A stretch of 64,000 bases of DNA from Snodgrassella alvi (GTDB lineage: Bacteria; Pseudomonadota; Gammaproteobacteria; Burkholderiales; Neisseriaceae): NCBI RefSeq assembly GCF_002777855.1, contig NZ_MEIK01000040.1, positions 248,001 to 312,000 of the forward strand. The letters are read 5' to 3'. Positions within the stretch are counted from its first letter, which is position 1; each line of letters begins with the position of its first letter. A program made the translations under genes and the position numbers. A model generated the notes under the pieces. That model ran no database searches, was not told the DNA's origin, and saw only the letters and a program-made list of their open reading frames with translations. Shown here piece by piece: positions 1 through 64,000 of this stretch.

Positions 1-224
1 TTATCAATCATACTCGACTGAAGAATAATCAATTTATAGTAGGCACAAATGCACTGGCAAACAAATCGTGTAAAATAATGCATCATTATTAATCAGCTAA
101 TCAGAAAACAGGCTGTCTGGCCAAATTGGGCATATTCGATTAAAGATATTTGCCATTTCGAAATTCAGATAACCAACATTTTTCTGTTTCGGACAACTTT
201 TATTTGAAAGTATAAATTTTTACC

Positions 225-2883
<2,659 letters not shown>

Positions 2884-2898
2884 TATTTAGTAAGTTTT

Positions 2899-2936
2899 AA
2901 ACCGGATAGTGTTGGTTCACTATCCGGTTTTTATTT
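2899..2936 (+). terminator. Intrinsic terminator after argG
   Basis: Perfect stem AAACCGGATAGTG / CACTATCCGGTTT with a short TTGGTT loop, followed by a T-rich tail. It lies 16 bases after the argG stop. Confidence 0.9.
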
Positions 2937-3139
2937 TTACCTGCAATCATTTGCACCAAAATAGAACCTAGCATCTTAACCAACATAATTTGAAGATATA
3001 AAAATTTTGTTTTTAATACATTAAGACAATCAATTACTGTGAGTCATTGTCCAAAATCAAGCTTGCAGCATTTCATAAGCTTATAGACTTACATTAGAGA
3101 AATAAATAGAAAATTACGCTTCAGAACGAACCATTATCA

Positions 3140-3163
3140 ATAATGATAGATATGTATCATTAT
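3140..3163. promoter_or_regulatory. Inverted repeat upstream of the PhyH gene
   Basis: Nine-base inverted repeat ATAATGATA / TATCATTAT with a 6-base spacer, about 50 bases before the dioxygenase start. The half-sites look like Fur half-sites, but a classic Fur box has a 1-base centre and this one is wider. The rest of the 330-base gap holds the argG terminator and AT-rich sequence with no gene. An operator role is inference. Confidence 0.4.
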
Positions 3164-3213
3164 CGTATGAATCGTTATATTATTTGTATAAATACATAAT
3201 GATGAATTGATTA

Positions 3214-3891
3214 ATGAATAAAACAGATAATTTTAGTCGCCATGGCTTTACCATCATCGAAGGGCTGATAACAGAAGACCAGCTATCTCAAATCGAACAG
3301 CAACTAATACAATTTAAATTAACTAATGCTGGAAGCTGTGAATTACTCACCCAGCCGTGGTGCCAGCAGCTAGCTGAAACATTAAAAATGAATGCTCAGC
3401 TTGCGCCTTTGCTGCCAATAAATACTGTAGCCATACAATGTACATATTTTAAAAAAACGGCTGAAAAAAACTGGTTGGTGGCTTTACATCAGGATTTAAG
3501 CATTCCTGTCAGACACCACTTATCCGCAGAAGGGTTTAGCGGCTGGTCTCACAAACAGAATATGCTGTTTGTACAACCGCCCATACAATATATGGAACAA
3601 TTGGTCGCAGTGAGGGTACATATTGACGATTGCTTACATGAGCATGGGCCACTGAAAGTGGTTGCAGGTACACACCGTGATGGAAAAATAGCAGAAGCAG
3701 ATTTGCCTCGGATTCGCGACCAAATAGGTGAGCAGGAATGTACAGTAGTGAAAGGAGATGCGGTAATCATGCGTCCACTTATCGTACATTCATCTTCTAA
3801 AGCAATCCAGACCAATGGAAGAAGGGTGTTACATTTTTTATTTGCGCCCGCCACACTGGCTGAAACCATTCCGTTTCAATTCTGTGTCTGA
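3214..3891 (+). CDS. Phytanoyl-CoA dioxygenase (PhyH) family protein
   Basis: Probable Fe(II)/2-oxoglutarate-dependent oxygenase of 225 residues. The metal triad is visible as H92-x-D94 in LHQDLSIP and H192 in PLIVHSSS, with R203/R204 in NGRRVLHF placed to hold 2-oxoglutarate. The segment HEHGPLKVVAGTHRDG is typical of the PhyH fold. The substrate cannot be told from sequence; relatives hydroxylate fatty acyl chains, amino acids or small metabolites. The gene stands alone between AT-rich spacers, with no clear Shine-Dalgarno site and no terminator. An inverted repeat lies upstream. Such isolation suggests an accessory gene. Confidence 0.85.
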   Translation: MNKTDNFSRHGFTIIEGLITEDQLSQIEQQLIQFKLTNAGSCELLTQPWCQQLAETLKMNAQLAPLLPINTVAIQCTYFKKTAEKNWLVALHQDLSIPVRHHLSAEGFSGWSHKQNMLFVQPPIQYMEQLVAVRVHIDDCLHEHGPLKVVAGTHRDGKIAEADLPRIRDQIGEQECTVVKGDAVIMRPLIVHSSSKAIQTNGRRVLHFLFAPATLAETIPFQFCV

Positions 3892-4170
3892 GCATTGATT
3901 AATCACAAAATAAAGCAACCAAATTAATGCAATAAAATTTGATTTTTGTGCAGTAAATACCAGACCCATTCTTTTATTTATTTTCTACTCTTCATAATCA
4001 GCCTTGATTAAGCAAAAATATTGTATTTATTTCAAAAATACAATTTGAGTATGCTAATCAACAAAGATACACCATTGCTGATAAATTATTTACAGCCGCA
4101 GTATCTTTCATCTGTAGGTGGGTTCAGAACAGCCCATAGTTTTCTGGATTAACCATAACAGCATAAATTT

Positions 4171-5010
4171 TCAGATATCCGCTAGGGTACAAGTGCGTTG
4201 CCATAAAGATGTTTTACAGCGTAAATGGCCAACATAATGCAAAGGATAAATTGGTACGACAGAAGGTATATCACCACTACGCATATGAAGTAAATCTGCA
4301 GGCGCTACCCATTCAGCAGGCGTATTGGTTAGCGGCAGCCCAGCATAACGATACGCTGCTACCACAAGTTGGGAGCAGAAATAGCGGTCAGAAGAAAAAG
4401 GGGTGACCTGCACCACTGCCATGGTATTCAAGCATAAATGGCGAAAGGCACGAGGTATAACGGGCAGCTCACATACTTTGCGAGTAATAGTATATGGGGT
4501 CTGTTTGGCAATACCTAGATAATTGTATTTACTACCCGCTTCAGCCTGAGCAAAAGCACGAATTTTTTCTGCCTGCAACTCGGTTAATTGCGGATGGCGA
4601 TAAACCACCAGTAAGGGGCTTTCATCCACACTTTCTGCAAGTGACATAATATGCACACCACTGCCAACAGCTTCGGCAATTTCACCCTCTCCCAAGTATA
4701 GAAAGGCATGACTAATCGATGTATTACCAAATAGACGTAATACACGCGAATTAAAACTGGAATCGGCGGAAAATAAAATATCACCCACTTGCAAATCCAT
4801 TGGCTGCACTAGCACTACGCCTGTTTGTGGAGCCGTATTCTGGCGCTGAAACTTTACTGCTACATGCTTTTTATCTCCTTTGGCATCAGGAACTCGCTGA
4901 AACTGTGCCGCACACGCCGCCAGCACACAACAGCAAATACATAAAAACAGCAATTTTGATTGTTTGAGTCCAGAACAGATTACATATAGTTTTTGTTTTA
5001 AATTTGCCAT
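4171..5010 (-). CDS. YaeF/YiiX-type permuted papain-like lipoprotein
   Basis: Predicted outer-envelope lipoprotein of the NlpC/P60-like permuted papain superfamily (YaeF/YiiX group). From the chosen ATG (MANLKQKL) a basic, hydrophobic signal peptide leads to a lipobox VLAAC. The catalytic-type residues are seen as H in ISHAFLYLG, acidic residues in GEGEIAEAVGSG, and C in FCSQLVVAAYRYAG. Relatives act on amide or thioester bonds, but the substrate here is unknown. The frame is open 13 codons further to a TTG; I prefer the ATG because the lipoprotein signal then has normal length. Neither start has a clear ribosome site. Confidence 0.75.
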   Translation of the reverse strand: MANLKQKLYVICSGLKQSKLLFLCICCCVLAACAAQFQRVPDAKGDKKHVAVKFQRQNTAPQTGVVLVQPMDLQVGDILFSADSSFNSRVLRLFGNTSISHAFLYLGEGEIAEAVGSGVHIMSLAESVDESPLLVVYRHPQLTELQAEKIRAFAQAEAGSKYNYLGIAKQTPYTITRKVCELPVIPRAFRHLCLNTMAVVQVTPFSSDRYFCSQLVVAAYRYAGLPLTNTPAEWVAPADLLHMRSGDIPSVVPIYPLHYVGHLRCKTSLWQRTCTLADI

Positions 5011-5291
5011 TATGATGCGCAGAATTGTTACTGAAGCATTACTTATCAATGCTACTTCCCCAATATTTATGCTTGATCAAAACCAATCTAAATAGGTACT
5101 TTTAAACAATAAAATTAAAATCTATCAATTCTTAGTAAATACTGATTATTTTACTTTCCATAATAACATATATTTACATAAATAGTTTGGTCCACTTCAA
5201 GCATTACTTCCAATAAGATTTTTCTTAAAGGATGGTTGCACGGATTATTTTTTTATCGTTAAAACTTCATTGCTTAATTCAAACTCAAACA
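5011..5291. other. Intergenic AT-rich spacer
   Basis: AT-rich sequence between the lipoprotein gene and the ompA-like terminator, with no frame, tRNA or clear repeat. It presumably holds the lipoprotein promoter, but I could not pick a convincing -35/-10 pair. Confidence 0.5.
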
Positions 5292-5318
5292 AAAAAACCC
5301 TGCTCATAGCAGGGTTTT
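5292..5318 (-). terminator. Intrinsic terminator of the OmpA-family gene
   Basis: Stem AAAACCCTGCT / AGCAGGGTTTT closed by a short ATGA-type loop, followed on the minus strand by a T run. It lies about 20 bases beyond the stop codon. Confidence 0.9.
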
Positions 5319-5339
5319 TAATTACCAAAGAAGCTAAAA

Positions 5340-6068
5340 TTATTTAACTTTTTTAGCTACCATGGTGCGGATTTTAACGTCTACACGACGGTCAGGTGCG
5401 ATACATTCGATCAAAGCAGCACGTTTCTTAGCAGCTGAAACTTTTTTACCCAGTTTAGCTACTTCAGCCTGACAAGATTCGGTCATACGAGCTTCGGATT
5501 TACCCAAGCCAACAGCAGAGATTTTCTCAGCAGGAACACCCTTAGAAACCAGATATTCAGCAACAGCATGAGCACGACGATCAGACAGGGTTTTGTTGTA
5601 AGCTTCAGAACCTTTAAAGTCTGTGTGACCTTCAACACGTACAACCTGTACGCTGCTGTCAGCCAGACGGGTAGCCAATTGATTCAGAGTATCAATAGCT
5701 TCTGGACGTAGAGTAAATTTATCAAAGCCAAACAAGAAGTTAGCTGATAAAGAAACAGTTTCATCAACAAATTTCGGTGCTTCTGGAGCAGCCTGAACTA
5801 CAGGGTGACCACAGTTGTTACCCAGAGTAGGATCTTTATCGTCGTTGAAACGGTTTTTCACGCACTCAGGGGTGCCATCAGCACCATTTTCACGAGTGAC
5901 AAGAATTTCGCCAGTACCTTTTTCAGGAGCAGAACTGGTAGTATAGCCATTGTAAGCACCAGCAGGTTCACCGGTCCAGTCGGCACCCGGTACAACACCA
6001 TTGGCAAAAGCGGCAGTTGAAGCAGCCATAGCAACAATCAATGCGCTCAATTTTAGCTGTTTGGTCAT
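5340..6068 (-). CDS. OmpA-family peptidoglycan-binding outer-membrane protein (RmpM-like)
   Basis: Envelope protein of 242 residues with a signal peptide ending STAAFA. A short linker follows, then a C-terminal OmpA-like domain from about residue 105 ([38 protein letters not shown]). This is the architecture of neisserial RmpM, which ties outer-membrane proteins to peptidoglycan; there is no N-terminal beta-barrel of the E. coli OmpA type. GAGGGA lies 8 bases before the ATG. A strong sigma70-type promoter gives an untranslated leader of about 115 bases, and a strong terminator follows, so it is a highly expressed single-gene unit. Four cysteines flank the OmpA domain and could form disulfides. 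Confidence 0.92.
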
Positions 6069-6189
6069 GTTATTCCCTCATCAAAAAATTTGTTATGTGT
6101 TGATTCAGCCAGAAATAAGCCTGATCAATACACAAATACCATTTACAGGCCGCTCAAACCGGGCGGGTAGCTTGGTAAATCAGGTCTAT

Positions 6190-6219
6190 ACTATAAAAAA
6201 CCGCAGCATAAACTGTCAA
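6190..6219 (-). promoter_or_regulatory. Sigma70-type promoter of the OmpA-family gene
   Basis: On the minus strand TTGACA and TATAGT are separated by 18 bases. The predicted start lies near 6183, giving a long leader before the GAGGGA ribosome site. Confidence 0.8.
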
Positions 6220-6479
6220 TATGCAAACTACCAAGGCTAAGCTGCTAGACGACCCGCTTCCTAACTGTGCATCATGCCTAAAAAACAACTTTGTGTCACT
6301 TATTTACAACTAAATTCACACCATTACGCTAATTAAGTTGCATTAAAACAACAAGGAAGCCATAGCCTGCATGATAGGCCGCAGCAAACGGATTAAGCAG
6401 AGAAATTGTTAAGACAACAATAAAAGTGTCTCATGTCAGAATGGGTAAATTGAGTTATGATGCAGATAAAGAAGCTTTT

Positions 6480-6507
6480 TTGTTGTATTTGAGCGACAGT
6501 AAATAAT
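6480..6507 (+). promoter_or_regulatory. Candidate promoter of the cysB-like gene
   Basis: TTGTTG, 16 bases, then AATAAT, about 26 bases upstream of the start codon. It is the best match found in the 465-base divergent gap, but the -10 is weak. The rest of the gap shows no gene. Confidence 0.35.
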
Positions 6508-6533
6508 GCCAAACTTAAAGGGGCAGAAACAAT

Positions 6534-7484
6534 ATGAAGCTGCAACAGTTGCGCTATGCGGTAGAAGTATATCGTCAGAATCTGAATGTATCGGAAGCAG
6601 CAGAAGTACTGTTTACTTCCCAGCCAGGGATTTCAAAACAGATTCGCATGCTGGAAGAAGAACTGGGCGTGCCACTGTTTATCCGCCATGGTAAACGCAT
6701 GGTAGCGGTAACAGCTCCGGGCAAAATTGTACTGGAAACAGCCGAGCGGGTATTGCGTGAAGTACAAAATATCAAACGTATCGGTACTGAATTTGCTGAC
6801 CAAAATATTGGTTTTCTTACGATTGCCACCACTCATACCTTGGCACGTTATGCATTACCAAAAGTTGTAGCGGCGTTTGTTGAACGCTATCCTCAGGTAC
6901 AGCTGAGTATTCATACTGCTAGTCCGAAAGCCATTAGCCATATGGTATTGGATGGCGAAGTGGATTTTGCCATCGGTATGGAAATGGAAGTTGAGCACCC
7001 TGAACTTCGTAAACTAAGTTGTGAAGCATGGAATCGCAGTGTAATTGTTCCAGACAATCATGCGCTGCTGAGTCTCAACCGACCATTACGGCTAGAAGAC
7101 ATTGCTGAATATCCTTTGATTACCTATGATATTGCGTTTAGTGAACAATCCAAAATTGCCCGCGCTTTTACTCAGGAAGGCTGTAATATACCTAAAGTAG
7201 CATTGGCTTCGGCTGATACCGATGTAATCAAAACCTATGTTAAACAAGGATTGGGGATTGGACTGATCGCCAGTATGGCTTTTGACAGCTTACAGGACCA
7301 AGGACTACAGATACTGAGTGCCGAACATCTATTTGAGCCTTCATTTTCACAGATTATTCTCAGACATGATGTTTATCTTCGAGGCTTTGGCTACGAGTTT
7401 CTGACTCTGTATGCACCGCGGCTTACTCGCTCACTGATTGAGTCTGCGCTTTATTCACCTTTTGAAGAAGATTTTTCAATTTAA
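6534..7484 (+). CDS. cysB: CysB-type LysR-family transcriptional regulator
   Basis: LysR-type regulator of 316 residues. The N-terminal winged helix (about 1-60: VSEAAEVLFTSQPGISKQIR, LEEELGVPLF) and the effector-binding domain (IATTHTLARYALPKVV, GEVDFAIG) match the CysB/Cbl branch. CysB activates cysteine and sulfate assimilation genes in response to O-acetylserine; no such genes lie nearby, so the target set is inferred from family. AAGGGG precedes the ATG at good distance. It is divergent from the ompA-like gene and convergent with fabG across a shared terminator. Confidence 0.88.
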   Translation: MKLQQLRYAVEVYRQNLNVSEAAEVLFTSQPGISKQIRMLEEELGVPLFIRHGKRMVAVTAPGKIVLETAERVLREVQNIKRIGTEFADQNIGFLTIATTHTLARYALPKVVAAFVERYPQVQLSIHTASPKAISHMVLDGEVDFAIGMEMEVEHPELRKLSCEAWNRSVIVPDNHALLSLNRPLRLEDIAEYPLITYDIAFSEQSKIARAFTQEGCNIPKVALASADTDVIKTYVKQGLGIGLIASMAFDSLQDQGLQILSAEHLFEPSFSQIILRHDVYLRGFGYEFLTLYAPRLTRSLIESALYSPFEEDFSI

Positions 7485-7499
7485 TCAATTATTTAAAAT

Positions 7500-7536
7500 A
7501 AAAGCCATTTTATACAGAATGTACAAAATGGCTTTT
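7500..7536. terminator. Bidirectional terminator between cysB and fabG
   Basis: AAAAGCCATTTT ... AAAATGGCTTTT hairpin with A and T runs on either side, so it can serve both converging transcripts. Confidence 0.8.
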
Positions 7537-7555
7537 CAATCACTATAATCAGCGA

Positions 7556-8299
7556 TTATGACATCAGCATGCCTCCGTTGACATGTATAGTTTGTCCAGT
7601 GATATAGCGTGCTTCTTCACTAGCGAGAAACAATACCGCTGCAGCAACATCTTCAACAGTACCGAAATGATGTAATGCAGTTTGTGCGACAAAGAAATCT
7701 CGTTGTTCCTGTGGCAGTGCCTGTGTCATATCGGTTTCAATAAAGCCCGGAGCCACACAGTTTACAGTAATACCACGCGAACCGACTTCCCGTGCCAATG
7801 ATTTGCTAAATCCGACCAAACCAGCTTTAGCCGCCGCATAGTTTGTCTGACCGGCATTGCCGGTGAAACCGATTACTGAAGTCACATTGATAATACGTCC
7901 CCAGCGGGCTTTCATCATGCTGCGAGTGACAGCTTTACTGGCACGGAAAGCAGATTTGAGATTGACCTGCATGATTTCATCCCATTCGGTTTCTTTCATG
8001 CGCATCATAAGGTTGTCACGAGTTATACCGGCATTATTTACCAGTATGGCGATATTGCCGATATTACTTTCGATATCTGCTATCAGATTTTCAATACTGT
8101 TTTCTTCAGCGATGCGTAATTCACGCCCTTCTCCACCGAATTTAGACAGTGCTTGATTAATACTGGCTACCCCTGAAGAAGATGTGGCAGTACCAATGAC
8201 TTTTGCACCTTTTTCTGCCAAAAAGCGGGCAATTGCCGCTCCAATGCCCCGAGTAGCTCCAGTTACCAGTGCAACTTTTCCTGTTAAATCCTGATTCAT
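7556..8299 (-). CDS. fabG: 3-oxoacyl-[acyl-carrier-protein] reductase
   Basis: NADPH-dependent reduction of 3-oxoacyl-ACP in type II fatty-acid elongation. The 247 residues form a classical short-chain dehydrogenase: cofactor motif TGATRGIG at 13-20, NNAG at 88-91, catalytic S141, Y154 and K158, and a C-terminus GQTIHVNGGMLMS. Last gene of the fab cluster, 11 bases after fabD, followed by the shared terminator. Confidence 0.97.
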   Translation of the reverse strand: MNQDLTGKVALVTGATRGIGAAIARFLAEKGAKVIGTATSSSGVASINQALSKFGGEGRELRIAEENSIENLIADIESNIGNIAILVNNAGITRDNLMMRMKETEWDEIMQVNLKSAFRASKAVTRSMMKARWGRIINVTSVIGFTGNAGQTNYAAAKAGLVGFSKSLAREVGSRGITVNCVAPGFIETDMTQALPQEQRDFFVAQTALHHFGTVEDVAAAVLFLASEEARYITGQTIHVNGGMLMS

Positions 8300-8310
8300 T
8301 ATTTTTTCTT

Positions 8311-9255
8311 TCAGCTAGCTGCATGTGCAGCAATAAAATTTTCAATGGTCTCAACAGTCGTAAATGCAGTACAGCTGGCACTTTTATCTATACGTTTAGC
8401 CAGACCGGCCAGTACTTTACCCGGACCACATTCTGCAAATTCGGTAATACCCTCTGTGACCATTTTGCTGACGGTTTCTGTCCAGCGTACCGGTGAATAC
8501 AACTGCTGCACCAATGCCTGCCTGATTGCTTCTGGCTCACTATGCACAGCCACATCCAAGTTATGTAATACTGGAATTTGTGGTGTTTTGATTTCTGTTT
8601 GTGCCAACGCGGTAGCAAGTTTAGCCGCAGCAGGTTTCATAAGACTGCAATGTGATGGTACAGAAACCGGTAATGGCAAAGCACGTTTAGCGCCAGCTGC
8701 TTTAGCCAGCTCACAAGCGCGGTTAATTGCTTCAGTGCTACCTGCAATCACTACCTGTCCGGGCGAGTTGAAGTTCACTGCTTCGACAACAGATCCGGAC
8801 AGTTCGCTGTGTGCCTGCTGACATACTTGCCGTACTCCATCATCATCAAGTCCTAGTATAGCGGCCATTGCACCTTCACCGGTCGGTACAGCTTCCTGCA
8901 TCAGCACGGCACGCAAACGCACCAGTTTCACAGCATCTTCAAAGGCCAGACTACTGGCTGCAACCAAAGCTGTATACTCACCCAGACTATGGCCAGCTAG
9001 CATAACAGGATTTTGGCCATGCAGCTGCTGATAAACACGCCATGTAGCGATACCTGCTGTCAGCATCAGTGGCTGGGTATTGATGGTTTCATTCAAAGCA
9101 GCAGTATCTTCGCCATTCATCAGCGTCCATAAATCCTGCTCAAGCACTGCTGAGGCTTGGTCAAATGTTTCTTTAACCACAGGCATGTCATTGAAACCGG
9201 CCATCATATTGAGACTTTGAGACCCCTGACCGGGAAAGAAAAAAGCAATACTCAT
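8311..9255 (-). CDS. fabD: Malonyl CoA-ACP transacylase
   Basis: Transfers malonyl from CoA to acyl carrier protein. The 314 residues show GQGSQ near the N-terminus, nucleophile S90 in GHSLGEYTA, and catalytic H202 in SVPSHCSLM. It sits between the GT-A-like gene and fabG on the minus strand. A ribosome-site-like AAGGAAAA precedes the ATG. Confidence 0.97.
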   Translation of the reverse strand: MSIAFFFPGQGSQSLNMMAGFNDMPVVKETFDQASAVLEQDLWTLMNGEDTAALNETINTQPLMLTAGIATWRVYQQLHGQNPVMLAGHSLGEYTALVAASSLAFEDAVKLVRLRAVLMQEAVPTGEGAMAAILGLDDDGVRQVCQQAHSELSGSVVEAVNFNSPGQVVIAGSTEAINRACELAKAAGAKRALPLPVSVPSHCSLMKPAAAKLATALAQTEIKTPQIPVLHNLDVAVHSEPEAIRQALVQQLYSPVRWTETVSKMVTEGITEFAECGPGKVLAGLAKRIDKSASCTAFTTVETIENFIAAHAAS

Positions 9256-9293
9256 TGTTTTCCTTGATATGAATAAAACTGACTTCTGATTAA

Positions 9294-10157
9294 TTATAAA
9301 TGTGGCGGTAGGTTGGCTTGCAGAGGCTGATTATGATGCAGATACATTTTAGCTCCAGCCGGTGCACCTATTGCATAAGCCAGATTGGCTTCTAGAGTCT
9401 GGGTAAACGGTCCTTTATAGATCTTATTGCCCATATGAGTGAGATTAGATTGCGCATCTATGTAGACTTTGCCGCCTAGCTGATTCCATAAACGGCAAAA
9501 ACTGAAATCCTCAGACAAGTAACGTTTGGTCTGCGGATCAACCAAACAATCGTAAAAACGGTAGTGATAGCCCTGATTGGCAACTCCAAGCGAATCAGGC
9601 TGATATTGCAGCTCGGGATAAGCTTTCATCAGACGGGTAAAAACCTGACGTTTTATCACCATAAAACCTGTCGGTGCTTCTGGTAATTCAATAAACCCTT
9701 CGTCATCAACCTCTACATGCACTTCACGATTCTCATCTTCGCGAGTAATATTAATGGTATAGCGTGTATAAGCAGCATTAAACTGCTGCTGGGTCATATG
9801 CGCATCAATACCATCAGGCGGCCAAGATTCCCGCTTAAGCGGATACACACCGGCCACAATATCGCGATCAGCCAGCAGCAGGCGCTGAAACGCTTCGGTT
9901 GAAAATCCGATGTCCGTATCTATCCAGCACAGATGCGTCCATTCGGAATGAGCCATAAACTCAGCAACACAGTTATTACGGGCTCGTGTAATCAGGCTTT
10001 CACCCTGATGCATGAATACCTGAAGGGGGAAACCGGCACGACTATGTGTATCCACTAAAGCCAGTAACGACTGTACATAATTGCCGAAGTAACGGCCATC
10101 ATGGCTGGGAGACATGACAACAGGATACATACTTGCTAATGCAGTTTGAGGTAGCAT
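9294..10157 (-). CDS. GT-A-fold glycosyltransferase-like protein in the fab cluster
   Basis: Cytoplasmic protein of 287 residues with no signal peptide or membrane segment. The segment HLCWIDTDIGF (about residues 95-105) has a D-x-D placed as in metal-binding nucleotide-sugar transferases. Upstream, QGESLITRARNNCVAEFM resembles the donor-site region of such enzymes. Later FYDCL and SEDFSFCRLWNQLGG resemble the acceptor end. I do not recognise a named family member, so activity is inferred only. It lies 22 bases after fabH and 38 before fabD, with no terminator, so it is probably co-transcribed with the fatty-acid genes. A glycolipid-related role would fit but is speculation. Confidence 0.6.
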   Translation of the reverse strand: MLPQTALASMYPVVMSPSHDGRYFGNYVQSLLALVDTHSRAGFPLQVFMHQGESLITRARNNCVAEFMAHSEWTHLCWIDTDIGFSTEAFQRLLLADRDIVAGVYPLKRESWPPDGIDAHMTQQQFNAAYTRYTINITREDENREVHVEVDDEGFIELPEAPTGFMVIKRQVFTRLMKAYPELQYQPDSLGVANQGYHYRFYDCLVDPQTKRYLSEDFSFCRLWNQLGGKVYIDAQSNLTHMGNKIYKGPFTQTLEANLAYAIGAPAGAKMYLHHNQPLQANLPPHL

Positions 10158-10179
10158 AATCTGACTCTGAAAAACAAGG

Positions 10180-11142
10180 TTAGTATTTCAGGGTAATGGC
10201 TCCCCAGGCGAATCCGCCTCCTATTCCTTCAAGCAGCAATGTCTGGCCATGGCGGATTCGTCCGCTTCTAATACCTTCATCAAGAGCCAGTGGGATAGAT
10301 GCTGCTGAAGTATTACCCTGCTCTGACAGCGTAACAATTACTTTATCCATAGGCACTCCTAGATGGCGTGCTGTGGATTCGATAATACGCAGATTAGCCT
10401 GATGCGGAATAATCCAGTCTATATCAGCTGGTTGCAGATTGGATTCTTCGATCACTTCTCTAGCCACATTGGCCAGTGCCTTAACTGCGAATTTATAAAC
10501 TGCCTGTCCATCCATGTAGAGATATGGCGAACCTTCTATAGAACCGGCAGCAATCTTTCCCGGTGTTTGCAGGATTTGGCTATAACTGCCGTCTGCCTGT
10601 AATTTAGTATTAATGATACCACCTTCCTGTTCGGAAGCACCAAGAATCACTGCTCCGGCACCGTCACCAAACAGAACACAAGTGCGACGGTCATTCCAGT
10701 CCAGCAGCCGGCTGAATGTTTCGGCTCCGATTACCAGTGCGCGCTTCGCCATTCCACTTCTGATATAAGCGTTGGCTGTAGCCATGGCATACATGAATCC
10801 GGCACAAACTGCCTGAACATCAAATGCCGGACAGCCAGCAATACCAAGTTTGTTTTGTACGATACAAGCTGTAGCCGGAAATGTCATATCCGGTGTGGAG
10901 GTGGCCACGATGATCAGATCAATGTCTTTTGCACTTATGGCTGCATCGGCCAACGCTGCTTTGGCTGCAGCAACGGCCAAATCACTGGTCTGTTCATTTT
11001 CTGCAGCAATATGGCGCGCTTTAATTCCTGTTCGGGTAGCAATCCATTCATCAGAAGTATCGACGATTTTGCTCAGGTCATCATTAGTCAGCCGGCGTGC
11101 AGGCAGATAACTGCCTGTACCCAGAATATGAGCATTTAGCAT
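10180..11142 (-). CDS. fabH: 3-oxoacyl-[acyl-carrier-protein] synthase III
   Basis: Starts fatty-acid synthesis by condensing acetyl-CoA with malonyl-ACP. The chosen ATG gives 320 residues, the normal length, beginning [16 protein letters not shown]. The catalytic triad is C113 (AVCAGFMYA), H247 (IPHQANLRI) and N277 (EQGNTSAAS). The frame is open ten codons further to a GTG with no better ribosome site, so I reject that extension. It follows plsX, as in other proteobacterial fab clusters. Confidence 0.96.
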
Positions 11143-11218
11143 GGCATAGTCTTTATTTACAACAAAGGCCACATTTTAAACAAAGTCATTTAACTTGTCT
11201 GCCTTTGTCACAGAGTGA

Positions 11219-12244
11219 TTATTCTTCCAGTGCAGCCAGCTGCTGCGCCACACCAGCCTGAATTTTGGTGATTGAATCTGCTTTAATGGCTTTGTAAGCT
11301 TCCTGCAAGGCAAAACAGAAACCAGTAGCATCGGTACCACCATGGCTTTTGATCACCACGCCACGCAGGCCCAGAAAAATAGCACCGTTAAAGCGGCGCG
11401 GGTCGAGGCGGCGCTTAAATCCTTTGAGGGTAGGTAAAGCAATCAACGCAGCCAGTTTGTTGTATATGCTCCGAGTGAATTCTTCCTTCACGACTGTACC
11501 AACAAATTTAACCGCACCTTCAATGCTTTTAAGCATGGCATTGCCGGTAAAGCCATCGACTACCAGCACATCCACCTCAGATGTAAAAATAGCGTTGCCT
11601 TCTACATTGCCAACAAAATTCAAATCGCTGCGCTGTATTAGCTGGTGCGTTTCCTTTACCGTGGCATTACCCTTGATATCTTCTGTGCCCACATTGAGCA
11701 ACCCTACCCGCGGTCGAGTGTTTTCAGGCGAAAGAGCGGCTACTTGCTGGCTACCTACAATGGCAAACTGTAAAAGCTGAGCACTGCTACAATCAACGTT
11801 AGCGCCCAAATCCAGTACCAGTGTCATGTGGTTGTTGCGGCCAGGTAAAAACTTAGCTATTGCCGGCCGGTCAATACCGGCAATGGTTTTCAGTACAAAG
11901 CGCGCAGTTGCCATCAGAGCGCCAGTATTACCGGCTGACACAGCAGCCTGTGCCTGCCCTTCTTTAATCTGGTTGATGGCCACACGCATGGAAGAATCTT
12001 TTTTATTCTTAAGTGCTGAAGTTGGCTCTTCATCCATACCGACGACTTCACTGGCCGGACAGATTGTAATCCGCTCCAGTGAAGCATTGGCTTTGATCAA
12101 AGCACTTCTGATTTTGGTTTCATCTCCGACCAGAATCAGGGCTGCATCAGTCTGCTGCTGTAAAAATGTCAGCGCTCCGGGAATGGTCACATCCAATCCG
12201 AAGTCACCACCCATTGCATCTACTGCGATGGTTTTTAAGGTCAT
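11219..12244 (-). CDS. plsX: Phosphate acyltransferase PlsX
   Basis: Makes acyl-phosphate from acyl-ACP, the first committed step of the PlsX/PlsY phospholipid route. The 341 residues start with IAVDAMGGDFGLD and contain SAGNTGALMA, LDLGANVDCS and GFTGNAMLKSIEG, all PlsX hallmarks. It starts 3 bases after the phosphoribosyltransferase gene and is followed by fabH. Confidence 0.96.
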   Translation of the reverse strand: MTLKTIAVDAMGGDFGLDVTIPGALTFLQQQTDAALILVGDETKIRSALIKANASLERITICPASEVVGMDEEPTSALKNKKDSSMRVAINQIKEGQAQAAVSAGNTGALMATARFVLKTIAGIDRPAIAKFLPGRNNHMTLVLDLGANVDCSSAQLLQFAIVGSQQVAALSPENTRPRVGLLNVGTEDIKGNATVKETHQLIQRSDLNFVGNVEGNAIFTSEVDVLVVDGFTGNAMLKSIEGAVKFVGTVVKEEFTRSIYNKLAALIALPTLKGFKRRLDPRRFNGAIFLGLRGVVIKSHGGTDATGFCFALQEAYKAIKADSITKIQAGVAQQLAALEE

Positions 12245-12247
12245 AAC

Positions 12248-12775
12248 CTATGCCTCAGGAGTTGTCTGCGCAGCTACATTTTCATAATGCTCATCAATAT
12301 CAAGGGCATCCCATGGATAGTTAATCCACCAATCATCAACCTGAATGGCACTATAAAAAGGTAAATCTGCTGGCAACACCCCTTTTTTGGGTTTGCGTTT
12401 TTCATGCAGCACGGCTACACCAAGCTGCTGAAATCCTTCATGCTGTAATTCACGAACACAGTATTCGAGCGTGGCTCGACTGTCGTCCACTTCGTCAACA
12501 ATCAGCAATTTCTTGTCTTTCATTTTCTCGTCAAAGCCATTTGTCCATTGAATTTTCTGCGGACAGTCAGTTGGACGGTCATTGATATCGTAATAAGACA
12601 AGGTAACGGTATAAACAGGAATATTCAGAAAACTACGTAAGATACGTGCCGGAATGAATCCGCCGCCGCCAATAGCAATCATTGCATCGAATGATTGTCC
12701 TGATTTCTGAATTTTTTCGGCCAATTGCTTGATGGCACGATGTATGTCTTCGTAGTTATACCAGATTTTTTTCAT
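12248..12775 (-). CDS. Phosphoribosyltransferase (purine-salvage type)
   Basis: Type I PRTase fold of 175 residues. The PRPP loop is LLIVDEVDDSRATLEY (about residues 89-104) and an upstream AIGGGGFIPARILRS loop is present. It resembles small bacterial hypoxanthine/xanthine-guanine phosphoribosyltransferases, but the base specificity cannot be read. The C-terminus has WWINYPWDALD, seen in Gpt-like enzymes. It lies between the rpmF terminator and plsX, a place normally free in rpmF-plsX operons. Confidence 0.82.
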   Translation of the reverse strand: MKKIWYNYEDIHRAIKQLAEKIQKSGQSFDAMIAIGGGGFIPARILRSFLNIPVYTVTLSYYDINDRPTDCPQKIQWTNGFDEKMKDKKLLIVDEVDDSRATLEYCVRELQHEGFQQLGVAVLHEKRKPKKGVLPADLPFYSAIQVDDWWINYPWDALDIDEHYENVAAQTTPEA

Positions 12776-12871
12776 GGGAAACTCGAGTCAATATACAGCA
12801 GGTCGCTGATGGCTGCTGGTAAAGTGGAAGTATTATTTTAGCTGGAAAATATATCCTGCTAATTATGGATA

Positions 12872-12910
12872 CAAAAAAGCCAGTGATTGCACAAGCAATG
12901 TCTGGCTTTC
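12872..12910 (-). terminator. Intrinsic terminator after rpmF
   Basis: On the minus strand AAAGCCAGACATTGC pairs with GCAATCACTGGCTTT (two mismatched positions) and is followed by a T run. It separates rpmF from the phosphoribosyltransferase-plsX genes, so these need their own promoter or read-through. Confidence 0.85.
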
Positions 12911-12938
12911 ATAAGCTATGAATAATCACAGATGTGAG

Positions 12939-13118
12939 TTATTCACCTTTGGCTTTAATTACCTTGCGTCCACGGTACATACCGTTTGGGGAAATGTGGT
13001 GACGCAGATGTACTTCGCCGGTAGCGGTGTCAGTAGACACCTGTACAGCGGTCAGTCCGTCATGGGAACGGTGCATACCACGTTTTGAAGGTGATTTTTT
13101 GTTCTGTTGTACTGCCAT
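12939..13118 (-). CDS. rpmF: 50S ribosomal protein L32
   Basis: A short 59-residue gene translated directly from the sequence. It begins [20 protein letters not shown] and continues with [18 protein letters not shown], the L32 signature, and ends KAKGE. A GGAGC ribosome site lies 5 bases upstream of the ATG. It is next to yceD, as in many proteobacteria (yceD-rpmF-plsX). The zinc-binding cysteines found in some L32 proteins are absent. Confidence 0.96.
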
Positions 13119-13149
13119 GTTAAAGCTCCTGGAAAATTAGGTAAATTCG

Positions 13150-13686
13150 TTAGTGGCCGCTTTTCAGTCCTGCCAGTTTGGCAAATGGATTGCCAGCGTC
13201 TTGATTGGTTTTGGTTGCCAGAGTGTGATCACAGTCTTCATGTCGCGGAGCTACCGGAATGGCCATTAAAATCTGGTCTTCCAGAAGCGCAGTCAGATTA
13301 TATTCTGCACTCCATACCATGCCTTCGAGTGTTTCATCAGCGGCCATGGCCTCGTCCAATAGCTGTTCGCTGGCAAAGAGCACCACACGCGACTGGTCAT
13401 TCAGCGTCCAGGAAACAGCCTGTAAACAGCGCTGACACACCAGTTTTAGTTCACCTTCTATACTGATATCGATAAAAGGACGCTGCCAACGGTCAATACC
13501 TCCGTTGACTTTATACTGGATAACGCCATCGCGTTGTGCTAAAAGTTCATGTGACCAGACCCGCCGATCCAGTGCTTGAAGCTGCAATTGACCGCTGAGT
13601 TGTTGCTGTTCACGAGTGAACGTCGCCGTATCAATCAAAATAGGGTCTAACATAAACGGCGGATGATATAATTTAAGCTTTATCAT
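13150..13686 (-). CDS. yceD: YceD family (DUF177) protein, 23S rRNA accumulation
   Basis: Member of the YceD/DUF177 family, which is linked to 23S rRNA accumulation. The 178 residues carry the conserved ELKLVCQRCLQAV core (C-x2-C) and the terminal GNPFAKLAGLK. Position upstream of rpmF is the classic arrangement. A shorter start at M12 (MLDPILID) is possible; neither start has a good ribosome site. The gene is divergent from maf with only 18 bases between the two starts. Confidence 0.9.
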   Translation of the reverse strand: MIKLKLYHPPFMLDPILIDTATFTREQQQLSGQLQLQALDRRVWSHELLAQRDGVIQYKVNGGIDRWQRPFIDISIEGELKLVCQRCLQAVSWTLNDQSRVVLFASEQLLDEAMAADETLEGMVWSAEYNLTALLEDQILMAIPVAPRHEDCDHTLATKTNQDAGNPFAKLAGLKSGH

Positions 13687-13704
13687 GTCAATGAGTTCGC
13701 ACTT

Positions 13705-14295
13705 ATGCCGAATGAGAAAAAGCTGATTCTGGCTTCTAGTTCACGTTTTCGTCAGCAGCAGCTTAGGCAGTTGCATATCCCTTTTGAAGCGGTTAAACCT
13801 GATTTTGAAGAAACACCACTTGCGGCAGAAACCGCACCACAGACTGCATTGCGTTTGGCCGGAGGTAAAGCACAGTCACTGGCTGAGCTTTATCCGGAAG
13901 CACTGATTATCGGCTGCGATCAGGTAGCTTGGTGCCGTGAACAGCAATTAGGCAAACCTCTGACCGTGGCAAAAGCACAACAGATGCTGAAATATTTAAG
14001 TGGTCAGGAAGTGATATTTTATAGTGCGCTAACTCTACTGAATGTAGCTGAAAAGCGTCAGCATCAGCATATTGATGAAACTCGCGTGCAAATGCGCGCT
14101 CTGACTGATACACAAATTAATCATTATTTAACACTTGAAGCAGATGCAGTGTACTGTGCAGGAGCTGCCAAAAGCGAAGGACTGGGAGCACTGTTGATTA
14201 AACAGATTGACACCACTGACCCAAATGCATTGATTGGTTTACCAATTTTTCGTCTGGTGGATTTTTTGCTGGCAGAAGGAATTAATGTTCTATGA
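13705..14295 (+). CDS. Maf family nucleotide pyrophosphatase
   Basis: House-cleaning nucleotide pyrophosphatase of 196 residues. Maf signatures are ILASSSRFRQQQLRQL near the start, the acidic FEETP, and GCDQVAWC in the middle. The sequence looks closer to the YceF (m7GTP-specific) branch than to YhdE, on the basis of the FEAVKPDFEETPL stretch. The last 4 bases overlap the next gene (ATGA), implying translational coupling. Confidence 0.92.
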   Translation: MPNEKKLILASSSRFRQQQLRQLHIPFEAVKPDFEETPLAAETAPQTALRLAGGKAQSLAELYPEALIIGCDQVAWCREQQLGKPLTVAKAQQMLKYLSGQEVIFYSALTLLNVAEKRQHQHIDETRVQMRALTDTQINHYLTLEADAVYCAGAAKSEGLGALLIKQIDTTDPNALIGLPIFRLVDFLLAEGINVL

Positions 14296-15005
14296 GTAAT
14301 CCGGTGCTTTATCTGATTCCTACACCATTGGGTACAGCAGATACGCCTTGCCTGCTGGCACATGAACGGGAATATATTGTTGATTTGACTGATTTTGTGG
14401 TTGAAGCAGAAAAAACTGCACGGGCGCATTTAAAAGCGTTTGGTGTACATACGCCGATTCGGGAGCTGAATCTGCGTACTTTAAATGAACATACTCTGGA
14501 ACGCGATATTGCTGTTTTATTAGAGCCTTTACAGGCCGGGCGTAGTATGGGCTTACTTAGTGAAGCCGGCTGTCCAGCTGTGGCCGATCCGGGCGCACAA
14601 TTGGTTGCACTGGCTCATCAGGCTGGTTTTACGGTCATACCGCTAGTAGGCCCTTCCAGTATTATGCTGGCACTAATGGCTTCAGGAGCAAATGGTCAGT
14701 GTTTTGCATTTAAAGGTTATCTGCCGGCTGAAAAAAATGCGCGGATTGAACGGTTGCGCGTTTTGGAAAACCGTTCACGGCAGGAAAATGAAACTCAGCT
14801 TTTTATTGAAACGCCTTACCGTAACGATGCTTTGCTTGCTGATGCTATTGCCAGCCTGCATCCTCAAACTCGTCTGTGTATTGCCGCGGATTTAACGCTG
14901 CCTACTCAAACTATTATTAGTCAGAATATTGCTAAGTGGCGCAGCATGAAAACCTTGCCAGTACTGAAAAAAAGACCCTGTTTGTTTGTGTTGTATGCGG
15001 GCTGA
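14292..15005 (+). CDS. SAM-dependent methyltransferase, RsmI/tetrapyrrole-methylase fold
   Basis: TP-methylase-fold protein of 237 residues. YLIPTPLG at the start, GLLSEAGCPAVADPGAQLV and LVGPSSIMLALMASG are the family loops. It resembles RsmI, the 16S rRNA C1402 2'-O-methyltransferase. However, the N-terminal half differs from standard RsmI and it lacks the C-terminal extension, so it may be a paralogous subgroup. It is coupled to maf by a 4-base overlap. Confidence 0.82.
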   Translation: MSNPVLYLIPTPLGTADTPCLLAHEREYIVDLTDFVVEAEKTARAHLKAFGVHTPIRELNLRTLNEHTLERDIAVLLEPLQAGRSMGLLSEAGCPAVADPGAQLVALAHQAGFTVIPLVGPSSIMLALMASGANGQCFAFKGYLPAEKNARIERLRVLENRSRQENETQLFIETPYRNDALLADAIASLHPQTRLCIAADLTLPTQTIISQNIAKWRSMKTLPVLKKRPCLFVLYAG

Positions 15006-15047
15006 TAGCTGATAGACATTTTTTATCAAATTATTTCTTCACTACCC

Positions 15048-15076
15048 TTGTCAAGGTACATATGGCTGCCTATAAT
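15048..15076 (+). promoter_or_regulatory. Promoter of tRNA-Pro
   Basis: TTGTCA, 17 bases, TATAAT: a near-consensus sigma70 promoter whose start point falls about 7 bases before the mature tRNA. Confidence 0.85.
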
Positions 15077-15089
15077 GCACAACTTATTT

Positions 15090-15166
15090 CGGAGTGTAGC
15101 GCAGCCCGGTAGCGCACCTCGTTCGGGACGAGGGGGTCGAAGGTTCGAATCCTTTCACTCCGACCA
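15090..15166 (+). tRNA. tRNA-Pro (anticodon CGG)
   Basis: Seventy-seven bases with CCA encoded. Acceptor stem CGGAGTG pairs with CACTCCG; the anticodon stem CCTCG/CGAGG encloses TTCGGGA, giving anticodon CGG (reads CCG); the T arm has GGTTCGAATCC. The D-arm GCGCAGCCCGGTAGCGC is the classic tRNA-Pro type. It has its own promoter and terminator. Confidence 0.98.
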
Positions 15167-15173
15167 GATTTCT

Positions 15174-15207
15174 AAAACCGTCTGTACCAGTGTACAGACG
15201 GTTTTTT
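15174..15207 (+). terminator. Intrinsic terminator of tRNA-Pro
   Basis: AAAACCGTCTGTA / TACAGACGGTTTT hairpin followed by T6, starting 8 bases after the tRNA. Confidence 0.92.
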
Positions 15208-15497
15208 ATATACACTGCAATATATGTCATTGTACTTTTATTGTGAATAATTAATCCTTCTATCTATACTAAAGTAAATTTTATTATGCTGTATGGTAAT
15301 AAATTTTTTCAAATTATTGTTTTTAAATTACTATTTATCACCCATTCTACTTGAGTAGCATATAACTGTCATTTAGTAATTAATAATGCTTTTCTGTTAA
15401 GTTATGTTGGCTTTATAATCAACAAATTATGTCTCTTATGGCTCATAATAAATTCTATACTCTGTAGTTTTTAAACACAAACCATCGAAAGATCAGT

Positions 15498-16787
15498 ATG
15501 TTACCACTCGAAATTGAGGAAATGAATCCGCCACCGAAAAAACAGCGGTGGTATCAGGTTCTTTATGTACAGGTAATAATTGCCATTATTATTGGTATTT
15601 TACTTGGCAATTTTTTCCCCAGTGTTGGCGAAAGCATGAAGCCGTTGGGAGATGCTTTTATCAAATTAGTTAAAATGATCATCTCACCGGTTATTTTCCT
15701 TACTGTGGTAACCGGCATCGCTGAGATGACCAATATGAAAACCATGGGACGAGTGGCCGGCAAGGCCATGGTTTATTTTCTGACCTTTTCTACGCTGGCG
15801 CTGGCTATCGGTTTGATTGTGGCCAATATTGCTCAGCCAGGTCATGGTCTGAATATTGACCCGAGTTCTTTACAAAGTGCAAAAGTACATGAATATGTAC
15901 AGAAATCACATGAATCCAGCCTAACTGGTTTTCTGATGGACATCATTCCAACTACGGCGATGAGTCCGCTTACTAATGGCAATATTTTGCAAACTCTGTT
16001 TATTGCCATTCTGTTTGGTATTTCACTGGCATTGATTGGTGAAAAAGCCCGTCCGCTGATTAATATCTTTCAGGATTTATCGGCTCCGGTTTTCAAAATG
16101 GTGTCTATTCTGATGCGTGCGGCTCCAATAGGTGCGTTTGGTGCCATGGCGTTTACTATCGGTAAATACGGTATTAGTTCGATTGGTAATCTGCTCTATT
16201 TGATTCTGACTTTCTATATTTCTTCGGTATTGTTTATTCTGATTGTGTTGGGTGCAGTAGCACGTTACAACGGTTTTTCGATTATCAAACTCGTGAAATA
16301 CATTAAAGAAGAACTGCTGCTGGTACTGGGTACTAGCTCTTCCGAAGCAGCTTTACCTACACTGATGCAGAAAATGGAAAAAGCCGGCTGTCAGAAATCA
16401 ATTGTGGGGCTGGTGGTACCAACGGGCTATTCCTTTAATCTAGATGGTACTAATATTTACATGACAATGGCTGCGCTGTTTATTGCACAGGCATGTAATA
16501 TTGATCTTACTCTGGAACAGCAGGTTCTGCTGCTGCTTGTAGCCATGCTCAGCTCTAAGGGCGCAGCGGGTGTGACTGGCGCTGGCTTTATTACACTAGC
16601 TGCTACATTATCTGTTGTACCATCTGTACCGGTAGAAGGCATGGCGCTTATTCTAGGTATTGACCGCTTTATGTCTGAATGCCGCGCCCTAACTAATCTA
16701 GTAGGAAACGCCTGTGCCACGATTGTGGTGGCTCGCTGGGAAAAAAGTTTGGATTCAGAACGCCTACATGAGGTATTGAACAAATAG
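15498..16787 (+). CDS. Dicarboxylate/amino acid:cation symporter (DctA/GltP type)
   Basis: Inner-membrane symporter of 429 residues (DAACS/SLC1 family). Hallmarks are [13 protein letters not shown] (the serine-rich re-entrant loop), [13 protein letters not shown], and [14 protein letters not shown]. It would take up C4-dicarboxylates or acidic amino acids with protons or sodium; the residues visible do not settle which. GAAAG precedes the first ATG; a second in-frame ATG at codon 9 has GAGG only a few bases upstream. A TATAAT box lies about 80 bases upstream with a poor -35. It ends at a shared terminator with metG. Organic-acid uptake would suit a gut symbiont. Confidence 0.93.
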
Positions 16788-16876
16788 CTCTTTCAAAGCA
16801 TCACAGCTCTTGTCAGACAATAGTAGGTAATAAGTGATGGAATAAGTATTTCGTCACTTATACTAATTCATCCAAT

Positions 16877-16914
16877 AAAAAAAGACCCGTTAAATTAAAC
16901 GGGTCTTTTTTTAT
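16877..16914. terminator. Bidirectional terminator between symporter gene and metG
   Basis: AAAAAAAGACCCGTT / AACGGGTCTTTTTTT hairpin, symmetric with A and T runs, serving both converging genes. Confidence 0.92.
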
Positions 16915-16922
16915 AGCTTAAA

Positions 16923-18980
16923 TCAACCGACTTTCATACCGGGTTTGGCACCACTATCCACATCCAGTAAAAACAATTTGCCATTTCCGGCGGCAGAAGT
17001 AATCATGCCTTCTGACATACCGAATTTGGCCATTTTACGAGCTGCGAAATTGGCCACCACAATAACCATGCGGCCGACCAGTTTTTCCGGCTCTGGATAG
17101 CTGGCCGCGATACCAGAAAAGATAGTGCGTTGTTCAAAACCAAGGTCTACCTGAAATTTCAGTAATTTGCTGCTACCTTCCACTTTTTCACAACTCATTA
17201 CTTTGGCGACGCGCATATCAATTTTCATGAAGTCGTCAAATGAAGCGGTGGCAGCCACGGGTTCATACGAGGCTGCCGGAACTTCTGCTGTCGGCTGGAT
17301 ATTCTGACGATTAGCGGCAATTAGGTCATCTATCTGTTTTTGTTCAACACGCTGCATGAGATGCTGATAGGTATTAATGCTGTGGCCGGCAGGTAATACA
17401 GAAGTACTATCAGACCAGTTTAACGGAGCCACATTAAGAAAGGCTGCCGCTTCAGTGGCCAGTTGCGGTAATACAGGTGACAGATACACTGTAAGGATAC
17501 GGAAAGCATTAATCAGCTCGCTACATACCTGATGTAACCGTGCTTCCTGCCCTTCTTGCCGTGCCAACTCCCATGGTTTGTTGGCATCGACATATTCATT
17601 CACCACATCAGCCAGTGCCATGATTTCACGCAGAGCGCGTGCATATTCGCGTGCTTCATAGCTGGCGGCAATGGTTTCACTCTGTGCCTGCAACTGCGGC
17701 AGTAATGAGCTGGAGCTGACGTCTGTTAATTTACCTTGAAAACGCTTGCTGATGAAACCAGCTGCGCGGGCGGCAATATTGACATATTTGCCGACTAAAT
17801 CGCTGTTAACGCGGGCAATAAAATCATTCAGATTTAAATCCAGATCTTCAATTTTGCTGTTGAGTTTGGCAGCAAAATAATAACGCAGCCATTCTGGATT
17901 CAAGCGTTGTTCTAGATAAGAACGTGCAGTGATGAATGTACCACGGGATTTAGACATTTTCTGCCCGTCAACGGTAAGAAAACCATGAGCAAACACACCG
18001 GTTGGTGCGCGCAGGTTGGCATATTTCAATGTAGCCGGCCAAAATAGTGCATGGAAATAGAGAATGTCTTTGCCAATGAAATGATACATTTCGGTATCGG
18101 TATTAGGTTGGAACCATTGCTCAAAATCAACGCCAATACGATTACACAGATTTTTAAAGGAAGCCATATAGCCAATTGGGGCATCCAGCCATACATAAAA
18201 ATATTTGCCCGGTGCATCCGGAATTTCAAAACCGAAATAAGGAGCATCCCGACTGATGTCCCAATCACTCAGATTGTCATCATCCAACCACTCTTTCATT
18301 TTATTCAGGGCTTCTGCCTGTAGGTGCGGTTGCATGCGGCCATCTGCCAGCTGAGTACTGCCGGCAGTCCATTGCTTCAGATAATCAGCACACTCGCCAA
18401 GTTTGAAGAAGAAGTGTTCTGACTCTTTCAGTACCGGTGTCGCACCGGAAATTGCTGAATACGGCTTAATTAGCTCAGTTGGGCTATAGGTCGTGCCGCA
18501 GACTTCGCAATTATCACCATATTGATCTTTTGCATGGCATTTTGGACATTCGCCCTTTACAAAGCGGTCTGGCAGAAAAAGATTTTTTTCTGGATCGAAT
18601 AGTTGCTCAATCGTACGGCTTTCAATTTTGCCATTGGCTTTTAAGGCCAGATAGATGCTGCGTGATAAAGCTTCGTTTTCTGGAGAATGGGTGCTGTAAT
18701 AGTTATCGTAGCCAATGCCGAAACCACTAAAGTCGGCCAGATGGTCTTCCCGTACTCTGGTAATCATTTCTTCTGGCGAGATGCCTTGCTTTTGTGCCGC
18801 CAACATTACCGGAGTGCCGTGAGTATCATCAGCGCAGACGTAATAACATTCGTGGCCACGTGCTTTTTGAAAACGTACCCAGATATCAGTCTGGATGTGT
18901 TCTACCATATGTCCCAGATGTATGTTGCCATTGGCGTACGGCAAAGCTGAGGTAACCAGTATTTTGCGTTGTTGTGTCAT
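16923..18980 (-). CDS. metG: Methionyl-tRNA synthetase
   Basis: Charges tRNA-Met. The 685 residues show the HIGH-type motif HLGH at 21-24, a four-cysteine zinc knuckle at C145/C148/C158/C161, KMSKS at 341-345, and a C-terminal tRNA-binding (Arc1p/Trbp111-like) domain from about residue 580 ([10 protein letters not shown]). This is the long, dimeric, E. coli-type enzyme. It ends at the shared terminator. Confidence 0.98.
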
Positions 18981-19075
18981 GATTTGCTGTATCGTTGAAA
19001 TTCACTAAAAACTGCTGAAATTATACCAGAGCCTTTTTGCTGCAACAGTAATGACCGCTGGCGGTTAAATGGATA

Positions 19076-19639
19076 TTATTTCGCCTGTTGTTGCAAAAGG
19101 CTGATGCGGGCTGCAAGGCGAGCAGTATCGTCGCGCAGCATTTCAACCTGTGCGGCAAACTGCTGCAACTGAACTTTGCTCACAACCACTGCATCGCTTT
19201 CCTGCGCATAGTCAGCAATCTGTGCTGCAATACTCTGACTGATGCCACGCCCCTGCTGATATAGATTTTCCAGCTCCAGCGCTGCTTTCCCGCCGATAGC
19301 ATCGCCAAAGAGCCGCGCCAAATCATCACGCCAGTCATACTGTAATGCCTGTATCAACGGCAGAATGGCCATGCCCAATACACGGTCGCCAGTAATGGCA
19401 ACATCACCAACTCCCGGTTGTTGGCCAATGAGCATTTTAGTCAAAGCAGTGGAAGCGATGGTAATGGTAGTTTCAGCTTCAGCGCTGTCTTCTTGCCAGA
19501 AACCCTGAGCATCGATGCGACCTTTGAGTGTCAGCATTGGTAGCACTAGTGCTACTACCCGTTGCTGGTATTGCTGCCAGCTGGCTTTCAGTTCAACATT
19601 TTGCTGAATAAGGTGATTCAGCACTGCCAAAGTCAGCAT
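19076..19639 (-). CDS. ubiJ: Ubiquinone biosynthesis accessory factor UbiJ (SCP2 domain)
   Basis: SCP2-type lipid-binding protein of 187 residues, thought to hold ubiquinone intermediates for the Ubi complex. The core GDRVLGMAILPLIQALQYDW and RDDLARLFGDAIGG match UbiJ, and a C-terminal coiled coil follows. The chosen ATG overlaps the LOG stop codon (ATGCTGA), implying translational coupling; a longer frame exists but would lie inside the upstream gene. In E. coli ubiJ sits with ubiE and ubiB; neither is here. Confidence 0.75.
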   Translation of the reverse strand: MLTLAVLNHLIQQNVELKASWQQYQQRVVALVLPMLTLKGRIDAQGFWQEDSAEAETTITIASTALTKMLIGQQPGVGDVAITGDRVLGMAILPLIQALQYDWRDDLARLFGDAIGGKAALELENLYQQGRGISQSIAAQIADYAQESDAVVVSKVQLQQFAAQVEMLRDDTARLAARISLLQQQAK

Positions 19640-20238
19640 AATGTATCTCTTGTCTGCTGCGCCCATTGCGGAGTCACCCATTTCACCGCATCACGCGGCT
19701 GCCAGTGGCGTAACTGATCTAATAACGCTGCAGGTGTTGTGGCTTTACACAGTAAATCCATGTTTTCTGGCGGCATGAAACCGGCGGTAACTGTGTTTTG
19801 CAACATTTGAATCAATGGATCAAAAAAACCGGCTACATTCAGAATCCCTACTGGATGCGGATGCAGCTTGAGCTGTGCCTGTGATAAGACTTCAAATAAT
19901 TCTTCATAGGTACCCAGACCACCGGGCATGGCAATGAAGGCATCAGCCAGTTCTATCATTTTGTTTTTGCGCTCTGTCATATTAGAAGTTTCATATAGTT
20001 CGCTTAGCCCTTGATGTGCGCCTTCAAGATTTTTCAAAAAGCTAGGAATTACGCCTATGGCTTCTCCGCCATGGTCGAGCACAGATGAAGCGATGGTACC
20101 CATCAGACCGATATTGCCACCTCCGTAAACGAGACGGTAGCCCTGTTGTGCCATTTCTTTGCCCAGTTGCTGGGCTGCATCGAAATAGGCTTTATTCTGT
20201 CCCAGATTGGAACCACAATAGACAACGATATTTTTCAT
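19633..20238 (-). CDS. LOG family protein (TIGR00730)
   Basis: Rossmann-fold protein of 201 residues related to LOG cytokinin-activating phosphoribohydrolases and bacterial nucleotide 5'-monophosphate hydrolases. Motifs are YCGSNLG at the start, YGGGNIGLMG, and MPGGLGTYEELFE, the PGGxGTxxE site. The substrate in this organism is unknown. It overlaps ubiJ by 7 bases. Confidence 0.9.
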   Translation of the reverse strand: MKNIVVYCGSNLGQNKAYFDAAQQLGKEMAQQGYRLVYGGGNIGLMGTIASSVLDHGGEAIGVIPSFLKNLEGAHQGLSELYETSNMTERKNKMIELADAFIAMPGGLGTYEELFEVLSQAQLKLHPHPVGILNVAGFFDPLIQMLQNTVTAGFMPPENMDLLCKATTPAALLDQLRHWQPRDAVKWVTPQWAQQTRDTLC

Positions 20239-20302
20239 GCTTGTTTTGTCTCCAAGTTCAGAGGCGAATATTATCTGTTAGTACCAATTATTAGCTTTAC
20301 AT

Positions 20303-21379
20303 TCATATTACTGCCTGCGGATAAGAACCGATTATTTTTAGAAATGCTGAACGCTGCTGTAAGGCTGTCAATGCGGCGGCTACATCAGCATCTTGCTGGT
20401 GACCCTCAATATCAATAAAGAACACATATTCCCATAATCCACCACGACTGGGGCGGCTTTCAAGTTTGGTCATGGATACATGATGGTCAGCAAAAGGCTG
20501 GAGCAAATCATGTACGGCACCTGCTTTGTTGGGGGCAGCTACAATCAATGAGGTTTTATCGCGCCCACTGCTGGTAGTGACATTGCGCCCAAGTACGAGA
20601 AAACGGGTTGTATTGTTGGGTTCGTCTTCGATATTCTGAGCCAGTATCCGCAACTGGTAATGGTCTGCTGCCATTAGAGAAGCAATGGCGGCAGCACTAC
20701 TGTCAGCAGCAGCCAGTCGTGCTGCTTCGGCATTACTGGCAACCGCAATGCGAGCTGTTTGCTCGGGCAGATTTTTATCCAACCAGCTTCGGCACTGTGC
20801 CAGTGCCTGCGCATGCGCATAAACTTTAGTAATGTTTTCTGTGGAATCAATGATACGCAATAATTGATGATGAATGCGTAGATTAACTTCACCACAAGCT
20901 TTTAATGGTGTGGTTACCAACAAATCTAGGCTGCGCCCGACGGAACCTTCGGTCGAATTTTCAATTGGCGTGACAACATAATCGGCTTGTTGCGCCTCTA
21001 CCAGACGAAATCCTTCGTCTATTGAAGTGCATGGCTGTGTCTGCGCGGCCTGACCAAAGTGTTTGATCGCTGCTTGCTGGGTAAAGGTACCCTGCGGACC
21101 AAGATAAGCAATGGTCAAAGGTCGTTCCAGCGCCAAACATTCACTCATAATGGCTCGCTGTAAACGAGCAACCGCCTGACTGGATAGTGGCCCAGGATTC
21201 TGCTCCTGTATACGGCGCAAAACAATTGCTTCGCGTTCAGGACGATAGACGATTCCTTCTCCTTTTAAAGTACCGATAGCCTGAGCGTGGCTGGCACGCT
21301 GGTTCAGTAAGCGCAAAATTTCGCTGTCTATCTGGTCTATGGCATCGCGATGTGGTTTGAGTTTATCGTTATCAGACAT
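20303..21379 (-). CDS. pheA: Bifunctional chorismate mutase/prephenate dehydratase
   Basis: Two steps of phenylalanine synthesis in 358 residues. The N-terminal AroQ mutase helices cover about 1-90 (RDAIDQIDSEILRLLNQRA). The dehydratase domain runs from about 92 (IAYLGPQGTFTQQAA) to 270, including NTTRFLVLG. The C-terminal ACT domain carries ESRPSRGGLWEYVFFIDIEGH, the phenylalanine feedback site. tyrA lies at 31.9 kb, so the two branches of the pathway are separate. Confidence 0.97.
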   Translation of the reverse strand: MSDNDKLKPHRDAIDQIDSEILRLLNQRASHAQAIGTLKGEGIVYRPEREAIVLRRIQEQNPGPLSSQAVARLQRAIMSECLALERPLTIAYLGPQGTFTQQAAIKHFGQAAQTQPCTSIDEGFRLVEAQQADYVVTPIENSTEGSVGRSLDLLVTTPLKACGEVNLRIHHQLLRIIDSTENITKVYAHAQALAQCRSWLDKNLPEQTARIAVASNAEAARLAAADSSAAAIASLMAADHYQLRILAQNIEDEPNNTTRFLVLGRNVTTSSGRDKTSLIVAAPNKAGAVHDLLQPFADHHVSMTKLESRPSRGGLWEYVFFIDIEGHQQDADVAAALTALQQRSAFLKIIGSYPQAVI

Positions 21380-21415
21380 AATTAGTAGTGTTTTAATTGT
21401 TGTTCAGAAAAACAT

Positions 21416-21442
21416 GAAAAAGGCAGCCTGCTGCGGCTGCCC
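21416..21442 (-). terminator. Intrinsic terminator after the Bcr/CflA gene
   Basis: Minus-strand stem GGCAGCC / GGCTGCC with a 6-base loop followed by T5. The stem resembles part of a neisserial uptake word (GGCTGCCcGAA). Confidence 0.8.
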
Positions 21443-21446
21443 GAAA

Positions 21447-22676
21447 TCAACGGTGCTTTTTCTGCCACGCTGTGCGCGACAGAGCCCATAGTAAAATGGC
21501 ACCGCAACTAGTAGAAATCAGCATCATGGTGGGCATCACATGAGTCGAACCATTATGCAGCAAGGTAGTCAGCCAGCCAACAGTAGCGGCGATCAAAAAT
21601 TGCATGGTTCCGAGTACGGCATTGGCACTGCCACCGATTTTACGGAAATAGCTCATAAAACAAGCCTGAGTATTGGAACCAATTAAACCCTGTGAACCGA
21701 TGGAAAACATAATCAGACCCAATAGCAGAAAAAAAGGTGGCCGGTTCATGCTCCACACCACGATGGTCAGCAGTAAATTACAGCCTAGTTGTAGCAGCAC
21801 ACCACTGAGCAGAATATTGCGTGCCGGTGTCGTACGCAGACGGTAAGCTGTGATCCGATTAAACAACATCATGGTAATCACATTGGCACCGAATGCCCAT
21901 GAATACTCATGCGGACTCAGACCGTAGATATTCATGTATAAGAAAGACGATTCGGTGAGAAAAACAAACATCGCAGCAAACGCAGCAGTCTGAAAAAACA
22001 TGAATCCCAATGCTTCGCGCTCATGAAAAACCATTGAAAAATTCTGTTTTATCTTATGAAATACCTGACTATCAAGCGGCTGAATATCCATTTTTACCTG
22101 CGGCATAAAGCGCCACACGCATACCAGTACAATTAGAGCATAAAGCAGCAGAAAGATAAAAATAACACGCCACCCGCCTAATGCTGCCAGCGCCGTACCC
22201 AGCATCGGTGCAGCCAGCGGAGCAGCAAGGGTAATGATGCCAATGGTGGCGAACATTTTTGCTGCTTCATTACCATGAAAAAAATCACGCACGGTTGCGC
22301 CAACAGTAACCGTGGCCATACCGCCACCAATGGCCTGAATCCAGCGCCAAAACAGCAGCTCATCTGCTGAATCAATGAATACAATGGCAATGGCTGAAAG
22401 CAGGTAAACGCTCAGGCCAATCATGGCAATGACCTTACGTCCTTTAATATCGGATATTGCTCCCCCAAATAGTTGTCCCAGTGCCACGCCAAACATAAAG
22501 CTGGCCAAACTGCGTTCAATCTGATCGATAGGCGCATGCAGAGAAGAAGCCATTTCCGGAACAGAAGACAAATAAATATCTGTAGAAAATGGCATAATGG
22601 CCACCATCACTGACAACAAAAAAGCCAAATGATGCGGATTGATTAATAACTGATTGGAGGTTGCTTTCATAACCAT
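21447..22676 (-). CDS. Bcr/CflA family multidrug efflux MFS transporter
   Basis: Twelve-helix major facilitator of 409 residues. MPFSTDIYLSSVPEMA in helix 1, GQLFGGAISDIKGRK after helix 2 (motif A) and RWIQAIGGGMATVTVGATVRD (motif around helix 4) are Bcr/CflA traits. Family members export bicyclomycin, sulfonamides, or cysteine; the substrate here is unknown. Two ATGs lie two codons apart behind GGAGAG. argF ends 28 bases upstream. Confidence 0.9.
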   Translation of the reverse strand: MVMKATSNQLLINPHHLAFLLSVMVAIMPFSTDIYLSSVPEMASSLHAPIDQIERSLASFMFGVALGQLFGGAISDIKGRKVIAMIGLSVYLLSAIAIVFIDSADELLFWRWIQAIGGGMATVTVGATVRDFFHGNEAAKMFATIGIITLAAPLAAPMLGTALAALGGWRVIFIFLLLYALIVLVCVWRFMPQVKMDIQPLDSQVFHKIKQNFSMVFHEREALGFMFFQTAAFAAMFVFLTESSFLYMNIYGLSPHEYSWAFGANVITMMLFNRITAYRLRTTPARNILLSGVLLQLGCNLLLTIVVWSMNRPPFFLLLGLIMFSIGSQGLIGSNTQACFMSYFRKIGGSANAVLGTMQFLIAATVGWLTTLLHNGSTHVMPTMMLISTSCGAILLWALSRTAWQKKHR

Positions 22677-22704
22677 TCTCTCCGTTAACAGCAGGCTAAA
22701 TCTT

Positions 22705-23703
22705 TCAGGTACTCAATAATGCCACCAGTACAGCTTTGATGGTGTGCATACGATTTTCTGCCTGCTCAAATACGATAGATGCATTACTTTCAAACACATC
22801 CTCACTCACTTCAGCACCATCCAGAGCAAACTCTTCAAAGAGCCACTGGCCTATGCCGGTATCACGATTGTGAATAGCGGGCAAACAGTGCATGAATCTA
22901 ACATTGGAATTGTGACTAGCAGCCAGTAACTGTGAATCTACGCGATAAGGCTTTAGCTGCTCTATCCGTTCCCGCCACACTTCTTTGGCCTCACCCATCG
23001 ATACCCAGACATCAGTGTGGATAAAATCGGTTTGATTGACTGCGGCGGCTGCGTCTTCGGTTAAAGTTATCCTCGCTCCAGTCTGCTCTGCTATGCTACG
23101 ACACTGCCTGACTAAATCATCGTTTGGCCAGAAAGCACGTGGTGCGCCGATGCGTACATCCATTCCCATTTTGGCACCGGCTACCAGCAAAGAATTACCC
23201 ATGTTGTAACGCGCATCACCCACATAGGTATAAGCAATCTGATTTAAAGATTTTTTACAGTTTTCCTTCATAGTCAGCAAATCAGCCAACATCTGTGTCG
23301 GATGGAATTCATTGGTTAATCCGTTAATCACTGGCACACCGGCAAATTCTGCCAGCTGCTCGACAATCTCCTGACCATAACCACGGTATTCAATCGCATC
23401 ATACATGCGACCAAGAACACGTGCTGTATCACGAATGCTTTCTTTGTGACCAATCTGACTGCCGCTACTGTCCAGATAAGTTACATGTGCTCCCTGATCG
23501 TGTGCTGCCACTTCAAAGGCACAACGGGTACGGGTAGAAGTTTTCTCAAAAATCAGAGCAATGTTTTTACCGCTTAGACGGGGTTGTTCCACACCGATTT
23601 TCTTTTCGGTTTTCAGTCTCGCCGCTAGGTCGAGCAGATTCTGAATTTCAGCTGGCGTATAGTCCAGCAGTTTTAAAAAATGTTTCTGGGTCACCGTACT
23701 CAT
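22705..23703 (-). CDS. argF: Ornithine carbamoyltransferase
   Basis: Makes citrulline from ornithine and carbamoyl phosphate. From the ATG behind a strong AAGGAGA site it has 332 residues. Carbamoyl-phosphate site STRTR is at 56-60. [20 protein letters not shown] and [10 protein letters not shown] (HCLP motif) are all present. A longer frame running into dapE lacks support. Together with argG this gives two arginine-pathway genes in the window. Confidence 0.97.
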
Positions 23704-23713
23704 TATTTTCTCC

Positions 23714-24931
<1,218 letters not shown>

Positions 24932-24992
24932 TTATAAACCAAATTTTCTGTCTTGCCAAACATTTACTTAAAAATTGACAAACCATGGCATC

Positions 24993-26051
24993 TTATTCAT
25001 ATACCATTTCCGCCCGTTTAACATTACACAGCAGCTCATAGGAAATAGTTCCGGCAGCAGCAGCCACCTCATTGACATTCACAACATCGCCCCATAATTC
25101 AACTTCGCTGCCAAGAGACTGGCGGTGGTCATCCAGCTGTACTGTCATCATATCCATAGAAACTCGCCCCAAAACACAGCTACGTGCTCCATCTATGGCC
25201 ACAGGTGTACCCGTTGCCGCACGACGCGGATAACCGTCAGCATAGCCGCAAGCCACCAACCCGACGCGAGTTGAAAGTGAAGTCACAAAGCTGGCGCCAT
25301 AGCCGATAGGCTCTCCCATCTGCAAAACACGCTCACCAAATACTTTACTTACCAGCCGCATCACCGGCTTAAAGCGGCTGTCAGTGCCACCCATCGGCGA
25401 AATTCCGTACAGCGCCAAACCAGCACGTCCCCAGCCGCACTGGGTTTGCGGATACGCCATAATCGCAGCAGAATTGGCCAAACTGACATCTCCAGGCAAA
25501 TCGGCACACACCATCTCGAACGTGTGAATTTGTTCTGCAGTCATGGTTTTCATAGGTTCATCAGCACAGGCAAAATGAGTCATTTTCACCACTTCAGCTA
25601 CCTTATCACTTTGAACCAATGCCTGATAGGCCGGTGCATAATCATGCGGAAAAAAACCAGTACGATGCATGCCCGAATCCATTTTCAGCCATACCGTTAC
25701 CGGTTTTTGCCAGTTGTGCGCCAACAACGATTCCAGCTGCCATAAATTACCCACTACCGGCCACAATCGATATTGGTCAACCAGTGCATATTCTTCCTGC
25801 GCAAAAACACCTTCCAACATAACAATAGGTATTTCTATACCCGCTTTACGCAACTCTACCGCCTCGTTGATGCAAGCCACTGCAAAACCATCGGCCACAT
25901 CAGCCAGCGCCTGTGCACAACGTACTGCCCCATGGCCATAGGCATTGGCCTTCACCACAGCCAGCATTCTGCCGCCGCCATGCATCTGTTTCAGAGCCAG
26001 AAAATTTTCACGCAAATGATTTAAACGAATATGCGCAACTAACGGACGCAT
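24993..26051 (-). CDS. alr: Alanine racemase
   Basis: PLP enzyme interconverting L- and D-alanine for peptidoglycan, and feeding DadA in catabolism. In 352 residues the PLP lysine is K34 (AVVKANAYGHG) and the second catalytic base is Y251 (IGYGASFV). Terminal KRAEMVYE is typical. It is 30 bases downstream of a YWTD protein gene that itself follows dadA, which suggests a DadX-like catabolic role in addition to or instead of biosynthesis. Confidence 0.96.
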   Translation of the reverse strand: MRPLVAHIRLNHLRENFLALKQMHGGGRMLAVVKANAYGHGAVRCAQALADVADGFAVACINEAVELRKAGIEIPIVMLEGVFAQEEYALVDQYRLWPVVGNLWQLESLLAHNWQKPVTVWLKMDSGMHRTGFFPHDYAPAYQALVQSDKVAEVVKMTHFACADEPMKTMTAEQIHTFEMVCADLPGDVSLANSAAIMAYPQTQCGWGRAGLALYGISPMGGTDSRFKPVMRLVSKVFGERVLQMGEPIGYGASFVTSLSTRVGLVACGYADGYPRRAATGTPVAIDGARSCVLGRVSMDMMTVQLDDHRQSLGSEVELWGDVVNVNEVAAAAGTISYELLCNVKRAEMVYE

Positions 26052-26081
26052 TATTGATTCCCTGTATTGATGTCTGTCATA

Positions 26082-26996
26082 TTATTGTTTCAGTAAAGCA
26101 ATGCCGGTAAGCGGACCAAACTTTGCCAGTTTACACAAAGGCCCGCGCTGCTGTATATCATAACGCCACAGATTACCACCCAAATCCGTAATATAAATTA
26201 GCGAATGGACAAAATCCGCAGCCAGCCCGATTCCTTCCTGTAAACCGGTAGCCAGTACCTGATGGTCTCTCAGCCCGTCTGCACAGATGGCTGCACAATT
26301 CAGGCTATTTCCTCCAGCAGCATCGAGACCTCTGTCCGTCCAGTAAAGCATCTGGTTGACATGGTCTATTTCCAGATCAATAGGTTCGGGCAGATTATCC
26401 AGTACCGTCTCAATATCGCAGCGGGTCGCAGCATCAAATTCAGCTTCCGGCTGCAAACGGGCTCGCAGAATACGACCTTCTCCGCCTTTCGGCCGCCCTT
26501 TCTGTGTCCAGTAAAAATAATTATGCTGCTTATCCAATGCAATACCCACACAATGACGCGCATAATCATGCGCATCTCGCGGATACAACCCAGTTTGTAC
26601 CAGTACATCCGTTTTTCCGCTTCGCAAATCATAGCGGCAGACACGCATTCCCTCACGGTCACACCAGTAAAGCTGACGCTCTTCTTCATCAAACACCAGT
26701 TGCTTGCCGGTAACAAACAAACCATGTCCAACCAGCTCATGCCGCTGCTGTCCGTCGAGCGAAACTTCAGCAATCATTCCATCGGCCTGAAAAAATTCCA
26801 AAGAATCCGGTTCTTTTATTCGACCCATACTAGAATAAAACAATCTTTGATGGTGGATATCAACAGCAATTCCATCTGGAAAATCATGCAGCTCATCAGC
26901 CAGAATCTGGTGTGCTCCCGTCTGAGGATTGAATTCGATAATCCTGCCAACAGGCGCAACTTCCAGCAACAAAATTTTATCGTCAGCCATATACAA
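26082..26996 (-). CDS. YWTD-repeat beta-propeller protein
   Basis: Predicted cytoplasmic six-bladed propeller of 304 residues with no signal peptide. At least five LDL-receptor-class-B-like repeats are visible: LFYSSMGRI, LYWCDREGM, YFYWTQKGR, MLYWTDRGL and LIYITDLGG, spaced about 45-60 residues apart. Relatives include SMP-30-like and LRE-type proteins, but no catalytic residues can be claimed. It lies between dadA and alr, 30 bases before alr, so a job in D-amino acid or alanine handling is inferred from context only. Confidence 0.75.
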   Translation of the reverse strand: MYMADDKILLLEVAPVGRIIEFNPQTGAHQILADELHDFPDGIAVDIHHQRLFYSSMGRIKEPDSLEFFQADGMIAEVSLDGQQRHELVGHGLFVTGKQLVFDEEERQLYWCDREGMRVCRYDLRSGKTDVLVQTGLYPRDAHDYARHCVGIALDKQHNYFYWTQKGRPKGGEGRILRARLQPEAEFDAATRCDIETVLDNLPEPIDLEIDHVNQMLYWTDRGLDAAGGNSLNCAAICADGLRDHQVLATGLQEGIGLAADFVHSLIYITDLGGNLWRYDIQQRGPLCKLAKFGPLTGIALLKQ

Positions 26997-27138
26997 ACCT
27001 TTTCAACAGGAAAACCTACATTTCTCGGCAGAAAAATTGGCGCCTGTCAGATTAATAATATATTAACCGTAATGATAAAACTTTTTACATCCTGTGTATG
27101 CCACGGACTGTAACACCAGACCGAACTATCTGACATAT

Positions 27139-28395
27139 CTACACATATCGAGCTAACGACAAATCACCAGTTTCAATTTCCGGCTTCACTCCGCTAATGA
27201 TATCTGCCAAAACTTTTCCCGAACCCAGTCCCATCGTCCAACCCAGCGTACCGTGGCCGGTATTCAGCGTCAGATTCACAAACCGGCTGGCACCGATAAT
27301 CGGCGTACTATCCGGCGTCATCGGCCGCAGGCCGCTCCAGAAAAAAGCTTCCGATGTATGGCAACTGCCAGGAAACAGATCATTCACCACTAAATCTAAC
27401 ACCACCTTGCGAGCCGGATTTAAATGAATACGATAACCCGATAATTCAGCCGTTCCACCAGCACGGATGCGTTCATCAAAACGTGTCACAGCCACCTTAT
27501 AGGTTTCATCAATCACCGTAGAAACGGGAGCTTTATCCTTATCAATGATGGGAATTGTCAGTGAATAACCTTTTACGGGATAGACAGGCAAATTTATTCC
27601 CAGTTTACGCATCATACTGCGGCTGAAACTTCCCAAAGCACAAACATAATGATCCGCATTAAACCACTGACCATTTGCCTCTACCCCTTTAATCGAACAC
27701 TTATCCTGCCGGATATCAGTAATCGCATGCCGATACAGAAATTTTACCCCCAGCGCCTCACATTTCTCAGCCAGACGGGTGGTGAATAAATGGCAGTCTC
27801 CAGTACCATCTTGAGGCAAATACAGAGCACCAGCTAACCTGCCGGCCATATGAGCCAATGCCGGTTCATACTGCGTACATTCCGTCACGCTGTTTAGTAT
27901 CTGCAACGGCACACCAAAATCCTGTAAAACAGCAATATCCGAGCGCGAGTCAATCACTTCTTTTTCTGTACGGAAAATCTGCAACGTACCCTGCCGGCGT
28001 CCTTCGTACTGAATATTCTCCTCAGCTTCAAGCTGCCGCAACATTTCTCGGCTATATTCTGAAATACGAACCATACGTTCTTTATTGGTCGCATAGCTTT
28101 GCGCATTGCAATTGCGATACATCTGCCACAGCCAGCGTAGCTGAAACAGACTGCCATCAGGCCTGATTAGCAGCGGGGAATGTTCTTTAAACAACCACTT
28201 ACTTATTTTGGCTGGTATACTTGGTGCAGCCCACGGCGTGGTATAGCCATAGGATAACTGGCCGGCATTAGCAAAACTGGTTTCCATTGCTGCTTGATCA
28301 GCTCGCTCCAGCACTGTTACCTCATGACCGGCCTTGGCTAAATACCAGGCAGTGCTTACCCCAACAATACCTGCCCCCATAATCAGAACTTTCAT
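27139..28395 (-). CDS. dadA: D-amino acid dehydrogenase small subunit
   Basis: FAD enzyme oxidising D-alanine (and other D-amino acids) to the keto acid at the membrane, passing electrons to quinones. The 418 residues begin with the dinucleotide motif [20 protein letters not shown] and include [35 protein letters not shown] and [17 protein letters not shown], all DadA hallmarks. AGGGAG precedes the ATG. It is divergent from an Lrp-type regulator, the usual dadR-dadA arrangement. Confidence 0.95.
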
Positions 28396-28574
28396 TACAT
28401 TAGCTCCCTGAAAATCAAACCGGAATATCGCGGCTGTTTAATGGCAGAATCCTGAAAATAAACTGTTTAGTAACTTCTCCTAGTGTAAACAAAGAATGAT
28501 AGTGAATTTCACTTTATTTTTACCAAAAAAAGGTGTATTTTAATAATTTATCACATTCAAACTACAAATTAATC

Positions 28575-29039
28575 ATGCACCAGATTGATAAAGTGGACAT
28601 GAAAATTTTGTCCTTACTGCAAAAAAATGCCCGCACCACCATGACCGAACTGGCCGATAAAGTAGGGTTGTCTACCACACCGGTTACCGAACGAGTACGG
28701 CGGCTGGAACGTGAAAACATCATTACCGGCTATCACGCCCGTCTGAATCCACGTGCCCTGAATCAAAGCCTGCTGGTATTTGTCGAAATCAAACTGCGTT
28801 CTAAATCCGGCAACATCTTCGAGGATTTCCGACGAGAAGTTTTGACCATTCCGCAAGTACTGGAATGCCATCTCATATCTGGCGAATACGATTACCTAAT
28901 TAAAGTGAGATTGCCCAATATGCACGCCTACCGCAATATGCTGGGCAATATATTGCTCCAGCTACCTGCGGCAGCCGAAAGCCGCAGTTATGTGGTAATG
29001 GAAGAAGTAAAAGAAGAACAACTACTACACCTAGAATAA
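28575..29039 (+). CDS. Lrp/AsnC family transcriptional regulator (DadR-like)
   Basis: Regulator of 154 residues. An N-terminal helix-turn-helix (IDKVDMKILSLLQKNARTTM, VGLSTTPVTERVRRLE) is followed by a RAM/ACT-like ligand domain (VFVEIKLRSKSG, CHLISGEYDYLIKVR). Divergent position next to dadA suggests control of D-alanine catabolism in response to alanine, as DadR/Lrp do elsewhere. I choose the ATG (MHQIDK); the frame is open to a GTG 14 codons upstream with GGTG nearby. Confidence 0.9.
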   Translation: MHQIDKVDMKILSLLQKNARTTMTELADKVGLSTTPVTERVRRLERENIITGYHARLNPRALNQSLLVFVEIKLRSKSGNIFEDFRREVLTIPQVLECHLISGEYDYLIKVRLPNMHAYRNMLGNILLQLPAAAESRSYVVMEEVKEEQLLHLE

Positions 29040-29083
29040 AATCATAGCACTAGCTATTCTAAGACTGAATAATCAGCCTTCTT

Positions 29084-29959
29084 TCATACTTTATCCTGAA
29101 TCAGCCTGACCAATAACGCTGTTTCATTGTCCAGCTGAGCCTCATCCTGATTTAAAAACAAATATACCGGCGTAGCACGCCGCACACCATATTTTAATGG
29201 TAAAACCTGTAATTCCCCACTGGCCAACTGCGCCTGAATCCGCTCTTCCGGCAGCCAGCCATAGCCTACACCCTGAGTCACAGCCTCAATAGCCGTTTCA
29301 ATTGTGGTGAATGTCCAGTTTTCTGCTGCACTTACTTGCCGGTAGGGTAGCTGCTGCTGTTCGCGGCTAACAATCTCAATCAACGGATAGCGAACCAGTA
29401 CATCCTGACCCAGTGGTGCCGGCAAAGCCAGCAGCGGATGCTTACGCTGCGCCACAGCTACAAAGTTCACCTCTAGCAATAACTTACCCTGACGTATCAT
29501 TTCTGCGCTAGGCGTGATGATGTAGACATCTGCCTGTTGCTGCTGGAGCACAGCACAGCTTTCACTTCGTAGCACTTCTGTCAGATGAATTTGAGTAGAG
29601 GGATAAACCTGTTGAAAACGGCGTAAAACTGTAAACAGACGCGTTTTAGGAAAAATACTGTCCACCACCAAATCTAGCCGTGCCCGCTCACCGCGTTGCA
29701 GCGCACGGGAACGGTTTTCCAGCTTCTCGAACCCCTGCAACAGAGGCAAGGCCTGTGCCAGTAGCTGCTGACCAGACGCTGTCAGCTCTGCCTTGCGGCC
29801 AACAATAGTCAGTAACGTTACACCCAGCCGTTCCTGCATTAACGTCAACTGGTAGCTCAGGGAAGACTGGCTGCGGTTAAAGGCTTCCGCAGCACGGGCA
29901 AAACTGCCATAGCTCACCACAGCCTGTAAAAGCTGCCATTGTTCCAGTGTTGTTTTCAT
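29084..29959 (-). CDS. LysR-family transcriptional regulator, divergent from padC
   Basis: LysR-type protein of 291 residues. The N-terminal winged helix is SFARAAEAFNRSQSSLSYQL and QERLGVTLLTIVGRKAELTA. The effector domain includes LDLVVDSIFPKTRLF and TQGVGYGWLPEERI. It is transcribed away from padC with a 121-base gap holding a perfect palindrome. Phenolic acid decarboxylase genes are often controlled by a neighbouring regulator, so padC control by phenolic acids is the natural inference. Its end converges on the Lrp gene with no obvious terminator. Confidence 0.9.
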   Translation of the reverse strand: MKTTLEQWQLLQAVVSYGSFARAAEAFNRSQSSLSYQLTLMQERLGVTLLTIVGRKAELTASGQQLLAQALPLLQGFEKLENRSRALQRGERARLDLVVDSIFPKTRLFTVLRRFQQVYPSTQIHLTEVLRSESCAVLQQQQADVYIITPSAEMIRQGKLLLEVNFVAVAQRKHPLLALPAPLGQDVLVRYPLIEIVSREQQQLPYRQVSAAENWTFTTIETAIEAVTQGVGYGWLPEERIQAQLASGELQVLPLKYGVRRATPVYLFLNQDEAQLDNETALLVRLIQDKV

Positions 29960-29997
29960 CGCTAATCAATCGAAATTTTGGAACATTTTATCTCAAA

Positions 29998-30009
29998 AAT
30001 AACGTTATT
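29998..30009. promoter_or_regulatory. Palindrome in the lysR-padC gap
   Basis: Perfect 12-base palindrome AATAACGTTATT, about 39 bases from the lysR start and 72 from padC. It is a plausible LysR operator (contains an ATAAC-GTTAT dyad), but this is inference. Confidence 0.4.
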
Positions 30010-30080
30010 CATCTGGTCCATACCTGTTTAAACTTCACTTATCCATTTAATCAAAATATCTTTTAATTTAAAGGAAAAAA

Positions 30081-30584
30081 ATGTCTGTATTTGATAAAAA
30101 CGATCTGAGCAACATTCTAGGCAAACATTTGGTTTACACCTATGATAATGGTTGGAACTACGAAATATACGTGAAAAATGCCACCACAATCGATTACCGC
30201 ATTCACAGTGGCATAGTGGGCAATCGTTGGGTAAAAAGTCAAAAAGTCTATCTAGTACGGCTGGCTGAAAATGTATACAAAATCTCATGGACCGAACCAA
30301 CCGGTACCGACGTCAGCCTGAGCGTCAACTTGGCCGACAAAATCTTCCACGGTACCATCTTTTTCCCACGTTGGGTAATCAACAATCCGGAAAAAACCGT
30401 TTGCTTCCAGAATGAGCATATTCCACAAATGGAAGCTTACCGAGAAGCTGGTCCGGCCTATCCCACAGAAGTAATTGATGAATTTGCCACCATTACCTTC
30501 ATCCGTGATTGTGGTGAAAATGATGAAAGCATTATTAACTGTCCTGCCAGCGAATTGCCAGCCGATTTTCCGAATAATCTTTAA
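30081..30584 (+). CDS. padC: Phenolic acid decarboxylase
   Basis: Cofactor-free decarboxylase of hydroxycinnamic acids such as p-coumarate and ferulate, giving vinyl phenols. The 167 residues are full length and very close to the Bacillus PadC pattern. Y19 and Y21 (VYTYDNGWNYE), R49 (GNRWVKSQ) and E72 (SWTEPTGTDVSL) match the catalytic Y11, Y13, R41 and E64 of the Bacillus enzyme. FFPRWV and ITVC-type segments are also present. AAAGGA lies ahead of the ATG and a strong terminator follows. Divergent LysR regulator upstream. Confidence 0.96.
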   Translation: MSVFDKNDLSNILGKHLVYTYDNGWNYEIYVKNATTIDYRIHSGIVGNRWVKSQKVYLVRLAENVYKISWTEPTGTDVSLSVNLADKIFHGTIFFPRWVINNPEKTVCFQNEHIPQMEAYREAGPAYPTEVIDEFATITFIRDCGENDESIINCPASELPADFPNNL

Positions 30585-30597
30585 TTAATTTCTTCAG

Positions 30598-30636
30598 AAA
30601 ACAGGGCGGAAATTAAATTTTCCGCCCTGTTTTTTC
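30598..30636 (+). terminator. Intrinsic terminator after padC
   Basis: AAACAGGGCGGAAA / TTTCCGCCCTGTTT stem followed by a T run. Confidence 0.92.
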
Positions 30637-30950
30637 ATCCTCAAGCCAGTAACAACCATCCGCAGCAATACTTTTTTAAATATTCAGAACTTCTCCATCA
30701 TATTGCACTACTTTATTTTTGCTGCTAAAACATGCTTTCAAATATCAAACATACTGATTTAGAAGCTTCAGCACATAGCAGACCTAATTTTTATCAAATA
30801 GTATGTAAATCAGAATGAAATTGTACCAAAGCCGGGGCAATACCCTGAATTGAGGATGAAATTAACCAATCCATATAACCATTTTCCAGCAACTAAAAAT
30901 ATTGATAATCCCGACCTATGTTGGCAAATTAGCAAAAGAGAAATATAGTC

Positions 30951-30985
30951 AAATCATGATTTCTACCAACGCAAAATCATGATTT
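30951..30985. repeat. Two copies of the palindrome AAATCATGATTT
   Basis: The same perfect 12-base palindrome occurs at 30951 and 30974, 23 bases apart, just beyond the 3' end of the ACT-domain gene. The rest of the 418-base gap after padC shows only the padC terminator and AT-rich sequence with no gene. Paired identical dyads look like a protein-binding array, but no promoter is evident. Confidence 0.5.
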
Positions 30986-31002
30986 AAACCGGTCATATAT
31001 TA

Positions 31003-31398
31003 TTATGCTTTGTCCAAATGATTGAGAATATCCAAAGCCGGTGCTACATCAGTTTCTGCAACAAAGATATGATCATGATAATAGCCGGCCACTACATTAC
31101 AGCTAATATTCTGCTGTGCCAGAGCGCGAGAAAAAGCGGCGGTAAGTCCTACAGCAGACAGAGAAGAATGCACCTTCAAGGTAATCCAGCCGGCAACATA
31201 GTCATAGCTTAGCTGATGCTCATCAGCCACAGCCTGAGGCAGGATCAGCGTAGTTCCCTCACTTTCCTGCACAGTAGCCACAGCAGCAGACAGCAATTCA
31301 GCCACCGGCTGCTTTACGGTACAGAACACATATCTGCCCGCATTATGCTGCGGCGCTGCCGATCGCAGCAAAACATGCAAATTACTTTCACCAGACAT
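31003..31398 (-). CDS. ACT-domain protein (DUF2241-like)
   Basis: Small cytoplasmic protein of 131 residues resembling the ACT_7/DUF2241 group. Segments such as GRYVFCTVKQPV, GWITLKVHSSLSAVGLTAAFS and YHDHIFVAETDVAPALDIL show the paired ACT-like beta-alpha-beta folds. Such proteins bind amino acids, but the ligand is unknown. The start is chosen at MSGESN because AGGGGAAG lies just upstream; the longer frame has no site. tyrA lies upstream on the same strand but a terminator lies between. Confidence 0.8.
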   Translation of the reverse strand: MSGESNLHVLLRSAAPQHNAGRYVFCTVKQPVAELLSAAVATVQESEGTTLILPQAVADEHQLSYDYVAGWITLKVHSSLSAVGLTAAFSRALAQQNISCNVVAGYYHDHIFVAETDVAPALDILNHLDKA

Positions 31399-31525
31399 AA
31401 TCTTCCCCTGAGTCTGAATATAAAACAACTATCCTAACAGCATTCATATACCAACAAAAGCTTAGGCTTATATTTTTCCAGCTTTCCGACATTACTTCGC
31501 TATTTAAAACCAAATATCCGGAATG

Positions 31526-31613
31526 CACCTCTTAAGTAACAAACAAAATACAACTAAGAGGTGAATCGAATATGACTTATAAAAATTCCTTTAGCATACT
31601 AAAAAACAGATAA
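31526..31613 (+). other. Inverted repeat hiding a ribosome site, with a 13-codon reading frame
   Basis: CACCTCTTA and TAAGAGGTG form a 9-base inverted repeat with a 20-base loop. The second arm is a ribosome-site-like AGAGGTG, 8 bases before an ATG that opens a 13-codon frame (MTYKNSFSILKNR, stop). A leader peptide or a protein operator are both possible; there is no proof of translation. Confidence 0.3.
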
Positions 31614-31700
31614 AAAAATGCGCACACGATTAAGTGTGCGCCAAGTCTACAAAGGAGAAATAGAGGAGAAACTGTTAAACCAACTAGGAGCTGATTTAAC
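31612..31700 (-). ncRNA. Candidate small regulatory RNA with anti-Shine-Dalgarno motifs
   Basis: About 89 nt on the minus strand. The 5' end would form a stem GUUAAAUC / GGUUUAAC whose loop contains GCUCCU. A pyrimidine-rich single-stranded part follows with two UCUCCU motifs, then a terminator hairpin GCGCACAC / GUGUGCGC (6-base loop) and seven U. A promoter TTGCTA-17-CATAAT lies at the right distance upstream. No convincing coding frame exists. The layout resembles the neisserial NmsR/NgncR_162-163 type of sRNA, which represses mRNAs by pairing with ribosome sites; homology is not shown. Confidence 0.65.
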
Positions 31701-31707
31701 GAAGCGA

Positions 31708-31736
31708 ATTATGCCTCAACTACGCCTGCATAGCAA
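31708..31736 (-). promoter_or_regulatory. Promoter of the candidate sRNA
   Basis: Minus-strand TTGCTA, 17 bases, CATAAT; the predicted start (about 31700) coincides with the first base of the 5' stem-loop. It lies about 140 bases beyond the tyrA stop. Confidence 0.65.
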
Positions 31737-31873
31737 GTCATATTTTGTATTAATTCGACAAAATAAGGTTATTTTAATTAAAAATACCGCAAAATTCATT
31801 AACTGCATCTAACTTGTGCTGAAAAAATATCAAAAAAGACTTTATCTTACTATCACTTAGCCATACCAAGGTA

Positions 31874-32770
31874 TTATCTGCCTGCCGGCACACCTGCTGT
31901 AGCCTGAATCTGCTCATTTTGCCAGCTTTCGCGGATTTTTTGTGCCTTTGCAAAAAAAGCCGTGAGCTTCTGCGCATCACCATCTTGCAGGCATTGCTTC
32001 AAATACGCCAGCTCCTGCTGTTGTTTCTCAAGCAGACCAGCAAGCACCTGTCGGTTCGCCAAACAAATATCCGTCCAGATCTGCGGATGACTGGCGGCAA
32101 TTCGGGTGAAATCCCGAAAACCGCTACCAGCAAATTGTAACAGCTCATCCGCATTAGCTGCTTCCGCCAGCTGATGCACATAGGCATAAGCCAGCATATG
32201 CGGCAAATGGCTTACAGCAGCAAAAATCGCATCATGTCTGGCTGCATCCAGATAATAAATTTGCGCCTGCACCGCTTGCCACATTGCTTCCACAGCCTGC
32301 AAAGCCGTTTTATCCTGCTGCTCATGAGCACAGATAATACATTTTTTTGCAGCAAACAAGCCAAACTGTGCTGCCAGCGCCCCATGACGGTCGGAACCAG
32401 CAATCGGATGTGCCGCCACACAGCGCTCATAATGCTGTGGCAACTCAGCAGCAAAAGCCTGCAAAGCCAGCTGCTTAGTACTGCCCACATCAGTGACAAT
32501 ACATCTATCTGGCAAAAATGGCGCAAGCTGGCGGCAGATAATCGGCAAAGTATTAACTGGCGTAGCGATGAGCACCATATCGGCATCAGCCATACTTTCT
32601 GCATTAATGCATTCGTAGGCACAATCAATTACACGTCGCTCTAGAGCCCGCGTCAGATTGTCAGCATCAATATCAATACCAACCACCTCTTCCACCCGAG
32701 CCGCCCGTTTTAAATCCAGTGCCAGCGAACCACCTATCAGCCCTACCCCAATCAGCACCAGCCTATGCAT
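31874..32770 (-). CDS. tyrA: Prephenate dehydrogenase
   Basis: NAD(P)-dependent oxidative decarboxylation of prephenate to hydroxyphenylpyruvate for tyrosine. The chosen ATG gives 298 residues starting MHRLVLIGVGLIGGSLALDL (the nucleotide-binding loop). Later IVTDVGSTKQ, AAHPIAGSDRHG, FAAVSHLPHMLAY and GSGFRDFTRIA are TyrA signatures. No chorismate mutase or ACT domain is attached, so it is the monofunctional type. A GTG nine codons earlier is possible but lacks a ribosome site. An exonuclease gene lies upstream. Confidence 0.95.
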   Translation of the reverse strand: MHRLVLIGVGLIGGSLALDLKRAARVEEVVGIDIDADNLTRALERRVIDCAYECINAESMADADMVLIATPVNTLPIICRQLAPFLPDRCIVTDVGSTKQLALQAFAAELPQHYERCVAAHPIAGSDRHGALAAQFGLFAAKKCIICAHEQQDKTALQAVEAMWQAVQAQIYYLDAARHDAIFAAVSHLPHMLAYAYVHQLAEAANADELLQFAGSGFRDFTRIAASHPQIWTDICLANRQVLAGLLEKQQQELAYLKQCLQDGDAQKLTAFFAKAQKIRESWQNEQIQATAGVPAGR

Positions 32771-32834
32771 ACTTATCTCAGCAATCATTCTATCCACAAC
32801 ATCATTACCGTGTCCGGCTTATCAACTTTCATCA

Positions 32835-33635
32835 TCAGAGTGGCCGTCCCCATGCATCCAGAAATTCCTGCCAGTGCGGCGCCTGCAATCCTTTCAGGTA
32901 AACCTTCAGACCACGGATTTCCTGTTCGTATTCATCGGCATTCAGAAAACCACGCAACAGATTAAAACGCAGATACATCAAATAAGTATTAGCAGCATCT
33001 GTCTCGCAATACTGCCGAATCTGGGTTAATTCTCCCTGCTGATATGCAGCCCAGACCTTACTGCCATCCATCCCCAGCTTACCCGGAAAACCACACAGCT
33101 TAGCCATATCATCCAACGGAACACAGGCTCGCGCTTGATAGAGAGAAAGCAAATCCATCAAATCACAATGACGTGCATGATAGCGGCTGATATAGTTGTT
33201 CCATTTGAAATCTCGGCTGTCACCAAAATCCCCTTCCCCCATATCCCAGTAACGAGCGGCACTGATACCATAAATTAGCGCACGATAATGCAACACCGGT
33301 AAATCAAATCCACCACCATTCCAACTCACCAATTGCGGCGTATGTGTTTCAATCAACTCAAAAAAACGTGCAATAAGCGTTTCTTCACTATCTTCTGGCG
33401 TGCCAATACTACCAACATGAATCTTTTCTGCCCCCCAGCGCATACAGCATGAAATGGCTACCACCTGCTGCAAATGCAGCTGCATAAAATCATTACCGCC
33501 AGTTTTTGCCCTTCGCTGCTGCAAAGCAAACTCCACCACATCGGCATCACTTACTTCCGCCGGCAAATGATGAAGTACCCGGATACCGGCCACATCAGGC
33601 ACGGTTTCAATATCGAAAGCCAAAATCGGATTCAT
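32835..33635 (-). CDS. Predicted 3'-5' exonuclease, PolB-exonuclease-like
   Basis: DEDD-type exonuclease of 266 residues. Exo I is AFDIETVPD (D8, E10), Exo II is SWNGGGFDLPVL, and Exo III is YCETDAANTYLMY. It resembles the stand-alone PolB-like exonuclease family (PF10108). A role in DNA or RNA processing is expected; the substrate is unknown. Next to tyrA with 64 bases between. Confidence 0.88.
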   Translation of the reverse strand: MNPILAFDIETVPDVAGIRVLHHLPAEVSDADVVEFALQQRRAKTGGNDFMQLHLQQVVAISCCMRWGAEKIHVGSIGTPEDSEETLIARFFELIETHTPQLVSWNGGGFDLPVLHYRALIYGISAARYWDMGEGDFGDSRDFKWNNYISRYHARHCDLMDLLSLYQARACVPLDDMAKLCGFPGKLGMDGSKVWAAYQQGELTQIRQYCETDAANTYLMYLRFNLLRGFLNADEYEQEIRGLKVYLKGLQAPHWQEFLDAWGRPL

Positions 33636-33960
33636 GGCAATGGTTCACATTGATTAACGAAAGAGTATTGTGGCATGAAGCAAGAAGCCGCGCCATACGT
33701 TTTAGCCTCAAAACAGTATTACAACACGGTCAGGATTGTTTTATACTCACAATCAGTCAGAACCAGTGAAAAATGCAGAAAACCCTAAACTCAGAATCAT
33801 TTTTCTAGCAGCCAGATAGATTTACTTGCCGTATGATTTAAGCCTGTTTTAGCAACAAAATAGCAGCATTTTTCACGCTCATACTGACACATACTTCACA
33901 GGCTGGGCATAATGGCCACAGATTATCAATAACCCCTTATTAACTCATTCTCAGACATTT
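33636..33960. other. Divergent intergenic region
   Basis: 325 bases between the exonuclease and the DsbC-like gene. I see no gene, tRNA, or clear hairpin; promoters must lie here but none stands out. Confidence 0.5.
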
Positions 33961-34812
33961 ATGATAAACAAAATCCGCTTATGGCAATGGCTTGTTCCTT
34001 TACTGGCCATACCTGTCCTCGCCTCTTGCGACGGTACTCCCGTTCATAATATAGACAAAACCGCCAGTGCCACATCCGGTATCAGTGCCCCAGCATCAGC
34101 CAATAAAGCTGCTGCAGTTGGTGCGGCAGTAGATGACGCAACCAATAAAAAAATTAGCGATAATCTGTCCAAAAACATGCAAAAAGCATTTAAAAGCTCA
34201 GAGTTAAACGTTCAGAGTATCTATACCACTCCATTTAAAGGTATATATGAAGTGGTAATCACCGGTAATCAGATTATCTATACTGATGAAAATGCCGATT
34301 ACATCATGCTGGGTAATCTGATTGATCTCAAACACCATCAGAATCTGACGGAGCAACGTATGAGTGATTTATCAAAAATAGATTTTGACCAGTTACCACT
34401 GGATAAAGCAATCAAAGAAGTACGTGGCAACGGCACGCGGGTAATGGCAGTATTCTCCGACCCAGATTGCCCTTTCTGTAAAAAACTGGAAGAAGAATTC
34501 GCCCAGATTGATAACCTCACAGTTTATACTTTCCTCATGCCGGTACCCGATCTACATCCAGGCGCACAGAAAAAAGCAGTACAAATATGGTGTCAGAAAG
34601 AACGCACCACCGCCTGGACAGAATGGATGCGTCATGGCAAGGAACCAGCCAGCGTAGCCAATTGCAGCAACCCCGTAGAAGACACCATGAAGCTAGGCAA
34701 TAAATTTGGTTTTGATGGTACCCCCACCATGGTATTTCCGAACGGCAAAACCATTTCCGGCCTAATGCGTAAAAATGAACTGGAGCAGGAATTAATCAAA
34801 AATCAGAAATAA
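33961..34812 (+). CDS. dsbC: DsbC-like thiol:disulfide interchange lipoprotein
   Basis: Periplasmic disulfide isomerase of 283 residues. The signal peptide ends with lipobox VLASC (C23), so the mature protein is probably lipid-anchored, as neisserial DsbC-type proteins may be. An Ala/Ser-rich linker follows, then an N-terminal dimerisation-like domain (about 75-140), then the thioredoxin fold with C170-PF-C173 in DPDCPFCKK. The cis-proline loop is GTPTMVF. A further Cys pair (IWCQKE, VANCSN) matches the second disulfide of DsbC. A strong terminator follows. Confidence 0.9.
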   Translation: MINKIRLWQWLVPLLAIPVLASCDGTPVHNIDKTASATSGISAPASANKAAAVGAAVDDATNKKISDNLSKNMQKAFKSSELNVQSIYTTPFKGIYEVVITGNQIIYTDENADYIMLGNLIDLKHHQNLTEQRMSDLSKIDFDQLPLDKAIKEVRGNGTRVMAVFSDPDCPFCKKLEEEFAQIDNLTVYTFLMPVPDLHPGAQKKAVQIWCQKERTTAWTEWMRHGKEPASVANCSNPVEDTMKLGNKFGFDGTPTMVFPNGKTISGLMRKNELEQELIKNQK

Positions 34813-34830
34813 AAACTGGTCACGCGCAAA

Positions 34831-34857
34831 AGCAGCCGTAAGCGGCTGCTTTTTTTA
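34831..34857 (+). terminator. Intrinsic terminator after dsbC
   Basis: AGCAGCCG / CGGCTGCT stem with a TAAG loop and T7. Confidence 0.92.
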
Positions 34858-34957
34858 TTCTGTTTTGAAAAAGTAGCATCCAACTATTTAGCGAATCAGT
34901 TTGAAAAGAGCAGTGAGCACACTTATATCTTACTTTAATCAACGCTAGCATATCATC

Positions 34958-34986
34958 TTGTCAAAACAAGCTATTGTACCTATTAT
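34958..34986 (+). promoter_or_regulatory. Promoter of the DUF488 gene
   Basis: TTGTCA, 17 bases, TATTAT. The predicted start lies about 24 bases before the start codon. Confidence 0.7.
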
Positions 34987-35016
34987 TAATTAAATTCAGA
35001 TTCTCCCCCAGCAACC

Positions 35017-35373
35017 ATGTATAACATTGAGCGTGTCTACACCTATCAGCAACAACAGCCAGCTGTATTGATTGACCGCCTGTGGCCGCGTGGTATCAGC
35101 AAAACCAGAATGAACAACGTTTTATGGCTAAAAACCGTTGCACCTTCCAGCGAGCTGCGACAGTGGCTACATCAGCAGCCCAATACCCGCTATGGTGAAC
35201 TTTGCTTACGCTACCAGCAGGAACTGAAGCAGCCACCACAGCAACAAGCCTTGCAGAAGCTACAACAACTGCATCAGCAGCACCAGCAATTATGGCTGCT
35301 AACCGCAGTTAAAGATATTACCCACAGCCATGTACCAATATTACTGGCACAATTACAAAATAGAGCCAGTTAG
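35017..35373 (+). CDS. DUF488 family protein (YeaO-like)
   Basis: Short cytoplasmic protein of 118 residues. The family core IDRLWPRGISK is at about 19-29 and LWLLTAVKDITHSHVPILL near the end, matching DUF488. Function is not known. The middle is unusually rich in glutamine, with several QQQ and QLHQQHQQ stretches from about 70 to 95. No Shine-Dalgarno site is clear. Single gene with its own promoter; no terminator seen. Confidence 0.85.
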   Translation: MYNIERVYTYQQQQPAVLIDRLWPRGISKTRMNNVLWLKTVAPSSELRQWLHQQPNTRYGELCLRYQQELKQPPQQQALQKLQQLHQQHQQLWLLTAVKDITHSHVPILLAQLQNRAS

Positions 35374-36334
35374 AAAACAGTAAAAAGCTGTCTGATATGT
35401 GGACACCGCCATCGAGCCAAGGTTGTCATAAGATTTCAAAGGAAATTCACTGGGCGGGAACAGTAATTCCGCGCTAAAGGCTTTGGGATTCCAGATTGCT
35501 TTCAGGTCGTCGTGCTGAAAAGATTCAAACATTAGTAAACAGACTCAAAAATCTGAAAGAAAACCATCAAAAAATATTGTGTTAGTAAATGAAGATCAAT
35601 AATTTAGAATAAATCCCATTAAGAAAATATTTATGGGATTTTATAAGAAAAAATAAAATTTTTTACATCAATAAAATATTGAACAAATTGAATAAAGAAA
35701 TAAGAAAAAGAATTTTGTTAATACCCCATAAGATAGGGGTTGATTTCAAATAGTGTCTTGGATTTGAAATATGTTTATAAAAAAATTCTTGTAAAAAACT
35801 AATCTTAAAATGCGAAATTTATTACGGCGTATTTGCTATAGAATATGTCAATGCTTTAATATGAATATTACTTTTATATTTTATTATTATAATTCATTGA
35901 TTTATTGATTATATATCAATAGATATAATCATGGTATAAATTCTTAAGATGCAGCCAATTCTTTTTTGATTTGATTAAAGAAAAGTCAGACAAAAACCTA
36001 ATTTTTTAATATCTATCAAAGATTAAGTTTTAATGTCAATTAATTTCTAATGGATAATCAATCTTCATTTTATATAGATGTATAAAATGACAAGGCGAAT
36101 TGCGTCAAAATACAGTTATATCCATGAAAAACTGGAGAAAATGCAATCTGAACTGCTTAACTGTGGTACCTTTTCCCAGTGACAGATCAGATATTATTAT
36201 TGAGCTGTTATAAGCGCATATTCGGGAAGTCAGTTCATCTGAAACATAAATAACCTATGTCTGAAACAAATACCCGGCCGAAAATTACTTTCTGACCAGG
36301 TATTAAATTATATTCTTGTATTAAGTTCCGTCGC
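35374..36334. other. 960-base AT-rich region without genes
   Basis: The longest non-coding stretch in the window. After about 200 bases of ordinary composition it becomes very AT-rich. Inverted repeats are AAATCCCAT/ATGGGATTT (35611-35641), ATTTCAAAT/ATTTGAAAT (35743-35770) and GATTATAT/ATATAATC (35907-35930). Only short frames exist: an open stretch containing SGRRAEKIQTLVNRLKN near 35500-35580, without a start, and 34 codons at 36078-36182. I recognise neither. It looks like a decayed locus or a regulatory/chromosome-structure region. Confidence 0.6.
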
Positions 36335-37207
36335 TCAGGCTGCATCAGCACCAGACTGCGAACGTAATAGTTGAATCAAGCGCACAATACGTTCTTTCAT
36401 TTCTCGCCGGTCGACAATCTGGTCAATGGCACCCTTATCCAGCAGAAACTCTGCCCGCTGGAATCCCTCCGGTAAAGTCTCACGCACTGTCTGTTCAATC
36501 ACACGCGGACCGGCAAAGCCAATCAGTGCATTCGGCTCCGCCAGTACCACATCGCCGATAAAGGCAAAGCTCGCAGAAACACCACCCATAGTAGGATTGG
36601 TCAATACCGAAATAAAGGGCAGCGATTTATCCGTCAGCAGATGCAGAGAAGCACAGGTTTTGGCCATCTGCATTAGCGAATTCAAGCCTTCTTGCATCCG
36701 TGCCCCACCAGAAGCAGCCACACAGATAAAAGTACAGTTATGTTTTACCGCTTCACGCACACCACGCACAAAACGTTCACCCACAACGGAGCCCATAGAC
36801 CCGCCGATGAAATTGAATTCAAAAGCAGCTATTACAACCGGTACGCCATTCATGGTACCACGCTTCACCACCAGCGCATCATCCTCTTGCGTCAGTTTGC
36901 GAGCAGTACTCAGACGGTCTGTATATTTTTTGCTGTCTCGGAACTTAAGAATATCAATCGGTTTAATATCAGCACCAATTTCATACTGTTTACCTTCATC
37001 CAGCATCAAGTGAATACGCTCACGCGCCGAAACCGGATTATGGTAGCCGCACTTTGGGCACACTTCCATGTTTTTCTTCAAATCCGTGGCATACAAAGTC
37101 GCCGCACAAGACGGACATTTTTGCCATAAACCTTCAGGAATACCGCCGGATTTGGCCACAGGATCTTTTTTAATCTTGGGTGGCAGGATTTTATCTAACC
37201 AACTCAT
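36335..37207 (-). CDS. accD: Acetyl-CoA carboxylase carboxyltransferase subunit beta
   Basis: Beta half of the carboxyltransferase that makes malonyl-CoA. The 290 residues start [14 protein letters not shown] after an AGGA site. An N-terminal four-cysteine zinc ribbon is [13 protein letters not shown]...CPKCGYHNP, and the crotonase-fold body shows [33 protein letters not shown] and [13 protein letters not shown]. The trpA-accD neighbourhood is common in proteobacteria. Confidence 0.97.
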
Positions 37208-37274
37208 ACTTTCATTCCTGGTTATTACCGTCCGCATACTTCTCACGGGCGGCAGAATTAGGATTGCACGCAGA

Positions 37275-38060
37275 TTATTTCAGCGCCTGTCTCAGCTCGG
37301 CCACTACTGGTGCGAGCGCCTCAGCTTCATGGCCTGCATGCTCAGCAATCGTCTGTACAAAGCGGCTGCCCACAATCACTGCATCTGCTACTGCACCGAT
37401 GCGGCGGGCACTGTCAGCATCGCGGATACCGAAACCCACACCAACAGGCACCTTAATAAACTGGCGTAAATGATCAATTTTACGCGAAACTTCAGTTGTA
37501 TCCAACTGTGATGAACCAGTCACACCTTTCAGTGACACATAATAAACAAAACCACTGGCCTTACTGCCAATCAGTTTAATCCGTTCATCAGTTGTAGTCG
37601 GGGCAATCAGAAAAATACAATCCAGCCCGTGTAATTTCAGCTGTTCATGCAAATCATCAATTGCCTCTGCCGGACAATCTACAGTCAACACACCATCTAC
37701 ACCAGCCTGAGCAGCCTCACGGGCAAACGATGCATAGCCCATATGAAAAACTGGATTCAGGTAGCCCATTAATACCACCGGTGTAGTCTGATTATCCTGT
37801 CTGAACTGTGCCACCACGGACAGCACATCTGTCAGTGACACTTGTTGACGCAAAGCCCGTTCTGATGCAGCTTGAATAACTGGCCCATCTGCCATCGGGT
37901 CGGAGAAAGGTACGCCTAGCTCAATAATATCCGTACCATTGGCAACCAGCGTCTGCATTAGCTTTACGGTAGCAACCGTATTAGGATCGCCACAGGTAAT
38001 ATACGATACCAGAGCAGTACGACCATGCAACTGCTCAAACGTCTGTTGAATTCTACTCAT
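37275..38060 (-). CDS. trpA: Tryptophan synthase alpha chain
   Basis: Cleaves indole-glycerol phosphate to indole and glyceraldehyde 3-phosphate. In 261 residues, catalytic E47 ([12 protein letters not shown]) and D58 (SDPMADGP) match the E. coli pair E49/D60. GVTG and [12 protein letters not shown] form the phosphate site. trpB lies about 3 kb upstream on the same strand, separated by three unrelated genes, so the usual trpBA pairing is split. Confidence 0.97.
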
Positions 38061-38219
38061 TTTCCTTATCTACCCTTTTCGAAGTGTGCCAATGCTGCTG
38101 CGACACCAGACGGACATCTATTCTAGCTGCCTCTAGCAACAGCGAAATTCCTGCTAGACTGCAATACTCGCTGTACAGATAATCTCAACTTAATCATAGC
38201 ATGCACCACAGCACATCCT

Positions 38220-39581
38220 TTAATTTTTCATCGACTGCACTGGTGCCGGCACGCGACCGCCGCGATTGATAAACACCTCGCAGGAACCGGATTTTACCGG
38301 CATCACCGGCGCCCGTCCCAGCAGGCCTCCAAACTCTACGTAATCACCAACATCTTTACCGCTAACAGGAATCACTCGCACTGCCGTGGTTTTACTATTA
38401 ATTAATCCGATTGCCGCTTCATCAGCAATAATACCGGCAAGCGTACTCGCCGGTGTATCGCCCGGTACCGCAATCATATCCAGACCTACCGAACACACTG
38501 CGGTCATCGCTTCCAGCTTATCCAGTGTCAATACACCTGCTTCTACAGCGGCTATCATACCTTCATCTTCCGATACCGGTATAAATGCACCACTCAGACC
38601 GCCTACAGCACTAGACGCCATCATACCGCCTTTTTTCACGGCATCATTAAGTAAGGCCAGTGCGGCTGTGGTACCGTGGGTACCGCATACACTCAACCCC
38701 ATTGCTTCCAAAATGCGTGCCACACTATCACCCACTGCTGGAGTAGGTGCCAGTGATAAATCCAGAATACCAAATGGAATACCGAGCATTTTGCTGGCTT
38801 CATGCCCAATTAACTCACCTACGCGAGTAATTTTAAACGCAGTTTTCTTCACCAGCTCGGCCACTTCGGTCAGAGAAAGTCCCTGCGTATTCTGTAATGC
38901 CGCACAAACCACACCCGGTCCGGAAACGCCTACATTAATCACGCAATCCGCCTCGCCGGCACCATGAAAAGCACCAGCCATAAATGGGTTATCCTCCACG
39001 GCATTACAAAACACAACGAGTTTGGCACAGCCAAAGCCCTCTGGCGTGATTTCAGCAGTCTGACGGATGGTTTCGCCCATTAATCTAACGGCATCCATAT
39101 TAATACCGGCACGTGTAGAGCCGATATTCACCGAGCTACACACCACATCAGTACAGGCCATTGCCTTAGGAATGGAACGAATCAACACCTCATCGGCCGG
39201 ACTCATACCCTTATGTACCAGAGCGGAAAAACCACCAATAAACGAAATACCAATGGCTTTGGCAGCCTTATCCAGCGTCTGCGCAATTGATACATAGGAA
39301 TCCGCCCCAGTGGCAGCACCAATCTGTGCAATCGGTGTGACCGCAATGCGTTGATTTACAATAGGCACACCATATTTGGCAGAAAGTTCTGTTGCCGTCT
39401 GCACCAAATTTTTTCCCACCCGCGTAATCTTGTTAAAAATCTTTTCATTGAGGCGGTTAATATCTGTATCAATACAATCATGCAGATCAATACCAATGGT
39501 AATGGTACGCACATCAAAATGCTGGTCAGAGACCATACGCACCGTTTCCAGAATTTCATTATTCTGAATAGAAAACGACAT
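38220..39581 (-). CDS. PFL-family protein, UPF0210 (DUF711)
   Basis: Cytoplasmic protein of 453 residues of the UPF0210/DUF711 family, related in fold to pyruvate formate-lyase-like enzymes. Visible conserved stretches are [36 protein letters not shown]-type loops and [17 protein letters not shown]. The biochemical role is not established. The ATG is preceded by AGGAG, which is partly inside the end of the preceding ACT gene. It always tends to pair with a UPF0237 ACT-domain gene, as it does here, 9 bases apart. Confidence 0.9.
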
Positions 39582-39590
39582 AGACAACTC

Positions 39591-39866
39591 CTAAATCCGA
39601 TGCATAGCATTAAACAGAGCTTCGTCCTGCACACGGATATGCAAACCCCGCTTTTCACCTTCACTGTCCAGAAATTCACTGAACTGCAAACGCGGCATTG
39701 TGCATCGCTCCGTATCCAGCAGAATAATCATAGTGAAATAATCATCCATAAGCTGCTGGCTAATATTCATAATGCTTACCTGATGCTCTGCCAGCAAAGT
39801 GGCAACTTCAGCAACAATACCAATACGGTCCTTACCAATTACTGTCATCACAGCATGACTAGACAT
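39591..39866 (-). CDS. ACT-domain protein, UPF0237
   Basis: Stand-alone ACT domain of 91 residues: SSHAVMTVIGKDRIGIVAEV, NISQQLMDDYFTMIILLD, and a C-terminal variant helix. It resembles the UPF0237 family and glycine-cleavage repressor-like ACT proteins. It probably senses an amino acid and works with the UPF0210 partner that follows. AGGA lies 8 bases before the chosen ATG; a TTG two codons earlier is less likely. Confidence 0.9.
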   Translation of the reverse strand: MSSHAVMTVIGKDRIGIVAEVATLLAEHQVSIMNISQQLMDDYFTMIILLDTERCTMPRLQFSEFLDSEGEKRGLHIRVQDEALFNAMHRI

Positions 39867-39917
39867 ACTCAATCCTATTCACAATAACGATTTCAAATCA
39901 GAAGAGCGCAAACAGTC

Positions 39918-41099
39918 TTAAGACATTTGCTCACATTTAAACAAAAGCGCACACAGCAGAATTAAAAAAGCAATTCCGCCTCCAAGCATTGCCACTCCAT
40001 TCCAGCCGACATGTGCATAAGCCATAGCGGAAGCCAGCGAACCAAGTACACCGCCGATAAAATACATACTCATATAGCCCGATGCAATACGACCTTTTAG
40101 CGCCGGATCAGAACGATAAATTAACGACTGATTGCAGATATGCAAAGCCTGAATAGCAAAATCCAGCAGTATTACCCCGCCAATCAGCGCCCACAGATAC
40201 TGGCCACCGGCATACAGCAGTGCCCAGCTGAAGAGAAACAGCAGCGCACACACCACAGTCATTGCATAACTGCGGCCTTTATCAGCTGCCCAGCCTCCGA
40301 CATTGGAACCGAATATACCCAGCGCACCAAACAGTCCGAACAAACCAATCGTACTTAAACTGAAATGATAAGGAGCGTTACTGAGCAACAGCGTCAGCGG
40401 CGTCCACAACACAGAAAATAGACAAAAATCCAGAGCCCCCAGCACACCGCGCTGACGCAATAACGGCGTACGCCACAACAAAGACCACACCGATACCAGT
40501 GTCTGCCAATAGCCAAAAGATCGGCTGCGCTCACGTTGTACATGCGGTAACTTCCATTGCAAAGTCAGCGTCATCAGCATCAGCATGGCCGCGCCTAATA
40601 CATACACCATGCGCCAGCCCCACCAATGAGCCACCAAACCGGAAAAAGTACGCGACAGCAGAATCCCCAGCAACAAACCGCTCATCAACGTACCAATTAC
40701 CCGCCCGCGCTGCTCAGGATCGGTTAGGCTGGCTGCTAGTGGCATCAGTATCTGCGCAACCGTACAAAAAGCACCCACCAGCAACAGTCCGGCTACAAAT
40801 AAATATATATTCGGCGCCAGTGCAATGAGTAGTGCACTAATACTGACTATACCGTACAGCGAAACGATTAGTTTTTTGTTATCCAGCAAATCACCCAAAG
40901 GCACCAGAAACATCAGTCCCAGCGCATAGGCCAACTGTGTGAGTGTAATCAGCATTCCGCTACTGTCCACATTAAGCCCAAAATAGCGAGCCATGACCTC
41001 AATCAGCGGAAAAACAAAATAATTACTAGCTACCGCCAGACCGATGGCCAACGCCATCACAAAAATCTGTACAGAAGACAGCCTGATGCGATTATTCAT
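39918..41099 (-). CDS. Major facilitator superfamily transporter
   Basis: Inner-membrane carrier of 393 residues with about twelve hydrophobic segments. Motif A is LVPLGDLLDNKKLI after helix 2; helix 4-5 has RGRVIGTLMSGLLLGILLSR. It resembles YnfM/arabinose-efflux-like carriers. The substrate is unknown. It sits between trpB and the UPF0237/UPF0210 pair on the same strand, 47 bases after trpB and 51 before the ACT gene, so it may be co-transcribed. Confidence 0.88.
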   Translation of the reverse strand: MNNRIRLSSVQIFVMALAIGLAVASNYFVFPLIEVMARYFGLNVDSSGMLITLTQLAYALGLMFLVPLGDLLDNKKLIVSLYGIVSISALLIALAPNIYLFVAGLLLVGAFCTVAQILMPLAASLTDPEQRGRVIGTLMSGLLLGILLSRTFSGLVAHWWGWRMVYVLGAAMLMLMTLTLQWKLPHVQRERSRSFGYWQTLVSVWSLLWRTPLLRQRGVLGALDFCLFSVLWTPLTLLLSNAPYHFSLSTIGLFGLFGALGIFGSNVGGWAADKGRSYAMTVVCALLFLFSWALLYAGGQYLWALIGGVILLDFAIQALHICNQSLIYRSDPALKGRIASGYMSMYFIGGVLGSLASAMAYAHVGWNGVAMLGGGIAFLILLCALLFKCEQMS

Positions 41100-41146
41100 A
41101 CACTACAAACAATATTCAAACAATTACAGCACAGTGGCCTGCATAA

Positions 41147-42349
41147 TCACAGGCTGATACCATCCAAACGGGCAACCGTATTGATATCCTTATCACCGCG
41201 GCCGGAAAGATTCACCAGAATCACTTCATCTGGACTCATTTTCGGCGCATTGGCCACAGCCCATGCCAGAGCGTGGCTAGATTCCAGCGCTGGTATGATT
41301 CCCTCTTGATGACAGAGCAGATGGAACGCTTCCATCGCTGCCTCGTCACCCATAGCTTCATACTGAACACGACCAATATCATGCAGCAAGCTGTGTTCGG
41401 GACCGATTCCTGGATAATCCAGACCGGCAGAAACTGAATGCGTGGAAACCACCTGCCCGTTTTCATCCTGCATCAAATAACTGCGGAAGCCGTGTAAAAC
41501 CCCTACCGGACTATGTGAGCTGATGGGCGCAGCATGCTGATGTCCAGTCAGACCCAGACCACCGGCCTCTACTCCCACCAGACGCGTTTCAGGAACATTA
41601 ATGTAAGGATAAAATAGCCCGATCGCATTAGAACCACCACCAACACAGGCTACAGCTACATCCGGCTGACGCCCGATTGCTTCTTGCATCTGCTGCTTGG
41701 CCTCATTGCCAATCACGCACTGAAAATCGCGTACCATTTCTGGGTAGGGCATCGGACCGGCAGAAGTACCAATAATATAATAAGTATCATCTACCCGTGC
41801 CACCCACTCACGCAAAGCCTCATTCATGGCATCTTTCAGCGTGCATGAGCCTGAATCCACACCCACCACCTTTGCACCCAAAAGTTTCATCCGGTACACA
41901 TTCGGTGCCTGACGCTGAATATCCTCTGTGCCCATAAACACTGTGCATTCCATGCCGAATCGTGCTGCCACTGTCGCTGATGCCACACCATGCTGACCAG
42001 CACCGGTTTCGGCAATCACTCGCTTCTTACCCATGCGCTGTGCCAGTAAAGCCTGACCAATCGTATTGTTGATTTTGTGCGCACCGGTATGATTCAGGTC
42101 TTCCCGCTTCAAATAAATCTGTGCCCCGCCCAGATGGGCAGTTAGGCGGCGGGCATAGTACACCGGACTAGGACGTCCCACATAATATTTCAAATCTTCA
42201 TGGTATTGTGCCCAGAACGCCGGATCAGCCTTCGCTGCATAATAAGCCTGTTTTAACTCAGTTAGAGCCGTAATCAGTGTCTCTGATACAAACAGCCCGC
42301 CATGCTCACCATAAAATCCCTGTTCATCCGGATAATGATAATTTTCCAT
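41147..42349 (-). CDS. trpB: Tryptophan synthase beta chain
   Basis: PLP enzyme joining indole and serine. The 400 residues from the chosen ATG ([10 protein letters not shown]) include PLP lysine K92 ([13 protein letters not shown]), the [10 protein letters not shown] loop, [10 protein letters not shown] phosphate site and [14 protein letters not shown] second ATG four codons upstream is possible; GGA before the inner ATG favours it slightly. Upstream is a 750-base gap before trpF. Confidence 0.97.
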
Positions 42350-43097
42350 ATTTTTTTCCATTGAGCGACTAAATACCTAGAGAATAAAACTATTCGGCCA
42401 TATTAACATTTTTTAAATACATTATCCTGTAAACCGTCTAACCTACAGAATAATTGCACTCACAACTTTGCTTTCATCTGTCTATGTCGCAATTTCCGAT
42501 ATCAAAAAAAACAAACATAAATAATTACCAAAATGACGCCGATGCAGACTTGTGTTCTGAATAACCTGTTTCGCAGTATCAGAAACAAACGTCATATAAG
42601 AAAGTTCGTTTATTCAATTATGATGAATAATGAAAAAACCATCGTTAAATAAATTGATTGTAGCGACACGATAAATCATATTTTTAGTACATTACTTTTC
42701 GTATCTAGACATCAGAACCACTTTGAAAATCTTGTACCATACCATTCACACATAACAACGAACCTATTACATTGAAATTTCCCATCAAAATCTGAAATAA
42801 AACACAATACTCAGACAGACAGGTAAATATCGTTTTATTAAACCAAAACATTCGTTTTATTTTAGTCCGATAAAAAAATTCAGCTTTAAAGCATCATCTA
42901 TCTAAGCTAATATAACCAAAACTCCTTAATACTTTTCCGCGTAAAAGTCAAAATCAGCACAGATTTGGAAATCTTTAAAGCCCAAAAATAAAAATTCCAC
43001 TATCGCAAAAATATATTTTAAATAACTAATTTTTTTATAAAAGTAATATTATCATTCTGTACAAACAAAGGTATTAGTAGTACCTAGATTCAACACT
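42350..43097. other. Gap of about 750 bases between trpF and trpB
   Basis: AT-rich sequence inside the trp region. No tRNA, strong terminator or typical leader peptide was found. One minus-strand frame of 48 codons (42705-42851, beginning MFWFNKTIF) is open but has no ribosome site and no recognised relatives. It could hold the trpB promoter and a regulatory leader. Confidence 0.5.
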
Positions 43098-43721
43098 TTA
43101 AGCAGAAAAAGTACTAATTGCAGACATCAGATCCTGCATCTTGTGCTTATCCTTGACACCGGGTGCCTGCTCCACACCACTGCACACATCAATGGCCAGC
43201 GCATTACTTTGTCTGATTGCAGAGACAATATTTTCAGGTTTCAAACCACCGGAAAGCACCCATGGCCGTGCCAGCGTGGACGGCAAAATTTGCCAATCAA
43301 AACTCTGCCCAGTACCGCCATATTGTCCACTGACCGCAGCATCAAACAATAAAGCACGTGCATCCGTATACACAGCAGCAGCCGTTTCAATATCAGCCCT
43401 GTTTTGTACCCGCACAGCCTTAATATATGGACGCTGGAATTGGCGACAGAATTCCGCATTTTCATCACCATGAAACTGGAGCACATCCAGCGGCACCTTC
43501 GCCAGTACATCCTCTATTTCAGCAGCCCGTGCATTTACAAACAGCCCGACCACCGTAACAAAAGGTGCTATTGCACGCACAATCGTTTGAGCCTGCCCAA
43601 TCGTGACACAGCGCTTACTGCCAGCAAAAAATATCAACCCAATGGCATCTACCCCTAATTGTGCAGCAAACTGTGCATCTTCAACCCTCGTCATGCCACA
43701 AATCTTTGTACGAATATTCAT
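43098..43721 (-). CDS. trpF: Phosphoribosylanthranilate isomerase
   Basis: TIM-barrel enzyme of tryptophan synthesis, 207 residues. RTKICGMTRVEDA at the start holds catalytic C8; LQFHGDE is the middle loop; LLFDAAVSGQYGGTG carries the catalytic Asp; WVLSGGLKPENI and IDVCSGVEQAPGVKDKHKM form the phosphate site. AAGGTGA precedes the ATG. It is 39 bases downstream of truA, a common proteobacterial pairing. Confidence 0.97.
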   Translation of the reverse strand: MNIRTKICGMTRVEDAQFAAQLGVDAIGLIFFAGSKRCVTIGQAQTIVRAIAPFVTVVGLFVNARAAEIEDVLAKVPLDVLQFHGDENAEFCRQFQRPYIKAVRVQNRADIETAAAVYTDARALLFDAAVSGQYGGTGQSFDWQILPSTLARPWVLSGGLKPENIVSAIRQSNALAIDVCSGVEQAPGVKDKHKMQDLMSAISTFSA

Positions 43722-43760
43722 ATTTCACCTTTTTTAACTGCCAGCTAGTGCTCACCTAAA

Positions 43761-44612
43761 TTAATCAAGATCCGGCCACAGCCATAGCGGCAATGGCTGC
43801 GTATCCACATCCCATTGAGCGGGATAATCAACACCGGTAAGGTACAGCCCGTCCGGCATAAATGTTGGCGGAGCCAGTTGCCGGCTTTTTGCCGCCAGCA
43901 ATTGTGCAAATCCAGACACACTTAGCTTACCCGCTCCCACATACACCAGCGCACCTACAATATTACGCACCATATTGTGGACAAATGCACTGCCATGGAA
44001 ATCTATCGCCATCAATTCAGGACTACCACTGAGTCTCAGTGCATACAAAGTTTTTACTGGTGATTTAGCCTGACAGTCACTGGAGCGAAAGCTGGAAAAA
44101 TCGTGTTCACCAACCAGCAATGCAGCTGCTTCACGCATCAATTCCATATTGAGAGGATAATGAGTCCAGCCGACTCGTCCACGCAGTTGCGGCATACGGA
44201 TACGACTGGATTCAAGCATATAACGGTAACGCCGTCCGCAAGCATCAAACCGTGCATGAAATTCAGCAGCAACCATCTGAGCTTTAAGAATCCGGATATT
44301 TTTATCCATTGCCGTATTGCTTCCACGCAGCCATGCCTCCGCACTTCGTCTGGCATGCGTGTCGAAGTGCACAATCTGACCGGTAGCATGAACACCAGCA
44401 TCAGTGCGCCCTGCCACCACCACCTCTATTTCTTCCGCCGCTACAGAGCTTATTGCTTTTTCCAACACCGACTGAATGGTATATAGTCCGTCTGGCTGTT
44501 TCTGCCAGCCATGGAAAGCCGTACCATAATAAGCAATTGTTAATGCCCAGCGCTGCTTATAGCCAATATCATCCTGCATATTTTCTGGACGCTTTACCAC
44601 AATACCTACCAT
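43761..44612 (-). CDS. truA: tRNA pseudouridine synthase A
   Basis: Makes pseudouridine 38-40 in tRNA anticodon stems. The 283 residues contain catalytic D71 in AGRTDAGVHATGQ, plus YYGTAFHGWQ at the start and HNMVRNIVGALVYVG near the end. GGAAAAG precedes the ATG. The N-terminal 15 residues before the fold are a little long; a start at M12 is also possible. Confidence 0.96.
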   Translation of the reverse strand: MVGIVVKRPENMQDDIGYKQRWALTIAYYGTAFHGWQKQPDGLYTIQSVLEKAISSVAAEEIEVVVAGRTDAGVHATGQIVHFDTHARRSAEAWLRGSNTAMDKNIRILKAQMVAAEFHARFDACGRRYRYMLESSRIRMPQLRGRVGWTHYPLNMELMREAAALLVGEHDFSSFRSSDCQAKSPVKTLYALRLSGSPELMAIDFHGSAFVHNMVRNIVGALVYVGAGKLSVSGFAQLLAAKSRQLAPPTFMPDGLYLTGVDYPAQWDVDTQPLPLWLWPDLD

Positions 44613-44961
44613 TACTTTTCCAAATCCACACTAATACACACTGTTATATGGCATTATTATCGCATAGCCATCATTTGCGTTCATATTTATAACGAGTTGC
44701 TAACCAAATAAACAGGTAAGATAAACAATTTAGCGGCCGGCACACTCATCCAAATCATTAGACAGATGCTGATTGATGATAGTTTCCGTTTTTGCTACCA
44801 GACTTAGTAAAAAGCTGTTTAAAGACAATAGCAGTTGGATAACATACCAAAGATTTTGCAAATACATTTTTCAACACCAGCCGCATATAATCTATCCAAA
44901 TACAGCATTTTTACTGCTTCCAAAATATCGTCATATAAATCAAATCTAGATACATACTCGA
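44613..44961. other. Intergenic AT-rich region between truA and the fimV terminator
   Basis: About 350 bases with no frame, RNA gene or clear repeat. It should hold the truA-trpF promoter, but no strong box could be chosen. Confidence 0.5.
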
Positions 44962-45000
44962 AATAAAAAAGACTGAATCCTGATACAGGATTCAGTCTTT
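44962..45000 (-). terminator. Intrinsic terminator after fimV
   Basis: GACTGAATCCTG / CAGGATTCAGTC perfect stem with a 3-base loop and a long T run on the minus strand. Confidence 0.93.
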
Positions 45001-45037
45001 ACCAAATATGAACTGCATTTAGGATGCTCTGTACAGA

Positions 45038-47446
45038 TTAGCCACCTAGCTGTTGTAACAGATTCTGAGCTTCCGCCAGCACTGCGCCATTAGCTTCATC
45101 GACCAATTCTCGTAAAGTCTGGCGTGCAGTCACCGCATCATCCATCTCCAGATACATCTTAGCCAGCTCCAGCTTGGCCTGTAACGGAATCGCCTGCTGT
45201 TCAGGTGTCAATGGCTTATCAGTTTCTTCTTCCTCTTCGGCCGACTGCTCTAGCCAATCCTGTGCACCGTTGCCAGTTGCAAAAGAAGAAATTGGGGCAG
45301 AAGAAGGAGCAGCGCTACTTTCAGTAGCTGTGGATTCTGCCTGATTATCATCCAGCGTAAAGTCCATAGACGAAACATCCACCACATCAGCATCAGTCGG
45401 TTGTGCTGAAGTAGATGGAGTAGCTTGTGAATCCTCATGCTCATCACTAATACTTAATGCATCCCAATCAATATCATTTGAAATCGCTTCATCTTCAGCA
45501 ACAAACTCATGTTGATCCTGAGATGACAAAGCCTGATCAATTGTAGAGGATGTATCCTCTGCCACAGCAGCAGATTCGTTTTTGGACTCTTCATCAAACT
45601 TAAAGTCCTCGTCCCATTGCAAATCAGCCAAAGCATTAAGTGTATCCACTTCAGCTGCCGCCGGTTTAGATTCCGGCTCAACAACAGCAGGCTCCTCCTC
45701 TGGGCTGAAATTCATATCTAATGATGGCAAATCATCAGTATCTGTGGCTGTTTGCTCAGCCATCACTACATCAGAATGCACAGCTGATTCATGCTCATCT
45801 TTACTAGCATCATCAGCCACCACCCATTCAAAATCCGCGCTGTCTGCTTCTTCTTTTTCCGGCTCAATTACAGGAGATTCTTTAGAAGTCAGCACTTCCG
45901 GCTGTTCAGTTTCATCAATTTGATCCAGCCAAGATAAATCGTCGCCATTATCCATCTCTGCTACTGATGGGGCTGTTGTATCTGCAGGAGCAGCTGGCGT
46001 ATCATCGGTGAAATTAAAATTCAGCCAGTCAATATCATCTTCTTCAGGCTTGTTTGCAGCAGCCTCCGGTTTTGATTCGGGAAGCTGACTAGTAACGTCA
46101 GATTCGGAAACATTGCCAGCCGGCGCGTCAGCTTTCGCGGAGCCGTCAGAAGACTCATCATTCAGCCACGACCAATCATCTGCATCGGCTGACGCTGATG
46201 AGGCTGCCACTGCAACAGATGCCTGATTAGTTGCAGCTGGCGATGCCGGTTCTGACTGTTGAAGTTTCGGTGGTTCATCATTGAATACCACATCATCATC
46301 GTCTTCATCATCTGATGAATAATATTCCTCAGCTTCCTCAGCATCGCGTTTTTTACGTCTCTGCCATATAAATGCGGCAATCAGCAGCACACCAGCGAGA
46401 CCAACCAAAGCATAAGGCCACCAAGATGGCAACAACGATTCTTCTGGTGTAGGTTCTACAGGCTGTACAGGTGCTGGAGTTGGATTGACCTTAGGCTGCA
46501 CTGGTTTCGCTTTCACTACAGAAGCAGCAGAAGCGGCTGGCGCAGATGCGGAGGCAGCAACGGCTTCAGTTTTACCTACATCTTGCGTTTTAGCTACTTC
46601 TGGCTTAGTTGGAGCTATAGGTTCTGAAGCGGCAGCTTTCTGAATTTTGTTTGCAGATACATCAGATTTGGTTGGAGTAGCGGCTGCAGCATTTTCAGCA
46701 GCCTTGGCGTCTGGCGCAACAGATACAGGTGATTTACTCTGTGCAGTCACCGGCTGTTGAACCGTTTTAATTTTTACTTTAGATAATTTATACAGCTGGG
46801 TAGTAGAAGGAATATTCAGACTGATATTCCGATACATCAAATCCGGATTACCATTACGGAATGCCTGTGGATTGGCTACAAGCAGAGCATGCATTGTCTG
46901 CTCTACTGTCATATTCTGCGGCCGTACCTTACGTGCAACATCCATCAGTGTTTCATTATTGTCTACATTATATTTCACCACCGCATTGTCTGAAGCAAGC
47001 CTATTTTGCAAAGCTGCAGTAGCTCGTGCAGCGGATTTGTTTCTGACAGAGTGTGCCTGCTTATGATGTTTACTGCCATTTCGAGCAGAAACAGAGGAGC
47101 CATGCCCATTTTCCGGCGGATCAAGTAATGCTGTATATTGCCTACCCTGACTACCTGAGACGAGGCTAAAAGACATCATCGGATCACTAATTGGCTTACT
47201 GGATCGCAAATGAATCACTGCATTCTGCCCTTGCGGTGTCACCCGCACCTGTAGCGGTGCGCCTGAAATTGTCGGCCGACCCTTTAAAGCGGCTCTGGCT
47301 TCATCACCAGTTACAACCACGCTACCTGAAAATGGCTCTCCCAAAGCAGAGTTAACCTGCAGGCTGCCAAGTCCTGCCCATGCAGGTGCACTGGCCGAAA
47401 AACATAAAGACAGTGCGATGATTTTTAAATTATATGCGTTCTTCAA
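45038..47446 (-). CDS. fimV: FimV/TspA-family inner-membrane hub protein
   Basis: Large envelope protein of 802 residues. It starts at TTG behind GAGGGT; no ATG lies upstream of the signal peptide (ending APAWA), so TTG is well supported. The N-terminal FimV domain begins GLGSLQVNSALGEPFSG. A LysM-like peptidoglycan-binding part lies around 155-215 (YNVDNNETLMDVARKV). One membrane segment follows an Ala/Pro/Lys-rich stretch at about 339-361 (YALVGLAGVLLIAAFIW). A very acidic, low-complexity cytoplasmic part of about 370 residues has repeated DDxSWLD/DIDWL motifs. The C-terminal FimV helix pair (AKLELAKMYLEMDD) closes it. FimV organises type IV pili and polar proteins; neisserial TspA is the counterpart. 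Confidence 0.93.
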   Translation of the reverse strand: MKNAYNLKIIALSLCFSASAPAWAGLGSLQVNSALGEPFSGSVVVTGDEARAALKGRPTISGAPLQVRVTPQGQNAVIHLRSSKPISDPMMSFSLVSGSQGRQYTALLDPPENGHGSSVSARNGSKHHKQAHSVRNKSAARATAALQNRLASDNAVVKYNVDNNETLMDVARKVRPQNMTVEQTMHALLVANPQAFRNGNPDLMYRNISLNIPSTTQLYKLSKVKIKTVQQPVTAQSKSPVSVAPDAKAAENAAAATPTKSDVSANKIQKAAASEPIAPTKPEVAKTQDVGKTEAVAASASAPAASAASVVKAKPVQPKVNPTPAPVQPVEPTPEESLLPSWWPYALVGLAGVLLIAAFIWQRRKKRDAEEAEEYYSSDDEDDDDVVFNDEPPKLQQSEPASPAATNQASVAVAASSASADADDWSWLNDESSDGSAKADAPAGNVSESDVTSQLPESKPEAAANKPEEDDIDWLNFNFTDDTPAAPADTTAPSVAEMDNGDDLSWLDQIDETEQPEVLTSKESPVIEPEKEEADSADFEWVVADDASKDEHESAVHSDVVMAEQTATDTDDLPSLDMNFSPEEEPAVVEPESKPAAAEVDTLNALADLQWDEDFKFDEESKNESAAVAEDTSSTIDQALSSQDQHEFVAEDEAISNDIDWDALSISDEHEDSQATPSTSAQPTDADVVDVSSMDFTLDDNQAESTATESSAAPSSAPISSFATGNGAQDWLEQSAEEEEETDKPLTPEQQAIPLQAKLELAKMYLEMDDAVTARQTLRELVDEANGAVLAEAQNLLQQLGG

Positions 47447-47821
47447 TCCCGTACCCTCACCGGTAATGCACCATTGCCATCAGGCTCGTGCCTATTCATT
47501 TGAAAATTTCTGCAAGTACTTAAAATGCAACTGGTGTTTAACGTTCACTAAACCTGTTTTTATATTATCTCACGCTATAATAGCTTTTGCGACCATTTAA
47601 TGCCAAATCACCTTGACCTATTTTGCTCTTATAACATGCATAACTGTGGATATTTTCAGACGAAACATCATCCAAAAAACACTAAACCAATATACAACAA
47701 TGGTTAAATTTTGTTTAATACCTTGCTTTAACAGGTGCCAAGTGTAAAAACTCAGGGTATCATGGAGATTATTTCACACCCTACAACAACAAACCTGAAA
47801 AAAGATATACAGTCCTGAATA
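47447..47821. other. Divergent region between fimV and yciB
   Basis: 375 bases with no gene. Promoters for both directions must lie here; a loose TTGCTT-16-TAAAAA lies on the plus strand near 47725-47752 but is not convincing. Confidence 0.4.
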
Positions 47822-48358
47822 ATGAAAGCAGTATTCGAATTTCTGGTAGTTATTCTCTTCTTTGCTACCTATGCCTTAACCAAAAATATTATTCTGGCCA
47901 CCGAAGTGGCTATCGCAGCCGGCTTGATTCAGGCCGCATGGTGTTTAATTAAATACCGGCGTCTGCAAACCATGCAGTGGGTAAGCCTGCTTTTGGTTGT
48001 AATACTGGGTGGCGCAACCATAATATTAAAAAACCCGCACTTCATAATGTGGAAGCCAACAATCCTTTTTTGGGTAATGGCTATAGGCCTGCTGATTTCA
48101 CATCTATGCGGAAAAAACGTGCTAAAAAGCACAATTGGCAAAGAAATTAGCCTGCCAGCTCCGGCATGGCGTAAACTTACTTATGCTTGGGTAATATTTC
48201 TACTGGCACTGGGTACACTTAATTTGTGGGTTGCTTATTGCTTTACCGAAGCACAATGGGTTAATTTCAAACTTTTTGGCAGTACCACCATTTTAGTTCT
48301 GTTTACCATCGGACAGACGGTATATATTAGCCGATACATTAAAAAGGATGAGTTGTAA
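47822..48358 (+). CDS. yciB: Septation protein A homolog (YciB/IspZ)
   Basis: Inner-membrane protein of 178 residues with five hydrophobic segments, involved in septation and envelope integrity in other bacteria. KAVFEFLVVILFFATYALTK at the start and PAWRKLTYAWVIFLLALGTLNLWVAY are family hallmarks. First gene of a five-gene plus-strand operon; its stop overlaps the next start (TAATG). The same order (yciB, yciI, bolA, two PpiC genes) next to tspA is known from Neisseria. Confidence 0.95.
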   Translation: MKAVFEFLVVILFFATYALTKNIILATEVAIAAGLIQAAWCLIKYRRLQTMQWVSLLLVVILGGATIILKNPHFIMWKPTILFWVMAIGLLISHLCGKNVLKSTIGKEISLPAPAWRKLTYAWVIFLLALGTLNLWVAYCFTEAQWVNFKLFGSTTILVLFTIGQTVYISRYIKKDEL

Positions 48359-48651
48359 TGCTGTTTATGCTGATGGCCACTGATGCCGACAATAGTCATG
48401 AAGCACGTATCAAGGCCAGACCCAGACATCTGGCTCGATTGCAAGAGCTACAAGCACAAAACCGTTTGGTTTTGGCCGGTCCTAATCCTCTGCCAGATGA
48501 TGACAGCCGTTTTTCTGGTAGTCTGGTCATTGCCGATTTTGAATCTTTAGATGAAGCACAGGCATGGGCGGAACAAGATCCTTATGTGGATGCAGGCGTC
48601 TATGAAGAAATACTGATTCGGCCTTTTAAAAAAGTTTTGCCTGATGACTGA
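48358..48651 (+). CDS. yciI: YciI family protein
   Basis: Small ferredoxin-like-fold protein of 97 residues. The YciI core RPRHLARLQELQ, GPNPLPDDD and GSLVIADFESLDEAQAWAEQDPYVDAGVYEE is complete, with the family His (H24) and Asp. It may be a hydrolase-like enzyme; the substrate is unknown. It overlaps yciB by one base and bolA by 8 bases, implying coupling. Confidence 0.93.
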   Translation: MLFMLMATDADNSHEARIKARPRHLARLQELQAQNRLVLAGPNPLPDDDSRFSGSLVIADFESLDEAQAWAEQDPYVDAGVYEEILIRPFKKVLPDD

Positions 48652-48922
48652 CATCCAAACAGCCATCCGTATGCGCCTGCAATCACTGAATCCGGTACAA
48701 CTCGAACTGATTGACGACAGCCATCTGCATGCAGGGCATAAAGGTCATCATGGCGGGGGACATTATCGTTTGCTGGTGGTCAGCGATGCATTCAACGGTT
48801 TATCGCGTCTGGCTCGTCAGCGGAAGGTTCATCAGCTACTGAAAGATTTATTCAAAGCTAATACCATCCATGCCCTCAGCATCATGGCATGTACAAACAG
48901 CGAATATTTAACCAAGCAATAA
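48644..48922 (+). CDS. bolA: BolA family protein
   Basis: Stress and iron-sulfur related BolA-fold protein of 92 residues. IRMRLQSLNPVQLELIDDSH, GGGHYRLLVVSDAFNGLSRLARQRKV and HALSI match the family; histidines and a GHKGHHGGGH loop are suitable for sharing an Fe-S cluster with a glutaredoxin. It overlaps yciI by 8 bases. Confidence 0.93.
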   Translation: MTDIQTAIRMRLQSLNPVQLELIDDSHLHAGHKGHHGGGHYRLLVVSDAFNGLSRLARQRKVHQLLKDLFKANTIHALSIMACTNSEYLTKQ

Positions 48923-48956
48923 TCTATTTCTATCCACTTAAATGAGAGAGTTAACC

Positions 48957-49823
48957 ATGAAAAAACAATTAATTGCTGCTGCCATCTTACTGGGACTAAC
49001 CGGTATTGCTACTGCCCAGACGGTTGCGACCGTAAACGGAACCAAAATCGACAGTAAAGAAGTCGATAATCAGGTAGCCGTATTGGTTCAGGAAAGCCAG
49101 AACCAGATTCAGGATACACCCGAATTACGCAAGAGCATCACTGGCCGTCTGGTGACTCGTACCTTACTGATTCAGGCCGCCAAAAAGCAGAATCTTGATA
49201 AAGATCCAGAATACTTGAATGCATTGAATCAGGCAGAAGCGGAAGCTAAACGTCTGGGCGATGATAAAAAACCTGGTTTCAAAGAAGAATGGGCTTTCTT
49301 TAAAGATAATCTGCTGACTCAGGCTTATCTGGCCAGCGTTGCCAAAAATAACCCTGTAAAACCTGAAGATGTGCGCAATGCCTATAACGACATGGTGAAA
49401 TATTACAGCGGCACTCAGGAAGTTCAGTTAGGTGAAATTCTCACACGTGATGCAGACACGGCCAATAAAGCCATAGCTAAACTAAAAGAGAAAAAAAGCT
49501 TTGCGACCGTAGCCAAAGAGTTCACAATTGATCCGGCCGGCCGTGAAAACGGAGGTATTCCAAAAGGCTATGTTGCCATGAAAGACCTTCAAGAGAGTGC
49601 CACACCCGTTTATAACGCCATTAAAGATTTGAAAAAAGGTCAGTACACTCCTGCTCCGGTACAGGGTAACGGCAACATTTACGCTGTATTCTACGTAAAC
49701 GACAAACGCAACCTAAAACTGCCAACCCAGAAAGAAATGGAACCAATCCTGTCACGCCGTCTGCAAAGTGCCACTCTGGCTCAGGCTATTGACCAGCTGT
49801 ACAAGAATGCAAATATCAAATAA
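48957..49823 (+). CDS. Periplasmic peptidyl-prolyl isomerase, PpiC/SurA type
   Basis: Envelope foldase of 288 residues. A signal peptide (MKKQLIAAAILLG, ending ATAQ) is followed by a SurA-like N-terminal helical part (VNGTKIDSKEVDNQVAVLVQ) and a parvulin domain from about 130 (VQLGEILTRD, FATVAKEFTIDPAGRENGG, VYNAIKDLKKGQYTPAPV). I take the second ATG because GAGAG lies 7 bases before it. It is followed by a related gene. Confidence 0.9.
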   Translation: MKKQLIAAAILLGLTGIATAQTVATVNGTKIDSKEVDNQVAVLVQESQNQIQDTPELRKSITGRLVTRTLLIQAAKKQNLDKDPEYLNALNQAEAEAKRLGDDKKPGFKEEWAFFKDNLLTQAYLASVAKNNPVKPEDVRNAYNDMVKYYSGTQEVQLGEILTRDADTANKAIAKLKEKKSFATVAKEFTIDPAGRENGGIPKGYVAMKDLQESATPVYNAIKDLKKGQYTPAPVQGNGNIYAVFYVNDKRNLKLPTQKEMEPILSRRLQSATLAQAIDQLYKNANIK

Positions 49824-49873
49824 TTATTTTTTCCGACTTTAATAAACGGATCAGATAACAAGGAATTTACGAT

Positions 49874-50632
49874 ATGAAAAAAAGCATTACCTGGCTGGCC
49901 GGCTTCAGTATCATGGCCGCTGGGCTCGCTTTTGCCGATGCACCCAAAATTGATTCACAGCGCATTAATGTCATGCTAAAACAGTATGAGCGTCAGATGC
50001 AGGCACAGCCGGGTGCACCAGCGCCGAATAAAGCAGAGATTCAGAAAGAAATCACGTTGCGCCTGCAAACGGCCGATATATTGAAAGCAGAAGCCTTTAA
50101 GGCCGGTTTGGATAAACAACCAGACACACAGGCCGCATGGCAAAACATGCAGGCTCAATTCTATGCAGCCCAGTATGTAGACCATCTGGCTGCCAGCATT
50201 GAAGTAAGCGACAGTGATTTGCGCCGGCAATATCAACAGGTGAGTCAGGAAATCAACTTACTGCCCATTGTTTTTCCAAGCGAACAAGCAGCTGAAGAAG
50301 GTTTAAGCAAACTGAAAAAAGGACTGGCTTACGAAACTTTGCTTAAACAGGTAAACCCAGAAGCACCACAAAGCAATTGGATGAACCCACAGCAACTGCC
50401 TCCTGAATTTGCCCAACTGGCCTCACAACTGAAAAGTGGTCAGATTTCACCTAATGTGATCACGATTGACGGGCATTACATCCTGTTGAAACTAGCTGGT
50501 ACGCGTCAGGCGCCTGATGCTCCCGCATTTGACCAGATTAAAGAGCAGCTTCGCAATCAGGCCAAACAGGAAAAAGTATCCCAACAAATCAATCAAATTC
50601 TGAAAAACAATGGCATTAGCCTAAACAATTAA
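49874..50632 (+). CDS. Second PpiC-type peptidyl-prolyl isomerase-like protein
   Basis: Periplasmic protein of 252 residues: signal peptide ending LAFA, SurA-like helices, and a shortened parvulin domain (INLLPIVFPSEQAAEEGLSK, LAYETLLKQ, LKSGQISPNVITIDGHYILLKL). The parvulin core lacks the usual histidine-rich signature strand, so isomerase activity may be weak or lost and it may serve as a chaperone. AAGGAA precedes the ATG. Tandem position with the previous gene suggests an old duplication. A long terminator follows. Confidence 0.87.
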   Translation: MKKSITWLAGFSIMAAGLAFADAPKIDSQRINVMLKQYERQMQAQPGAPAPNKAEIQKEITLRLQTADILKAEAFKAGLDKQPDTQAAWQNMQAQFYAAQYVDHLAASIEVSDSDLRRQYQQVSQEINLLPIVFPSEQAAEEGLSKLKKGLAYETLLKQVNPEAPQSNWMNPQQLPPEFAQLASQLKSGQISPNVITIDGHYILLKLAGTRQAPDAPAFDQIKEQLRNQAKQEKVSQQINQILKNNGISLNN

Positions 50633-50636
50633 TAGC

Positions 50637-50682
50637 CTGAATATAAAAAACCGGTACTAAAGTACCGGTTTTTTATATTCAG
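50637..50682 (+). terminator. 22-base-pair perfect hairpin terminator
   Basis: Both arms of 22 bases (CTGAATATAAAAAACCGGTACT and its complement, here split as CTGAATATAAAAAA plus CCGGTACT) are fully complementary with an AA centre. It ends the yciB operon and, being symmetric, may also serve the convergent GNAT gene. Confidence 0.92.
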
Positions 50683-50716
50683 CTCACCTAAAACACGAGA
50701 AAAACTCGCTAGGAAA

Positions 50717-51151
50717 TCATTCCGGCTGATATAGCATATCTACAAAAGGGATACCATCCGTAATATACGGTGCTCCTTGTATTTTAAAACCATGCTGTTG
50801 ATAAAATTTAAGAACCTGACGGCTCGACTCAATTTTAATCGGATACTCTGAATAGTGACTTTGCGCATAATGCAGGATTAATTTAATCAGCTGGTCTCCT
50901 AAGCCGGTACCACGAAAATCAGAGCGGGTGACAAAGCGACTGAATGTAAAATGCACACCAGCTAAATACATTCTGGCATAAGCCAGAATTTGCCCGTCTC
51001 GTTTATAGTAAACATGTTTGGCCAACACATCCCAGTCATCCAATTCTTGATATATCCGCTGCTGCTCTACCACAAAAGTGTCAATACGCAATCGTGCAAT
51101 GCGATAAAAATCTTGTGACGAAAGTTCATCTAATTTTTTGATACACCACAT
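50717..51151 (-). CDS. GNAT family acetyltransferase (ElaA-like)
   Basis: N-acetyltransferase of 144 residues. The acetyl-CoA loop is VTRSDFRGTGLGDQLI; RLRIDTFVVEQQRIYQELDD at the start is typical of ElaA. Terminal PFVDMLYQPE is also ElaA-like. The substrate is not known. It converges on the yciB operon. Confidence 0.9.
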   Translation of the reverse strand: MWCIKKLDELSSQDFYRIARLRIDTFVVEQQRIYQELDDWDVLAKHVYYKRDGQILAYARMYLAGVHFTFSRFVTRSDFRGTGLGDQLIKLILHYAQSHYSEYPIKIESSRQVLKFYQQHGFKIQGAPYITDGIPFVDMLYQPE

Positions 51152-51395
51152 AAAACTTTCACACTCCTCTTAACCACAAGACTGATTGCATTTGTTACTG
51201 GTTATTACTAAAATCAAATAGGCATAAATTTAAAACACTGTTTTCTCAAAATATTTTGAAATTACATTATGCCGGCATGTTATGTTTACACTTAAAACAA
51301 ACTCAGTATAAAAACAATAAGACAAATAATCAAATAACAATCTTAATTCTGGCAAAAATAAAATACTGCTATAACCTAACCAATATATACAGAAA

Positions 51396-51426
51396 CGGAT
51401 TACCCAAACTCAAATAAGGTAATCCG
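51396..51426 (-). terminator. Possible terminator after yceI
   Basis: CGGATTACC / GGTAATCCG stem with a 13-base loop just beyond the yceI stop; the T tail is weak. The remaining spacer to the GNAT gene holds no gene. Confidence 0.5.
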
Positions 51427-51445
51427 TAGCTAAGATATTGGAAGA

Positions 51446-52024
51446 TTATTGTTTTGCCGCTTCTACCTGAATATTCAGCTTAACATAGCGACTTGCCGGC
51501 ATAACCGGCACATACTCATTAATTCCCCATTGAGTACGATCAATTACAGCTTCAAAATCACCACCACAAACTTGTGATTGTGTCATCGGGCTTTTATAAC
51601 AATTGAATTTAGTAGCACGCAAAACTACAGGGTGTGTTTGCCCTACCATTGTTAATTGGCCGCGCAAAGCCCTAACTTTTCCATTTTTATCGAAAATCCA
51701 GTTCTGCGAAACAAATCGCAGTGACGGATATTGTGCCGCATTAAAAAAAGCTTTACTTTGCAGATGTTGAGTAAATTCACTGCGGCCCGTATCCAGCTTA
51801 GCCAGTGGAAGAGTAATATCTACTGCACCGGTTTTAGCTTTCGCATCATATTGCAACTCACCCTCAAGATTATAAAATCCCCCTACATTGCTGGAAGTGG
51901 CAAAATGATCTAAAGTGAATCGTGCGTTGGTATGCAAGGGATCAAGTTTATAAGTTGCAGCCATTGCTGGGACACTTATACCCAACAATGTGGCCATCAA
52001 AATACAGGTAAATCGGCTCATCAT
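51446..52024 (-). CDS. YceI family periplasmic protein
   Basis: Secreted lipocalin-like protein of 192 residues that probably binds a polyisoprenoid. Signal peptide ends AMA|A. Core YKLDPLHTNARFTLDHF, GRSEFTQHLQSKAFFNAAQYP and LTMVGQTHPVVL are YceI signatures. AAAGGA lies before two adjacent ATGs. Confidence 0.93.
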   Translation of the reverse strand: MMSRFTCILMATLLGISVPAMAATYKLDPLHTNARFTLDHFATSSNVGGFYNLEGELQYDAKAKTGAVDITLPLAKLDTGRSEFTQHLQSKAFFNAAQYPSLRFVSQNWIFDKNGKVRALRGQLTMVGQTHPVVLRATKFNCYKSPMTQSQVCGGDFEAVIDRTQWGINEYVPVMPASRYVKLNIQVEAAKQ

Positions 52025-52193
52025 TTATTTCCTTTGTCAATTTGTCTAACAGATTAATAGTAGCCTGAATAAACCTACGGACAAATCCCGCAGAGTAAAT
52101 ATATTTTTTCTTTTAAAGAAACAATTAAACATATTCAGGCATTTTCTTATCCAATATCCCCTCCCTAATGCCTATCCAAAGCTTAAGCTGCAC

Positions 52194-53507
52194 TCATCTG
52201 TCAAACACTGCCATAGATTCAAGATGTGCTGTTTGTGCAAATAGATTCATAATGCCGCCGGCACGGTACTGGTAACCACATTTAACCAGTAAACCAGCAT
52301 CACGTGCCAGCGTAGCCGGATCACAGGACACATACACAATCCGCTTAGGCAGAAACCGTTCTTCAAGCTCATTTAAAGCCAATATCAAAGCTTGAGCGCC
52401 TGCCCGCGGCGGGTCGAGCAGCCATTTATGCGCATATCCAAACTTACGTAAACGTTGCCCATTCATTTCAAAAAGATCAGCCTGCTGAAAATGGGCTAAA
52501 TGTTTCAGGCCATTATATTGGGCATTGGCAGTGGCACGTCGGCACATGGCAGCCATCCCTTCCACACCCACTACTTCAGCCTGCATCCGCGCAATCGGTA
52601 AACTGAAATTACCCAATCCGCAGAACCAATCTATAATTCTTTCCCCGGCTTGCGGTTGTAGCCATTGTATGGCACGCTGTACCATTAAAGCATTAGTCAG
52701 CTGATTAACCTGAGTAAAATCTTCAGGCTGATAAGGAATCACTACCTGAAATTCAGGGAGATGATAGCTTAGTTTGTACATGTGCTTAGCAGTCTGCAAC
52801 GCAGTGGTTCGGCCTGTTTGTAACCACCATTGCCATAGCTTTCCGGTTTGTTGCTGCAATTGCAGCAACAAAGAATCAATCTGTTTGCGCTGATTTTGGT
52901 TAATAGCAGAAGCCTGCAAAGTAAGAGCAATTACTTCATTGCCCTGATGCAGCATCACACCGGCCACACTATGCTCCGGCCAGCTTTGCAATAATGTTTT
53001 AATCGGCTTTAATGCTTCTGACAAAGCTTCCGACAACACCATACATTTATCAATATCTACAATATGATGGCTGTGTCTGGCCTGAAAGCCCAGTTTCAGA
53101 CGTCCTTCCTCATACACAGCGCGCAAACGTACCCGTTCACGATAATGCCATGGCAGTCCATATATTGGTGCCATCAGCTCGTCTGGTTGCACCTTTCCTA
53201 AACGCCGCATCTGATTCATCCACGCACGTTGTTTCAGAGCTACCTGAGTTGTAAACTCAATATGCTGGCTGTTACAGCCACCGCACCGTCCATAGTACAC
53301 ACAAGGTGGCTGTATACGTGCATTAGCAGCGCGCAGCAGTTTGCCAATTTTGCCCTCAGTGTAGGACTTTTTTTCCCGTACCGACTGCCACTGCACCACC
53401 TCACCCGGTAAAGCATATTCAATAAATACAGCCTTACCGTTTACACGGGCAACACCGCGCCCTTCCTGATTCCAGTCAATAATATGTGCTGTCAACTGTT
53501 GTTCCAA
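52194..53507 (-). CDS. rlmD: 23S rRNA (uracil-1939 C5)-methyltransferase
   Basis: SAM-dependent RNA methyltransferase of 437 residues. An N-terminal TRAM domain (about 1-58) is followed by Fe-S cysteines C69, C75, C78 (PPCVYYGRCGGCNSQH) and the fourth in DIDKCMVL. The catalytic region has IDWFCGLGNFSLP, DPPRAGAQALI and YVSCDPATLARD. It starts at TTG after GAGGG; the next Met is far inside, so TTG is well supported. It is divergent from the L,D-transpeptidase gene. Confidence 0.94.
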   Translation of the reverse strand: MEQQLTAHIIDWNQEGRGVARVNGKAVFIEYALPGEVVQWQSVREKKSYTEGKIGKLLRAANARIQPPCVYYGRCGGCNSQHIEFTTQVALKQRAWMNQMRRLGKVQPDELMAPIYGLPWHYRERVRLRAVYEEGRLKLGFQARHSHHIVDIDKCMVLSEALSEALKPIKTLLQSWPEHSVAGVMLHQGNEVIALTLQASAINQNQRKQIDSLLLQLQQQTGKLWQWWLQTGRTTALQTAKHMYKLSYHLPEFQVVIPYQPEDFTQVNQLTNALMVQRAIQWLQPQAGERIIDWFCGLGNFSLPIARMQAEVVGVEGMAAMCRRATANAQYNGLKHLAHFQQADLFEMNGQRLRKFGYAHKWLLDPPRAGAQALILALNELEERFLPKRIVYVSCDPATLARDAGLLVKCGYQYRAGGIMNLFAQTAHLESMAVFDR

Positions 53508-53624
53508 ACTGAACCCTCAAGCCAGAAAAAGACCGCAAATAATCTTAATTGTGTATATTTTCTCACATCACAGACAAATTACGTTATGATTATATTCATA
53601 TTGCCATACCGGATTTTCAGAATA

Positions 53625-54641
53625 ATGTTGAAACCTATACTTTATGCACTCACCACTTCCATCATATCTGCTAGTGCATATGCTGCCATCCCCATGCCAG
53701 ATTATGCCGTACCTAGTAAGGGGCAGCAGGTCATACTGAATATTCCGCAGCTACGGCTGTTTTTGTTTCAAGATGGCAAGTTAATCAAAACCTATCCCAT
53801 AACTGTCGGTAAAGCGAGTACACAAACACCGCTAGGTGAATACAAAATTGGTGCTAAAGTGGCCAATCCCACTTGGAGCGTACCGCGTAGTATTCAAAAA
53901 GAAATGGCGGCCAGTGGAAAAGTGGTACAGAAATCAGTACCGCCCGGCCCCAAAAATCCGCTTGGTCCGGTATTTGTCCGTCTTGGTGAACCCAGGCTCG
54001 GTCTAGGCATTCATGGTACAAATGTACCCAGCAGTGTACCCGGCGTACGAAGTCATGGCTGTGTTCGGCTGCAAAGCCCCAACGCATTGGATTTTGCTGC
54101 AACTGTTCAAAGCGGTGCAGATGCAGCGGTAATCTATCAGCAAGTTTCAGTAAATATCGACGAACAGAACGATATTTGGATTGCGGTTTACCGAGACCCC
54201 TATAACAAACGTAATCTAAACAAAAAACTACTTAATCAGAGTATTAGTTCGTGGGCAAATCAGCATCAGCAACAGGTAGACCAAAAGCGTCTAGCTGCTG
54301 CCTTGATTAAACCGGCCAACACATTAATCTGTCTTACATGTAGTGCCGGCAAAACTAAAGTCAGCGGTGCACTTAGCTCGTTACAGTGGACTAGTGGTAA
54401 AGGTGAGCTGGTTGAACTAAAACACATCAACACTATCAACTCACAACCTAAACAGGAAATTGCTCCAGAAAGCAGCAATGTAGAAGTGGATGAGGATATG
54501 GATGATACATCCAAACAAGACATAACCCCGTTAAATCCCGCCCCCACAGTACCAGAAAAAGTACATCCAGCTCCGGAAAAAAATATTCCAGTTAACAAAA
54601 TTCCGGCCTCATCCGATCCGGGATTTGACGCATTGCTATAA
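53625..54641 (+). CDS. L,D-transpeptidase (YkuD domain) with a proline-rich tail
   Basis: Periplasmic peptidoglycan cross-linking or lipoprotein-attaching enzyme of 338 residues. The chosen ATG gives a signal peptide ending ASAYA; the open frame continues upstream into rlmD but has no use there. The YkuD domain runs from about 33 to 180, with H130 (LGIHGTN) and S143-H144-G145-C146-x-R148. The C-terminal 130 residues are a non-catalytic tail: a CLTC segment, acidic stretch, then NPAPTVPEKVHPAPEK. The tail may sit on another envelope partner. Confidence 0.9.
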   Translation: MLKPILYALTTSIISASAYAAIPMPDYAVPSKGQQVILNIPQLRLFLFQDGKLIKTYPITVGKASTQTPLGEYKIGAKVANPTWSVPRSIQKEMAASGKVVQKSVPPGPKNPLGPVFVRLGEPRLGLGIHGTNVPSSVPGVRSHGCVRLQSPNALDFAATVQSGADAAVIYQQVSVNIDEQNDIWIAVYRDPYNKRNLNKKLLNQSISSWANQHQQQVDQKRLAAALIKPANTLICLTCSAGKTKVSGALSSLQWTSGKGELVELKHINTINSQPKQEIAPESSNVEVDEDMDDTSKQDITPLNPAPTVPEKVHPAPEKNIPVNKIPASSDPGFDALL

Positions 54642-54671
54642 GATATCAGCAACGAATTAATTGCACAGAAA

Positions 54672-54998
54672 TTAAATTCGTGTCTGAAAATCGGGCAACA
54701 ACTGCCACAATGCACTTTTTTCTGCCACCTTTAGCCGCTTAAGCCGAAATTCACATCTGGCTGCCGCGGCTTTATTTATACCCACGCACACCAGCCGCAT
54801 CTGCACTGGAGTATGCATACGCGTATACTTTGCCCCTTTCCCCGAACAATGCGCCCGCCAGCGCAGCAACGGCCGGTATGAGATTCCACAGTAATAAGCA
54901 CCATTATCACAAAGCAGCATATACACCGACCAATCAGCGTGAAACTGTGGCAACGGAGGTAAAGCGGCCAGAATAGAAGCAGATAAATACAATCTCAA
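54672..54998 (-). CDS. GIY-YIG superfamily nuclease-like protein
   Basis: Small protein of 108 residues like YhbQ. The core is VYMLLCDNGAYYCGIS, RPLLRWRAHCSGKGAKYTRMHTP and a C-terminal ARCEFRLKRL. The first motif is VYM instead of GIY and the second YCGIS instead of YIG, so activity is uncertain. The start is unclear: TTG opens the frame, but the domain only begins about 24 residues in. The gene converges on the L,D-transpeptidase gene. Confidence 0.75.
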   Translation of the reverse strand: MRLYLSASILAALPPLPQFHADWSVYMLLCDNGAYYCGISYRPLLRWRAHCSGKGAKYTRMHTPVQMRLVCVGINKAAAARCEFRLKRLKVAEKSALWQLLPDFQTRI

Positions 54999-55180
54999 TG
55001 CTCAATACATTTAGATACAATAGAGAGTTAAAGATATCTTCAATAAATCTCAGTAGTATTGTGAGTAAAATTAGTTAAATCCATCACATTTAAAGCTTAA
55101 ACATAAGATTTGATCATTATCGTACGAATTAAATATTTCTAACTTACGTGAATTACAGGAAAAAGCAATAAAATCCCATT

Positions 55181-58100
55181 TTAAAAGCTTACTTGTACCG
55201 CTTCATCCCCTAGTAAAGAATACAAGCTATCAAACAAAACAGCTTCTGGCCTAATCAGCCAACTTTTATCTGCGCGTAGCTCGCCATAAGCTTGTTGGTG
55301 GCGGCAGCAAAATTTTAGCGGTACATGCGCCTGTTCTCCGCAATAAGTCTTTAGCAAATCAGCTAGCTTTTGAATTGGCGCATCAGCAGCAATATATAAT
55401 TGCAGACTGCGCGCATAACGCGCACTGGCCTGAGCCAAAGTAAATGCATCATCTGCAGTGATACGCAAACCATCACCGCCATTGTATTCATCTACCGCTA
55501 CCTTACATTCCATTATCAGCACCTGATCCGCTTTGAGACTGGCGCCGTATTCTTCCAAGGCCTGCCCTGCTACCACCACCTCCTGCTTATCAGTGCCGTC
55601 TTCCAGCTGCACCACAGCAAACTTACCACGTTTTCCCATAATATAGCGTACACCGGTAACAAATCCGGCTACCTTCTGTTTATTATTGGATGGTTTTAAC
55701 GCAGAAAGTTTAGTACCCACCAGTGCACGCACCTTATCAGCATAAGGCTCGAAAGGGTGACCAGAAAAATAAAAGCCCATGGCCTGTTTTTCTTCTGCCA
55801 GCTTCACAGCCAGGGACCATGGCGCCACTTCTTCCATTTGCAAGGGTTCTATCGCATCCTCAACCAGATCAAACAGCCCACCCTGATTGGCATTGGCTGC
55901 CACCTGTTCAGCATTTTCCATAGCCAATCCAATATTGGCCAGCAACTGTGCCCGATTCGGATTCAGTTCATCAAAGGCACCGGCACGCACCAGCGCTTCA
56001 ATAGTGCGACGGTTGATATGCTGGCGGTCAACCCGCTGACAAAAATCAAACAGGTCTGTAAATGGCCCACCTGTTTCACGTGCTCGGACAATCGCTTCCA
56101 CTGCACCCTCACCGGTGCCCTTAATCGCACCCAATGCATAGCGTATCTGTTTTTGATTGTTCGGAGTAAACCGATAAAAAGACTGATTAATACTGGGCGG
56201 CAAAAAGGTAATACCATTTTCAATGCCATCATCGACAAAGATTTTTAGCTGGTCAGTATTGGTCAACTCACTGGACATCGTACCAGCCAGATATTCCGCC
56301 AGATAATGGCATTTCAGCCATGCCGTCTGATACGACACCAGCGCATAAGCGGCCGCATGAGATTTATTGAAACCATAACCAGCGAATTTTTCCATATAAT
56401 TGAAAATTTCGTTGGCTGTATCCTTATCAATACCCTTTTCCGCGGCTCCGGCTTCAAAAATGGCGCGATGCTTCACCATTTCCTCAACCTTTTTCTTACC
56501 CATAGCTCGCCGCAATAAATCGGCGCCACCTAGTGTATACCCCCCGCAGACTTGCGCCGCCTGCATCACCTGCTCCTGATACACCATTACACCGTAGGTA
56601 GAATTAAGCACCGGTTCCAGATTTGGATGCAAATATTCCACTTTTTCTTCACCGTGCATACGCCGGATAAAGTCCGGAATCAGATCCATCGGGCCCGGCC
56701 GATACAAGGCCACAAAAGCAATAATTTCCTCAAATTTAGTCGGACGCGCGGTTATCAGCATTTTTTTCATGCCCACCGACTCAAACTGGAAAACAGCGGT
56801 GGTATTACCCTTAGCAAAAATGCTGGCGTAAGTAGCCGCATCATCTAATGGAATATGATTAACATCAACTTTCTGGCCGGTCGTCTCCAGAATAAATTTT
56901 TGCGTCATTTCAATAATGGTTAAATTCCGCAACCCAAGAAAGTCGAATTTCACCAGCCCTATCTGCTCTACATCATCCTTATCAAACATGGAAACCGGTG
57001 ATGCATCTTCACCGCTGGCCTGATAAATCGGGCAGAAGTCAGCAATTTTACCCGGTGCCATTAACACCCCACCGGCATGCATACCCAACCCACGCGTCAA
57101 ATCCTCCAGTTTTAGCGCCAGCGTCATCAGCTCTTCAGCCTCTTCTTCACGCAATAACTGCTGTATCTGTGGTTCTGCTTCCATCGCCTTAGTTAAACTT
57201 AACGGCTTATTGGCCTCCACAGGTATTAGCTTGGATAAACGGTCGCACAGGCCAAACGGCAAATCCAACACCCTTCCCACATCACGTACCACCGACTTGG
57301 ACGACATCGTGCCAAAAGTCACAATCTGACTAACCGCAGGCACACCATATTTATGCCGGACATACTGAATCACACGTCCACGGTTTTCCTGACAAAAGTC
57401 GATATCGAAGTCAGGCATCGATACGCGCTCAGGATTCAGAAAGCGTTCAAAGAGCAAGTTATAGCGCAGCGGATCCAAATCAGTAATCTTCAGCGAATAC
57501 GCCACCAGTGAGCCCGCACCAGAACCACGCCCCGGCCCTACCGGACAACCATTCTGTTTAGCCCAATTAATGAAGTCCTGCACAATCAGAAAATAGCCTG
57601 GAAACTGCATCTGAATAATAATACCCAGCTCATAATCCAGCCGCTGCTGATATTCCGGCATTTTCTGAGTCCGCTCAGCCTCATCCGGATACAGAAACGC
57701 CATACGCTCACTCAACCCTTTATTACTAAGCTGCACCAGCAAATCATCCAGTGTCATTCCTTGTGGTGTCGGAAACAACGGCAGATAGTGCTCGCCCAGC
57801 GTCAGCGTCAAATTACAACTTTGTGCAATTGCTACGGTATTAGTCAGCGCTTCCGGAATATCGGCAAACCGCTCAGCCATTTCCTCAGGCGTCACAAAAT
57901 ACTGACTCGGAACAAAATCATGCGGGCGCCGTTTATCTGCCAGAACATAGCCACTGGCAATACATACACGGGCTTCATGTGCCTGAAAGTCTGCTGAATC
58001 CATAAACTGCACCGGATGCGTCGCCACCACCGGTATCTGATGTGTAGCAGCCAGCGCAACGCTACCGGCCACCACTGCTTCCCATTCCGGCCGTTCAGGC

Positions 58101-58627
58101 AAACGCTGTACTTCCAGATAAAAACGTTCACCAAACCATTGCTGATATTTAGCACACACCTGCGCAGCCAGCTCCGGCTTCTGCGCCAGCAAAGCCTGTC
58201 CGATTTCACCATACTGCGCCCCAGACAGACAGATCAGACCACTATTATCCCCATCTGCCAGCCATTGCTGGCGGATAACAGGCTGATTCGGATTGCGGTC
58301 TTCCCCCACATAAGCGTCAGTCAATAACTGATTCAAACGCAGATAACCATCATGATTCTTTACCACCAGCATCAGACGAAAAGGTTTATCCGGCTGCTCT
58401 GGATTTTCCACCCGCACATCCACTGCCATAATGGGCTTAATACCCGCATTGCGGCAGGCCTTGTAAAATTTCACCATGCCGAACACATTCATCAGATCAC
58501 TGATACCGAGTGCCGGCAAACCGAGCTCACTGGCACGTTTTACCGCTTCTTTAATCCGAACAATGCCATCTTCAATAGAAAATTCGGTATGTAGCCGCAA
58601 CGGAATATAAGGAGAATTGTCAGACAT
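55181..58627 (-). CDS. dnaE: DNA polymerase III subunit alpha
   Basis: Replicative polymerase of 1148 residues. The PHP domain comes first (LRLHTEFSIEDG, GISDLMNVFG). Palm catalytic residues D406 and D408 lie in PDFDIDFC; GPGRGSGAGSLVAY and LMVYQEQVMQ-like thumb and fingers motifs follow. A helix-hairpin-helix and OB-fold region covers about 830-1080 (KVAGFVTGVRYIMGKRGKFA). The ATG (MSDNSP) is preferred to a GTG four codons earlier. Transcribed alone. Confidence 0.98.
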   Translation of the reverse strand: MSDNSPYIPLRLHTEFSIEDGIVRIKEAVKRASELGLPALGISDLMNVFGMVKFYKACRNAGIKPIMAVDVRVENPEQPDKPFRLMLVVKNHDGYLRLNQLLTDAYVGEDRNPNQPVIRQQWLADGDNSGLICLSGAQYGEIGQALLAQKPELAAQVCAKYQQWFGERFYLEVQRLPERPEWEAVVAGSVALAATHQIPVVATHPVQFMDSADFQAHEARVCIASGYVLADKRRPHDFVPSQYFVTPEEMAERFADIPEALTNTVAIAQSCNLTLTLGEHYLPLFPTPQGMTLDDLLVQLSNKGLSERMAFLYPDEAERTQKMPEYQQRLDYELGIIIQMQFPGYFLIVQDFINWAKQNGCPVGPGRGSGAGSLVAYSLKITDLDPLRYNLLFERFLNPERVSMPDFDIDFCQENRGRVIQYVRHKYGVPAVSQIVTFGTMSSKSVVRDVGRVLDLPFGLCDRLSKLIPVEANKPLSLTKAMEAEPQIQQLLREEEAEELMTLALKLEDLTRGLGMHAGGVLMAPGKIADFCPIYQASGEDASPVSMFDKDDVEQIGLVKFDFLGLRNLTIIEMTQKFILETTGQKVDVNHIPLDDAATYASIFAKGNTTAVFQFESVGMKKMLITARPTKFEEIIAFVALYRPGPMDLIPDFIRRMHGEEKVEYLHPNLEPVLNSTYGVMVYQEQVMQAAQVCGGYTLGGADLLRRAMGKKKVEEMVKHRAIFEAGAAEKGIDKDTANEIFNYMEKFAGYGFNKSHAAAYALVSYQTAWLKCHYLAEYLAGTMSSELTNTDQLKIFVDDGIENGITFLPPSINQSFYRFTPNNQKQIRYALGAIKGTGEGAVEAIVRARETGGPFTDLFDFCQRVDRQHINRRTIEALVRAGAFDELNPNRAQLLANIGLAMENAEQVAANANQGGLFDLVEDAIEPLQMEEVAPWSLAVKLAEEKQAMGFYFSGHPFEPYADKVRALVGTKLSALKPSNNKQKVAGFVTGVRYIMGKRGKFAVVQLEDGTDKQEVVVAGQALEEYGASLKADQVLIMECKVAVDEYNGGDGLRITADDAFTLAQASARYARSLQLYIAADAPIQKLADLLKTYCGEQAHVPLKFCCRHQQAYGELRADKSWLIRPEAVLFDSLYSLLGDEAVQVSF

Positions 58628-59097
58628 AGCACTTTTCACGCCAAAACATTAATTGCCTGGCTTAAGAGAATTGAATTAAACACTCACCGTTCACAGAGAA
58701 AGCGACAACAAATGTGAAACAAGGTGATAGAGCTTTAGCTAAAACAGCCGGTTTCAGGACAAAACACAGCCACCATAATTCTACCTGATTTGCCACATCT
58801 TATCGCCGGTATGAAGACAATGATAATAGCGCAATCTCAAAAAAGATTGAAAAACGTACTTCTGAAACAGCGAAACATCTTAGCGCAGATTGACCTACTC
58901 ATACTTAACCCAGTCAGACCAATATATTTTCAAAAAAAATGAAAATAGCAGTAAATAATGAATTTTATTATAAAAAAGCAGATTTTTATCGCAAATAACA
59001 TCTTTTCATATGCAGCTATGACCGGTATTTCGCCCGATCAAACGCGAAAGATCTATTCTGAAACAATGTGATTTAGCGATACACATTTGGCAACAAC
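58628..59097. other. Intergenic region between dnaE and the 6S RNA terminator
   Basis: About 470 bases, AT-rich in the second half, with no gene or convincing hairpin. The dnaE promoter should lie in the first part. Confidence 0.5.
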
Positions 59098-59133
59098 TGA
59101 AAACAGGCTGCCTGAAATATCAGACAGCCTGTT
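59098..59133 (-). terminator. Terminator after 6S RNA made of uptake-like words
   Basis: AACAGGCTG-CCTG / CAG-ACAGCCTGTT stem (one wobble pair) with a 6-base loop and T4 on the minus strand. The plus strand contains the exact 12-mer AGGCTGCCTGAA. Confidence 0.75.
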
Positions 59134-59144
59134 CAAATGGGTTT

Positions 59145-59322
59145 CCCCCACATGTGCCGTTTTGGACGCTATCCGCTTGAACCTTGAGGACAAGGCTGGC
59201 AGTATCGAATGGCTTCGGGTTCATTCACACAGAATGCTCACGCCCACCATTACCCAACCGCCAAAAAAGCGAATTATTGGTTCAAAGGAATATATGTCCT
59301 TGCGAACACAGCAGGGGAAGAA
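59145..59322 (-). ncRNA. ssrS: 6S RNA
   Basis: Global regulator that binds sigma70 RNA polymerase in stationary phase. It lies directly after zapA, the usual place in proteobacteria. On the minus strand the 5' part has TGTTCGCAAG then TTGAACC, matching the E. coli 5' arm. GGTGGGCGTGAGCATTC corresponds to the region next to the central bubble, and CCTTG-TCCT-CAAGG forms the 3' bubble hairpin. TTCCCC near the 5' end pairs with GGGGGAA at the 3' end, closing the long rod. The exact ends are estimates. A terminator follows. Several short reading frames on the opposite strand here are accidental. Confidence 0.87.
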
Positions 59323-59326
59323 AAAG

Positions 59327-59629
59327 TTATTTTACCACAAGAGTGAGGGTACTTTCACACAGCTGAATCATATCCTGCATTTTACGCTCAAAATCACCGA
59401 TTTCCAAATTACCATGTACCGTAAGCTTGAGTAAATCATGAGCTAAATTCAGCGCAGCCATAATCACGATTTTATCTGTTTCAACAATTCGTCCGGAACT
59501 TTGAATCGCAGCAATCTTTTCATTGAGCATTTTTACCGCCTGCATCAATGTTTCATGCTCACTTTTGGGCGTACCGATATTAAAAGGACGGCCAAGAATT
59601 TCCACACGAACCTGTTGAATTTCATCCAT
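59327..59629 (-). CDS. zapA: Cell division protein ZapA
   Basis: Cross-links FtsZ filaments at midcell. The 100 residues start VRVEILGRPFNIGTP and include ALNLAHDLLKL, typical of ZapA, followed by a coiled-coil helix. Its ATG overlaps the preceding stop (TAATG), implying coupling. 6S RNA follows within a few bases of the stop. Confidence 0.94.
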   Translation of the reverse strand: MDEIQQVRVEILGRPFNIGTPKSEHETLMQAVKMLNEKIAAIQSSGRIVETDKIVIMAALNLAHDLLKLTVHGNLEIGDFERKMQDMIQLCESTLTLVVK

Positions 59630-59955
59630 TAGGATTCCTCCTGCGCCTTAGGCAAGCGTTTCAGCAATTGCTGTAATTCATCACTGGATGCCTTAATTAC
59701 CGAAGTATAACGGTTTTTTTCAGCAATTAATCCATCAATCGTTGTCTGCATGCTTTCCTGCAAGTGTAATTTTTCCTGCTCGTGCTGGTTTCGTATCCGT
59801 TCACGTTCAGTCTGAAATTTTTCATTCTGCTGCTGCATTTCTTCTTTTACCGATGACAGTTGCTGTGTCAGCTGCTGCTTTTCAGCCAGAAGAGAATTAA
59901 AATGTATTACCAGCCGCTTAATGCAATCTTCCAGTTGTTCTAATTGATTTTCCAT
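59629..59955 (-). CDS. Coiled-coil protein upstream of zapA (ZapB/TIGR02449-like)
   Basis: A 108-residue protein that is almost entirely heptad coiled coil (LEQLEDCIKRLVIHFNSLL, EKQQLTQQLSSVKEEMQQQN). It resembles the short coiled-coil proteins (TIGR02449) found beside zapA. A division role together with ZapA is inferred from position. The overlap with zapA (TAATG) supports a functional link. Confidence 0.78.
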   Translation of the reverse strand: MENQLEQLEDCIKRLVIHFNSLLAEKQQLTQQLSSVKEEMQQQNEKFQTERERIRNQHEQEKLHLQESMQTTIDGLIAEKNRYTSVIKASSDELQQLLKRLPKAQEES

Positions 59956-60048
59956 TCCCTACCCGCTTCCATCCTCAGAATACACAGCATGAATGCCTGA
60001 ATTTCCATGCTGCCACTTTAAATTGTTATTCATTATTGAATTTGATTA

Positions 60049-61026
60049 TTATTCCGTCTTAGGTGCACGTTCCATTAATATTTCAGCCATTTCCTGAACT
60101 TCTATACAGCCATCAAACAATTGCTTGAGAATACAGGCTACTGGCATATCCACACCGAGCGAAGCAGCCTGTCGGCAAACTTCCTCGACAGTATATACAC
60201 CTTCCGCCACATGTCCAAGTTCAGTAAGCGCTTCCGGCAGTGATTTGCCCTCTGCCAGCAGCAACCCTACTCTGCGATTGCGCGACAGCGAGCCGGTACA
60301 GGTCAGAATCAAATCTCCCATACCCGATAGCCCCATCAACGTCGCAGCCTGACCACCCAGTGCCTGATTCAGACGAGATATCTCCGCCATACCGCGCGTC
60401 ATTAACGCAACACGCGCATTAATACCATAGTTCAATCCGTCAGCAATACCTGTTGCAATCGCCATGACATTCTTTACCGCACCACCAACAGCCGCACCAA
60501 TCACATCTGCATTGGCATATAACCGCAAAACGGTATTATTCAACCTAGCCGCCAGAGCCTGAATCCAAACAAAATTTTCTGATGCCAGTGTTACCGCACA
60601 GGGCAGCTGCTGTGCCAGCTCCTGAGCAAAACTCGGGCCGGATAAAACACCGATACATGGATTCTTAGGCATCACTTCTGCCAGCACTTGCTGCGGCAGT
60701 AAACCAGTTTGCTGCTCGAATCCTTTGCAAGCTGCAATAATGGGCACATCACTCAAGCCAGCATCCACCAGTCTCTGTGCACTTTGCCGTAAAGCTGCCA
60801 CCGGCGTAGCAATAATAATTAATTCGGCTGAGGCCAGCTCTGCCACAGCAGCTAAATTTTTAGGTAAATCAAAACCCGGTAGATAACGCTGATTCTGCCG
60901 CTGCTGCTGTAATTGCTGCACATGCTGTATATTATGGGTCCATAGCCATACTTTATGCGAATGTAGGGCAAAATGAATGGCCAGCGCAGTACCCCACGCT
61001 CCCGCACCCAGTACACCAATATTCAT
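60049..61026 (-). CDS. gpsA: Glycerol-3-phosphate dehydrogenase [NAD(P)+]
   Basis: Makes sn-glycerol 3-phosphate for phospholipids. The 325 residues start MNIGVLGAGAWGTALAIHFA (nucleotide site 5-12), with GPSFAQELAQ, the catalytic lysine in GAVKNVMAIATG, and SGMGDLILTCTGSLSRNRRVG. Fits the plsX pathway elsewhere in the window. Followed by the coiled-coil-zapA genes after 93 bases. Confidence 0.97.
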   Translation of the reverse strand: MNIGVLGAGAWGTALAIHFALHSHKVWLWTHNIQHVQQLQQQRQNQRYLPGFDLPKNLAAVAELASAELIIIATPVAALRQSAQRLVDAGLSDVPIIAACKGFEQQTGLLPQQVLAEVMPKNPCIGVLSGPSFAQELAQQLPCAVTLASENFVWIQALAARLNNTVLRLYANADVIGAAVGGAVKNVMAIATGIADGLNYGINARVALMTRGMAEISRLNQALGGQAATLMGLSGMGDLILTCTGSLSRNRRVGLLLAEGKSLPEALTELGHVAEGVYTVEEVCRQAASLGVDMPVACILKQLFDGCIEVQEMAEILMERAPKTE

Positions 61027-61292
61027 GACAAATATTCCCTATAACAAACTTCCACCAAACCTTGCCCGGCTTAGAGCACTGCTGCACATCAATAATCACT
61101 GAAACATCTGGATTAAGGCTGCAACAGGCAGCACATTGTATCCAAAAAACCAAGCTCAAGCTGCAACATCTTTAGCAAAAACTGGTAATCCACATTGAAT
61201 ATCAGCAAATTTAGCTGATTGTCACGCAAATTTTTTATCGTAGCGGACATCATTCTGCAGCTACCCAGATTACTTTCGGTCGGCTAATATAA

Positions 61293-61328
61293 AAACACAG
61301 GCTGCCTGTTAATCAGACAACCTGTGTG
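61293..61328 (-). terminator. Terminator after fabF with uptake-like arms
   Basis: ACACAGGCTGCCTG / CAGACAACCTGTGT stem with wobble pairs, a 5-base loop and T5 on the minus strand. The arms contain AGGCTGCCTG, ten bases of the uptake word. The 265 bases further on to gpsA contain no gene. Confidence 0.8.
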
Positions 61329-61351
61329 TACATTGCGGACTTCAAAAGCGC

Positions 61352-62599
61352 TTAATCTTCAAAACGCTTAAACGCCAGCGACCCATTGGTACCGCCAAAA
61401 CCGAATGAATTGGAAATAGCTGCACGAATTGGCAAATCCCGTGCTTCATTGGCACAATAATCCAAATCACAGCCTGCCTCAATATCCTGCTCAAAGATAT
61501 TAATCGTAGGCGGAGATTTCTGCGTGTGAATAGCCATTACAGTGTAAACGGCTTCCACACCACCAGCACCGCCCAACAGATGGCCGGTCATCGATTTAGT
61601 AGAATTCACCACTAGCTTTCTGGCCTGTTCGCCTAAAGCCAATTTTAATGCGTTGGTTTCATTCACATCACCCAGCGGAGTGGAGGTACCATGCGCATTT
61701 ACATAATCAATATCTTCTGGATTCAGGCCACCATCTTTCAGAGCACGCGTCACCCCTAGAGCCGGACCCTCAGTATTCGGAGCAGTAATATGATATGCAT
61801 CGGAGCTCATACCAAATCCAACCAGCTCAGCATAAATCGTGGCGCCGCGCTTACGGGCATGTTCATACTCTTCCAGCACCATTACACCAGCACCTTCACC
61901 CATCACAAAACCATCACGATCCTTGTCCCATGGTCTGGAGGCTGTGGCCGGATCATCATTGCGAGTAGATAGTGCCTTCATGGCAGCAAAACCACCCACA
62001 CCCAACTCACAGATGGCACCTTCGGCACCGCCAGCAATCATAATATCCGCATCGCCATACTTAATCAGGCGTGCAGAATCACCGATACTGTGCGCACCAG
62101 TAGTGCAGGCAGAAACCATACCGTAGCTTGGTCCCTGATAACCTTTTAAAATCGTAACATGGCCAGATATCAGATTAATCAGTGAGCTGGGAATGAAAAA
62201 TGGATTGATTTTACGGGCACCCTGCTCCACTACGGTACGTGCAGTGGCCTCAATTGCCGGCAAACCACCTATACCCGCACCAATATTTACCCCTACTCTG
62301 GTTTTATCTAAACCCGGAATATCATCCAGCCCTGCATCAGCTATCGCCTGAAGAGCAGCAGCCACACCATAATGTATGAAAGAATCCATCCGGCGTGCCT
62401 CTTTAGCACTGATGTACTGCGTTACATCAAAATTCTTAACTTCACCAGCAATCTGGCAAACTAAAGACGAAGCATCAAAATGGGTAATCGTGCCAATGCC
62501 GCTTTTACCTGCAAGTAAATTCTGCCATGCTGTGGTGATATCATTACCCACAGGAGATACTTGACCCAGGCCGGTAATGACTACTCGTTTTTTACTCAT
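61352..62599 (-). CDS. fabF: 3-oxoacyl-[acyl-carrier-protein] synthase II
   Basis: Chain-elongating condensing enzyme of 415 residues. Catalytic C165 (VSACTTGAHS), the first histidine in NAHGTSTPLGD, the second in TKSMTGHLLGGAGG, and FGFGGTNGSL at the end are all present. It starts 95 bases after acpP, with a hairpin between them, and is far from the main fab cluster at 7.5-11 kb. Confidence 0.97.
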   Translation of the reverse strand: MSKKRVVITGLGQVSPVGNDITTAWQNLLAGKSGIGTITHFDASSLVCQIAGEVKNFDVTQYISAKEARRMDSFIHYGVAAALQAIADAGLDDIPGLDKTRVGVNIGAGIGGLPAIEATARTVVEQGARKINPFFIPSSLINLISGHVTILKGYQGPSYGMVSACTTGAHSIGDSARLIKYGDADIMIAGGAEGAICELGVGGFAAMKALSTRNDDPATASRPWDKDRDGFVMGEGAGVMVLEEYEHARKRGATIYAELVGFGMSSDAYHITAPNTEGPALGVTRALKDGGLNPEDIDYVNAHGTSTPLGDVNETNALKLALGEQARKLVVNSTKSMTGHLLGGAGGVEAVYTVMAIHTQKSPPTINIFEQDIEAGCDLDYCANEARDLPIRAAISNSFGFGGTNGSLAFKRFED

Positions 62600-62613
62600 A
62601 ATTTGCTCGTAAG

Positions 62614-62665
62614 AAAAAAACCTCTACCGAATCAGGCGATACTTGACACCTTAGTTCGACAGAGG
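62614..62665 (-). promoter_or_regulatory. Terminator-like attenuator between acpP and fabF
   Basis: On the minus strand CCUCUGUCGAA can pair with UUCGGUAGAGG (11 pairs, two of them G-U) around a 24-base loop, followed by U7. This would end a share of acpP transcripts, keeping ACP more abundant than FabF. Confidence 0.6.
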
Positions 62666-62694
62666 AATTTGAATTTGACCAACACTACACGGAA

Positions 62695-62934
62695 TTAATT
62701 CAGGTGTGCGCCAACAAAGTCGATAGCTTGTTGCACAGTAGTGATTTTTTCAGCTTCTTCATCAGGAATTTCGCAACCGAATGCTTCTTCCAGAGCCATT
62801 ACCAATTCAACGGTGTCCAGTGAGTCAGCACCCAAATCTTCCTGAAATGAAGATTCGTTTTTTACTTCAGCTTCGCTCACGCCTAATTGTTCTGCAACAA
62901 TTTTTTTCACGCGTTGTTCGATATTGTTATCCAT
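62695..62934 (-). CDS. acpP: Acyl carrier protein
   Basis: Carries growing fatty acyl chains on a phosphopantetheine arm. The 79 residues start [19 protein letters not shown], with the modified serine S38 in [20 protein letters not shown] longer frame exists upstream but has no support. Strongly acidic, as usual. It is followed by fabF. Confidence 0.97.
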
Positions 62935-63178
62935 TGACTGATCTTTCTTTTCTTTGCCCGCTGCGATACGGACAGGGTTAATTGAATTAATCAACTTTTT
63001 AGTTGTTGATATTATTGTACCTAATAAAAATAGAGTTTACCATTCAAATTGTTTTTTGCCGTATTTTCTATGGTTTTCAGCGATTTTCAGCGCATTTTTA
63101 CTTATCACCCTGCGCAGATTACACGACAAGCGGCAGCCATATTAGCACAGCCTGTTTTTTTGCCACAAGTTATTAGAT
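62935..63178. other. Upstream region of acpP
   Basis: About 244 bases, AT-rich near acpP. TACAATAAT at roughly 63010-63018 on the minus strand may be a -10 region, but the -35 spacing is poor. No gene. Confidence 0.4.
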
Positions 63179-64000
63179 TTAGATTGAATCATCGTCAGCA
63201 ATCGTTTTATATAAAAAATTCATAATCAGCGCCAATTCTGCTGCAGTATTTTCCTGAGTCGCACCCCCTGCATGCCCACCTGTGTCGGGCACAGCCAGCC
63301 ATACCGGCTGTCTGAGCGAACGCAAACGTGCAAAAAACTTCAGTGCATGGGCCGGATGTACACGGTCATCATGAAGATTAGTCGTAATTAAAACAGGTGG
63401 GTAGTGTTGCAATTTGCCCAAATTATGATAGGGCGAGAGTTGAAGCAATGCATTTTTTTCAACTGAATCAACAGGATCACCATACTCATCTACCCATGAA
63501 GAACCGGCTGAAAGATAAGGATAGCGCAACATATCCGTAAGCGGCACCTCGCACACCATCGCCCCCATACACTGCGGTTGGCGGCAAAATGCAGCGGCCA
63601 CCACAAGCCCCCCATTACTACCGCCCTGAATTGCTGTATGCATCGCACTGGCTCGCCCATGAGAATACAAATCATCTAGCACTGCCAATAAATCATCTAC
63701 ACTAACATGCTTATGAATACCGCGGGCTGCCTCATGCCATTGAGGTCCAAATTCACCACCGCCACGAATATTTGCCAGTACAAAAGCATAACCTTTTGCC
63801 AACCAGTACCGACCAATACTACCTAGATAATAGGGTAGCTGAGGCATACCAAAGCCACCATAAACATAAACAATAGTGGGCATTTCCTTATTCATATGTT
63901 TACCAACATGAAAATAAGGAATAAACGTCCCATCAGATGCAGCAGCACTGAACTGCTTCACCTGCATCCCTGCCGCATCAAACTGCTGCGGCTGTCGCCG
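63179..64000 (-). CDS. Prolyl oligopeptidase family serine peptidase (3' part)
   Basis: The C-terminal alpha/beta-hydrolase domain of a prolyl oligopeptidase-like peptidase. The frame stays open through the right end (RRQPQQFDAAG before the internal Met), so the start lies outside the window. Visible landmarks: YVYGGFGMPQLPYYLGSIGR oxyanion region, ANIRGGGEFGPQWHEA, the nucleophile in GGSNGGLVVAA, the aspartate in NLHDDRVHPAHALKF, and the histidine in DTGGHAGG. The N-terminal propeller is not seen. It likely cuts proline-containing peptides in the cytoplasm or periplasm. Confidence 0.93.
   Translation of the reverse strand, partial: RRQPQQFDAAGMQVKQFSAAASDGTFIPYFHVGKHMNKEMPTIVYVYGGFGMPQLPYYLGSIGRYWLAKGYAFVLANIRGGGEFGPQWHEAARGIHKHVSVDDLLAVLDDLYSHGRASAMHTAIQGGSNGGLVVAAAFCRQPQCMGAMVCEVPLTDMLRYPYLSAGSSWVDEYGDPVDSVEKNALLQLSPYHNLGKLQHYPPVLITTNLHDDRVHPAHALKFFARLRSLRQPVWLAVPDTGGHAGGATQENTAAELALIMNFLYKTIADDDSI

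Follow-up and report, generated by a model that had tools for sequence, protein, structure and literature searches.

The closest described relatives of the RNA reported here are the sibling small RNAs (sRNAs) of pathogenic Neisseria, NmsRA/NgncR_162 and NmsRB/NgncR_163/RcoF1, which silence metabolic genes by masking the ribosome-binding sites of their mRNAs. In both Neisseria species, these siblings are reported to associate with Hfq, and the genes on which they act belong to the TCA cycle, transport and glycine/serine metabolism (PMC9973317, PMC13104608). In the meningococcus, according to another report, mutating either anti-Shine-Dalgarno (anti-SD) motif of NmsRA abrogated the down-regulation of all targets but GltA; the same report locates the NmsRs of N. 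meningitidis between dsbB and an oppositely oriented lrp gene that follows directly downstream (PMC5362039). Tandem pairing is typical of Neisseria and is not part of the Rfam model RF02877. The LhrC family and other multicopy sRNAs, as the Neisseria papers describe them, likewise present similar sRNAs within one genome that act in a similar way (PMC5362039, PMC9973317).

A further group of relevance is Rfam family RF02278, named "Betaproteobacteria toxic small RNA", which contains double-hairpin RNAs of Burkholderia such as ncS27. In the work on B. cenocepacia, three of four RF02278 RNAs consist of almost only two hairpins, overexpression of ncS27 attenuates growth, and a structural resemblance between NmsR and RF02278 RNAs is already noted (PMC5688073). 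Our literature search, which included Snodgrassella in combination with sRNA and Hfq and had most subscription papers outside its reach, found no published report of an NmsR-type RNA in Snodgrassella. Here, we analyzed a stretch of 64,000 nucleotides from Snodgrassella alvi (the window) and describe the minus-strand segment 31614-31702, which is very probably a single-copy NmsR (NmsRb/NgncR_163/RcoF1) sRNA gene whose product would be an anti-SD repressor of metabolic mRNAs.

Results

The window carries an NmsRb-family sRNA gene with three predicted hairpins

The RF02877 model (NmsRb/NgncR_163/RcoF1) matched the minus strand of the window at 31614-31702 over its full length (model positions 1-91 of 91), with 88.3 bits, an E-value of 1.2e-12 and a family cut-off of 52. 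The first-pass annotation, made from the sequence alone, had put forward a novel sRNA here and left undecided whether it was a homologue of the NmsRs or a separate invention. Because the match is full-length and far over the cut-off, the label "novel" is unsupported; the comparison with the NmsRs was the right lead, and the match settles the question in favor of a homologue. The genome holds a single copy, with no tandem sibling. It sits on the minus strand between an ACT-domain gene and tyrA (prephenate dehydrogenase, 31874-32797, minus strand, Pfam PDH_N/PDH_C), the latter being upstream on the same strand, approximately 170 nt away.

When folded, the segment 31612-31704 gave -29.1 kcal/mol (z = -6.41; equal stability in 0 of 200 shuffles), with three hairpins predicted. 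The originally proposed layout was right in its promoter, hairpins, two UCUCCU motifs and U-tailed terminator, and wrong in counting two hairpins. The sigma-70-type promoter, TTGCTA-17-CATAAT, was confirmed at 31708-31736 (minus strand), its -35 element TTGCTA lying at 31736-31731 and its -10 element CATAAT at 31713-31708, separated by a 17-nt spacer. Position 1 of the RF02877 model falls at 31702, two bases earlier than the start point that had been placed at the stem base, 31700. The first predicted hairpin, SL1 (31674-31700, minus strand), has a 12-bp stem. The first UCUCCU, anti-SD 1, is at 31669-31664 (minus strand) in the SL1-SL2 linker, as had been claimed, and in the predicted fold its last base opens the SL2 stem. 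The second, anti-SD 2 (31658-31653), had been assigned to the linker as well and lies instead in the 9-nt loop of SL2 (31646-31664, minus strand), above a predicted 5-bp stem. SL3, the intrinsic terminator (31641-31612, minus strand), is as first described, an 8-bp stem followed by A and seven U.

A third anti-SD motif, GCUCCU, had been placed in the loop of the first hairpin. The motif is present in SL1 at 31691-31686; half of it lies within the stem, only CCU is in the loop, and the position reads GCUACA in three members of the genus (L073, L075 and L076). We therefore rejected GCUCCU as a third working anti-SD on the grounds of its lack of conservation, which leaves two conserved motifs of the three.

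The RNA shares with the published NmsRA/NgncR_162 and NmsRB/NgncR_163/RcoF1 a three-hairpin layout, here a predicted one, and the promoter and terminator, and it has the same two anti-SD sites, in the linker and in the SL2 loop. It differs from the Neisseria NmsRs in SL1, in part of the known target set, which was not found in the S. alvi genome (see below), and in copy number, with one copy in 11 of 14 genomes of the genus instead of a tandem pair.

Core, outer hairpins and promoter are conserved among homologues

In total, 55 copies were extracted and 43 were aligned, after removal of 11 identical or near-identical rows and of one RF02278-like sequence (L104). A 22-nt core, UCUCCUCUAUUUCUCCUUUGUA, was invariant in all 43 aligned homologues, which had been retrieved with a model whose score favors that very core; the base that follows it differs in one of the 43. 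Anti-SD 1 was likewise constant (43/43). SL1 and SL3 varied in a compensatory manner: both-side changes were seen at 11 of 19 base pairs, with 93.9% of cells paired, as compared with only 25-54% in slid controls. Cells changed on both sides numbered 78, against 19.6 in shuffles, and on each of five measures the observed value was higher than in all 500 shuffles. SL2 was nearly invariant across the 43 homologues and, since it hardly varies, its pairing has no covariation to support it. A 5-bp SL2 stem was predicted in 44 of 46 distinct homologues, and SL1 and SL3 each had at least seven pairs in all 46 distinct sequences (one SL3 segment, from L095, was mis-cut, and the core of L095 differs). 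Shuffled 5' parts folded as well in 44 of 2300 cases. Conservation of the hairpins in relatives, on which the first-pass annotation had staked its reading, extends to SL1 and the terminator, both with covariation.

On its own, the promoter match was at chance level, with one found and 1.3 expected in shuffles. Across homologues, 43 of 50 distinct upstreams carried a suitably placed promoter-like pair, versus 203 of 5000 shuffles. Ten single-copy relatives within the genus were 94-100% identical to the window in the sRNA and 28-93% in the 100 nt downstream; at these same loci the promoter stretch was 72-100% and the sequence further upstream 69-100% identical. The four copies from two genomes of the genus with two copies were 83-87% identical to the window sRNA. 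The locus had been called non-coding, and we too reject a coding reading, because insertions and deletions in SL1 would shift any frame between homologues while the core stays identical at the nucleotide level.

The sRNA is widespread in the family, in a neighborhood that is only partly shared

The covariance search of related genomes that had been proposed at the outset yielded RF02877 matches in 74 of 83 Neisseriaceae genomes (at or above the cut-off in 71 of 83) and in none of 14 control genomes, with homologues in 11 of 12 genera from the family. Within Snodgrassella, the 11 genomes with one copy include that of the window; two of the 14 have two copies (G076 and G078), and one genome, 60% complete, has none. 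Amongst 46 genomes of another genus (g5), two copies were counted in 35, one in eight, three in one and none in two; these counts come from a family-wide search with stricter filters, in which weak copies can be lost. An order-wide sample of 300 genomes gave RF02877 matches in 48, of which 23 were over the cut-off, 16 of these 23 being outside the Neisseriaceae. In tandem copies (L072, L074 and L084), the core and SL3 are the same within a genome, and SL1 and the promoters differ, as if the 3' part had been homogenized or SL1 had diverged fast.

A gene for an Lrp/AsnC-family regulator (28533-29039, plus strand, Pfam AsnC_trans_reg) lies downstream of the sRNA. As for the NmsRs, lrp is convergent; here, it is approximately 2.6 kb away, the interval holds genes for an ACT-domain protein, a phenolic acid decarboxylase and a LysR regulator, and dadA comes after lrp. 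The neighbors were searched by tblastn with the window proteins in flanks of approximately 4 kb, some of which were cut by contig ends. In 12 other loci fetched from the genus, tyrA was upstream in all 12 and lrp downstream in eight; in 28 further loci from outside the genus, lrp was near the homologue in four and tyrA in two. Since the two genes recur in only part of the fetched loci, the shared neighborhood is only partial.

Some features of the surrounding sequence were recorded in passing. The phenolic acid decarboxylase gene (30081-30584, plus strand; Pfam PF05870, 290 bits) adjoins the gene for the LysR-type regulator (29084-29959, minus strand), and this stretch between the sRNA and lrp varies among members of the genus. 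Just 3' of the sRNA terminator is an inverted repeat (31526-31563) with 9-bp arms, CACCTCTTA and TAAGAGGTG, separated by 20 nt. These arms did not turn up in any of the 12 other genus loci, and the repeat was rejected as part of the sRNA; the arms were also absent from 20 sampled stretches (400 kb) of the S. alvi genome, and the start of a variant is visible in L065. Elsewhere in the window, a 6S RNA is located at 59141-59320 on the minus strand (Rfam RF00013, 68.6 bits, cut-off 46.4).

Orthologues of known targets do not stand out, and some of the Neisseria regulon appears to be missing

By the proposed mechanism, transcription from the housekeeping promoter would yield an RNA of approximately 90 nt that stops at the intrinsic terminator. 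Its pair of constant UCUCCU motifs, in the linker and in the SL2 loop, would anneal to the Shine-Dalgarno sites of mRNAs for metabolic proteins, and this pairing would block ribosome binding, probably together with Hfq. Because the same two anti-SD motifs are constant here, homology speaks most strongly for a mechanism in which ribosome sites are blocked.

The scan of anti-SD pairing against mRNA start regions, also envisaged in the first-pass annotation, did not bear fruit, as orthologues of known targets were not above background. By duplex energy, gltA ranked 89th, sdhC 93rd and dadA 172nd among 384 called genes; after correction for SD strength, the ranks among the 384 were 174, 216 and 271, respectively. 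The genes were called by a simple ORF rule in the window and 400 kb of the 2.34-Mb genome, so that starts may be wrong. In the same genome, there was no domain match for sucC, none over the cut-off for GCV_H (20.7 bits versus 22.2), and only a partial one for GCV_T (28.6 bits, model positions 31-132 of 255), along with one citrate synthase and two Sdh_cyt matches. Given the missing sucC and GCV_H matches, the partial GCV_T and the one citrate synthase, part of the Neisseria regulon seems, from these domain searches, to be absent from this genome, yet the RNA is kept.

Relation to RF02278

The window sRNA matched RF02278 in the same register with 39.8 bits, and did not reach that family's cut-off of 50; among the matches listed, it was the only one to RF02278 in its genome at E <= 0.001. 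Common to both are a UCUCCUC linker, a hairpin whose loop contains CUCCU, and a terminator, all in the same register. The SL2 stem is UCUAU/GUAGA here, as against UCCACC/GGUGGA in most RF02278 loci seen. RF02278 has up to nine matches per genome among the matches listed, with a 5' part that differs from locus to locus. In the order-wide sample, 40 genomes outside the Neisseriaceae matched RF02877; by comparison of coordinates, RF02278 matched at the same position and in the same register in at least 17 of them.

A model termed R1 was built from the NmsR alignment of 43 of the 55 rows (the 11 identical or near-identical rows and L104 having been dropped), which includes seven sequences from outside the Neisseriaceae. 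R1 matched all 20 RF02278 loci tested at the expected place with 30.6-52.5 bits, without any other match in the 61 kb searched; on 464 kb of Snodgrassella DNA, it found the window sRNA, the next best score being 13.5 bits. The NmsR and RF02278 cores differ by paired changes in SL2. The curated NmsR model, run on the same 20 loci, gave a match in one at E <= 0.01. Sub-threshold matches to anti-hemB (RF02837), at 29-34 bits, also occurred in 10 of the 20 loci, and therefore scores near 30 bits are not specific. Four of seven loci from outside the family that exceed the RF02877 cut-off had no RF02278 match at E <= 0.001, and in one genome (G371) the two models match different contigs. With stricter filters, R1 matched seven of 185 genomes of the class, that of the window included, and missed a genome of the same order (G130) whose RF02278 match exceeds that family's cut-off. 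On 20 RF02278-like loci outside the order, taken from the better-scoring of 49 genomes, the best R1 scores were 14.6-37.4 bits. These loci (L130-L149) are CU-rich double hairpins from other parts of the class and score under the family cut-off.

Discussion

By its sequence, the locus is a clear NmsRb homologue and a well-conserved member of a known sRNA family. This reading draws on family membership, predicted structure, covariation in SL1 and SL3, the promoter, the core and the partly conserved neighborhood; transcription, Hfq binding, translational repression and a metabolic role are what the Neisseria work would lead one to expect.

Since tyrA precedes the sRNA by approximately 170 nt on the same strand, the latter might be taken for a cis-acting element or a 3' fragment of the tyrA transcript. 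We consider this scarcely credible for an RNA with its own promoter conserved at the right distance, and outside the genus tyrA lies near the homologue in only two of 28 fetched loci. Convergence, that is, the independent invention of a CU-rich anti-SD sRNA that came to look like an NmsR, would be in keeping with how widespread CU-rich double-hairpin RNAs are: 51 of 185 genomes sampled from the class match RF02278 at E <= 0.001, with only one of the 51 over its cut-off. Other families, too, match the window locus below their thresholds (suhB/mmgR, 24.0 bits). A full-length match of 88.3 bits, however, an invariant 22-nt core that extends beyond the CU motifs, the presence of homologues in 11 of 12 genera and the partly shared gene neighbors make such an origin exceedingly unlikely.

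Slightly less remote, but still very improbable, is that the sRNA belongs with RF02278 and is a general, growth-slowing anti-SD RNA rather than a metabolic switch of the NmsR type. The 39.8-bit match in the same register, the recognition of 20 of 20 RF02278 loci by the NmsR-based model, and the attenuated growth reported upon overexpression of ncS27 (PMC5688073) speak for it; against it, the locus scores under the RF02278 cut-off and far over that of RF02877.

A separate matter is how the two families relate to each other. We lean, by a small measure, towards RF02877 and RF02278 forming one homologous superfamily across the Burkholderiales, with a constant ribosome-site-blocking core (linker, CUCCU hairpin and terminator) and a 5' part specific to each lineage; most bee-gut Snodgrassella would then have retained it in one copy despite the loss of some of the Neisseria regulon. 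The shared register and the R1 matches to the RF02278 loci speak for this reading. Against it stand the single match of the curated NmsR model and the anti-hemB matches among the 20 loci, the four loci that lack an RF02278 match, the different contigs in G371, and the few class genomes that R1 matched, with G130 missed. On balance, we judge common descent within the order to be likelier than convergence on CU-rich hairpins.

With the NmsR assignment, the range of a metabolic regulator described from pathogenic Neisseria widens to a symbiont of the bee gut, which offers a single-copy form for study. Should the link to the "toxic" RNAs of RF02278 prove true, families that Rfam lists under two names would turn out to be a single ancient regulator, and findings on targets and on growth control would be transferable across the group.
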